Below, piece after piece: positions 1-40,562 of a stretch of DNA of 40,562 nt. The translations under genes were made by a program, and so were the position numbers. Under the pieces are notes generated by a model that saw only the letters and a list, made by a program, of their open reading frames with translations, made no database searches and was not told where the DNA came from. The stretch comes from Pirellulaceae bacterium (GTDB taxonomy: Bacteria > Planctomycetota > Planctomycetia > Pirellulales > Pirellulaceae): NCBI GenBank assembly GCA_030748485.1, contig JASMLW010000457.1, positions 1 to 40,562 on the forward strand. The letters are read 5' to 3'. Each line of letters opens with the position of its first letter. The stretch's first letter is position 1.

Positions 1-522
1 CAGTTGGGGGCGGGTGCGGCTGAGCACGACTTTGACGCGGCTGCCCTGGGGCCGCACGTCGCATACGATCGCCCGCACTCGCTCGTTCACATGATGGGTC
101 TCGCCGGGAATTTGTTCACTGCGGGGGAGAATGGCTTCGACGTTGGCCACCTGGACCGTGGAGGCCGCTCCGTCGGCGCGCTGGATGATTCCCGTGATCA
201 TTTCGCCGACTTGCGCGCGAAACTCCTCGATCAGGGAATCTCTCTCCGCCTCGCGAATTTTCTGAATAATGACTTGTTTGGCCGTTTGAGCGCCGATGCG
301 TCCGATGAGATCTTGATCGAGCACTTCGCCATTGCAGATGGCTGAAAGCGTTCCATCCTCGCGATTGATGCTAACAGTGATCTCAGTTTCATCGTCGATT
401 TCAAAGTGGCGTTTGACGGCCGACATCAGCGCGGCTTCGATCGCCTGAAAGACGATTTCTTTGTCGATATGTTTCTCCCGATGGAGTGAATCGACGATGC
501 GGAGCATCTCGCTGGGATTCAT
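1..522 (-). CDS. nusA: Transcription termination/antitermination factor NusA, N-terminal part (runs off the window)
   Basis: NusA binds RNA polymerase and modulates pausing, termination and antitermination. Reading the minus strand from the ATG at 522 gives 174 codons without a stop, so the gene continues beyond position 1. Residues 1 to about 100 match the NusA N-terminal polymerase-binding domain (start MNPSEMLRIVDSLHREK, then a helix with VFQAIEAALMSAVKR). Residues from about 105 match the S1 RNA-binding domain (GEMITGIIQRADG, then VEAILPRSEQIPGE and VVLSRTRPQ). KH domains would lie outside the window. No rimP precedes it, although rimP is the usual upstream partner. A consensus promoter lies about 250 bp upstream, which implies a long leader. 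The identification is secure from the domain sequence. Confidence 0.93.
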   Translation of the reverse strand, partial: MNPSEMLRIVDSLHREKHIDKEIVFQAIEAALMSAVKRHFEIDDETEITVSINREDGTLSAICNGEVLDQDLIGRIGAQTAKQVIIQKIREAERDSLIEEFRAQVGEMITGIIQRADGAASTVQVANVEAILPRSEQIPGETHHVNERVRAIVCDVRPQGSRVKVVLSRTRPQL

Positions 523-602
523 GCTCACTCGCTCATTGGTTTCGGTGGCTGCCGCCGCCTTGGGACAATCCGTGTTGAGGCGCCGAAACGCCTTGTTCCA
601 AC

Positions 603-624
603 AAAAACGCCGCTGACTGGCGGC
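603..624 (-). terminator. Possible attenuator hairpin in the nusA leader
   Basis: Read on the minus strand, GCCGC and GCGGC form a 5-bp stem around a 6-nt loop (609-624), followed by G and five T (603-607). It lies between the promoter and the start codon, so it could act as a transcription attenuator. The stem is short, and the call is weak. Confidence 0.25.
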
Positions 625-770
625 CGCCTCCTCGAACAAAAAGACGAGGTGGAGACCGTTCGCCGCGGCCTGCGTCGCGCCTCCAAGTTATTGTGGGGAG
701 GCCGCCACGAGGTTGTTGCGAAGGAAAAAAGGGTTACTGCACGACAACTTACGCATTCAATAATCCGGTC

Positions 771-799
771 AAAATACCGCCCGGGCGCCAAAGTGTCAA
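771..799 (-). promoter_or_regulatory. Sigma-70-type promoter for nusA
   Basis: On the minus strand a perfect -35 TTGACA (794-799) is followed by a 17-bp spacer and the -10 TATTTT (771-776, four of six matches). The predicted transcript would start near 764, giving a leader of about 240 nt before nusA. This is seen in the sequence; use in the cell is inferred. Confidence 0.55.
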
Positions 800-1005
800 C
801 CTGAGCTGACCGGTCCGCCGACGTGCAAAAATACAAGTCGCCGCCCATTTCTCGCTCCTCTACCGTCGTCGCCGCCGTCGCACCTACGGTCGCCGAGGCG
901 GTGAGAACTGCGCGCCGTGCCGGAGGCCGGTGGGCGGCTTTGATCCAATTCCAAAAAATGATCGTCCAAATCGTCGCCAGGTTCGTTTAATAACTCGGAG
1001 AAAAG

Positions 1006-1597
1006 ATGTTTCTCGCACTGCAGCCGCCGCTTGTTGGGATGTCGATTTGGAAACCGACCACGAATTGATGGCCCGCGCAGGGGCCGGAGACGAGGAGGCG
1101 TTCGCGACGTTGGTCTCCCGCTGGCGGCGCGTGGTCGGCCGCACGTTGGCGCGACTGGTCGCCCAGCTGAAGTCGACGACTTGCGACAGGAGGTCTTCGT
1201 CCGCGTTCTCGCCGCTAGTCCGCGCTATACGCCGTCCGCCAGCTTCGCGCCGTTTCTGCATCGCATCGTCATCAACCTCTGTCGCGATCTGTGGCGAAGC
1301 CGACGCGACACGGAGTCGTTGAGCGAGGAGCCGGTTGTTGTCGACGGCGGCCCCGAACAGGTTGCCGTCGCCCGCGAACTCCGCGAAATCGTCGAGGCGG
1401 CCATCGACCGCCTGCCCGCCCGCCAACGTGAGGTCGTCGTGCTCAAACACTATGGCCAACTCACCTTTCAACAAATAGCCGACGCCACGGGCGCTCCGCC
1501 CAGTACGGTCAAATCGCGGTTGCACGCCGCCCTGACGCGACTCGAAGGAGATTTGGCCCAACACGGAATCCGTCGAGACATCGAGAGCCAGAAATGA
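1006..1597 (+). pseudogene. ECF-type RNA polymerase sigma factor, frameshifted as read
   Basis: This would direct RNA polymerase to a small regulon. Region 2 begins in one frame (DHELMARAGAGDEEAF from about 1059, then a VSRW segment). It continues in the frame one base back (VDDLRQEVFVRV, then FLHRIVINLCRDLWRS). The switch falls at about 1158-1165 and needs one missing base. Region 4 is intact (IDRLPARQREVVVLKH, then the helix-turn-helix FQQIADATGAPPSTVKSRL). The best Shine-Dalgarno (CGGAG) serves the ATG at 1006. That frame stops at 1066-1068 after 20 codons and overlaps an in-frame ATG of the sigma frame at 1068. This is either a leader peptide or a second frameshift of the same kind. The stop TGA overlaps the start of the anti-sigma gene by 4 bp (ATGA). 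The intact neighbours make a sequencing or assembly error as likely as a real mutation. Confidence 0.75.
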
Positions 1598-2298
1598 AAA
1601 CACTCCATCTGACAACCGACCAGATCGTCGATCTGCTGTACGGCGAGGCCGAAGAAGATCGATCCCCCGGCCGCGAGCACATCGATCAATGCGCTGTCTG
1701 CCGAGACGAGTTCAGTCGCCTGGCGAGAGCCCAGCAGGCTCTCGATCACTCCGCACAGGAAAGTCCGCCTGAAGACGGCCGGGCGATTCGAAACGAGTCG
1801 GCGGCGATCCAGGTGCTGCGAGCGGCGGCCGTGCGGGCTCAGCGGAGCCGCGCGGTCTGGACCCGCTGTGGTGTGGCTGCGGTTTGTATCGGAGTGATGC
1901 TGAGCCTATTCGCCGCGGCCCAGGTTCGCGTCGAGTGGCGTGGACGCCAACTGATTGTGCAGTGGGGCGACCATTTGAATTCGCCGTCAAACAACCCCAC
2001 CGCCGACCACTCGCAAAGCCCGCAACACTTTGTCTCCACGGCGGGCAAGTCCTCCGCGGACACGGCGTCGATGGTCGAGATGCTCGTCTCACAACGCCGC
2101 CAACTCGATGAACTCAGCGAACTGCTCGGCATCGTCGTCGAGCAAATGGAAAGTGAAGAACTTCGTTTTGCTCGCTGGAGTTCAACTGCCCAACCGATGG
2201 GCACTGTTCGTCCCCAACGGCGAGACGAGCTCCAACCCGACTCGAACGCAACGATCGACTGGCAGGCTCTGCTAACCGAATCGGCGGTCGCGCAATAG
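1594..2298 (+). CDS. Zinc-motif transmembrane anti-sigma factor
   Basis: This is the probable partner that holds the upstream ECF sigma factor inactive at the membrane. The 234-residue protein has the zinc anti-sigma motif H-x3-C-x2-C at H29, C33 and C36, followed by a helical stretch. A single membrane segment lies at about residues 87-109. The extracytoplasmic part of about 125 residues ends in a helical region rich in Glu, Gln and Leu (about 165-190). The start overlaps the sigma stop in an ATGA, so the two are translationally coupled. The family is known to release its sigma factor on oxidation, proteolysis or ligand sensing; which of these applies here cannot be seen. Confidence 0.8.
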   Translation: MKTLHLTTDQIVDLLYGEAEEDRSPGREHIDQCAVCRDEFSRLARAQQALDHSAQESPPEDGRAIRNESAAIQVLRAAAVRAQRSRAVWTRCGVAAVCIGVMLSLFAAAQVRVEWRGRQLIVQWGDHLNSPSNNPTADHSQSPQHFVSTAGKSSADTASMVEMLVSQRRQLDELSELLGIVVEQMESEELRFARWSSTAQPMGTVRPQRRDELQPDSNATIDWQALLTESAVAQ

Positions 2299-2317
2299 CC
2301 GGCGTTTAGCTGCCGGC
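2298..2317 (+). other. Hairpin between the anti-sigma gene and the CxxCH gene
   Basis: Two GCCGGC arms (2298-2303 and 2312-2317) enclose an 8-nt loop and begin on the last base of the anti-sigma stop codon. A short T-run follows only about 12 nt later, so this is a weak terminator at best. It may lower expression of the downstream gene or be an RNA-processing site. Confidence 0.25.
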
Positions 2318-2380
2318 GCTCAGCTCGTTTTGGGAAACGCAATCAGATCAGTTCATTCAAGTGACTACAGGAGAAGTCAA

Positions 2381-3625
2381 ATGCATACGCCATATCGTCT
2401 CTCGATGGTCGTCGTCTGCTTGCTGACGTGCATCGCGAGTGCGACGTACGGGCAGGGCCGGCGGCCCGAAGTGGATCTGTCGCTGATCAACGACACGGGC
2501 GTGCGCGCTGTGTCGGCGCGACGCGGTGAGCGCGAAGAGGATCTGCAAGTGCTGACTCGCATGGTGGAGGAGAGCGTGGGCGGGATGTTCTGGCGGACCC
2601 ATCACCTGGACCTGGCCGGCTCGGGCCACGGTTGGTTCACTCCGCAAACGCCCAATCTCATCGACGGCCACGCAGGGGCTGCCAAAGAACTGACCGCTCC
2701 GATCGCTGACTACATCGATGGCTGGGGAGTCATTGTGCAGATGCGGATTCCGGCTCCGCTGGAACGCCGATCGTCCGCCAAGCCGCCCGCCGATCCGCTC
2801 AGTCGGTGGGAGCGAACGCGGCGGCGTGTGCAGGGGCTGTCTCCGCTGATCGACCCGATGTCAGTTTGCGCGAAATGCCACGCCGCGACGAACTTCGCCA
2901 CCAGCGCGGCCTGGAACGCGGCGTCCGCGGAATGGGAGAAGGGACTCACCAGTCGACCGACCCACGACGAGGTCGTTGGAGATTTGATCGGCGTGCTGGC
3001 GGAGGTCGGCTCCAACTTCCGACACCTGGCCGTCACCGATCGAATCGTGCTGAGCCTGCAGTATGAAGCTTCACCAAGCGGGCGGGCGAACGCCCCCGAA
3101 CCGGCCGTGGGCAACCAGGAGAGAATCGGTGATCTGCGGCTGAAACAGGGACAGCTCGACCTCGCCATGGAGGCCTACGAAAAAGTGCTTGCGGAGATGA
3201 AGACAGGAGCCGACGACGCCGAGGGCCTTGTCCACGCCGCCTATCTTCGGGTCGTCCTCAAGTTGGCGTCGTGCCAGGAGCAGCAGGGGGAAAGCGAGGC
3301 GATGAAGGGGATCCGAGCGGCCGCGGCAGCGCTGCGGAAGGACGATCCATCGGCGGAGCAGAAAGGACTTCAACTGCTGCAGGCGGCCATCGAGGATCAC
3401 CTCGATCGGCAGCCGCGCGCGGCCAGTTTCCTGACTCGCGTGGCGGCCCATTTGGCTCGCGTCGAAACATCGCCGGCGACAGCGAAAAGAAAAGGCAGGA
3501 TCCGCGTTGTGGCGACCAAAGCGATGCTCGACGAACTCGCCGCCGGTACGCTCACCAAGCGCGCGTTCGCCGCCGCCGTCAAGGTCGAGCGGACTCGGGG
3601 CGGAGCAGCGACGCCCCAGAGATGA
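2381..3625 (+). CDS. Secreted CxxCH (c-type heme) protein of the sigma/anti-sigma locus
   Basis: The start is placed at the ATG at 2381 because AGGAGAAG lies just upstream and a signal peptide follows at once (hydrophobic MVVVCLLTCIASA, cleavage expected near residue 25). The product is 414 residues. One heme c motif is seen at C163-A-K-C-H167. The segment before it is rich in His and Trp (WRTHHLDLAGSGHGWFTPQ) and could supply a distal ligand. From about residue 245 a TPR-like helical region follows (IGDLRLKQGQLDLAMEAYEKV). I do not recognise the family. It follows the anti-sigma gene by 82 nt on the same strand, so it is probably co-transcribed, and a redox or sensor role for the regulon is an inference. 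Confidence 0.7.
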   Translation: MHTPYRLSMVVVCLLTCIASATYGQGRRPEVDLSLINDTGVRAVSARRGEREEDLQVLTRMVEESVGGMFWRTHHLDLAGSGHGWFTPQTPNLIDGHAGAAKELTAPIADYIDGWGVIVQMRIPAPLERRSSAKPPADPLSRWERTRRRVQGLSPLIDPMSVCAKCHAATNFATSAAWNAASAEWEKGLTSRPTHDEVVGDLIGVLAEVGSNFRHLAVTDRIVLSLQYEASPSGRANAPEPAVGNQERIGDLRLKQGQLDLAMEAYEKVLAEMKTGADDAEGLVHAAYLRVVLKLASCQEQQGESEAMKGIRAAAAALRKDDPSAEQKGLQLLQAAIEDHLDRQPRAASFLTRVAAHLARVETSPATAKRKGRIRVVATKAMLDELAAGTLTKRAFAAAVKVERTRGGAATPQR

Positions 3626-3692
3626 CGCCAGAGTTCAGGGATAGTCCAGGTGCAGAGGCCGAGCGATAGGGCCGTTTCTCGTCGCCAGATGT

Positions 3693-5003
3693 CTACTCGA
3701 ATCGTTTGATGAGCACGGCGCTGGCTTGCGCCTGCGGCGAGAAATTGACGTTCACGAAGCTGTCGCCCGCCGGAGTGGACCAATCTTGATTGACGGCGAT
3801 CGGGCATTCCGGATCGGGTGTCTCGAAATTGAGCACGGGGGCAAGTTGGTTTGCGTTGAGGCATTGGATGCTGCAAATCGCTTCGACAACGCCTGCGCCG
3901 GCGCCCAGGTTGCCGGTGTAGCTCTTGAGCGCCGTGACGGGTGGCGTGTTGTCGCCGAAGACGCGGCGAATCGCCTGCGCCTCTTGCGCGTCTTGGCGGA
4001 GGGAGGAGTTTCCGTGGGCGTGAACGTGTCCGACTGAATCGGCGGCGCACTTGGCGGTCGCCAGCGATTGGCGGATCGCGTTCTCGACCGCCAAACCACA
4101 GTTCGGCTCACCCCGCCGACTCATCACGGTCGACGACCCGTATCCGACCACTTCACCATAAATCGTAGCGTTGCGACGTTGGGCCGTTTCGAGCTCCTCG
4201 AGGGCGATCGCACCGGCGCCCTCGCCGATGACCATGCCCGAGCGACCCGCGTCAAACGGCCGGCTCAGCTGCTCCGGCGCGACTCCGTTCGGGGCGGCGA
4301 GCTCTTCTTGGAGAATGACGTGGAGAGTGCGCAGCGGGTGGACTCGTGTACCCGTTGCTCCGGCGACGATGGCGTCGGCGCTGCCGCGCGAAATCGTGCA
4401 ATAAGCTTCGCCGAGCGAGAGGTTGGCCGAGGCTTCACGGAGCGTAATCGAATTGTTCGGCCCCCGCAGGTCGTTGTAGATCGTGATGTGGCTGGCCGGC
4501 ATGTTGGGCAGGAATTTGAGCAGCCAGAGAGGGTCGACCTTCTCGCGTCCGTCGACTCCCCAGCGATCAAAATCGAACGTGCCGTCGTCATTCAAGCAAG
4601 CGCCAATTCCGTCGACGAACTCGAACGGCGTCGTCATGATGTAATCGGAGCCGAACACGACGCCCGTCCGTTCGGGGTTGCGAATGTCTTCGCTCAGGCC
4701 GGCGTGGTCGAGCGCCAGTTGAGCGGCGGCGACGCCCATTTGGATTTCGCGGCACATCAACTTGCGGCCGCGCTTGATAGCTCGCGTCTTGGCCTTGTCG
4801 AGCGGCCCGAAGTCTCCGATGTCGCCCGTGAAATCCCGAGCCTCACCGCCGCACTGAATTGGCAGCGAGTCGACCGGCAGCGAGCTCAATCGGACCACGC
4901 CGCTCCGCCGCTGTTGCAGAGCGTTCCAGAGCGCCTCGGGCGAGTTCCCGAGCGGGCTGATCAACCCAAATCCGGTGATGACAACGCGACGTATCCCGCT
5001 CAT
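3693..5003 (-). CDS. Beta-ketoacyl synthase homologue lacking the catalytic Cys and one catalytic His
   Basis: The 436-residue protein has the complete thiolase fold of the FabF/KAS II family (MSGIRRVVITGFGLISPLGN at the start, FDAGRSGMVIGEGAGA in the middle). The nucleophile motif, normally T-A-C-A-S, reads L-R-E-A-S, with Glu190 where Cys belongs. The second active-site His is Asn365 (K360-S-Y-T-G-N). The first His (H330 in HAHG) and K360 remain. It therefore should not condense acyl chains. Known analogues are chain-length factors and KSQ-type decarboxylases, which carry Gln at the Cys position. The gene stands alone, convergent with the CxxCH gene and about 2.8 kb from the normal fab cluster. 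A structural partner of an active ketosynthase, or a decarboxylase, are both possible. The residue changes are seen directly; the role is inferred. Confidence 0.85.
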   Translation of the reverse strand: MSGIRRVVITGFGLISPLGNSPEALWNALQQRRSGVVRLSSLPVDSLPIQCGGEARDFTGDIGDFGPLDKAKTRAIKRGRKLMCREIQMGVAAAQLALDHAGLSEDIRNPERTGVVFGSDYIMTTPFEFVDGIGACLNDDGTFDFDRWGVDGREKVDPLWLLKFLPNMPASHITIYNDLRGPNNSITLREASANLSLGEAYCTISRGSADAIVAGATGTRVHPLRTLHVILQEELAAPNGVAPEQLSRPFDAGRSGMVIGEGAGAIALEELETAQRRNATIYGEVVGYGSSTVMSRRGEPNCGLAVENAIRQSLATAKCAADSVGHVHAHGNSSLRQDAQEAQAIRRVFGDNTPPVTALKSYTGNLGAGAGVVEAICSIQCLNANQLAPVLNFETPDPECPIAVNQDWSTPAGDSFVNVNFSPQAQASAVLIKRFE

Positions 5004-5244
5004 AACGGCCAGCAGTTATTGGCAATCGGGCTTGCAAACATGGGCTCTATTGTATTTCAGGGCCACAGCCCAGTTGGAGGGAAAGGACAATTCTAGCTGA
5101 TTTCCGATGGGCAGAAAGACGGAGTTGCCGCGCCGAACCGGCCGGCTCAGGCGATCCGCTGAGGAGAATCGCCCGGCGGATTCGCGCAGGTGGACGCCCG
5201 GTCGAGCGGCCCAATTGCGGCCAAACTGCAATCGTGGGCTGGCC

Positions 5245-6639
5245 TCAATAGCGTCTGTTGAAGCCGCCGGGTTGCCGCGCCGTGCGGTCGCCACGCTCCA
5301 GCCCGCGGAGCGCTTCCCCCACCGTCCCGTTGCTCTGTATGAAGAGCAACGCGTCGGCGCGCCCATTCGCTGTCGGCAGGGGGAAGCGACCTTTGCTGTC
5401 CTTCGTCGGCGCCGCCACGACTCCGCAACTGAGCAACAGGACTTTGTCCTGCGGCCACACGAAACGCTCGTGCAGCCGCCAGCTCACAATCTGCGGCACC
5501 TCGATGTTGACGCGCTGCTTCTGGTTGTTCGCGCCGTTGACGGTCAATGTCACAGGTACGAACTGTTCAACTTGATCGATCTGGCACTTGACGACCGCAT
5601 CGATCAATCGGTCGGCCGGATCGAACAGCGGACTGATCTGCAAAGTGTACCCTTCCGCGATCGCATCGCGTTCGGGGCGGACAGCTCCGAACTGCCGATG
5701 AGCCCAGCGGACCGACCGCACGTAGTCGCGATCGCGGTATCGCTGAATCTTGTGGCTTTGCCCCGTGTCCAGAGGCTGATGCATGGCGTAGTGCTCACTG
5801 AAGTCCGTGCGATTGCGCAGTTGCGCCAACAGTACGACCGCGTTCTCCTTGCTCATCAACCAAGCGTCCACGCCCGGCGAGCGAGCGTTGACGGGCTCCA
5901 GCAGCGGCAGCGCGCGGGCCCGCCAATTTGGACTCTTGAGCGTGATCAGCCGCGTACTGAGATCCCATTTTTCCGCCGCCCCAGCCATGAATCGATCGAT
6001 CAGATTGGCGACCGTGCGTTGGACCTCGGGCGTATGGTAGACGATCAACTTGTCCGCATTCGCCCAGAGAACCGACAGGGCGCCTGTGTTCCAAACGTCG
6101 TCGCCCGTCTCGCGGCGGATCCAATCCAGCACGGCGTACTCCGGGTCCTCAGCCTCAACGCGCGACGTGTAGGGGCGGAGATTGTATTCGCGCCAGACTT
6201 GGCCGTGATCGTTGGGCAACGATCCGGTTCCTTTGGTGACGTCAAGATTGGGACGAACGGGGGCCGTGCGAGTGCGACCGACCGTCCGCGTTCGCAGCTG
6301 TGTATCCCGGTCGTCTCCGGCGTCCAGCCGTCTGCCAAAGCCGTCATCGCGGAATGTGTCCGGTCGATCTCCGCCGCTCCCGCGCGTCACGAAGCGATCT
6401 CGCGAGTCGGCCGTCAGTCGCAGACCCCGCCGTTCGTAGAAGCGGTCGCCGCTCGCCTCACTCGCCCCCGGCGATCGCAGCAAGGTGGGCCTCAACTGAG
6501 CTTCCGCCAGACCGGCAAGCAGCAGCCACAGCAGGGGAGTCGTGCAGGCGGTGAGGGCGGCCAGACGGGCCGCCGAACGCTGAAATTGCGAACTACCAGG
6601 GGTGGTGCTGGAACGCAGTGTCGGTTTGCGGGTGACCAT
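5245..6639 (-). CDS. Secreted protein with a secretin N-domain-like region
   Basis: The 464-residue product starts at an ATG with a strong Shine-Dalgarno (GGAGG). It has a long basic N-region followed by a hydrophobic stretch (PLLWLLLAGLAEA, about residues 35-47) typical of a signal peptide. Residues 50-150 are Arg/Asp-rich and probably disordered. Residues from about 155 (YNLRPY, VLDWIRRETGDDVW, DKLIVYHTPEVQRTVANLID) resemble the small repeat domains before the barrel of type II secretion secretins. No secretin barrel follows, and the C-terminal half is of unknown fold. Such stand-alone proteins are common in planctomycetes, and I cannot assign a function. It has its own promoter and is divergent from the von Willebrand A gene. 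Confidence 0.7.
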   Translation of the reverse strand: MVTRKPTLRSSTTPGSSQFQRSAARLAALTACTTPLLWLLLAGLAEAQLRPTLLRSPGASEASGDRFYERRGLRLTADSRDRFVTRGSGGDRPDTFRDDGFGRRLDAGDDRDTQLRTRTVGRTRTAPVRPNLDVTKGTGSLPNDHGQVWREYNLRPYTSRVEAEDPEYAVLDWIRRETGDDVWNTGALSVLWANADKLIVYHTPEVQRTVANLIDRFMAGAAEKWDLSTRLITLKSPNWRARALPLLEPVNARSPGVDAWLMSKENAVVLLAQLRNRTDFSEHYAMHQPLDTGQSHKIQRYRDRDYVRSVRWAHRQFGAVRPERDAIAEGYTLQISPLFDPADRLIDAVVKCQIDQVEQFVPVTLTVNGANNQKQRVNIEVPQIVSWRLHERFVWPQDKVLLLSCGVVAAPTKDSKGRFPLPTANGRADALLFIQSNGTVGEALRGLERGDRTARQPGGFNRRY

Positions 6640-6687
6640 CGGTTCCCTCCTTGGTCCGACGGAGTTTTACGAATTGAGCGGGGCGGG

Positions 6688-6716
6688 AGTATACGGAGGA
6701 TAGGCAGGGCTCACAA
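6688..6716 (-). promoter_or_regulatory. Promoter of the secretin-N-like gene
   Basis: The minus strand carries -35 TTGTGA (6711-6716), a 17-bp spacer and -10 TATACT (6688-6693, five of six matches). The predicted leader is about 42 nt before the ATG at 6639. Confidence 0.5.
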
Positions 6717-6781
6717 CCCAAATTGGCGACGATTTTTGCTGTTCGTTTGAGGCTCTCCTCGCTACAACAGGGAAAGGAGAA

Positions 6782-7834
6782 ATGCGTGCATTGAAGACAC
6801 CCGCAATTGAGATTCCGACCCAAGCCGCCCCTGTCGGGGTGGCGCCGGAGATCGCCACGACGGCTGGGGCAGTCGGCCGGTTGGCCTTGCTGCGCGAAGG
6901 AAACGCCGCCCTCTGGAGCCTCGTGTTTCACTTGGCTGTCACGCTGACGGGAGCCGTCGCCTATCTGACCGAAACTCCACAAACGGCCCCGCGACTCATC
7001 TACTCACCGCCCGCCGAACAGGAGCAGACGCTGGAAACGGTCAACGTGCGGGTCGCCCCGCCGACGGAGACGACCGAGCAAACCAAGCTGTTTGAGGTGG
7101 CCACGACGCACTCAACCAACCCCGCGGCGTCGCTCAAAGCTCCCTGGGAGGTGATCGAGTGGCGCGACGACATCGTCTCGCCCACCGCTGCAAACGCACT
7201 GGTCGGCGCCGACGGGCAGTTCGTCGGTGACGGCGGTGAAGGAGCTGCGGAAGAGGGGGATGGCGAGCAGGGCGCCGAGTTCTTTGGTGTCCAGGCGGCA
7301 GGCAATCGCTTCGTCTTCGTCGTCGACAGCTCGCGAAGCATGACGGGCCGCAAATGGATCGCCTGTTGCCGCGAACTGATCGCGGCCATCGACCGCCTCC
7401 AGCCAACGCAGTCCTTCTACGTGATCTTCTTCGATCACGACACACACGCCATGTTCCAGCAAGATCGGCCCGAAAAAGATCTGCTCCCGGCCACCGACCG
7501 CAACACGACCAAGCTCCGCCGCTGGCTGGGCAGCATTGATTTTGGCGCCGAGACGAGACCGTACCACTCCATGCAATTGGCGTTGCGGCTTAACGCGGAC
7601 GCGATTTTCCTGCTGTCCGACGGTGAGTTTGTCGATCCGACGCGCGACTATTTGCGGACCGAGAACGGCAGCTTCAACGCCGAGACGGGCGAACGCGACG
7701 TCGATGTGGTCGTTCACACGATCGGTTTTCACAGCCTGGCGTGCGAGGCTTCTTTGAAACCGATTGCGTTGGAAAACGGCGGTGTCTACCAGTTCGTGCC
7801 CAACCCGCGCGATCGAACTCGTCGCCGGCGATAG
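6782..7834 (+). CDS. Membrane-anchored von Willebrand factor type A domain protein
   Basis: The 350-residue protein starts at an ATG preceded by GGAAAGGAGAA. One membrane segment lies at about residues 43-62 (LWSLVFHLAVTLTGAVAYL), and a long linker, partly acidic and Gly-rich, follows. The C-terminal half is a von Willebrand A domain. The metal-site motif D-x-S-x-S is present as D182-S-S-R-S186 (within FVFVVDSSRSM), and the later acidic position is in IFLLSDGEF. These domains bind divalent metal and usually mediate protein contacts. It is divergent from the secretin-N-like gene and convergent with fabF, only 20 bp away. The partner protein is unknown. Confidence 0.8.
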   Translation: MRALKTPAIEIPTQAAPVGVAPEIATTAGAVGRLALLREGNAALWSLVFHLAVTLTGAVAYLTETPQTAPRLIYSPPAEQEQTLETVNVRVAPPTETTEQTKLFEVATTHSTNPAASLKAPWEVIEWRDDIVSPTAANALVGADGQFVGDGGEGAAEEGDGEQGAEFFGVQAAGNRFVFVVDSSRSMTGRKWIACCRELIAAIDRLQPTQSFYVIFFDHDTHAMFQQDRPEKDLLPATDRNTTKLRRWLGSIDFGAETRPYHSMQLALRLNADAIFLLSDGEFVDPTRDYLRTENGSFNAETGERDVDVVVHTIGFHSLACEASLKPIALENGGVYQFVPNPRDRTRRRR

Positions 7835-7854
7835 CTCCGACGAAACTCGATCGA

Positions 7855-9093
7855 CTACCGCAGCGCGCCGACAACGACCGACGCGTTGTGCCCGCCAAAC
7901 CCAAAGCTGTTGCTCATGGCGGTTTCGATCCGGCGTTCATGGGGTTCGTTGGGCGTGTAGTTGAGATCGCACTCGGGATCGGGGTTCTCGAGATTGATCG
8001 TGGGCGGACAGACGCTTGTCTCGATCGCCTTCATCGTGATGACGAGTTCGATACCGCCGCTGGCTCCCAGCGAATGGCCAAGGTGACTCTTCGTGCTGGA
8101 GACATTGATACTCTGCGCATGTTCGCCGAAGACGCCCTTGAGCGCTTTGGTTTCGGCCTTGTCGCCGAGCGGCGTGCTGGTGCCGTGAGCGTTGATGTAG
8201 TGCATTGCTGTGGGGTCGAGTTCAGCGTCTTGGAGGGCTTCCGACATGGCTCGCGCCGCCCCGGCTCCCTGCTCGTCGGGCTGAGTGATATGCCCGGCGT
8301 CGCCGCTGGCTCCGAAGCCCAGCACCTCGCCGTAAATCTTCGCCCCACGTTTCTTGGCGTGCTCTAGTTCTTCGAAGATGAGGATGCCGGCGCCTTCACT
8401 CAACACGAAGCCATCGCGATCGGCGTCGAATGGTCGGCTCGCCCGCTGCGGGTCGTCATTCCTCAGCGACAGGGCGCGCATGTTTTGAAAGCCGCTGATT
8501 CCCATCGGCGTCATGGCCGCTTCGGTGCCGCCCGTGATCATGATGTCCGCGTCGTCGTGCTGAATCGCCTTGAAAGCGTCACCGATCGCGTTGGTCGCAC
8601 TCGCGCACGCCGTGGCGACTGTCCAATTGGGACCCCGCATTCCGTACTTGATCGAGATCGTACCGCCAGCCGCGTTGAGCATCAGTTTGGGGATGGTCAA
8701 GGCGGAGACGCGATCGGGGCCCCGTTCGAGAAGTTTGCGGACCTGAGCCTCGATGGTGAACAGCCCGCCGATCCCGGAGCCGAGGATGATGCCCGAGCGG
8801 AAAGAGGGTTCTTCGTCGAAGTCGATTCCCGAGTCGTTGACGGCGTCGGTGGCTGCGACCAGCGCAAACTGAGTGAAGCGGTCGAGCCGCTTGTTTTCTT
8901 TGTGAGCAATATAGTCGCTGGGATCCCAGTCGTAGACATCGCCCCCGAACTTGACCTTGAACGGTTCAGGATCGACGACTCGAATCGGGTGTATCCCGCT
9001 GTCGCCCGAAAGTAACTTCGCCCAGAGTTCGTTGACTTGGCAGCTAAGAGATGTGACGACACCGAGCCCAGTAACGACGACGCGCCGATTCAT
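7855..9093 (-). CDS. fabF: Beta-ketoacyl-ACP synthase II
   Basis: FabF condenses malonyl-ACP with acyl-ACP in fatty-acid elongation. The 412-residue protein has the full catalytic set at the positions of the E. coli enzyme: Cys163 in TACAS, His303 in NAHGTSTPLGD, Lys335 and His340 in KSHLGH. It lies 17 nt downstream of acpP on the same strand, so the two are co-transcribed. It is the active counterpart of the E190/N365 homologue at 3693-5003. Confidence 0.96.
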   Translation of the reverse strand: MNRRVVVTGLGVVTSLSCQVNELWAKLLSGDSGIHPIRVVDPEPFKVKFGGDVYDWDPSDYIAHKENKRLDRFTQFALVAATDAVNDSGIDFDEEPSFRSGIILGSGIGGLFTIEAQVRKLLERGPDRVSALTIPKLMLNAAGGTISIKYGMRGPNWTVATACASATNAIGDAFKAIQHDDADIMITGGTEAAMTPMGISGFQNMRALSLRNDDPQRASRPFDADRDGFVLSEGAGILIFEELEHAKKRGAKIYGEVLGFGASGDAGHITQPDEQGAGAARAMSEALQDAELDPTAMHYINAHGTSTPLGDKAETKALKGVFGEHAQSINVSSTKSHLGHSLGASGGIELVITMKAIETSVCPPTINLENPDPECDLNYTPNEPHERRIETAMSNSFGFGGHNASVVVGALR

Positions 9094-9110
9094 ACTCCCG
9101 CCCGCATTCC

Positions 9111-9347
9111 TTAAGAAGATTGCTCTTCAATGAAATCAATCGCCTCGCCGACAGTCTGGATCTTCTCGGCGGCGTCGTCTGGAATGTGGATGTCGAATTC
9201 CTCCTCCAGTTCCATGACGAGTTCGACGGTATCCAGCGAATCGGCGCCCATGTCGACGAACGAAGTTGCTTTCGTGATCTTTTCTCGATCGTAACCGAGT
9301 TGATCGGCGACGATGTCAATGACGCGGTCGGAAATGGACACCTTCAC
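9111..9347 (-). CDS. acpP: Acyl carrier protein
   Basis: The 78-residue acidic protein carries fatty-acyl intermediates on a phosphopantetheine arm attached to Ser37 in the GADSLD motif (residues 34-39). The start is a GTG at 9347, chosen because GGAGGAC lies directly upstream and the length equals that of the family. It precedes fabF and has its own upstream promoter, consistent with the high ACP level cells need. Confidence 0.96.
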
Positions 9348-9439
9348 CGTCCTCCATTAATCAAATTCTCGAGTTGCTGTCGCATGTGGATTGAAGGAAA
9401 TCCGCTGTGAAGCAGGAATTGCGCTCAAATACGAGCCAC

Positions 9440-9469
9440 AAGATAGAGGATTCATAACCGACAGGTCAA
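9440..9469 (-). promoter_or_regulatory. Internal promoter for acpP-fabF
   Basis: In the 150-bp gap between fabG and acpP the minus strand has -35 TTGACC (9464-9469), an 18-bp spacer and -10 TATCTT (9440-9445). This would give acpP-fabF extra transcription with a leader of about 85 nt. Confidence 0.5.
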
Positions 9470-9497
9470 GGCAGGGGACCCGGCTGAGTTTAGAATC

Positions 9498-10259
9498 TTA
9501 TCCGGTCATTCCCCCATCCACCGTCAGTGTGTGCCCGGTGACGTACGCCGCCGCCGGGCTGGCGAGGAAAAGCACAGTCGCCGCCACGTCCTCAGGTGTT
9601 CCCAGACGTTTGGCGGGAATGCGCTTCTTCGCCTCCGTTATCACAATATCACCCAGCGCTTTTGTCATTTCGCTTTCAATGAAACCCGGGGCCACCGCAT
9701 TGATGGTCACCTTGCGGCCCGCCAATTCGCGGCTCAGGCTGCGGGTGAGGCCGATCATTCCCGCCTTGGACGCCGAGTAGTTGGTCTGACCGGGGTTGCC
9801 GATCAGACCGGAGACGCTCGACACGTTGATAATGCGCCCGTACCGAGCCCGCATCATGTGCCGCGACGCCGCGCGGGAGAACAAGAACGTGCCTCGCAAG
9901 TTGGTTTCAATCACCGTGTCCCACTCCTCGTCCGTCATCCGCGGCAGTAGCGTGTCGCGAGTAACGCCGGCGTTGTTGACGAGGATATCGAGCCGTTCCC
10001 AGTCGTCGGCGACGCCGTCGACCACCGACTCAACGCTCTCCTTGCTGGTCACGTCACAACTGAAGGCTTCGGCCTGACCGCCGTCGCCTGAGATTTCGTT
10101 GACGACCGCCGCCAGTTTTTCGGCGTTTCTCGCCACGCAGGCGACCCGCGCTCCGTTGGCCGCCAGGGCGATCGCCATCGCGCGACCCAACCCCTGGGAA
10201 GCTCCCGTGACAATCGCCGTTTGCCCCGCCAAGTCGACTTTGAGCGTGTCGAGACTCAT
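9498..10259 (-). CDS. fabG: 3-oxoacyl-ACP reductase
   Basis: FabG reduces 3-oxoacyl-ACP with NADPH in fatty-acid elongation. The 253-residue short-chain dehydrogenase has the cofactor motif TGASQGLG (residues 18-25), NNAG (95-98), catalytic Ser148, and Tyr161 and Lys165 in YSASK. The GNPGQTNY context before the Tyr is typical of FabG rather than of general short-chain dehydrogenases. It lies between fabD and acpP on one strand. Confidence 0.93.
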   Translation of the reverse strand: MSLDTLKVDLAGQTAIVTGASQGLGRAMAIALAANGARVACVARNAEKLAAVVNEISGDGGQAEAFSCDVTSKESVESVVDGVADDWERLDILVNNAGVTRDTLLPRMTDEEWDTVIETNLRGTFLFSRAASRHMMRARYGRIINVSSVSGLIGNPGQTNYSASKAGMIGLTRSLSRELAGRKVTINAVAPGFIESEMTKALGDIVITEAKKRIPAKRLGTPEDVAATVLFLASPAAAYVTGHTLTVDGGMTG

Positions 10260-10342
10260 TTGCAGTCACCTCAGGTTTCCCGCCGCGGCGTTCGCGACGA
10301 AGGGTTCATTCACGCACCAATTCCAACAATCAATTCCAGCAA

Positions 10343-11254
10343 TCAACATCCGACATTCTCGCAGGAGATTCTCCGATCGACTCGTCGCAACAGCCCCCGC
10401 AACACACGTCCGGGACCAATCTCGACAAACTGGTCGACGCCCGCCGACAACATCGCCCGCATCGAGTCCTCCCAACGAACAGGTGAAACGACCTGCTGAA
10501 TCAAGAGCTCTCGGATCTCGTCGGGGTCGGTGTGAGCCTGCGCATCCACGTTGGAGACGACGGGAATCCGGGGAGGTTTCAGGTCGGCGTCCGCCAGGGC
10601 CGCCGTCAGTCTCGCCACGGCTGACTCCATCAGCGGCGTGTGAAAGGCTCCGGCCACAGCCAGCGGGATTGTCTTCATGGCCCCCGCCGCGTCGGCCGCT
10701 TCGGCGACGCGTTGGCAAGCGGTTGAGTGGCCCGAGACGACCGTGTTGCCCGGACAGAGTAAATTGGCCGTCCGCAATACCTCCCCGTCTGCGCGGACCT
10801 GCTCGCACAACTCGGCGATCCGGTCCGGCTCGAGGCCCAAGATGCTTACCATTCCACTGTCGACGGCGTCCGCCGCCGCCTGCATGGCCTCGCCGCGCGC
10901 TTGGACAACTCGCAACCCGGTCTCGAAGTCCATCACGCCGGCGAAAACCACCGCCGTGTACTCGCCCAAACTAAGGCCCGCAGCCATCGCGCATTCGTTC
11001 GCCGCCTCAGGCCGATCCGCCGACAACTGCTCAAGCGCCGCGAGGCTGGCGACAAACAGGCCGGGCTGACTGTGGACAGTTGAATTCAGTTTTTCGGCGG
11101 GACCGTCAAAGCAGACCGCCGACAAGTCGTACCCCAAAACCTCATTGGCGCGCGAAAATAATTCCCCCGCGCGCGGTAGTTGTGCGGCAACCTGGCGACC
11201 CATGCCGACGGTCTGCGCACCTTGACCGGGGAAGAGAAATGCTGTTTTGCTCAA
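10343..11254 (-). CDS. fabD: Malonyl-CoA:ACP transacylase
   Basis: FabD loads malonyl groups from CoA onto ACP. The 303-residue protein begins with the family signature FLFPGQGAQ, has the nucleophile Ser95 in GLSLGEY, and His205 in AGAFHTPLM. It is on the same strand as fabG, 83 nt upstream of it, and 57 nt downstream of rpmF. The usual intervening genes plsX and fabH are absent. Confidence 0.95.
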   Translation of the reverse strand: MSKTAFLFPGQGAQTVGMGRQVAAQLPRAGELFSRANEVLGYDLSAVCFDGPAEKLNSTVHSQPGLFVASLAALEQLSADRPEAANECAMAAGLSLGEYTAVVFAGVMDFETGLRVVQARGEAMQAAADAVDSGMVSILGLEPDRIAELCEQVRADGEVLRTANLLCPGNTVVSGHSTACQRVAEAADAAGAMKTIPLAVAGAFHTPLMESAVARLTAALADADLKPPRIPVVSNVDAQAHTDPDEIRELLIQQVVSPVRWEDSMRAMLSAGVDQFVEIGPGRVLRGLLRRVDRRISCENVGC

Positions 11255-11311
11255 CGGAGTCGTTTCCGCAGAATCGGCCCAATCGGTATTGGCCTAGGTC
11301 CCCAACAAGCG

Positions 11312-11494
11312 TTACCCGTCACCCGTCTCGACAACCGTGCGACCCATATACGATCCACATGTTGGGCAAACGACATGTGTTGGGACAGCCGTGCTGCATT
11401 TGGGACAGTAGTTCAGCGGTCGGGGCTTCTTTTGGTCGTGAGATCGACGTTTGCCGGTCCGTGAATTTGAGTGTTTTCGCTTTGGTACGGCCAT
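11312..11494 (-). CDS. rpmF: 50S ribosomal protein L32
   Basis: The 60-residue basic protein starts MAVPKRKHSNSR and has a zinc-binding set of four cysteines, C30, C33, C43 and C46. L32 is part of the large ribosomal subunit. It heads the fatty-acid cluster, as in many bacteria, linking ribosome and lipid synthesis. A consensus promoter lies 33 nt upstream of its ATG. Confidence 0.95.
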   Translation of the reverse strand: MAVPKRKHSNSRTGKRRSHDQKKPRPLNYCPKCSTAVPTHVVCPTCGSYMGRTVVETGDG

Positions 11495-11527
11495 GGCCCA
11501 AATCTCTAGATTGCTGACAAACGGCTC

Positions 11528-11556
11528 ATGCTATGGCCCTCCTTAAACACTGTCAA
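11528..11556 (-). promoter_or_regulatory. Promoter of the rpmF-fab cluster
   Basis: The minus strand has a perfect -35 TTGACA (11551-11556), exactly 17 bp of spacer, and -10 TAGCAT (11528-11533, four of six). The predicted start is near 11521, with a leader of about 27 nt before rpmF. Confidence 0.6.
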
Positions 11557-11769
11557 GGCGTGTCGAAAGCACGCCGAGAGGGGTGCCCAGGGGAACGCCA
11601 TGTGGCCTGCCGATTCGATCCGCCTGGGCGGGTCCCGCAACCGGGATAGCTGTTCTGGTCGAGAACGATATTCGGTATCACGCCAAGCTCCTCCCAACGA
11701 GAGACTGCGCGAGATTGGTTATCGATAGAGTTGACGTAAGTTTTTTATTCAAAAAGAGTTATAGCGATA

Positions 11770-11797
11770 TTGCCTTCTGCCGATAGGTCGTTATGAT
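11770..11797 (+). promoter_or_regulatory. Candidate promoter of the ferritin-like gene
   Basis: -35 TTGCCT (11770-11775), a 16-bp spacer and -10 TATGAT (11792-11797, five of six matches) lie about 55 bp before the ATG at 11853, at the edge of an AT-rich tract. Confidence 0.4.
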
Positions 11798-11852
11798 TCC
11801 AGGCTCAACCTCACACCCCATCGCGATCTCGCGAAACCAGAAGGAGCTAATC

Positions 11853-12302
11853 ATGAACCAGCCAGTCATCGACAAACTGAACGACATCCTGCGACACGAG
11901 TGGACAGGCGTCGCTCAATACGCCCAGGCCTCCTTCCTCGTCCACGGCGTTTGGCGAGCTGTCTACGCCTCGACGTTCTCGTCCAGCGCCAAGGAGTGTT
12001 TTGGGCATGCCAAATCGATCGGCGACAAGATCGTCGCTCTGGAAGGAGTGCCCAGTCTGGAGCGAAACAATGTCAAGCAGACCAACGATCTGCACGAGAT
12101 GCTGGAAAACGCACTGGAGTTCGAATCGGCCGCAGTTGGGTTGTACAACGAAGCTCTCGCTCTGTGTGATGGCGATCGGGCCCTGGAGGTGTTCCTCGAG
12201 GACATCCTGATCGAGGAGCAAGAGGGTGCGGATGAATTCGGGAAGCTGCTCAGAGAGCAATCCGCCGCCGGCGGCTCCGCGACCGCTTCCAAGACGGCCT
12301 AG
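11853..12302 (+). CDS. Ferritin-like (bacterioferritin-type) protein
   Basis: The start at 11853 is chosen for the Shine-Dalgarno AGAAGGAG at normal spacing; an ATG 60 bp upstream lacks one. The 149-residue product is a four-helix bundle like bacterioferritin, which stores or detoxifies iron: LRHEWTGVAQYAQ in helix 1, GHAKSIGDKIVALEGVP in helix 2, EFESAAVGLYNEALALC in helix 3 and ILIEEQEGADEF in helix 4. Ligands E16, H52, E91 and E122 fit the diiron site. The helix-2 Glu (E48) is displaced by one residue and the helix-4 His is Gly125. The heme-binding Met of true bacterioferritin is Phe50. It is therefore probably a non-heme relative with an altered metal site. The Ala/Gly/Ser tail is likely disordered. 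Confidence 0.8.
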   Translation: MNQPVIDKLNDILRHEWTGVAQYAQASFLVHGVWRAVYASTFSSSAKECFGHAKSIGDKIVALEGVPSLERNNVKQTNDLHEMLENALEFESAAVGLYNEALALCDGDRALEVFLEDILIEEQEGADEFGKLLREQSAAGGSATASKTA

Positions 12303-12327
12303 CCTTGCCGCCAGAGTATCCTGAGCA

Positions 12328-12603
12328 TCAGGCGCTTTCGGCTCGCACGATGCGCGGCTGCCATTCCGTCGGGGTCGATCGGGCCGGACGCGAAACACCT
12401 CCCCGCAACGCGGACCACTGCGCCGGTTCGAGGGAGACCGAACTCTGCGTGTACCAACCGACACCCTCGCCCCACGATTGCTGTCGAAGCTCGATGCGCG
12501 TGGTCTTCCCATCCTGGACGTGGAGAACCAGCAAACGCTGATCTGTGGTCGCGCCAGGAAGTTGCTGGAGGATCGCCTCTTGTGGTTCTCGCGTGACGTG
12601 CAT
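12328..12603 (-). CDS. Small uncharacterised protein (91 aa)
   Basis: I do not know a function. The frame is favoured over overlapping frames because its composition is balanced and it has a protein-like core (QRLLVLHVQDGKTTRIELRQ, then GEGVGWYTQSSVSLEPAQW). I recall similar short proteins in planctomycete genomes but cannot verify this here. No signal peptide or membrane segment is seen; alternating hydrophobic residues suggest a small beta-rich cytosolic protein. It is convergent with the ferritin-like gene (25 bp apart) and divergent from ruvB. A palindrome at 12648-12660 lies between it and ruvB. Confidence 0.55.
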   Translation of the reverse strand: MHVTREPQEAILQQLPGATTDQRLLVLHVQDGKTTRIELRQQSWGEGVGWYTQSSVSLEPAQWSALRGGVSRPARSTPTEWQPRIVRAESA

Positions 12604-12647
12604 AGGGGGCCGGACCGGGTTTGGTGATATTGAGACCGCGTATCAAA

Positions 12648-12660
12648 AGTAGATTCTACT
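12648..12660. promoter_or_regulatory. Palindrome between the 91-aa gene and ruvB, possible operator
   Basis: AGTAGA and TCTACT form a perfect 6+6 inverted repeat around one T. It lies 45 bp before the 91-aa gene and about 125 bp before ruvB, in a GC-rich genome where such AT-containing symmetry is uncommon. A repressor site, for example for DNA damage control of ruvB, is a guess. Confidence 0.3.
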
Positions 12661-12785
12661 CGGCTGGCGACGCTCGGCAACCCCCGTTTCGACCAAAAGA
12701 TCTCCGTCCGACCGATCTGTCCGATCGACCACTTCGCGCGTTATATTCTCTGGACTTTACATTTGTTCACCTGGGAGCGTAGTCG

Positions 12786-13838
12786 ATGGCGCGGGAAACG
12801 GTGCTGGGTGGGTCCAGTGACGACGACGACGACGGGGACCGTCCCGACAAGCAATCTCAGGATGACGACCCGCGGCTCCGCCCCCAGCGCATGTGGGAAA
12901 TCGTTGGGCAACGAGAGGTTTACGAGCGGATTTCGATAGCCGTGGACGCGGCCAGCAAGCGGCAGGAGCCGATGGGGCACGTCTTGTTGGACGGTCCACC
13001 GGGGCTTGGCAAGACGACATTCGCGTTGTGCATTCCCCGCGAATTGGATGTGGCCGTTCGCGTCACGACGGCAGCGGCACTCAGGTCGCCGCGCGACTTG
13101 GTGCCGTACTTGACCAACGCCGAAGAGGGTTCGGTGTTGTTTATCGACGAGATTCATCGTCTGCCGCACGCCGTGGAGGAATACCTGTACCCGGCGATGG
13201 AGGACTTTCGGCTCGACGTCGTTCTGGGGGAGGGGGTCAACGCGCGGACGCTGAACATCTCGCTCAAACCCTTCACGCTGATCGGTGCGACGACGCGAGC
13301 GGGCATGTTGACCGCGCCGTTGCGGGATCGCTTTCAAGTGCGCGAGCATCTCGATTTCTACTCGCTCGACGAATTGACGGAGATTGTGATTCGCAACGCG
13401 AACAAGTTGAGTCTGCCGATTGACGGCGAGTCGGCGACCGAAATAGCCCGTCGCAGCCGCGGCACTCCGCGGATCGCCAACAATCACCTGCGCTGGGTGC
13501 GCGACTACGCCGAGTCAAAGGCGGACGGAGAGGTCTCGGTCGATGTCACTCACGCCGCGCTCAAGATGGCTCAAGTCGACGAATTGGGATTGGGGCGTTT
13601 GGACCGCCAGTACTTGAAGACGCTGATCGAGGTGTTCGGTGGCGGGCCGAGCGGGCTGGAGTCGATCGCCCACACGATGAACATCGCCCCGGACACGCTC
13701 GAAGACGAAATTGAACCGTACTTGCTGCGGATCGGAATGGTGGTGCGGACATCGCGCGGCCGAATCGCCAAGCGGCGGGCTTTTGAGCACTTGAACATCG
13801 CTCCCCCCGCGGACGATGAACAGCCGTCGCTGTTTTGA
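12786..13838 (+). CDS. ruvB: Holliday junction ATP-dependent helicase RuvB
   Basis: RuvB is the AAA+ ring motor that drives branch migration with RuvA. The 350-residue protein has Walker A GPPGLGKT (70-77), Walker B LFIDEIH, sensor region GATTRAGMLTAPLRDRF, the arginine-finger and sensor-2 region (RRSRGTPRIANNHLRW) and the C-terminal winged helix ending in RRAFEHL. The N-terminus has an extra acidic run of aspartates (residues 11-18). The start follows a GGGAG Shine-Dalgarno. It is not next to ruvA and ruvC, which lie 3 kb away on the other strand. Confidence 0.96.
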   Translation: MARETVLGGSSDDDDDGDRPDKQSQDDDPRLRPQRMWEIVGQREVYERISIAVDAASKRQEPMGHVLLDGPPGLGKTTFALCIPRELDVAVRVTTAAALRSPRDLVPYLTNAEEGSVLFIDEIHRLPHAVEEYLYPAMEDFRLDVVLGEGVNARTLNISLKPFTLIGATTRAGMLTAPLRDRFQVREHLDFYSLDELTEIVIRNANKLSLPIDGESATEIARRSRGTPRIANNHLRWVRDYAESKADGEVSVDVTHAALKMAQVDELGLGRLDRQYLKTLIEVFGGGPSGLESIAHTMNIAPDTLEDEIEPYLLRIGMVVRTSRGRIAKRRAFEHLNIAPPADDEQPSLF

Positions 13839-13869
13839 CGCGGGCCGGCGGGGGCGAATCCGCCGCGCC

Positions 13870-14859
13870 TCAAAACATGCTCGCGATCGCTCCGGCGGCG
13901 AGCAGCAGGACGAAACCTCCTACCAAGACGGCGGCCACGATCGCCACGATCATGGCGAGTTTTCCCCAGGCGAACGGCGCTTCACCGGCCGCCTTGCCGG
14001 TTTGCCCATTGACGAGAAATCGATAGACCTTGTCTTCGTAGCGATAGGCCATGATCCAGACCGGCAGCAGGATCGGCTCAGAGGTCAGACCCTCCATGCG
14101 CACGTTGACCTTGACGTGGCGCGAGCGCCCGGGGATGTACCGCGCGCAGGTTTGCCGCTCGGATTCCTCGAGGCCTCGTCGAGCCAGCGGGCGCGCGTAC
14201 TTGCGGGGCACCCGGAATTGCTCGACCACCACGTTGTCCAGGTCGACCTGATCGGTCGCCACACCGCCGGACAGATCGAACGGGCAGAGCGAGCGAGTTT
14301 CGGTGGGGGTCAACGCGCCGCTGGCGCCGACCAGCAAGCCACTGAAGCGACTGCGGTTCTCGCCGGTCATCGGACACCAATCGCCTCGCGCTCCGAACGG
14401 TGTGTCGCTGCTGTCGCCAGTCCAGTAGGTGAACGTCCGCGCGCGAAAGACCCAATACGGCACGTAGACGGCGGTCATCTTTGTGATCACAGCCCGCTCG
14501 GACATGTCCTTGGGCCGCCAAAACCCCTTGCTCGCCGCGCGGATCATGATTTTCTGCGCCGTCTCGCGGTTGATAGAGAAGGGCACCACTTGCCGCGGAG
14601 CCAACGCGCGCGCGTCCTCGCGTTGCTCGAGTTTCTCGGAGCCGCAAAACGGACAGCGCAATGTTTGGGCCGACGCGTCGTAGCTCATCGAAGCGCCGCA
14701 TCCTTGGCAGTCGAAGTTGTGCGTCGACATCAGTTGGCCGTCGGCGAACTCGCGATCGGGACGGTCGTGCGGCGCTTCGGCGCCGCAGTTTGAACAGAAC
14801 AGATCTTCTTCATCGAGCAGGGCGCGGCAGGCGGCGCACTTTTCCAGCAGATCGGACAT
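13870..14859 (-). CDS. Double zinc-ribbon protein with C-terminal membrane tail (paralogue 1)
   Basis: The function is unknown. The 329-residue protein opens with two zinc ribbons (C8, C11, C22, C25 and C51, C54, C69, C72). A middle domain follows with VPYWVF, TGDSS and the segment PILLPVWIMAYRYEDK, then the block FLVNGQTGKAAG. A hydrophobic tail of about 28 residues at the very C-terminus spans the membrane once or forms a hairpin. Without a signal peptide the ribbons should face the cytosol, as in a tail-anchored protein. It is 45 bp downstream of paralogue 2, which has the same plan, so the pair arose by tandem duplication. Zinc ribbons of this sort often bind nucleic acid or protein; which applies here cannot be told. 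Confidence 0.75.
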   Translation of the reverse strand: MSDLLEKCAACRALLDEEDLFCSNCGAEAPHDRPDREFADGQLMSTHNFDCQGCGASMSYDASAQTLRCPFCGSEKLEQREDARALAPRQVVPFSINRETAQKIMIRAASKGFWRPKDMSERAVITKMTAVYVPYWVFRARTFTYWTGDSSDTPFGARGDWCPMTGENRSRFSGLLVGASGALTPTETRSLCPFDLSGGVATDQVDLDNVVVEQFRVPRKYARPLARRGLEESERQTCARYIPGRSRHVKVNVRMEGLTSEPILLPVWIMAYRYEDKVYRFLVNGQTGKAAGEAPFAWGKLAMIVAIVAAVLVGGFVLLLAAGAIASMF

Positions 14860-14904
14860 CGGCGTCTCAGCTTGTTGTTTTCGCGTGGCGGGGAAAGGTA
14901 CTCG

Positions 14905-16059
14905 TCAAAACATGGCGGCCAGCGCTCCGGACATCATGATCAGGACGATGATCGCCGCGATCGCGCCGATCACGCCGAAGATCACCCAACTGACTTTCTT
15001 CCACGAAACGGGCTTGTCTCCGGCGACTTTGCCCGTCTGCCCGTTGACCAGGAAGCGAAACAGTTTGTCGCCGTACTTGTAGGTGAGCACGTAGACAGGC
15101 AGCAAACAGAGATCGGACGAGATCTTCGAGAAGGTCGTCGTGACGTCCAAATTGCGGTGTGTGTTGCCGGGCATGAAGCGGCCGACGTTGCTGTGTTCGC
15201 GCCGATAAAACTCATCCTGCGACATCTGCAGCGCTTGATCGCGGGCGACGGAGTACTCTTCGCACACCCACCCGGCCAGGAAGTACGGCTGGTAGCGCTT
15301 CAATGCGGGCAGCTGGAACGGCTTGATGCGATCGGCGTCCGACTGCGAAAGGCCGCGGCTTCCCGACACGAGGTAACCGCTGTAATAGCGGTGGTGTTTG
15401 CCGGACAAGGGCCACCATTCGGTTTCTCGGACGCGCCGCGTCTTGGTAACCCACTTGCCGTTTTCCCGAGTGCGATACGTTTCGGTGCGATACCAGTATT
15501 CACCGATGCTGGCCGACCACGCGCTTTCGGCGAGCATGCTAAAGGACCAGAACGGCAGGTAGACGCCGCGCTGCTTGTCGGCGACCGCGGCGACACTCAA
15601 ATCGCCCGGGCGAAACCACTTGTTTTGAGTGATCCATTGACGAAACTTCTCCCGCGCCTCATCGGGCGTCACGGCGAAACCGATAACGAACTCGGGCTCT
15701 TGCCGCGAACTCACATCAGGCGAGAACTCGGCGACATAGGTGGAGTCGCAGAAAGTGCAGACGTAGCTGCGCTGATCGGGATCGACGCCGACTTCGCTCG
15801 AACAGTTCTCGCAGCGAAAGAACTTCTGGCGGGGCGCGGCGACGGTCGCTTCGATGACGACTTCCGGGACAGTGGCGGCGTGGGGAGTGTGCGTCGCGCC
15901 ACAGGACGAACAAAACGAATCCAATTCGTCGATCGGAGCTCCGCAACCTTCACACAGGTCGCCGTGCGGGCTGACCGCCGCGACGTCGACCGGGCTTTCC
16001 ATCGAGCTGTCATCTTCGACGGGGTCGAGATAGACAATATCGGCTTCAGATTCGGGCAT
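14905..16059 (-). CDS. Double zinc-ribbon protein with C-terminal membrane tail (paralogue 2)
   Basis: The 384-residue protein has the same plan as its downstream neighbour: two zinc ribbons (C36, C39, C50, C53 and C83, C86, C101, C104), a middle domain with VYLPFWSF and WWPLSGKHHRYYSGYLV, the block FRFLVNGQTGKVAG, and a C-terminal hydrophobic tail of about 27 residues. It differs by a 30-residue acidic N-terminal extension and a longer middle domain. It follows ruvA by 224 nt on the same strand, so it may be at the end of the ispF-cysS-ruvC-ruvA transcript. The function is not known. Confidence 0.75.
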   Translation of the reverse strand: MPESEADIVYLDPVEDDSSMESPVDVAAVSPHGDLCEGCGAPIDELDSFCSSCGATHTPHAATVPEVVIEATVAAPRQKFFRCENCSSEVGVDPDQRSYVCTFCDSTYVAEFSPDVSSRQEPEFVIGFAVTPDEAREKFRQWITQNKWFRPGDLSVAAVADKQRGVYLPFWSFSMLAESAWSASIGEYWYRTETYRTRENGKWVTKTRRVRETEWWPLSGKHHRYYSGYLVSGSRGLSQSDADRIKPFQLPALKRYQPYFLAGWVCEEYSVARDQALQMSQDEFYRREHSNVGRFMPGNTHRNLDVTTTFSKISSDLCLLPVYVLTYKYGDKLFRFLVNGQTGKVAGDKPVSWKKVSWVIFGVIGAIAAIIVLIMMSGALAAMF

Positions 16060-16283
16060 TTGTTGATCTCGAAGTTCGCGTTGCGGTGCTCAGATTTCTT
16101 GATCAGCCGGTCGATCAAACGGAAACAGTGTGACCGACGGGGCGGGGCGAGAAAACACCGGCGGCCGTTGGAAGGGCCGAATTGCCTCGCCGCTGAGGCG
16201 CGAGTCGGTCGACTTCGGCGACTCGGCCCGCGGAACTTGCCCCGCTCACCCGTTCCCACAGAGATTTGAGCGCCCGACAGCGA

Positions 16284-16907
16284 CTACGCTTGAGCCGCTT
16301 CGTAGACCGATTTCAGCAGCGATTCTTCGTCCTTGTACTTTTTCTTTGACGCCAACGCCTGATCGACCATCCGCCGCGCGTCCGGTTCGCTGTGCCCCAG
16401 CCGCAACAGAGCTTGAAAAACGGCCTGGACAACATCTTGCGCGACGTCCGCGGGTCGCGGCGCGTCGCCGGCGACCATCAGCGCATAGCGGGACATCTTG
16501 CGTTTCAACTTCGCGATGATGCGGTCGGCGGTCGCCGCACCGATGCCCGGCAACGTCTCCAACAACTTGCCGTCCTGCTCGACGATGGCGACCGCGATTT
16601 CCCGCACTGGGCGGACCATCGCCCGCAGCGCCTTGCGGACGCCGACGCCGTCCACAGAGCAAAACAACTCGAAAAACTCGCGCTCGACCTCGTCGGTGAA
16701 TCCCACTAATCGAGGCGTCAGCCGCCCTTGAGTGGGGTTCCCTTCGACGTAATCGATCGTGTGCAGCGACACTTCCTCGCCGATCCGTTCTTGCAAACGC
16801 CGCCGGCTGGAATCGGGAACGAGTACTTCGTACTCAAAAGCGGCGACACCGATCGTCGCCGACTCGACCTGCAACGCGACGAGCCGCCCCTTGATTTTTG
16901 TGATCAT
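16284..16907 (-). CDS. ruvA: Holliday junction branch migration protein RuvA
   Basis: RuvA binds the four-way junction and loads RuvB. The 207-residue protein has an N-terminal OB-like domain (MITKIKGRLVAL), two helix-hairpin-helix regions (SVDGVGVRKALRAM, then TLPGIGAATADRIIAKLK) and a C-terminal RuvB-contact domain (from about residue 155). It lies 68 nt downstream of ruvC on the same strand. Confidence 0.94.
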   Translation of the reverse strand: MITKIKGRLVALQVESATIGVAAFEYEVLVPDSSRRRLQERIGEEVSLHTIDYVEGNPTQGRLTPRLVGFTDEVEREFFELFCSVDGVGVRKALRAMVRPVREIAVAIVEQDGKLLETLPGIGAATADRIIAKLKRKMSRYALMVAGDAPRPADVAQDVVQAVFQALLRLGHSEPDARRMVDQALASKKKYKDEESLLKSVYEAAQA

Positions 16908-16975
16908 GCGATGAGTTTCTCAGCGATTCGGTGAGGCGGACCTACGACGGGATGGACTTTGAGGACGGTGGAGTT

Positions 16976-17470
16976 TCAGAGCTGTAGTTGCTGATTCTGG
17001 TAAACGTGACAGAGGGCGACCGCCATGGCGTCCGCCACGTCCGGTGGCTCGGGCGCGGCGTCTAATTGGAACTCGCGCTGAACGGCCAGCTGGACTTGTT
17101 CCTTGGAAGCGCGGCCGCTGCCGGTCAGCATGCGCTTGACTTGAGTTGCTGCGTAATGATGGACGACAGCGTTGGCCCGGATGGCGGCCAGGCAGATAAC
17201 GCCCCGCGCGTGGCCCATCAAGATGGCCGTCTGGGGACGCTCGTAGTGTGAGTAGAGTTGTTCGACAGCGACCGATTCGGGTTGGTACGAGGCCAGCACT
17301 TCGGAGATTCCGCCGAAGATGGCGTCGAGCCGCTGTTCGATGGGAAGTTTCGCGCCGCCCGCGCGAATGACGCCCGCCTCGCAGAGCCTCGGTCCCGACG
17401 AGCTCATCTCCAGGACGCCGTAGCCGGTGATATTCAAGCCAGGATCGACACCCAGCACGCGTGTGGCCAT
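16976..17470 (-). CDS. ruvC: Crossover junction endodeoxyribonuclease RuvC
   Basis: RuvC cuts Holliday junctions symmetrically. The 164-residue protein shows the RNase H-like fold and its four acidic catalytic residues: D9 in GVDPGL, E70 in VEQLY, D144 and D147 in DVADAMAVALCH. It lies 52 nt downstream of cysS and upstream of ruvA. Confidence 0.95.
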   Translation of the reverse strand: MATRVLGVDPGLNITGYGVLEMSSSGPRLCEAGVIRAGGAKLPIEQRLDAIFGGISEVLASYQPESVAVEQLYSHYERPQTAILMGHARGVICLAAIRANAVVHHYAATQVKRMLTGSGRASKEQVQLAVQREFQLDAAPEPPDVADAMAVALCHVYQNQQLQL

Positions 17471-17522
17471 GAGCGGTTCGCTTTCCGTAGTCTTGTCCGG
17501 CGCGCGACGAGTCCGGTGGACT

Positions 17523-19082
17523 CTACTCCCGTCGCCAGCCGGTCCCGTCCTTGCGGTCCTCCAACGTGATCCGCAACTCGGTCAACTTGTTGCGGATCTG
17601 GTCGGCCGTATCGAAGTCCTTTTTGCCTCGCGATGAGTTGCGAATGTCGATCAGCAGATCCATCAAGCCGTTCACCAGTTCGTCGTCGGCCTCGCCGCCG
17701 CCGACAAATGGTTTGACGAACAGGCCCAGCAATAGCGACAGTTCGCGCAGTACTTCAGTGCCTCGCCGCAGAGATCGCGTTCGATTCGCGTCCGGTTCCT
17801 CTTCATCCAACTTGTGCTGATCGACGAATTTGTTCAGTTCCCGCAGCAACTCAAACAACTCACTCGCCGCGGCTCCCGTGTTGAAGTCATCGTCCATCTT
17901 GGCCAGGAACGCGGCTCGGCGATCGCGGGCCGTTTCCAGCAGCCCGTCATCGCCCGCGTCAAACTCTCCGTCCGCGCGCGAGGCGGCGGTCGTCAGTCGA
18001 TAAAAACTCTGTCCTGTCACGCGTTCGAATCGTTCGAAATACCGGTAGAACGACTCCAGCGACGCCTGCGCCTCGGCGAGCGCTTGATCGCTGTAAACGA
18101 CCGTACTGCGATAGTGAGTTCGCAGCAGGAAGAACCTCAACTGCTCACCGCCGATCTGTTGGATCATATCGGCCAGGCCGCCCGCTCCTTTGGACCGCGA
18201 CACTTTCGCCCGCGTCGCCCGTTCGACGTCATCGAGTGACACGTCTGTGTCACTGTCGTCGCGATCGCCGCGGCCGCCGATCTTCCCGGCGTCGTCGCGG
18301 CGGAGCAGTCCGTTGTGCATCCAGTACTTGGCCATCGGCTTGCCGTGCCGGCATTCGCTCTGGGCGATTTCGTTTTCGTGGTGTGGGAAGATCAGATCGA
18401 GTCCGCCGCCGTGGATGTCGAAGGACTCGCCCAAAATGCTGCGACTCATCGCCGAGCATTCGATGTGCCATCCCGGCCGACCCGGCCCCCACGGGCTGTC
18501 CCACGCCGGTTCATCCTCTTTGGCTCGCTTCCAAAGAGCAAAATCACTTGCCGACCGCTTTCGAGCCGCCGCCTCGCCGCCCTCGCCCCGCAAGTCGTCT
18601 ACCGTGCGATTGGTCAGTTTGCCGTAGTCCGAGTCCTTCGAGACGTCGAAAAAGACGTCGCCGTCGACATCGTAGGCGAACTCCTGTTCCACCAACGCCC
18701 GCACAAACTCGATGATGTCCCCCATCGAATCGGTCGCCCGCGGCATCTCGTCAATCTGGTCGACGCCCATCGCCTCCAGGTTGCTCAGATAGTCTTCGGT
18801 CATCTCGCTGGCGACGCGGTCCATCGATACGCCACGCTCGCGAGCTTTGTTGATCAGCTTGTCGTCGACGTCGGTGATGTTGACGACCCAGGTCACGTCA
18901 TAGCCCGAGTATGTCAGGAATCGCTTGATCGCATCGAAGACGACCGGGCCGACCATGTGGCCGATGTGGGCTCGATCGTAGACTGTTGGACCGCACAAGT
19001 AGATTCCCACCTGGCCCGGGGTCACCGGTTCGAAGGTTTCCTTGGTGCGGGTCAGCGTGTTGTAAATCTTGATCGAGTTCAT
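17523..19082 (-). CDS. cysS: Cysteinyl-tRNA synthetase
   Basis: The enzyme charges tRNA-Cys. The open frame extends to 19208, but the ATG at 19082 gives the usual N-terminus (IKIYNTL, then [10 protein letters not shown]), so 519 residues are annotated. Zinc ligands are expected at C30 and in HIECS and the following HHENE segment; the HIGH motif is H39-I-G-H42. The KMSKS loop is changed to K293-V-S-R-S297 and is separated from the preceding HNG motif by an Asp/Arg-rich insert of about 30 residues. The protein is about 58 residues longer than the E. coli enzyme. It follows ispF by 101 nt and precedes ruvC by 52 nt. Confidence 0.94.
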
Positions 19083-19183
19083 GGGTGATGGAGGTGTCGT
19101 TTTGGATTGATTCTTGATTCGCGCGGCCGGCGTCCGCGAGGTCTCGGTTGGATACGACGTCGCCAGTGTTTTGATCGGATTCT

Positions 19184-19678
19184 CTAATTCGTCAAGAGGA
19201 CAACGCACTGCGCGGTGACCGCCTCGTGGCGGCCCACCGACCCCACGCCTTCCCCGGTCTTGGCCTTGATTCCCACGACGTCCTTGCCGATCTCCAACAA
19301 CTCGGCGATCCGCGTGCGGACATCATCTTTGTGCGGGCTGAATTTGGGACGTTCCAGATGCAGGACGCAGTCGAGATTGATGATGCGCCAACCACTTTCG
19401 GTCGCTTTGTCTCGCGCCGCTCGGAGCATTTCGCCCGAGTCGCGATGGCGGTTCTCCTCCTCCGTGTTGGGGAACAGCTGGCCGATGTCGGGTAGCCCCG
19501 CTGCGCCGAGAATCGCATCCGTGATGGCGTGTAGCAGCACGTCCGCGTCGCTGTGCCCGATGAGGCTGTGTTCGCAGGGAATGTCAACTCCACCGAGCCG
19601 CAAGGGTCCGCCGGGGCCGAGGCGATGTGTGTCGTGCCCCAGGCCAATCCGTAGGCGGGAGGTGTCGGCGGCGCCCAT
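19184..19678 (-). CDS. ispF: 2-C-methyl-D-erythritol 2,4-cyclodiphosphate synthase
   Basis: IspF catalyses the ring-forming step of the non-mevalonate isoprenoid pathway. The 164-residue protein has the metal-binding D16-x-H18 in GHDTHRL, H50 in [18 protein letters not shown], and the C-terminal [11 protein letters not shown] segment. Length and motifs match the family. It is the first gene of a likely ispF-cysS-ruvC-ruvA transcript with a good promoter upstream. Confidence 0.95.
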
Positions 19679-19728
19679 GCGAAGTTAGCAAGTCCTTGTG
19701 GGTCGTTAAGTTACGCTCAATCCGGCGG

Positions 19729-19757
19729 ATTATACCGGAAGCGTGCGACACCAACAA
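19729..19757 (-). promoter_or_regulatory. Promoter of ispF-cysS-ruvC-ruvA
   Basis: The minus strand has -35 TTGTTG (19752-19757), a 17-bp spacer and a perfect -10 TATAAT (19729-19734). The predicted leader before ispF is about 45 nt. Confidence 0.6.
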
Positions 19758-20068
19758 TGCTCGTGCGGACAGACGCCCGCCGCGCACGCCGCCGCCGACC
19801 ACTCTGTTTCGCGGACAGGTCGAGAGTTGGCGGTGGGCTGCAGCTTCATTCTGTTTCTCGATTGCGCCGATCAATGGAACGCTATGGGCTCGCGGACGTT
19901 TCGCCGCGGCGACGAATGAAGCGCGGCGGGGACCGCTTGCAACCATTGCCGGGCGATGTAGGTTGACGACACATCGTCCCGCCGCCGCGTTCCCAAAAAA
20001 ACAACAGTTTCGGATCTCTGTTTTCGGGACCTTGTCGAATCTCTCCCAGCATCGCAACAAACCCCGTC

Positions 20069-20095
20069 ATGACGAGCGACCGGGCTGTCTATAAT
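20069..20095 (+). promoter_or_regulatory. Possible leaderless-transcript promoter of the ABC operon
   Basis: A perfect TATAAT (20090-20095) lies exactly 6 nt before the ATG at 20102, and no Shine-Dalgarno precedes that ATG. A weak -35 ATGACG lies at 20069-20074 with a 15-bp spacer. The spacing is what leaderless mRNAs show in other phyla. Confidence 0.4.
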
Positions 20096-20101
20096 CTTCC
20101 C

Positions 20102-21133
20102 ATGTCAATCATCGAGCTCGAAGATCTCGCCAAGTCATATCGCGTCTACCAGAAGCAGGAAGGCCTGCTCGCCTCCATTCGCGGATTGTGGAAACGCGAG
20201 TACAAGGACGTGCGGGCGGTGCGATCGATCAACATGCAAGTGAAGCAGGGCGAGTTCGTTGCTTTTCTGGGGCCGAACGGGGCCGGCAAGACGACGACAC
20301 TCAAGTTGCTGAGCGGCGTGATCAATCCGACATCCGGGACAGCCCGGGTGATGGGGCATGTGCCCTGGAAACGCGAGAACGCTTACCGCCGACGATTCGC
20401 GCTCGTCATGGGGCAGAAGAATCAACTTTGGTGGGACTTGCCGGCTCAAGAGTCGTTTCGGCTTCACCAGCAGATCTATCGCATTGAGCCGGCTGAGTTC
20501 GATCGCACTCTCGCCGAATTGACCGATTTGCTGGACGTCAAGCAGCTTCTCAAGCAACCGGTGCGGGAGCTGTCGTTGGGCGAGCGGATGAAGATGGAAC
20601 TGGCGGCCGCCCTGCTGCACTCGCCCGACGTGTTGTTTCTGGACGAACCGACGATCGGTCTCGACGTGGTTGCTCAGCACAACATTCAGCAGTTTCTCAA
20701 GTATTACCAGGAAGCTCGCAAGATCACGATTCTGCTCACCAGCCACTACATGAAGGATGTGGCCGCGTTGTGCCGTCGAGTCGTGATCATCGCGCACGGA
20801 CAAATTCAATACGATGGTTCGCTGGCGGGTATTTTGGATGAGTTCAGCGGCCACAAAGTGGTGACGTTGCAGTTCGCCGAAGGTCAGCTGCCGACGGACC
20901 TCTCCGCGCTCGGTGAAGTGTTGGAGGTCTTGCCGCCCAGAGCCAAGCTTCAAGTTGACCGCGAAGACGTGGCCCGCGTGTTATCCACGATTCTCAACGA
21001 CTACGTGATCGAGGACGTGTCGGTCGAGGAGCCGCCGTTGGAGCAAGTGATCGCGGCCGTCTTCTCCAAAATCGACACGGACGCCGCCCGAGACGGGCAA
21101 GTCGATGCGGCGGTCGCCGCCGGCGAGCCATAA
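20102..21133 (+). CDS. ABC transporter ATP-binding protein
   Basis: The 343-residue ATPase powers the two ABC-2 permeases encoded just downstream. Walker A is GPNGAGKT (57-64), the signature LSLGERMKM lies near residue 157, Walker [13 protein letters not shown] near 177, and the switch His in LLTSHYMKD. The block after the core (about 235-330) is the extra C-terminal domain of drug/polysaccharide-type exporters. I place the start at 20102; an in-frame ATG at 20069 would add 11 residues that overlap the -10 box. The gap to the first permease is only 12 nt. The substrate is unknown. Confidence 0.9.
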
Positions 21134-21145
21134 GGACGGAATGGC

Positions 21146-21955
21146 ATGCACTCGCGCGCTGCGACTTGGTGGACGATTTTGCGGATCGCTCTCGAAGAGC
21201 GAATGGTCTATCGCGGCGATTTCGCGTTGGGAACGCTCATGCGTTTTCTCCCCATCGTCACACAGGTGTTTCTGTGGTGGGCGATTTTCGAAACGGTGGA
21301 TGAGATCACCGGTTATCGATTCGAGGACATCGTCGTCTATTACCTGCTGACGATGTTGGCGCGGGCGTTCTCGAGCATGCCGGGGTTGGCGTCGGGCGTC
21401 GCTCTGCAGATCCGCAATGGTGAGATCAAGAAATTCCTCATCCAGCCAGTCGACCTGGTGGGCTTTCTGTTGCTCAACCGCGTCGCCCACAAGGCGGCTT
21501 ACTACACGGTCGCGATCGGTCCGTTCGCGTTGGTTTTCTTTTTATGCCGATGGGCGTTTGTCGATGGCGTTCCCGATTTAACGACGTTCGCCGCCTTCAT
21601 CGCCTCTCTTTTCATGGCCTTCCTGCTCGGTTTCTTCCTGGAGATGACGATCGGTTTGATTGGGTTCTGGTTCCTGGAAGTCACATCGCTGTTGTTTGTC
21701 TACATGCTGCTGAGTTTCTTTTTGTCGGGCCACATGTTTCCGCTCGACATGCTCGGCGAGTGGAGCGTGGTCGTGGACGTGCTGCCGCTCAAGTACCTGG
21801 CCTATTTCCCGGCGGCCGTTTTTCTGGGCAAAGTCGAGGGACCCGACCTGGCTCGCGAGCTGTTGGTCGAGGCCGGCTGGGTGTTGTTTTTCATGATCGC
21901 CTGCCGCTGGATGTTCGCTCGCGGCGTCAAACGCTATAGCGGTTTTGGAGGATAG
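21146..21955 (+). CDS. ABC-2 type permease, first subunit
   Basis: The 269-residue membrane protein has about six hydrophobic segments and the early cytoplasmic motif GEIKKFLIQPVD typical of the ABC-2 family once called DUF990. It forms the channel with the next gene product. It starts 12 nt after the ATPase stop and ends 2 nt before the next start, so the three subunits are co-translated. Confidence 0.87.
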   Translation: MHSRAATWWTILRIALEERMVYRGDFALGTLMRFLPIVTQVFLWWAIFETVDEITGYRFEDIVVYYLLTMLARAFSSMPGLASGVALQIRNGEIKKFLIQPVDLVGFLLLNRVAHKAAYYTVAIGPFALVFFLCRWAFVDGVPDLTTFAAFIASLFMAFLLGFFLEMTIGLIGFWFLEVTSLLFVYMLLSFFLSGHMFPLDMLGEWSVVVDVLPLKYLAYFPAAVFLGKVEGPDLARELLVEAGWVLFFMIACRWMFARGVKRYSGFGG

Positions 21956-21957
21956 CC

Positions 21958-22809
21958 GTGCAACCCGGTCCGTCATATTGGCGAGTTTTCCTGACCTTCG
22001 CCCACAACAGCCTGGTGCGGGACATGACGTTTCGCGCCAACTTCCTGATCCAGTGCGTCTCGTCCGTGTCGTGGACGCTGATGAACACCGGCTTCTACTT
22101 GATCGTTTTCAACCATGCGAAGTCGATCGGCAACACGGGTTGGGAGAAGTGGGAGTTCTTCGTTTTCCTGGCGACGACCTGGCTCATCACGAGCCTGGTG
22201 CAGACTTTCTTCATGCCGAACGCGCAGGAATTCAGCGAACTGATCCGGACCGGAAACCTCGACTTCGCGCTGCTCAAGCCGATCGACACGCAGTTTCTGG
22301 TTTCCCTGCACAAAGTCGATTGGGCGTCGCTGTCGAATTCGGCCATGGGCGTGATACTACTGGGAATCAGCCTGTGGAAGTTGACGACCCGCCCCGACCA
22401 ACCTTTACAACTCGACCTCGTTATGGCCGCGCTTTACCCTTTCTATCTCGTCTGCGGCGTGCTGATTTTCTACAGCTTGATGATCGCGTTGGCGGCGACG
22501 AGCATTTGGTTGGGGCGCAATCAAACCCTCTACAACTTTTGGTTCTACATCACGAGCATCGCGAGGTACCCGCTGGAGATCTACAACCGCAGTTGGGGCG
22601 TCCCCATCTTGGGTTTCTTTACGTTTGTCGTTCCGGTTCTCGTCGTGATCAACGTGCCAGCTCGCTTGCTCGCTCAACCGCTGACGCCCCGGGCGCCGTG
22701 GGAGTGGTGGCTGTCGGCCTATGCGATTCTGGCGACCGTGCTCAGCCTCGCCGGATCGCGGTGGGTGTTCCGGCGATCATTGTTGAGCTACCGCAGTGCA
22801 AGCAGCTAG
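21958..22809 (+). CDS. ABC-2 type permease, second subunit
   Basis: The 283-residue protein uses a GTG start with GGAGG overlapping the previous stop region. It has about six membrane segments and the equivalent motif GNLDFALLKPIDTQF, so it is a distant paralogue of the first permease. ATPase plus two such permeases is the standard plan of this exporter family. The fourth gene, a UbiA enzyme, begins 45 nt later on the same strand. Confidence 0.87.
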   Translation: MQPGPSYWRVFLTFAHNSLVRDMTFRANFLIQCVSSVSWTLMNTGFYLIVFNHAKSIGNTGWEKWEFFVFLATTWLITSLVQTFFMPNAQEFSELIRTGNLDFALLKPIDTQFLVSLHKVDWASLSNSAMGVILLGISLWKLTTRPDQPLQLDLVMAALYPFYLVCGVLIFYSLMIALAATSIWLGRNQTLYNFWFYITSIARYPLEIYNRSWGVPILGFFTFVVPVLVVINVPARLLAQPLTPRAPWEWWLSAYAILATVLSLAGSRWVFRRSLLSYRSASS

Positions 22810-22854
22810 GTCGGGATTAGGTCGGGATCAATAACTTGATGAGACAGGTGATGT

Positions 22855-23814
22855 GTGAGTGAAATAGTCGATCGACCCTCCAAACTGCTCAGCTACATGC
22901 GGTTGTTCCGCATCCCCAACGTGTTTACGGCGATGGCCGACATCATGATGGGATTTCTGTTTGTGCAGGGTGGGCCCGAGCCGCTGGCGTCGCTCGGTTG
23001 CCTCGTATTGGCGACGAGCTTTCTTTACACGGCCGGGATGATCTTAAACGACGTTTACGACGTGGAGGTGGATCGGCGCGAGCGGCCCCATCGCCCGCTG
23101 CCTTCGGGAACCATTCCCGTCGGAACTGCCTCGTCGCTGGGCTACGCCATGCTGTTGCTCGGCGTCGGCTGCGCCGGTTTGGCCACCTGGGTCGCACCCG
23201 TCAACGGAGCTCAGGTTTGGCGACCGGCGGCGGTCGCCGCGGCGCTGGCCGTTTGCATCGTGCTCTACGACGCCGTCTTGAAGAAGACGCCGCTGGCCCC
23301 GCTGGCAATGGGCGGGTGCCGGTTGCTCAACGTGCTGTTGGGGATGAGCGCCGGCGCTCCGGTCGCTGGACTATTCGGATTCGGTTCCCACCACTGGGTG
23401 GCCGCCGCCGGAGTCGGCGTCTACATCGTCGGCGTTACCTGGTTTGCTCGCACGGAAGCCCGGCAGAGCAACGCTATTCAGCTGGCGCTGGCGTGCGTTG
23501 TCATGGTGTTTGGGTTCGCTCTGCTGATCCTGTTTCCGCACGTCGCCCCGGTGACATTCCGGCCGATGCTGCAAGACTTCGCCTGGCCCGTGCTGATTAT
23601 CCTCATCGGCGGATTGATCGTTCGCCGCGCCGCCATGGCCGTCCTCAACCCGCAACCGCCACTGGTGCAGGCGGCCGTGAGGAACTGCATCCTGTCGTTG
23701 ATCGTGCTGGATGCGGCCGTTGCGCTCAATGTGAGCAACCAATTGTGGGCGCTGGGGATTCTCTGCCTGTTGGCGCCGACCCTGCTGTTGGGCCGCTGGG
23801 TCTACTCAACGTAA
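22855..23814 (+). CDS. UbiA-family prenyltransferase
   Basis: These membrane enzymes transfer polyprenyl chains to an acceptor. The 319-residue protein begins at GTG and has about eight to nine membrane segments. The first catalytic motif is N65-D-x2-D69-x3-D73 (NDVYDVEVDRRERPHRPLPSG), which binds the diphosphate through Mg. The second region is YDAVLKKTPLAPLAMGGCR. The RERPHRPLPSG context is shared with the EboC-type branch as I remember it. It lies in a run with an ABC exporter before it and a TIM barrel after it. The acceptor cannot be deduced. Confidence 0.87.
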   Translation: MSEIVDRPSKLLSYMRLFRIPNVFTAMADIMMGFLFVQGGPEPLASLGCLVLATSFLYTAGMILNDVYDVEVDRRERPHRPLPSGTIPVGTASSLGYAMLLLGVGCAGLATWVAPVNGAQVWRPAAVAAALAVCIVLYDAVLKKTPLAPLAMGGCRLLNVLLGMSAGAPVAGLFGFGSHHWVAAAGVGVYIVGVTWFARTEARQSNAIQLALACVVMVFGFALLILFPHVAPVTFRPMLQDFAWPVLIILIGGLIVRRAAMAVLNPQPPLVQAAVRNCILSLIVLDAAVALNVSNQLWALGILCLLAPTLLLGRWVYST

Positions 23815-23838
23815 TTGGCGCTAGTGAGGAGGGAGGGC

Positions 23839-24699
23839 GTGAGTAGCGAGCCAAAGAGTCTCTATCTCAGCTACAACACCAACGGGTTGGCTCACCACCG
23901 TCTCGAAGAGGCGATCGAGTTGCTCGCCGAACTTGGCTATGGCGGCGTCGCCATTACGTTGGATCACGCCGCACTCAATCCTTTTGACCCGGGTCTGCAG
24001 ACTCAAATCGCCGCCGTTCGCCGTCGTTTGGAGTCGGCCCAGATGCGGTGTGTCATCGAAACGGGAGCCCGATTCCTGCTCGATCCGCGCGAGAAGCACG
24101 AGCCGACATTGATGACGCCCAACGCGCCTGATCGCGCGCGCCGCGTTGAGTTTCTAAGACGGTCTGTCGAGATCGGCGCCGAATTGAACGCCGACTGCGT
24201 TTCACTCTGGTCCGGCGTGTTGAGGACCGCCGAAGATGAGGCGACGTCGCTTGAGCGACTGATCGACGGGTTGGCCGCCGTGCTCGAACACGCTGATCTG
24301 TGCGGTGTCGACATCGCGTTCGAACCCGAGCCGGGCATGTTCATCGACACGATGGATCGGTTTGCGCAGCTGAAAGGTCGCCTAGGTCATCCTCGTCTGA
24401 AACTGACAATCGACGTGGGGCACTTGCATTGCCAAGGAGAAATCCCCGTGGCCGATTACCTCCACCGGTGGGCCGACGACCTGGCGAATCTCCACATCGA
24501 AGATATGCGCGCGGGCGTCCACGAGCATCTGATGTTCGGCGAAGGGGACATGGAATTCCCGCCGATCATGCGGGCGATCCAGGAAATCGACTACTGCGGC
24601 GGAGTGCATGTCGAGCTGAGCCGGCACAGCCATATGGGGCCCGCCGCCGCCAAGCAGGCGATCGAGTTTCTTCGCGACAAGGGGATGGTTAATGACTAA
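23839..24699 (+). CDS. Xylose isomerase-like TIM barrel protein (sugar phosphate isomerase/epimerase)
   Basis: The GTG at 23839 is chosen because a run of G/A (AGGAGGGAGG) precedes it; a TTG at 23815 is less likely. The 286-residue protein shows the AP-endonuclease-2/xylose-isomerase barrel: a first strand LYLSYNTNG, a probable metal-ligand Glu in FEPEPG, Asp and His in TIDVGHLH, His in NLHIEDM and a final Glu in VELSRH. The real substrate is unknown. It begins 24 nt after the UbiA stop, so the two are surely co-transcribed. The tail ends 796 bp before the next gene, just ahead of a repeat field. Confidence 0.82.
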   Translation: MSSEPKSLYLSYNTNGLAHHRLEEAIELLAELGYGGVAITLDHAALNPFDPGLQTQIAAVRRRLESAQMRCVIETGARFLLDPREKHEPTLMTPNAPDRARRVEFLRRSVEIGAELNADCVSLWSGVLRTAEDEATSLERLIDGLAAVLEHADLCGVDIAFEPEPGMFIDTMDRFAQLKGRLGHPRLKLTIDVGHLHCQGEIPVADYLHRWADDLANLHIEDMRAGVHEHLMFGEGDMEFPPIMRAIQEIDYCGGVHVELSRHSHMGPAAAKQAIEFLRDKGMVND

Positions 24700-24748
24700 G
24701 GTCTAGTGACTAATTAGTTAGGTAATCGTGGGTAATCGTAGGTCGTAG

Positions 24749-24768
24749 GACGGGTCTCCAGGCCCGTC
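24749..24768 (+). repeat. Hairpin of the GACGGG...CCCGTC type
   Basis: The arms GACGGG and CCCGTC extend by a T-G wobble pair, C-G and T-A to 9 pairs with a 2-nt loop. I recall similar hairpins scattered in planctomycete genomes, but I cannot count copies here. Confidence 0.5.
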
Positions 24769-24941
24769 GAATGGAACGAGCAATCGACGGGCAAGCCAGC
24801 AATCGACGAACCCGAGCCGAGCGAGATTCCAGACCCGGCGATTGAGTTTCCTTTGGAGATAGTTCCGGAAGCTCCCGGGGTGGCTGTCGAATCGGGTTGG
24901 AGCCCCCGACGGAAGCGAAGACGAGGCGGCGCGGCTCGTGA

Positions 24942-25130
24942 GGTGGAACGCGGTGGCGCGGGGCGACGCGAGGGTGGAACGCGGTGGAACGCGGTGGAAC
25001 GCGATGGCGCGGGGCGACGCGAGGGTGGAACGCGGTGGCGCGGGGCGACGCGAGGGTGGAACGCGGTGGAACGCGATGGCGCGGGGCGACGCGAGAATGG
25101 AACGCGGTGGCGCGGGGCGACGCGAGAATG
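24942..25130 (+). repeat. Nested direct repeat array (31 bp plus n times 10 bp)
   Basis: Five copies of GGCGCGGGGCGACGCGAG begin at 24955, 25006, 25037, 25078 and 25109, that is, 51, 31, 41 and 31 bp apart. The differences are whole numbers of a 10-bp GTGGAACGCG module. Two further copies lie inside the 141-bp repeats. This looks like slippage or unequal crossing over. No spacer diversity is seen, so it is not a CRISPR. Confidence 0.8.
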
Positions 25131-25402
25131 GAGCGTTGGTTGCAGCTGGAACGCCTGGTTCACCCGTGCTCAAGCACGGGCCTATGGCCGCCTGCGGCGG
25201 AATGGGGCGTAAACGCCCCTGGTCGTGCGCGGCGAGGGTGGAACGCGGTGGCGCGGGGCGACGCGAGAATGGAGCGTTGGTTGCAGCTGGAACGCTTGGT
25301 TCACCCGTGCTCAAGCACGGGCCTATGCCGCCTGCGGCGGAATGGGGCGTAAACGCCCCTGGTCGTGCGCGGCGAGGGTGGAACGCGGTGGCGCGGAGCG
25401 GG
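25122..25402 (+). repeat. 141-bp tandem duplication with three hairpins per copy
   Basis: Copy 1 (25122-25262) and copy 2 (25263-25402) differ by a few bases and a 1-bp deletion. Each carries three adjacent hairpins. In copy 1 these are CCCGTGC/GCACGGG with loop TCAA (25163-25180), CCGCC/GGCGG (25188-25200) and GGGGCG/CGCCCC with loop TAAA (25204-25219). Copy 2 has them at 25304-25321, 25328-25340 and 25344-25359. The first 22 bases of a third copy are at 25439-25460. Confidence 0.8.
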
Positions 25403-25495
25403 GCGACGCGAGGGTGGAACGTGGTGGCGCGGAGTAACGCGAGAATGGAGCGTTGGTTGCTAGCAGGAAAATCGGCTGAGATTTCAGGTGAGATT

Positions 25496-27121
25496 TCACT
25501 GCGGCCGGCGTTCATCGAGCCACTCCTGCGTGGGCGCGCTGTCGGGATTCTGCTTCGCCCAGTCGGGAGTGGGAAACCACCGCAACCGACTGACGCGGGG
25601 GTAGGTTTCCCAAACATCGCCATTGCCGCTTGCGCGCGGATCGCCCGTCCGCCGCAACTCGCCCATCAACCGCTCATTCAACTGCCGCTTGACTCGCTCG
25701 TGGTCTTGATCGTCGGCCAGGTTCCTGAGGCATCCGCTGTCCGTGCGGATGTCGTACAGTTCTTCCGCCGGGCGTTTGGCGACCGAGAGATCGAGAAACG
25801 GTTTGATCTTTGGGTCGGCGCGGTTCGCGATGAGAAAGTCCAGAGTCGGGCAGGCGTCGATATCGTGAAAGCCTCCGTAGGGCGGGCCCAGTTTGGACGT
25901 GGCCAGCGATCCGTCGGCGTTGTACTTGGCGGACTGAAGTTTCTGGGCGGGGCCCGCCGGCCAGCGTTCCGGCTTGAAATTCCGGATGTACAAATAGTCT
26001 TGCGTGCGAATGCATCGTTGCGGATAGCTGAGCGAGTTGTAGCGCGACGACGAGTGCCGCTCGCGAGCCGAGTAGACGGCGTCGCGACGAGGGTCGACAA
26101 TCCCTGACTTGGAGGAAGTCAGCAGGTTGGCAATCCCGCGGCCGACCAGTTTCACGCCGGCTGGTCGGTCGACGCCCGTCGCATCGTAGATGGTCGCCGT
26201 CAAGTCGACAAAGCCAACCAGGTCGTCGACCGTGCGGCCAGCTCGCGCCTGGCCCCAACGAATGGCGAGCGGCATGTGGATGCCCCATTCGTAGCAGTTC
26301 GCTTTCGCTCGCGGAATCGGTATGCCGTTGTCGCTGGTCACAATGACCAGGGTGTTGTCGAGCTCTCCGGTTTGCTCGAGAAGTTTGAGGATCTTTCCCA
26401 AGTCATCATCAAACCGTTCAACTTCGAAGGCGTAGTCGAGCATATCGCCGCGGATTTCGGGAGTGTCGGGCAGGAACGCCGGCACTTCCGCGTCTGCGAG
26501 CCGTTTCCCTTTCTGCAGGCCTGACGCCTTGGCGTAGCCGCGGTGCGGGTCGCTGCTGCCGAACCAGAAACAGAACGGTTTGTCCGCCGGTCGCTGCCGC
26601 AGGAAGTTGGCGAATGCGCCGGCGTATCGGCCCATCCGCTTGTCGTCTTGACTGGCGGGCTGAAAGACGGGTCCGGCGGGGTTCGTCTGGCGGCCGAGTT
26701 TTCGCCAATTCCCGGGCCCCCACCCCTTCCCCGTGTAGCCGACGTAGTAGCCGCCGCGGGTGAGTTGGTCGGGAAACGTCGCGAACCGCTGGTCGAAATA
26801 GCTGGCGTGCGTTCCGGCGTGCTCCAGTTGCCAGGTGTGCAGTCCCGTCAGAAATGACGCCCGCGACGGGCTGCAGCCAGGCGACGGTGAGAAGGCGTTG
26901 GTGAACAGGACTCCCTCGCGAGCCACGCGATCAAAGTTTGGCGTCTTCACCATTTTCGACCCGTAGGCGGAGGCGTGCGGCCACGACTGGTCGTCGCTGA
27001 TCGCGATCAGGACGTTGGGAGATCGGTCGTCCGCGGCGGTTCGCCGGCCAGTCGCGGCGACGGCAACGACGCTGACGGCGGCAACGAAGAAGACAAAGCA
27101 GTGGGGCTTGAGAGTCTGCAT
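25496..27121 (-). CDS. Sulfatase of the heparan N-sulfatase-like type, secreted
   Basis: The 541-residue protein hydrolyses a sulfate ester or sulfamate after activation of the Cys in C-x-P-x-R (CSPSRASFLTGLH) to formylglycine. An N-terminal signal peptide is visible (FFVAAVSVVAVAATG). Metal-binding Asp residues are in ISDDQSW and TSDNGIP. The segments GKGWGPGNW and FWFGSSDPHRGY resemble human N-sulfoglucosamine sulfohydrolase more than other sulfatases, by my recollection. It needs a separate FGE maturase, not seen here. It is divergent from the Gfo/Idh gene. Confidence 0.9.
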   Translation of the reverse strand: MQTLKPHCFVFFVAAVSVVAVAATGRRTAADDRSPNVLIAISDDQSWPHASAYGSKMVKTPNFDRVAREGVLFTNAFSPSPGCSPSRASFLTGLHTWQLEHAGTHASYFDQRFATFPDQLTRGGYYVGYTGKGWGPGNWRKLGRQTNPAGPVFQPASQDDKRMGRYAGAFANFLRQRPADKPFCFWFGSSDPHRGYAKASGLQKGKRLADAEVPAFLPDTPEIRGDMLDYAFEVERFDDDLGKILKLLEQTGELDNTLVIVTSDNGIPIPRAKANCYEWGIHMPLAIRWGQARAGRTVDDLVGFVDLTATIYDATGVDRPAGVKLVGRGIANLLTSSKSGIVDPRRDAVYSARERHSSSRYNSLSYPQRCIRTQDYLYIRNFKPERWPAGPAQKLQSAKYNADGSLATSKLGPPYGGFHDIDACPTLDFLIANRADPKIKPFLDLSVAKRPAEELYDIRTDSGCLRNLADDQDHERVKRQLNERLMGELRRTGDPRASGNGDVWETYPRVSRLRWFPTPDWAKQNPDSAPTQEWLDERRPQ

Positions 27122-27358
27122 CGGGTGCTCGCAAAATCATGGTGAGTGTGGCGTTCAGCGTTGGGGCGTTGTTGGCGCGGCAGTGGCGCGGCGGCAACTT
27201 GCTGGTCGCTGGCGAATCGCTATTCTAACCTGCGTGCGACAGGCAATGTCCATTCGCCCGATGTCCACGCGCCCGGTGACCGCCGCCCGGTCCGCCGGTG
27301 TTGTTCGATCTGCTACACTTGGCCGTTTCGCACCGTTCGACTCACCCAGCGTATTCCG

Positions 27359-28672
27359 ATGAACACCAGCACTCGCAAGATTAACGTCGCCATCATTGGC
27401 GGCGGCATGTTCTTTGACGACATCATTGGCCAGAGCTTCAAGGACTTCATGCGTGGAGGTATCGCCGGAGCGCTGACCAGCATCGGCATGAGTCATCTGG
27501 CTGCCGATGTCGCCGACGTGAGCATCGACGTCTCCGCCATTGGAACTCGCAGCGAGCGGAGCGGTACGGCGGGACGGATCGTCGACTGGTTCGCGGAGGA
27601 ATTCCCCGAGAAGCCCATCGAAGCTTGCTATGGCGAGACGGTGTGGCGCGACATCATCGCCAAACATCAACCGGATGTCTTGTTCGTGGCCACGCCGGAC
27701 AACGTACACACGCAGCCTATCCTCGACGCGCTCGACGCCGGCTGCGATGTGATTACCGAGAAGCCACTCTGTCTGACCACGGCCGAAGCCGATCAAATCA
27801 TTCAAAAAGCGCGAGACGCCGATCGAGTTGTCGCGGTCGATATGCACAAGCGGTTCGATCCGTTCGTTCGCGATATGATGTTGAACGCCAATCAGAAATA
27901 TGGTGAGATCAATCGGGTCCGGGCGGTTCTGGAAGAGCCGCTTGAAGTCGCCACGGAGATCTTCGCCTGGGCGGAAGAGAGCAATCCGTTTACTTATGTC
28001 GGTTGCCATTGGCTGGATGTCGTGCACCACTATCTCCAGGTCAAGCCGCGGGCGGTGTTCGCCACCGGGCAAAAGAACCTCCTGCTTCATTGGGACGAGC
28101 ATCATGTCGAGATCGCCCGCCGTCAGGGAGTCGATCCGACGTCGTTTAAACGGCAACACTCGATCAACACTTGGGACAGCATCGACGTAGCGGTCACGTA
28201 CGACAACGGCATGCGCGGCGACTACAACAACAATTGGATAAATCCGGCGGAGTTCGAAGGCGCTGTCAATCAGGAGATCGAGCTTTACGGAATCTATGGT
28301 CGCGGTTTGGTCGACCAGCAGGATCGCGGGTTTCGAGAAGCTGTCATCGGAGACGGCTCGCGAACTCGCAACCCGTCATTCGGGGGACGGATTCGGCACT
28401 GCGGCGGCGAGCTGGAGTTGTTCGGCTACGGCAAGGCGTCGATCGCTTCCGGGCTGTTGGCGGCGATTCGGCGGCGGCTGGGCGGCGAGCCGCTCGCGTC
28501 GCTCGACGATACTTATCCGACGGCCGCCAGCCAGCGCGACGTCGTGCAAGTCATTGAAGCCGTCGCTCTGGTGGCCGAGAAAAACTACGAGCACTTTGTC
28601 GCCGGTCGGGGAACACCCGTAACGGCTCGCCTTACCGATACCGACATCGAGGTGATCGATCCCGGCCAATAG
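27359..28672 (+). CDS. Gfo/Idh/MocA-family oxidoreductase
   Basis: The start is the ATG at 27359, since the upstream frame is Arg/Cys-rich and unlike protein. The 437-residue protein has an N-terminal Rossmann fold (VAIIGGGMFFDDIIG) and the family motif EKPLCLT, with MHKRFDPF beyond it, then a C-terminal alpha/beta domain. Members use NAD(P) to oxidise or reduce sugars and related alcohols. It is predicted cytosolic because no signal peptide is seen. An extended -10-like TGCTACACT lies at 27311-27319. Its neighbours, two sulfatases, suggest a sugar from a sulfated polymer. Confidence 0.87.
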   Translation: MNTSTRKINVAIIGGGMFFDDIIGQSFKDFMRGGIAGALTSIGMSHLAADVADVSIDVSAIGTRSERSGTAGRIVDWFAEEFPEKPIEACYGETVWRDIIAKHQPDVLFVATPDNVHTQPILDALDAGCDVITEKPLCLTTAEADQIIQKARDADRVVAVDMHKRFDPFVRDMMLNANQKYGEINRVRAVLEEPLEVATEIFAWAEESNPFTYVGCHWLDVVHHYLQVKPRAVFATGQKNLLLHWDEHHVEIARRQGVDPTSFKRQHSINTWDSIDVAVTYDNGMRGDYNNNWINPAEFEGAVNQEIELYGIYGRGLVDQQDRGFREAVIGDGSRTRNPSFGGRIRHCGGELELFGYGKASIASGLLAAIRRRLGGEPLASLDDTYPTAASQRDVVQVIEAVALVAEKNYEHFVAGRGTPVTARLTDTDIEVIDPGQ

Positions 28673-28738
28673 TCGCTCAGGCGGCGACACGGGCGTCGGG
28701 TGGCGGGCTGGACGAATTGTCGCTGAGCGCTGCGCTTC

Positions 28739-28747
28739 TGATATCAT
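28739..28747 (+). promoter_or_regulatory. Candidate extended -10 promoter of the fusion gene
   Basis: TG, one base, then TATCAT (28742-28747, five of six matches) lies 43 bp before the ATG. No clear -35 is seen. Shine-Dalgarno GGGAG follows just before the start. Confidence 0.3.
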
Positions 28748-28790
28748 GTTGCCGTAGCTTCAGACCGGATCATCTCTCTGGGAGTGCGCG

Positions 28791-31700
28791 ATGAATGCGA
28801 CTCGGATTCGACAGTTCGTTTTGGTCGTCTCGGCGATGCTCGTCACGGTTGCAAACTCGCCGGTCGTCGGCGCCGAGAGACCGAACGTCGTGGTGATCAT
28901 GACCGACAATCACGGCGCCTGGACGCTGGGGTGCTACGGGAACGACGAGATACGTTCACCCAACATCGATCGACTCGCTCGTGAGGGAACGCTCTTTACG
29001 CGGGCGTTCGCGTGCAATCCGGTCTGCTCTCCGACGCGCGCTTCATTCCTGACGGGGTTGATGCCGTCGCAGCATGGCGTGCACTGTTTTCTGTCGGCGA
29101 ATCGTCTGCAGTTAGGCCCGCAAGCCCGATCGACGATGGCCGAGTTTCAAACGTTGCCCGAGATTCTGAAGGCGGCCGGTTACTCGTGCGGGCTCGTCGG
29201 GAAATGGCACCTCGGCGACAACCTCCGGCCACAAGAGGGTTTCGACGACTACTGGATCACCATGCCGCACGGCGGGACGAGTACGTTCTACGATGCGGCG
29301 ATCATCGAGAACGGCAAGGTGCGAAAGGAGCCGGAGTACCTGACGGACTTTTGGACGCGGCACGCGGTCAACTTCATCGACGCCCACGCTGCGAAAGAGC
29401 AGCCGTTCTTTTTGTTTCTATCCTACAACGGGCCCTACGCGCTCAGCCGATTGTTGCTCAAGGAGGGCAAGAACCGGCACGCCGAGTACTACCGCGACAA
29501 GCCGCTCGAGTCGTTTCCTCGCGAGCCCGCACATCCATGGCAGTACAACAACCTGGATTTCCACAACAACCCCACTTCGATTCGTCGCGTCGCCACCGAG
29601 GTCAGCGGCGTCGACGATGGAGTTGGTCGAGTGCTCGATTCTCTACAGCGGCATGGAGTCGACGACAAGACGATTGTTCTGTTCCTGGCCGACCAGGGTT
29701 GGGTCGGCGGACACGGCGGGTTTTTCGGTATGGGCGACCACACTCGCCCCGTGACGGCTCGCGACGGCATGATGCGAATTCCGATGATCTGGCGCTTTCC
29801 GTCGAAGATCGCCGCCGGACGTCGGACAGATGCAATGGCCGCCAATTACGATTGCCTGCCGACGCTGCTCGCCCAACTCGGTTTGTCCGATCAGGCACCG
29901 GCCGCCAGGTTGCCCGGGCGCGACCTTTCCGCCGACTTGGACGCGCGGACGACTTCGAACGCAGCGAGTACTGACCGGCCGATCTTCTACGAGTTCGAAG
30001 AACTGCGGTGTGTGCGGACAGGGAAATGGAAGTACGTCCACCGGCACCCCAACGGACCGCACGAGTTGTACAACTTGACGGACGATCCGGATGAGCGGGT
30101 GAATTTGGTTGGGATCGCCGGACAGCAGGCGACGCGACGCCGGCTAAAGCTACAGCTCGACGAGTTCTTTGGCAAACATCGAAACGCCAAGTACGACCTG
30201 TGGAGCGGCGGCGGATCGCAGACGAGGTTGTTCGTCGGAATTGACGAAGAGCTAGCGCAGGAGCCGCCGGCGCCTCCGCCTCCGTTGGCGGCGGGATTCA
30301 CGCCCGTTCGGTTGCGGACACCGGAGGGGTTTGTCGCGGAGTTGGCGGCTGGACCGCCCTTGGTTGCTCACCCCACGATGGCCTGCCTGGATGATCGCGG
30401 TCGCTTGTTTGTCGCCGAGAACGCCGGGGTGAACATGAGCGCTCAGGAGTTGGAAAAGGAATTGCCCAACTCAGTGCGAATGCTCGAAGACACGGATGGG
30501 GACGGCCGTTACGATCGCTCGACCGTGTTCGCCGACCGCATGACGTTTCCGATGGGTGGCGTCTGGAAGGATGGCGCGCTCTTTGTCGCCTCGCCGCCGA
30601 ACATCTGGCGGCTGGAGGATACGGATGGAGATCGAGTCGCCGACAAGCGGGAAGTGATTGTTGACAAGTTTGGGTACACCGGAAACGCGGCGAGCGTGCA
30701 CGGCTGTTTCGCCGGGCCCGATGGCCGAATCTACTGGTGCGACGGCCGCCACGGTCACGAATTCCGCGACGAGCAAGGGAAGATCACCAGCAAACTGGCC
30801 GGCTCATACATTTTCAGTTGTCTGCCGGACGGTTCGGATGTGCGTATCCATTGTGGCGGCGGCATGGACAATCCGGTGGAAATCGATTTCACGGACGAGG
30901 GCGACGTCATCGGCACGGTCAACATCATGTACACGCGTCCCCGGGTCGATTGCCTCGTCCATTGGCAGCACGGCGGCGCCTATCCGCACAGTGAGCGCGT
31001 GCTCGGTGAATTTCGCCACACGGGCGGTCTGCTCGGACCGATCCACCGCTTCGGCCACGTGGCGATTTCCGGCGTGACTCGCTACCGCAGCGGCGTTCTC
31101 GATCATCAGTTCCAGAACAATATGTTTGCGGCCATGTTTAACAGTGGCCGCGTCGTCAGGCTGGCGCTGCAACGAAGCGGGTCGACGTACGCGGTGACCG
31201 AGCGCGAGTTCGTGTCGTCAGCGAACCGAGACTTTCATCCGACGGATGTTCTGGAAGACGCCGACGGCAGCCTGTTGATTGTCGATACCGGTGGCTGGTT
31301 CTACCGAGGCTGCCCGACATCGCAATTGTCTAAGCCGGACGTACTCGGCGGGATCTATCGCGTGCGTCGGCGCGGCATGACGGCGCAGATCGATCCGCTC
31401 GGTAAACAGATCGCCTGGGATGCGCTTTCCCAGGGGCGACTGATCGCACTCTTAAACGACACTCGCCACGAGGTCCGCGCGCGGGCGATCGAGGCTTGTG
31501 GGCGACAAGGCGTTGCGTTTACGTCGGTGTTGATGACTGCGTTGAGACGGCGCGACGTCCGGCACCGTCTCGGAGCGGTTTGGGCCTTGTCGCAAATGGC
31601 CGGTCGCCAGCCGCGCGACCTATCGGCCAAGTCGCCCGAGTTTTCGGCGATCCGCGCCGCGTTGACGCCGGCGCTGGCCGACTTCAATCCGAGCGTAAAG

Positions 31701-33314
31701 CAGGCCGCCTGCCGAGTCATGGCGACCTATCCGCGGACGGCCGATCGCGGGCGTTTGGAGGCCGTCTTGAAAACAGGGGAACCGCAAGTCCGCCGCGAAG
31801 CGGCGAAAGCGCTCGGCCGGTACGGCGACGTTCGCAGCGTGCCAGTGATCCTGGCGGCGTTAGAGGGAGCTGTCGACCGCGCCGAGGAACACGCGTTGAT
31901 TTACGCCGCGATCGAGATCGGCGACATAGCGGCTCTGCAGGTAGGGCTAACGAACCGGGCGCCGGCCGTGCGACGCGGTGCGTTGATTGCCGTCGATCAA
32001 ATCGATGGGCGACAGTTGAAGCCCGCCGATGTTGCTCGCGCCATCAGGTCGGAAGACGTTCGACTCCGCCAGACCGCCTTGGGAATCCTCGTGAAGCATC
32101 CCGAATGGAGCGAGCTGGCGGCGCGGGCGATACAAAACTGGTTGGCCGCTGGTGATTCGACGTCGCACCCCGATGCGGCCCAACTGATCGTTGCCTTCAT
32201 TGCCGATGACAGCGTTCGCGGCGAAGTCGGCCGGCAACTTTCGGTGGGTGGAGCCGCCGAGACGACGGTGCTCGACGCATTGGCGAAAGTGAGCAATGCG
32301 GCGCCGCACGCATCGTGGAGCCAACCGCTCAGCGCTGCGCTGCGGAGCGAATCGACGGATCGATTGCGGGTGGCGGTGGCGGCGGTGGCGCGAATGAAAA
32401 CCAAGCAGTTCGACGACGATCTGAGACGGATCGCCGGCGACGGCGCCCGGCCCGGACTGCTGAGGGTCGCCGCTCTGCGGGCGATTGCGCGAAGCGGTCG
32501 CCCCACGGACGACGCCTTTCAACTGACGGTCGGACTGCTCGCGACCGGGGACGCCCGCGAGGCCGCCGAAGCCGCGCAGCTGCTCGGCGGCGCCGCCTTG
32601 TCGAATGACCAGCTGGTTGAGTTGGCGAGCCGATTGCCGACTGCGGGTCCGTTGCAATTGCGAGACCTTCTCCGCGCATACGGACGCAGTCGAGACGCCG
32701 GTGTGACCGCCGCGTTTTTGCATAACTTGGAGCAAACCCCGGCGTTTTTGTCGTTGCCGACGCACGAGTTTTCAGACGTGATCAAACGCTACCCGGACAA
32801 GGCGCGGGAGCGGGCGAATCGCCTGCTGGAGAAGCTGAAAGCTCAAGACGACGAACGCTTGGCCAAGCTCGATCGCTTACTCCCCCTGCTGCAAACTGGC
32901 GATCCCGTTCGCGGTGAGCAGATTTTCCACCAAGAGAAATCCAAGTGCGCCGTCTGCCATCGAGTTGGCGAGCGCGGTGGGCGAAGCGGTCCCGAATTGT
33001 CGACCATCGGCCGCAATCGATCCCCGCGAGATCTGCTCGAATCGATTGTCTTTCCCTCTTCCAGTCTGGTCCGGGGCTACGAACCTTACTCGGTGCAGAC
33101 GGGGGATGGTCGAGTTTTGGCGGGCGTGATCACCCGCGAGACCGACACGGAGATTGTGTTGCAGCAACAAGTCGGCGATCCGCTGACGCTGCGTCGCGAC
33201 GACATCGAGGTCCTGCAACAGTCGACCGTTTCGATCATGCCGCGCGGATTGGACATGGCGCTGACGGAACAGCAATTGGCCGACGTGATCGCCTGGTTGA
33301 TGACCAAACAGTAG
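28791..33314 (+). CDS. Fusion of sulfatase, PVC-type dehydrogenase propeller, HEAT-like repeats and heme c domain
   Basis: This is a secreted 1507-residue multidomain protein. Residues 1-28 are a signal peptide. Residues 30 to about 475 are a sulfatase with the formylglycine motif C79-S-P-T-R83 and the active-site stretch GKWHLGDN. A proline-rich linker lies near 490. Residues about 500-880 match the Pirellula/Verrucomicrobium-type membrane-bound dehydrogenase domain, a beta-propeller with repeated EDTDGD segments (MLEDTDGDGRYD, LEDTDGDRVADK). Residues about 880-1350 are HEAT-like helical repeats. The C-terminus is the PVC-type heme-binding domain with C1386-A-V-C-H1390 and RSGPELSTIG. Each part alone is usual in planctomycetes; having all in one chain is not. 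No stop or frame change is seen between them, so it reads as one gene. Coupled sulfate release and oxidation of a sugar is an inference. Confidence 0.85.
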   Translation: MNATRIRQFVLVVSAMLVTVANSPVVGAERPNVVVIMTDNHGAWTLGCYGNDEIRSPNIDRLAREGTLFTRAFACNPVCSPTRASFLTGLMPSQHGVHCFLSANRLQLGPQARSTMAEFQTLPEILKAAGYSCGLVGKWHLGDNLRPQEGFDDYWITMPHGGTSTFYDAAIIENGKVRKEPEYLTDFWTRHAVNFIDAHAAKEQPFFLFLSYNGPYALSRLLLKEGKNRHAEYYRDKPLESFPREPAHPWQYNNLDFHNNPTSIRRVATEVSGVDDGVGRVLDSLQRHGVDDKTIVLFLADQGWVGGHGGFFGMGDHTRPVTARDGMMRIPMIWRFPSKIAAGRRTDAMAANYDCLPTLLAQLGLSDQAPAARLPGRDLSADLDARTTSNAASTDRPIFYEFEELRCVRTGKWKYVHRHPNGPHELYNLTDDPDERVNLVGIAGQQATRRRLKLQLDEFFGKHRNAKYDLWSGGGSQTRLFVGIDEELAQEPPAPPPPLAAGFTPVRLRTPEGFVAELAAGPPLVAHPTMACLDDRGRLFVAENAGVNMSAQELEKELPNSVRMLEDTDGDGRYDRSTVFADRMTFPMGGVWKDGALFVASPPNIWRLEDTDGDRVADKREVIVDKFGYTGNAASVHGCFAGPDGRIYWCDGRHGHEFRDEQGKITSKLAGSYIFSCLPDGSDVRIHCGGGMDNPVEIDFTDEGDVIGTVNIMYTRPRVDCLVHWQHGGAYPHSERVLGEFRHTGGLLGPIHRFGHVAISGVTRYRSGVLDHQFQNNMFAAMFNSGRVVRLALQRSGSTYAVTEREFVSSANRDFHPTDVLEDADGSLLIVDTGGWFYRGCPTSQLSKPDVLGGIYRVRRRGMTAQIDPLGKQIAWDALSQGRLIALLNDTRHEVRARAIEACGRQGVAFTSVLMTALRRRDVRHRLGAVWALSQMAGRQPRDLSAKSPEFSAIRAALTPALADFNPSVKQAACRVMATYPRTADRGRLEAVLKTGEPQVRREAAKALGRYGDVRSVPVILAALEGAVDRAEEHALIYAAIEIGDIAALQVGLTNRAPAVRRGALIAVDQIDGRQLKPADVARAIRSEDVRLRQTALGILVKHPEWSELAARAIQNWLAAGDSTSHPDAAQLIVAFIADDSVRGEVGRQLSVGGAAETTVLDALAKVSNAAPHASWSQPLSAALRSESTDRLRVAVAAVARMKTKQFDDDLRRIAGDGARPGLLRVAALRAIARSGRPTDDAFQLTVGLLATGDAREAAEAAQLLGGAALSNDQLVELASRLPTAGPLQLRDLLRAYGRSRDAGVTAAFLHNLEQTPAFLSLPTHEFSDVIKRYPDKARERANRLLEKLKAQDDERLAKLDRLLPLLQTGDPVRGEQIFHQEKSKCAVCHRVGERGGRSGPELSTIGRNRSPRDLLESIVFPSSSLVRGYEPYSVQTGDGRVLAGVITRETDTEIVLQQQVGDPLTLRRDDIEVLQQSTVSIMPRGLDMALTEQQLADVIAWLMTKQ

Positions 33315-33357
33315 CGGCTTTGATGCAGCGGCCTTGATGCAAGGCGACGCGGGCGAC

Positions 33358-35514
33358 CTAACGCGGCTTCAGCTTGTCGTAGTTGTCGTCAAAGACTTTG
33401 ATGAGGTCGCCGAGTTTGGCTCCGTCGGCCGCCGCGTCCTTCCACCAATTGCGAGCTTTCACCAGATCGCTGTCTTTCCGCCGCTTGTGCACCAACACGT
33501 AGGCCCCCTTGAGCACTTTGGATGAAGGCGCCCCTTGATCGAGCGAACGGTCGGCGATCGCCACGGCCAGCCCCGGCGGCATGTCGTTAAACAAATACCG
33601 ACGATTCGTTCCGGCGACGCGGAGGACGATGTGCTCAAAACCGCGTTCCACGACCGCGACTTCCGTGCTCTCGCCAACCCGAAAGACCGCTCCGCTCTCG
33701 AAACTGGCCGCTCCGTCTCGCAGCGCCTTGTGGAAGTCCTTCACGTAGCCACCCACGTCGTTCAGCCGCTCAACCATTTCCTTGTGCTTGTCCAACTTGG
33801 CGGCGTTGCGAGCCAAGGTGATCTGCTTCGCCCCGTCGGCAAACGAGCCCTCGCCGAAGGCCGCACTGGCTGTCTTCAACGCTGTGGCTAGCGTCGCCAA
33901 CTCACCAGCTGTCGGGGGCGTTGGCGGCTTGTCAGGCGTCGGTGTGTCGGGCGAGCCAGGTGTGCCGGGAGTCGGTGTGCCGGGAGTCGGAGCGCCGGGA
34001 GTCGGTGTGTCCGGTGAGCCAGTTGTGTCGGGAGTTGCCGTGTCGGGCGAGGAGGGATTCTTCGGAGTGCTGGGCGTCTTTGGGGATTCGGGAACTCCAC
34101 CCGGAACGGTTGAGGTTTTCGATCCGCCCGCCGGCGAGGAGGAGGAGCCTGCTGTTGACGGAGTTGTCGGTGCGTCGGGGCTCGTCGGGGGAGCTGCGTT
34201 CGACTGCCCCGTCGTTCCGTTGCCGTCGTTGGCCGCGTCGATTCGTTTGGGCGGGGTTGACGGTTCGTTGGGAACGGCGACTGGACCGCCCGAGTCGGGG
34301 TCGCCTTCAGCCGTCTGTTTGTCGCGCGTGACGCCCCAATAGAGCGCCCCGACGATGGAGCCGATCAGCAACAGGCCGACGATCACCGACAAAGCAACGA
34401 GGCGCCCGCGGCTTCGCCGCTCAACGACCATCTCCTTGGCGGACTTTGCCTTTCCGACCGCGACTTCGCCGCCCGCGGCCGCGGCGACCGGCGTTGTGAC
34501 TGCTGCCGCAGCTGCGACCGGTGTCGCTTGCATCGCGCTCGGCTGACCGACGGGGACCGCTTGAGGCACACCGACGGCAGCCACAGGTGTGGCTCCGGGC
34601 GACCCGTAGTTGGAAGCGGGCGAATAGGGCGCAGCCGCCGGGCCGCTGGTGGGAACGGCGGGAGTGGCCGGTTGGGTGGGAACGGGAGCCAGCGGGTCGC
34701 CGAGCGGCACGCCGGTTTGCGGCTGGCCGGGCTGAGCCATTTCGGGAGGCATCGCCGGTTGCGCTTCGAGTCTCGTCGCCGGTTGCGCGATGGGCGAGAC
34801 AGGCGCCGAGCCCGGCGGCGTCGGCGAAGCCGCAGTGGGAGCGCTCTGGCCCATCGCGGTGCTCGGCGGTTGATTTGGATCGACGGGGGCGGCACCGGGT
34901 GTCGTCGGTGGAAAACCAGCGGCGGACGGCGCCACCGGGGCCGGATTCGAAGGAGCCATCCGGCTTGGCGGTGTGGTTGCCGAAGCGCTGGGTGACGTGG
35001 CCGAACTCGTCGATTCCGGTGAGATTGGTGCAGGCGAGCTGCTTGGTGAGAACATCCCCGGCGGGTACTTGTTGACCATCTCATCCACATCGGGACTCTG
35101 GGTCTCGACCATCATCTCGATGTGGTCGGGGTCCGTCGTTTGAATCGGCGCCGAGACGGTCGGGACGGGTGTTGGCTCGGTGTGGTCGATGGGGGCCGGT
35201 TGACTCGGCGCGTCCGCCCGTGCCGCAGCTGGACCGCCGGAGCCGCTTGAGCGGAGCTTCTCGTCGTAACTCGCCCTGGCCGCGGCGTCCGTCAGGGTCG
35301 CCTTGGCGGCGGTGATTTCGTCCAGCAATTGAGCCCATTGTTGAGCGTGTTCGCCCGGTCGTTGCGAGCGCACCGTGGCTGCAGCCCGATCGACGGCCAT
35401 ACGCAATTGTTCCTCATCGGCACAAAAGTCCTCGACGCCCACGAGCTGGTAGCAACTCGGCTGAGTTATCGATGCATCCAATCCGAGCCATTCGTGATAG
35501 GGATTGAAGGTCAC
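33358..35514 (-). CDS. DnaJ-like, proline-rich single-pass membrane protein
   Basis: The start is put at the GTG at 35514 (GGAG 5 nt before), giving MTFNPYHEWLGLD, the opening familiar from planctomycete membrane proteins. An upstream ATG at 35571 overlaps the -10 box and is rejected. The 718-residue product has a J-like helical N-terminus (residues 1-90, ending in TDAAARASYDEKL). A long Pro/Ala/Ser-rich region follows (about 100-360), then a membrane segment (about 372-396, ALSVIVGLLLIGSIVGALYWG). A second Pro/Thr-rich region carries short PTPG-type repeats, and a C-terminal folded domain runs from about 540. The function is unknown; an envelope sensor or scaffold is possible. Confidence 0.75.
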   Translation of the reverse strand: MTFNPYHEWLGLDASITQPSCYQLVGVEDFCADEEQLRMAVDRAAATVRSQRPGEHAQQWAQLLDEITAAKATLTDAAARASYDEKLRSSGSGGPAAARADAPSQPAPIDHTEPTPVPTVSAPIQTTDPDHIEMMVETQSPDVDEMVNKYPPGMFSPSSSPAPISPESTSSATSPSASATTPPSRMAPSNPAPVAPSAAGFPPTTPGAAPVDPNQPPSTAMGQSAPTAASPTPPGSAPVSPIAQPATRLEAQPAMPPEMAQPGQPQTGVPLGDPLAPVPTQPATPAVPTSGPAAAPYSPASNYGSPGATPVAAVGVPQAVPVGQPSAMQATPVAAAAAVTTPVAAAAGGEVAVGKAKSAKEMVVERRSRGRLVALSVIVGLLLIGSIVGALYWGVTRDKQTAEGDPDSGGPVAVPNEPSTPPKRIDAANDGNGTTGQSNAAPPTSPDAPTTPSTAGSSSSPAGGSKTSTVPGGVPESPKTPSTPKNPSSPDTATPDTTGSPDTPTPGAPTPGTPTPGTPGSPDTPTPDKPPTPPTAGELATLATALKTASAAFGEGSFADGAKQITLARNAAKLDKHKEMVERLNDVGGYVKDFHKALRDGAASFESGAVFRVGESTEVAVVERGFEHIVLRVAGTNRRYLFNDMPPGLAVAIADRSLDQGAPSSKVLKGAYVLVHKRRKDSDLVKARNWWKDAAADGAKLGDLIKVFDDNYDKLKPR
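33940..34040 (+). repeat. 15-bp tandem repeats inside the DnaJ-like gene
   Basis: Near-identical copies of GGTGTGCCGGGAGTC and close variants encode short Pro/Thr/Gly repeats (TPTPG type) of the extracytoplasmic linker. Such tracts change length by slippage. Confidence 0.6.
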
Positions 35515-35569
35515 AGCGACTCCGAGCCAAGTGGTTAAAGGTGGGGGAGAAAGGCCGAATTGTCTGTTC

Positions 35570-35597
35570 ATTGTAAAAGCGGGTCGTGGGCGGACAA
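35570..35597 (-). promoter_or_regulatory. Promoter of the DnaJ-like gene
   Basis: The minus strand has -35 TTGTCC (35592-35597), a 16-bp spacer and -10 TACAAT (35570-35575, five of six). The predicted leader to the GTG at 35514 is about 49 nt, which supports that start. Confidence 0.5.
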
Positions 35598-35760
35598 GGC
35601 GAATCGCCCGCCCTCTCAATCAAAAGACGCGTCGAGACGTCGATTTGATTCCCCAATTCGGTCGCTGGCCGCAAATTTCGGCGGACCTCGAAACGTTGCC
35701 CCCCAGGTCGTCGTCTGACTATTGACGTTGATTTCTGTTCTGCAGCCGACGTCATCCCCT

Positions 35761-35808
35761 TATATTGATGACTGCTCATCGAGTGACGCTACATTGATGA
35801 GCGACTCG
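35761..35808 (+). promoter_or_regulatory. Direct and inverted repeats upstream of the alpha-2-macroglobulin gene
   Basis: The two 11-bp direct repeats start 29 bp apart. GATGA/TCATC (35767-35780) and CTCATC/GATGAG (from 35775 to about 35801) form overlapping inverted repeats, and CGAGT/ACTCG a further pair (35780-35808). They lie 54-100 bp before the ATG, where an operator or overlapping promoter would be placed. Confidence 0.35.
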
Positions 35809-35861
35809 AATTCAACCTCCTGGCGTCAGACGTCAGCCTCTCTCAGACCAAAGGCGAAATC

Positions 35862-38800
35862 ATGTTGCGGAAGCGCCATTTCACGATCACCGCGATCACC
35901 TTGCTGGCTATTGCCGGATTGCTGCGTTCGCAGCAGATCAATCCGAGCGAACTGCGCCGCCAGGCGGACAAGAAGTTTAGCGATGGCAACTACAAGGAGG
36001 CGCTGACCGACTACCGCACGATCTGTCTCCACAAAGACGATCTCGGTCAAAACGCGCAGCACATCGTTTCTCGGTCGGTGCAGTCGCTGCAGAATCTCGG
36101 CAAGCTCGAGCAAATCGACGAGTTGCTCGAATCAACCGTGAAGGCTCACCCCGAACACTGGCAGGTATTGCAGGCCGTGGCGACGTCGTACCGGTCGATA
36201 CCCCATCAGGGACAATTGGTGGCGGGCGAGTTTCAGCGCGGCTACGGCCGGCGGCGGCAAGGCGTCCCCGTCGAGACGATTGACCGCGACCGGGTGCGCG
36301 CACTGCAGCTGCTGATGACGGCCGAAAAACTGGTTCTCAAGACCGAGAACGCCGACCAGATCAGCGGCTTCTACCTGCAGCTTGCCCGCAGTTTTCGCGA
36401 CTTCTATGGATCCCGGGAATCCTGGCGACTGCAGCTGCTTACCGACCTGGAGCAGCTACCGGACCCGGTCAAAGGGTATCCGCGTTTTCGCGCCGACAGC
36501 CACGCGCCCGTCGACGAGGAAGGCCAACCTGTATTTTTCGAGATTCCAGATGATTGGGCCGCCGCGAAGACGGACGGCGAGCGTTGGCGTTGGGCGCTCG
36601 CGCAGGCCGTTGAGCACAAGCCGTCCGCCGCGGACCAAGCTGAGTGGCTACGGGCGGACTTCCTGTACAACCAGTTCGGCGTGCACTCGATGCAACGCTT
36701 CTTTCAGCCGTGGATGCTCGAGCCCGATGGCGAAGACGAGCGAGATCGACGTTCGAACATTTACCAGCTTCACACGCTGACGGATGACGAGACGATTTGT
36801 CGTCTGGCCACCGGCATCCAGCGGTTGGAATTGCCGGAGGAGCACAACCACGTAGCGATCCTCAAGAAGCTCGCCGGCGGCAAGGGATTCGCTGAGACGG
36901 CCGTCAACCGGCTGGCCGAGGTCTACACGAACCGGCGTCAGTTCGATCGCGCCGCGGATCAGTGGCGCGCGAGCATCAAGAAGTTCGGGAACTCGAACTG
37001 GAAGAAGCAGCGGCTCGACCAGATCGTCAAGCCGTGGGGGCAGCTCGAGCCCGTGTTGGGGCAGCCCGCCGGCAAGGGTGCGACGATCGAGTACCGATTC
37101 CGCAACGGCAATCGGGTTGATTTCGAGGCGCAGCGAATCGACATCGCCCAACTGCTCGCCGACATCAAGACTTATCTGAAGTCGAGCCCGCAGCGGTTCG
37201 ATTGGTCGAAAGTGCAGTTGCAGAATATCGGTTGGCAACTGATCAACGGCAATCAGGCGAAATATGTCAAAGAGCGAACAGCGCAGTGGCGAGTGAAGCT
37301 GGATCCGGCCGACGTGCATTGGGATCGCCGCCGCACCGTGACGACGCCGCTTGAAGACAGCGGCGCCTATCTGGTGACCGCCAAGATGCGCGACGGCAAC
37401 ACGAGTCGCGCCGTCTTGTGGCTCAACGACACGGCGATCGTTCGCAAACCACTCCACAAGAAGAACCTCTACTTCGTGGCGGATGCGTCCAACGGCAAAC
37501 CGATCGCCGACGCCAACATGGAATTCTTCGGCTATCGAGTTCGCCGGGTCGGCAACGCGAAGCAGCAAGTCGACTCGACCAATTTCGCGAGGAAAACAGA
37601 TCACCTCGGTCGAGTGATGTTGGAGAGCGACAAAGAGCGGACCGCCTATCAATGGATGGTCGTGGCGCGAACGAAGCAGGGCCGCTTCGCCTATCTCGGC
37701 TTTCACGGCGTGTGGGTGCAGAACTACTACGACCAGGAGTACAACCAGGCGAAGGGATTCATCATCACCGATCGTCCGGTCTATCGGCCCGAACAGAAGG
37801 TGAAATTCAAGGGGTGGCTGCGGCACGCCAAGTACGACCAGGAAGGGTCGTCGTTCGCCAATCAGAACCAGCAGATCGAGATCCTCGATCCGAAGGGCAA
37901 GTCGGTCTACAAGAAGACGCTCAAGACGGATGCCTACGGCGGCGTCGACGGCGAGTTTGACGTTCCTGGAGACGCCACGTTGGGCGTTTACTCCGTGCGG
38001 CTCGTCGCCGTCGGGATGACGACGACGTTCCGAATTGAGGAGTACAAGAAGCCCGAGTTTGAGGTGACGATTGAGTCGCCCGAGAAGCCGGTCATGCTGG
38101 GTGAGAAGATCGAAGCTCGCGTCAACGCGCGGTACTACTTTGGCGCGCCGGTGACCAACGCGACCGCCAAGATCAAAGTCATGCGTCACGAGCACACGGC
38201 CCAATGGTATCCCTACGGCCCTTGGGACTGGTGTTTCGGTCCCGGCTATTGGTGGTACGCCTACGACTACCCCTGGTACCCGGGTTGGGAAAAATGGGTT
38301 GGCTGCCGACGGCCGTTCCCGTTCTGGTGGGGTCAATGGCCGCAGAATCCTCCCGAAGTAGTTTTGGAGATCGAACGCCCGATCGGGCCTGAGGGCGAAA
38401 TTGAGTTTGTCATCGACACATCCGTCGCCCAGGCGCTGCACGGCGACAAAGACCATCGCTACACGGTGACCGCCGAAGTTCGCGACGCCTCCCGCCGCAC
38501 GATCGTCGGTTCGGGCGAAGTCCTGGCGGCGCGGAAGCCGTTCCGCATCTATTCGTGGGTCCACCGCGGCTACTACCGCCAAGGCGAGACCGTGCGGGCT
38601 AATTTCCAAGCGTTCACGCTGGACAAGAAGCCCGTCAAGGGCCAGGGCGTCGTGCGATTGTTGAGTATCGAGTACGACGACGAGCGACAACCCAAAGAGA
38701 CGGAAGTCGGGAAATGGGACATCGCCTCGAACGAGGAAGGCGTCGCCGAACTGCAGATCAAAGCGACGCGAGCCGGACAGTTTCGACTGTCGTGTGAATT

Positions 38801-40562
38801 GACCGACGACGCCGGACATACGGTTGAAGGCGGCTACATCTTTCAAGTGGTCGGCGAAGGCGATGACGGCAAGGAATTCCGCTTCCAAGACATTGAGCTC
38901 ATTCCCGAGAAGCAAGAGTACGCGCCTGGAGAAGTTGTCCGACTGCAAGTCAACACCGACCGGGCCAACAGTACGGTGATGCTCTTTGTGCGACCGGCGA
39001 ACGGCGTCTATCTGCCGCCGCAGATCGTTCAAGTGAAAGGCCAGTCGTCGATCGTCGAGGTGGCGGTCGTCAAGCGGGATATGCCGAACTTCTTTGTCGA
39101 GGCAGTCACCGTGTCCGGCGGAAAAGTGCACACCGACGTGAAGGAGATTGTCGTACCGCCGGAATCCCGCGTCTTGAATGTGGAGGTGTTACCGGACGCG
39201 CAGGAATACCGCCCCGGCGCGCCGGCCAAAGTCAAACTTCACCTGACCGACCACACCGGTGAGAACTTTGTCGGTTCGACCGTCGTGACGGTCTACGACA
39301 AAGCGGTTGAGTACATTTCCGGCGGCACGAACATCTCGGATATCAAGGAGTTCTTCTGGAAGTGGCGACGTCGGCACCATCCCAACGCGATGCACAACCT
39401 GTCGCAGCGGGGTTCGCATATCCAAAAGTCAAACGAACCTCAAATGCAAACGCTCGGCGCCTTCGGCCACCTGCTGGTCGAACAGGAAGGACGCGCGGAA
39501 CTTCAGCGGGGAGCCGGTAGAGGCAGAGCCAACAAGATGATGGCGGCGAAGTCGGCTCCGGGCGGCGCCGTAGCGGAAACCGCGTCACTGGCCATCGCCG
39601 ACGAGGCGGTTGGCGGTGGATTCGCCGCCGATGCGTCCGACAAGGACTCCGGACAGGCCGCTGCCGGCGGCGGCTTTGTCGAACCGACAGTGCGAAAGAA
39701 CTTCGCTGACACCGCGCTGTGGACAGCCGCTCTGACAACCAACGATCAGGGGATCGCCGAAGTTTCACTTGAGATGCCGGAGTCCTTGACAACCTGGAAG
39801 GTGAAAGTTTGGGGGATGGGCCACGGGACGCGCGTCGGAGCCGGCGAGGCCGAAGTGATCACGCGCAAGAACTTCCTGTTGCGACTGCAAGCGCCCCGGT
39901 TCTTCGTTGAGAAGGATGAAGTCGTACTGTCCGCCGTCGTGCACAACTACCTGCCGAAGGAGAAGATCGCCGAAGTCGCCTTGCAGGTCGACCAGAGCCC
40001 GTTGACGATCGTGGGCGACGCCATTCAAACCGTCTCCATTCCGGCCGATGGTGAGACTCGCGTCAACTGGCGCGTGCGAGTCACCGGAGAAGGCGAAGCC
40101 GTCGTGCGGATGCTCGCCAAGACGGACGAAGAATCGGACGCGATGGAGATGAAGTTCCCGTCGTACGTCCACGGCATGCTCAAGATGGAAGCCTGGGCCG
40201 GCACGGTTCGTCCCGATGACGACAGCGCGAAGGTGACTGTCGAAGTGCCCGCCCAGCGGCGCGTCGAGGAGAGTTTGCTTGAAGTTCGCTATTCGCCAAC
40301 TCTGGCCGGCGCGATGGTCGACGCCCTGCCCTACCTGATTGAGTACCCGTACGGATGCACCGAGCAGACGCTGAATCGTTTTCTGCCGGCCGTCATCACT
40401 CAGAAAATGCTGCTCGAAATGAACCTCGATCTCGCGGAGATTCGTGAGAAGCGCAGTAATCTGAACGCGCAAGAGATCGGTGACGATGTCAAACGAGCCG
40501 CCCAGTGGAAACGCCGCTCCGATCACAATCCCGTTTTCGACCGCGAAGAGCTCGAGCGAGTC
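35862..40562 (+). CDS. Bacterial alpha-2-macroglobulin-like protein with thioester (runs off the window)
   Basis: The protein traps proteases in the envelope by a thioester and a bait region. The frame from the ATG at 35862 is open for 1567 codons to the window end; the usual length is 1,700-2,000. Residues 1-24 look like a signal or anchor segment (FTITAITLLAIAGLL). A TPR-like helical N-terminal region follows (ADKKFSDGNYKEALTDY). Macroglobulin domains start near residue 500, including TDRPVYRPEQKVKFKG (about 634), which is the MG2 type. An aromatic-rich insert lies at about 780-828. The alpha-2-macroglobulin domain follows (FADTALWTAALTTNDQG, about 1280). The thioester motif C1499-T-E-Q1502 lies in YPYGCTEQT. 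A Gly/Ala-rich stretch lies before 1270. It is divergent from the DnaJ-like gene. No pbpC partner is visible in the window. Confidence 0.9.
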   Translation, partial: MLRKRHFTITAITLLAIAGLLRSQQINPSELRRQADKKFSDGNYKEALTDYRTICLHKDDLGQNAQHIVSRSVQSLQNLGKLEQIDELLESTVKAHPEHWQVLQAVATSYRSIPHQGQLVAGEFQRGYGRRRQGVPVETIDRDRVRALQLLMTAEKLVLKTENADQISGFYLQLARSFRDFYGSRESWRLQLLTDLEQLPDPVKGYPRFRADSHAPVDEEGQPVFFEIPDDWAAAKTDGERWRWALAQAVEHKPSAADQAEWLRADFLYNQFGVHSMQRFFQPWMLEPDGEDERDRRSNIYQLHTLTDDETICRLATGIQRLELPEEHNHVAILKKLAGGKGFAETAVNRLAEVYTNRRQFDRAADQWRASIKKFGNSNWKKQRLDQIVKPWGQLEPVLGQPAGKGATIEYRFRNGNRVDFEAQRIDIAQLLADIKTYLKSSPQRFDWSKVQLQNIGWQLINGNQAKYVKERTAQWRVKLDPADVHWDRRRTVTTPLEDSGAYLVTAKMRDGNTSRAVLWLNDTAIVRKPLHKKNLYFVADASNGKPIADANMEFFGYRVRRVGNAKQQVDSTNFARKTDHLGRVMLESDKERTAYQWMVVARTKQGRFAYLGFHGVWVQNYYDQEYNQAKGFIITDRPVYRPEQKVKFKGWLRHAKYDQEGSSFANQNQQIEILDPKGKSVYKKTLKTDAYGGVDGEFDVPGDATLGVYSVRLVAVGMTTTFRIEEYKKPEFEVTIESPEKPVMLGEKIEARVNARYYFGAPVTNATAKIKVMRHEHTAQWYPYGPWDWCFGPGYWWYAYDYPWYPGWEKWVGCRRPFPFWWGQWPQNPPEVVLEIERPIGPEGEIEFVIDTSVAQALHGDKDHRYTVTAEVRDASRRTIVGSGEVLAARKPFRIYSWVHRGYYRQGETVRANFQAFTLDKKPVKGQGVVRLLSIEYDDERQPKETEVGKWDIASNEEGVAELQIKATRAGQFRLSCELTDDAGHTVEGGYIFQVVGEGDDGKEFRFQDIELIPEKQEYAPGEVVRLQVNTDRANSTVMLFVRPANGVYLPPQIVQVKGQSSIVEVAVVKRDMPNFFVEAVTVSGGKVHTDVKEIVVPPESRVLNVEVLPDAQEYRPGAPAKVKLHLTDHTGENFVGSTVVTVYDKAVEYISGGTNISDIKEFFWKWRRRHHPNAMHNLSQRGSHIQKSNEPQMQTLGAFGHLLVEQEGRAELQRGAGRGRANKMMAAKSAPGGAVAETASLAIADEAVGGGFAADASDKDSGQAAAGGGFVEPTVRKNFADTALWTAALTTNDQGIAEVSLEMPESLTTWKVKVWGMGHGTRVGAGEAEVITRKNFLLRLQAPRFFVEKDEVVLSAVVHNYLPKEKIAEVALQVDQSPLTIVGDAIQTVSIPADGETRVNWRVRVTGEGEAVVRMLAKTDEESDAMEMKFPSYVHGMLKMEAWAGTVRPDDDSAKVTVEVPAQRRVEESLLEVRYSPTLAGAMVDALPYLIEYPYGCTEQTLNRFLPAVITQKMLLEMNLDLAEIREKRSNLNAQEIGDDVKRAAQWKRRSDHNPVFDREELERV

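Follow-up and report, generated by a model that had tools for sequence, protein, structure and literature searches.

PVC-type heme-binding CxxCH proteins (Planctomycete-specific cytochrome proteins) combine a TIGR02604 propeller with HEAT repeats and a TIGR02603 heme c domain, and the papers found describe no activity of a TIGR02604 protein. Sulfatase genes adjoin such cytochrome genes in freshwater Verrucomicrobia (PMC5615132). Multi-domain sulfatases, including ones with HEAT_2, were noted in two Porphyra-associated planctomycetes in a 2016 genome paper (PMC4807772), which mentions neither a heme domain nor a TIGR02604 propeller in connection with them, the architecture not being its subject. 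The heme domain has a described counterpart in the anammox protein Kustd1711 (7zs0), a diheme cytochrome c with His/Met ligation, whose potentials lie near +350 mV and whose distal ligand Met292 was confirmed by experiment (PMC11791136).

Here we describe a planctomycete gene in which, unlike in the PVC-type proteins, a complete sulfatase is fused ahead of the propeller. Both halves belong to known families; their joint architecture is new in the literature searched, which left most subscription papers outside its reach and in which the full architecture is undescribed. The HEAT_2 sulfatases of the Porphyra-associated strains, which likewise carry extra domains including HEAT_2, are probably proteins of this kind.

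Architecture and relatives of the fused protein

The window, i.e. the whole stretch of 40,562 nt that was analyzed, contains one intact frame at 28791–33314 on the plus strand, whose translation gives 1507 aa without internal stop (Table 1). It had been claimed from the sequence that a sulfatase motif and a heme motif lie in this single uninterrupted frame, which was borne out, both motifs being found exactly where expected. The Sulfatase, TIGR02604, HEAT_2 and TIGR02603 models all matched, in the predicted order. In Pfam we found Sulfatase at residues 31–364 (154 bits, cut-off 25), SGSH_C at 327–458, DUF7133 at 508–832 (2e-41) and HEAT_2 at 957–1032 (8e-17); in NCBIfam, TIGR02604 matched at 513–859 (174 bits against a curated cut-off of 122) and TIGR02603 at 1370–1505 (curated cut-off 68). 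The protein thus shares with the PVC-type proteins a six-bladed propeller and HEAT repeats followed by a CxxCH heme domain, above both NCBIfam cut-offs, and its nearest standalone PVC orthologs are 70–76% identical over the propeller.

Table 1. Features of the fusion protein (feature, position in the window, strand, basis)
Predicted Sec signal peptide, residues 1–28, MNATRIRQFVLVVSAMLVTVANSPVVGA	28791..28874	+	by eye from translation
S1-type sulfatase domain, residues 29–470	28875..30200	+	PF00884 7e-45, PF16347 8e-10; best PDB matches are S1 sulfatases
C79-S-P-T-R83 formylglycine motif	29025..29039	+	Cys and Arg invariant in clade
N213-G-P-Y216 segment (canonical ...APH, His replaced by Tyr216)	29427..29438	+	alignment to 9hh3 and 5g2v; invariant in clade
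M314-G-D-H-T-R-P320 (canonical Lys replaced by Met314)	29730..29750	+	alignment to 5g2v; Met314 invariant in clade
Sulfatase-propeller linker, residues 471–505, fusion junction	30201..30305	+	in frame and conserved in fused orthologs
TIGR02604/DUF7133 propeller, PQQ sugar dehydrogenase-like fold, residues 506–865	30306..31385	+	domain models, structure, profiles
His637, motif equivalent of GSDH catalytic His	30699..30701	+	invariant in fused set; 90/105 in wider family
Asp693 in GGGMDNP, at the PQQ-contacting Arg position of the GSDH 'RN' motif	30867..30869	+	profile-profile alignment; invariant in fused set
HEAT-repeat solenoid, residues 880–1360	31428..32870	+	PF13646; all-helical in model
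TIGR02603 heme c domain, residues 1366–1507	32886..33311	+	NCBIfam 109 bits; Kustd1711 (7zs0) 2.2e-23
C1386-A-V-C-H1390, heme c attachment motif and proximal His	32946..32960	+	translation, alignments
Met1483, predicted distal heme ligand; counterpart of Kustd1711 Met292 in the alignment	33237..33239	+	invariant

With the junction (residues 250–720) as query and each genome counted once, in-frame fused orthologs were found in at least 27 other genomes, belonging to many genera of Pirellulaceae, to other planctomycetes and to Verrucomicrobiota. The fusion is present in at least 19 of 199 Pirellulaceae genomes, including the source genome with its one fused copy; these genome counts are lower bounds, 4–8 candidates having been scored per genome, and among the 19 one fusion is split over two contigs (G077) and one stops early near a contig end (G026). 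A scan of genome contigs gave one further Rubripirellula and six Verrucomicrobiota fusions, and a phylum-wide sample two fused planctomycetes from another family of the same class. One candidate for a second fusion type (L099) was rejected: its frame extends upstream of the real start, which accounts for the long N-terminus. The frame across 30200–30320, which we checked through orthologs instead of raw reads, holds: in the fused orthologs of 25 other genomes the linker (SQTRLFVGIDEELAQ...PPPL..GF.P) can be aligned without loss of frame, and two more genomes were added later. An assembly error or frameshift merging two adjacent genes is therefore extremely improbable, and we consider it ruled out; the source assembly is a slightly contaminated draft (96% complete, 6% contamination), but the gene is fused in frame in other assemblies as well, some of them consisting of a single contig (e.g. 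G178, G147, G137, G055 and G006). Divergence of one half is matched by divergence of the other (r = 0.94 for sulfatase against propeller distances), and the sulfatase half retains 55–72% identity from Planctomycetota to Verrucomicrobiota.

Proposed function and genomic surroundings

The architecture is best explained as a PVC scaffold with a divergent formylglycine sulfatase in front, the scaffold being made up of a propeller resembling PQQ dehydrogenases, a HEAT solenoid and a cytochrome c domain with His/Met ligands. On balance we lean towards an exported, probably periplasmic, modular enzyme that would both desulfate and oxidize sulfated sugars. The sulfatase would take the sulfate ester off a (poly)saccharide fragment, the propeller would oxidize a sugar hydroxyl of the same fragment, plausibly to a lactone or a 3-keto sugar, and the electrons would go to the C-terminal heme c and then to the respiratory chain. 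Desulfation followed by oxidation of the exposed sugar, with electrons passed to the protein's own heme, had been put forward in the original prediction and would be the most economical mechanism. It is backed by the fold, by the His/Met heme ligands and by other PVC fusions in the genome; it is complicated by Tyr216 and Met314 in the sulfatase clade and by Asp693 in the propeller.

The immediate surroundings are a Gfo/Idh/MocA oxidoreductase gene upstream (27146–28669, plus strand), preceded by a gene for another S1 sulfatase (25499–27121, minus strand). Downstream in the window, the frames at 33361–35619 (753 aa) and 36651–39131 (827 aa), both on the minus strand, gave no Pfam or NCBIfam match. 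The neighborhood of fused copies mostly differs between genera and for this reason gave no substrate. Parts of the query match the 8.7 Mb source genome at 213 places, most of which are sulfatases or PVC heme proteins.

About 26 TIGR02604 genes of the source genome score above the cut-off. The partners of the PVC module in this genome are ThuA, GDSL esterases, NPCBM, PA14 with cupredoxin, a 3-keto-disaccharide hydrolase with FG-GAP, a ceramidase and a GH2-type sugar-binding domain; a fusion to an aldose 1-epimerase is a weaker DUF7133 match. PVC fusions of the source genome were recorded at L194, L195, L196, L197, L198, L200, L201, L202, L203 and L206 (contigs C474, C304, C204, C574, C516, C334, C394, C595, C459 and C398). 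Two GSDH (PQQ-type) proteins of the same genome carry an N-terminal 3-keto-disaccharide hydrolase (L188:673-2556, plus strand; L189:247-2313, minus strand); to this hydrolase family belong BT2157, which acts on 3-ketotrehalose, and a protein proposed to hydrolyze 3'-ketolactose (PMC9007349). The set of PVC fusions looks like a modular sugar-oxidation system, and from the sugar-processing partners in the same genome the PVC module appears to behave as a chassis for such domains. It is mainly these partners, together with the adjacency of sulfatase and cytochrome genes, that lead us to propose desulfation combined with sugar oxidation.

Origin of the fusion

The fused sequences of planctomycetes group together in the sulfatase tree as a single clade (SH-aLRT 97), whose sister is made up of the planctomycete standalone sulfatases, and the verrucomicrobial fused sequences fall outside both planctomycete groups. 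Fused and unfused sequences interleave in the propeller tree, a quick tree with SH-aLRT values only, where one planctomycete fused clade was rejected (AU p = 5e-34); a single recent fusion was thereby discarded. Both trees would be explained most simply if a single ancient fusion had later been lost or split several times; less economical would be a transfer from one phylum to another, or independent fusions that each joined these two partners through the same linker. From the trees, the fusion seems to have preceded the separate forms, which would derive from it by loss or fission. It had been assumed that the parts are usually separate genes; standalone orthologs of both halves indeed exist, but so do the fused ones of the 27 other genomes, and the fused form appears to have come first. 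The fused loci L135 and L060 and the unfused loci L067, L113–L115 and L117 have downstream neighbors in common, and L135 and L067 share the upstream neighbor as well, so that they differ in the sulfatase half; this synteny supports a change in place. The locus is conserved in several Pirellulaceae, with a dimethylformamidase beta-subunit-like gene (PF20254; L060:11802-13307 and relatives) after the fused or unfused gene.

No genome in the Pirellulaceae sample was found to hold a fused copy together with a separate ortholog of either half, and in at least nine genomes of this sample the halves are encoded by two genes that lie on different contigs. Among the fusion-free genomes, those with the standalone sulfatase tend to have a standalone ortholog of the PVC half too (odds ratio 4.2, p = 0.005, kinship ignored). 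One member of the Verrucomicrobiota (G546) has a fused and a separate sulfatase copy. Many genomes keep the propeller without the sulfatase, hence the two steps are not always coupled. The repeated loss or splitting off of the sulfatase half, as seen in the AU test and in L135 and L060 (fused) against L067, L115 and L117 (unfused), and the genomes with unlinked halves would fit a fusion that serves the co-targeting or co-regulation of two independent enzymes, which act on different molecules or bonds and for which the covalent link is dispensable. We regard this as rather unlikely, since the junction and the linker have stayed in frame across the deep divergence between Planctomycetota and Verrucomicrobiota.

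Sulfatase, propeller and heme sites

Residue conservation was read from an alignment of 26 rows, invariance being stated wherever a row reaches. Canonical S1 sulfatases have a His in the APH segment and a Lys before a variable loop, residues whose roles are established. With S1 formylglycine sulfatases (7stt, GALNS-like; 9hh3, S1_19; 5g2v, N-acetylglucosamine-6-sulfatase) the fused protein has in common the PF00884 fold, the C/S-x-P-x-R nucleophile motif, present as C79SPTR83, and most metal and Lys/His active-site residues. It differs from them in Asn40 and Gln302 at metal positions, in being joined to an oxidoreductase and in having Tyr216 and Met314 for the usual His and Lys. Both substitutions are visible directly against the crystal-structure sequences and occur in the whole clade, fused or standalone, among the members examined. 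Asp39, Asn40, Cys79, Arg83, Lys138, His140, Asp301 and Gln302 are invariant. The source genome has 17–18 FGE-family matches, 17 of them above the cut-off, and these proteins are predicted to be available to mature Cys79. A model of residues 26–880, built from nine fused rows, was too poor (mean pLDDT 68) to show how sulfatase and propeller are placed relative to each other.

Because the canonical His and Lys are replaced, the sulfatase may have been modified, or its target may be a different ester. One form of this idea, a non-classical domain that cleaves an anionic ester of another type or binds sulfated glycan and turns it over slowly at best, would account for the invariance of Tyr216 and Met314 throughout the clade. 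We nevertheless think it unlikely: Cys79 within CxPxR, the metal ligands Asp39 and Asp301, Lys138 and His140 are all invariant, which argues for catalysis, and His317/Arg319 beside Met314 could substitute. Two further members of the clade deserve mention. L180:1533-4478 (plus strand) encodes a protein of 981 aa with two sulfatase domains, the second in the same Tyr/Met clade, which resembles a double sulfatase reported previously (PMC4807772). L183:2840-4783 (minus strand) encodes a standalone clade sulfatase in which an unassigned C-terminal domain of ~150 residues replaces the PVC module.

For the propeller-HEAT-heme part (residues 490–1507) the model was good (mean pLDDT 87.5, pTM 0.83). 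When this model was compared with known structures by VIA-align, the top 16 matches were PQQ sugar dehydrogenases (Z 28.0–31.0), with 3a9g as the best one (Z 31.0, rmsd 2.7 over 295 residues), and lactonase-like propellers came next (Z 23.9 and lower). A sequence search of the propeller against the PDB gave nothing beyond a chance-like sigma-1 receptor match. In the hhalign profile comparison, homology with the GSDH proteins of the source genome was found with 97.8% probability (E 7e-13), a match obtained with a wide profile. The propeller thus shares its fold and the catalytic His motif with PQQ sugar and aldose dehydrogenases (GSDH; 3a9g, sGDH 1qbi/1c9u, AA12 pyranose dehydrogenase 6jt5), at low sequence identity (14–17%). 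The motif is represented by His637; gaps in the profile alignment lie only a few residues from it. Asp693-Asn694 fall on the GSDH Arg-Asn motif, and His637, Asp693 and Asn694 are invariant in the fused set; the PQQ-contacting Arg is accordingly absent from this set, as it is from most related PVC propellers of the source genome, which makes PQQ binding doubtful. A pqqC model had no match in 25 genomes, nor in any control, and pqqE gave no match above the cut-off, as in the controls. Judged from the model and the alignments, fold and catalytic His motif point to a sugar dehydrogenase, but the PQQ site appears altered. The replacement of this Arg by Asp693, and the fact that lactonases and SMP30 have the same six-bladed fold (Z about 23), could also be taken to indicate a binding, lactonase-like or metal-site domain, with the heme used for redox sensing or partner docking. 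Such a role appears improbable to us, as PQQ dehydrogenases are clearly ahead of the lactonases in the structural comparison and the catalytic His motif is kept.

At the C-terminus, Cys1386, Cys1389, His1390 and Met1483 are invariant, and both the CxxCH and the distal Met of the Kustd1711-type domain are present. The fused protein shares with Kustd1711 this type of heme c domain, and differs from it in that a single heme domain ends a long enzyme.

Returning to the coupled desulfation and oxidation of sugars favored above, a more detailed version can be offered tentatively, as a possibility. A re-modelled sulfatase may feed a PQQ-fold propeller that uses a non-PQQ cofactor and the protein's own heme, and the protein may be one of a series of modular planctomycete hydrolase fusions on a common oxidoreductase-cytochrome chassis, in which the hydrolases unblock or cleave sugars.

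The old, conserved and repeatedly lost join points to the function of a large uncharacterized planctomycete protein family. The conserved covalent link to a sulfatase, and the related fusions in which the partner is a 3-keto-disaccharide hydrolase, ThuA, an aldose epimerase or an esterase, lead to a direct and testable hypothesis, namely that these proteins oxidize sugars during the degradation of decorated glycans and are linked to the respiratory chain. If true, this would also explain why sulfatase genes adjoin such cytochrome genes.
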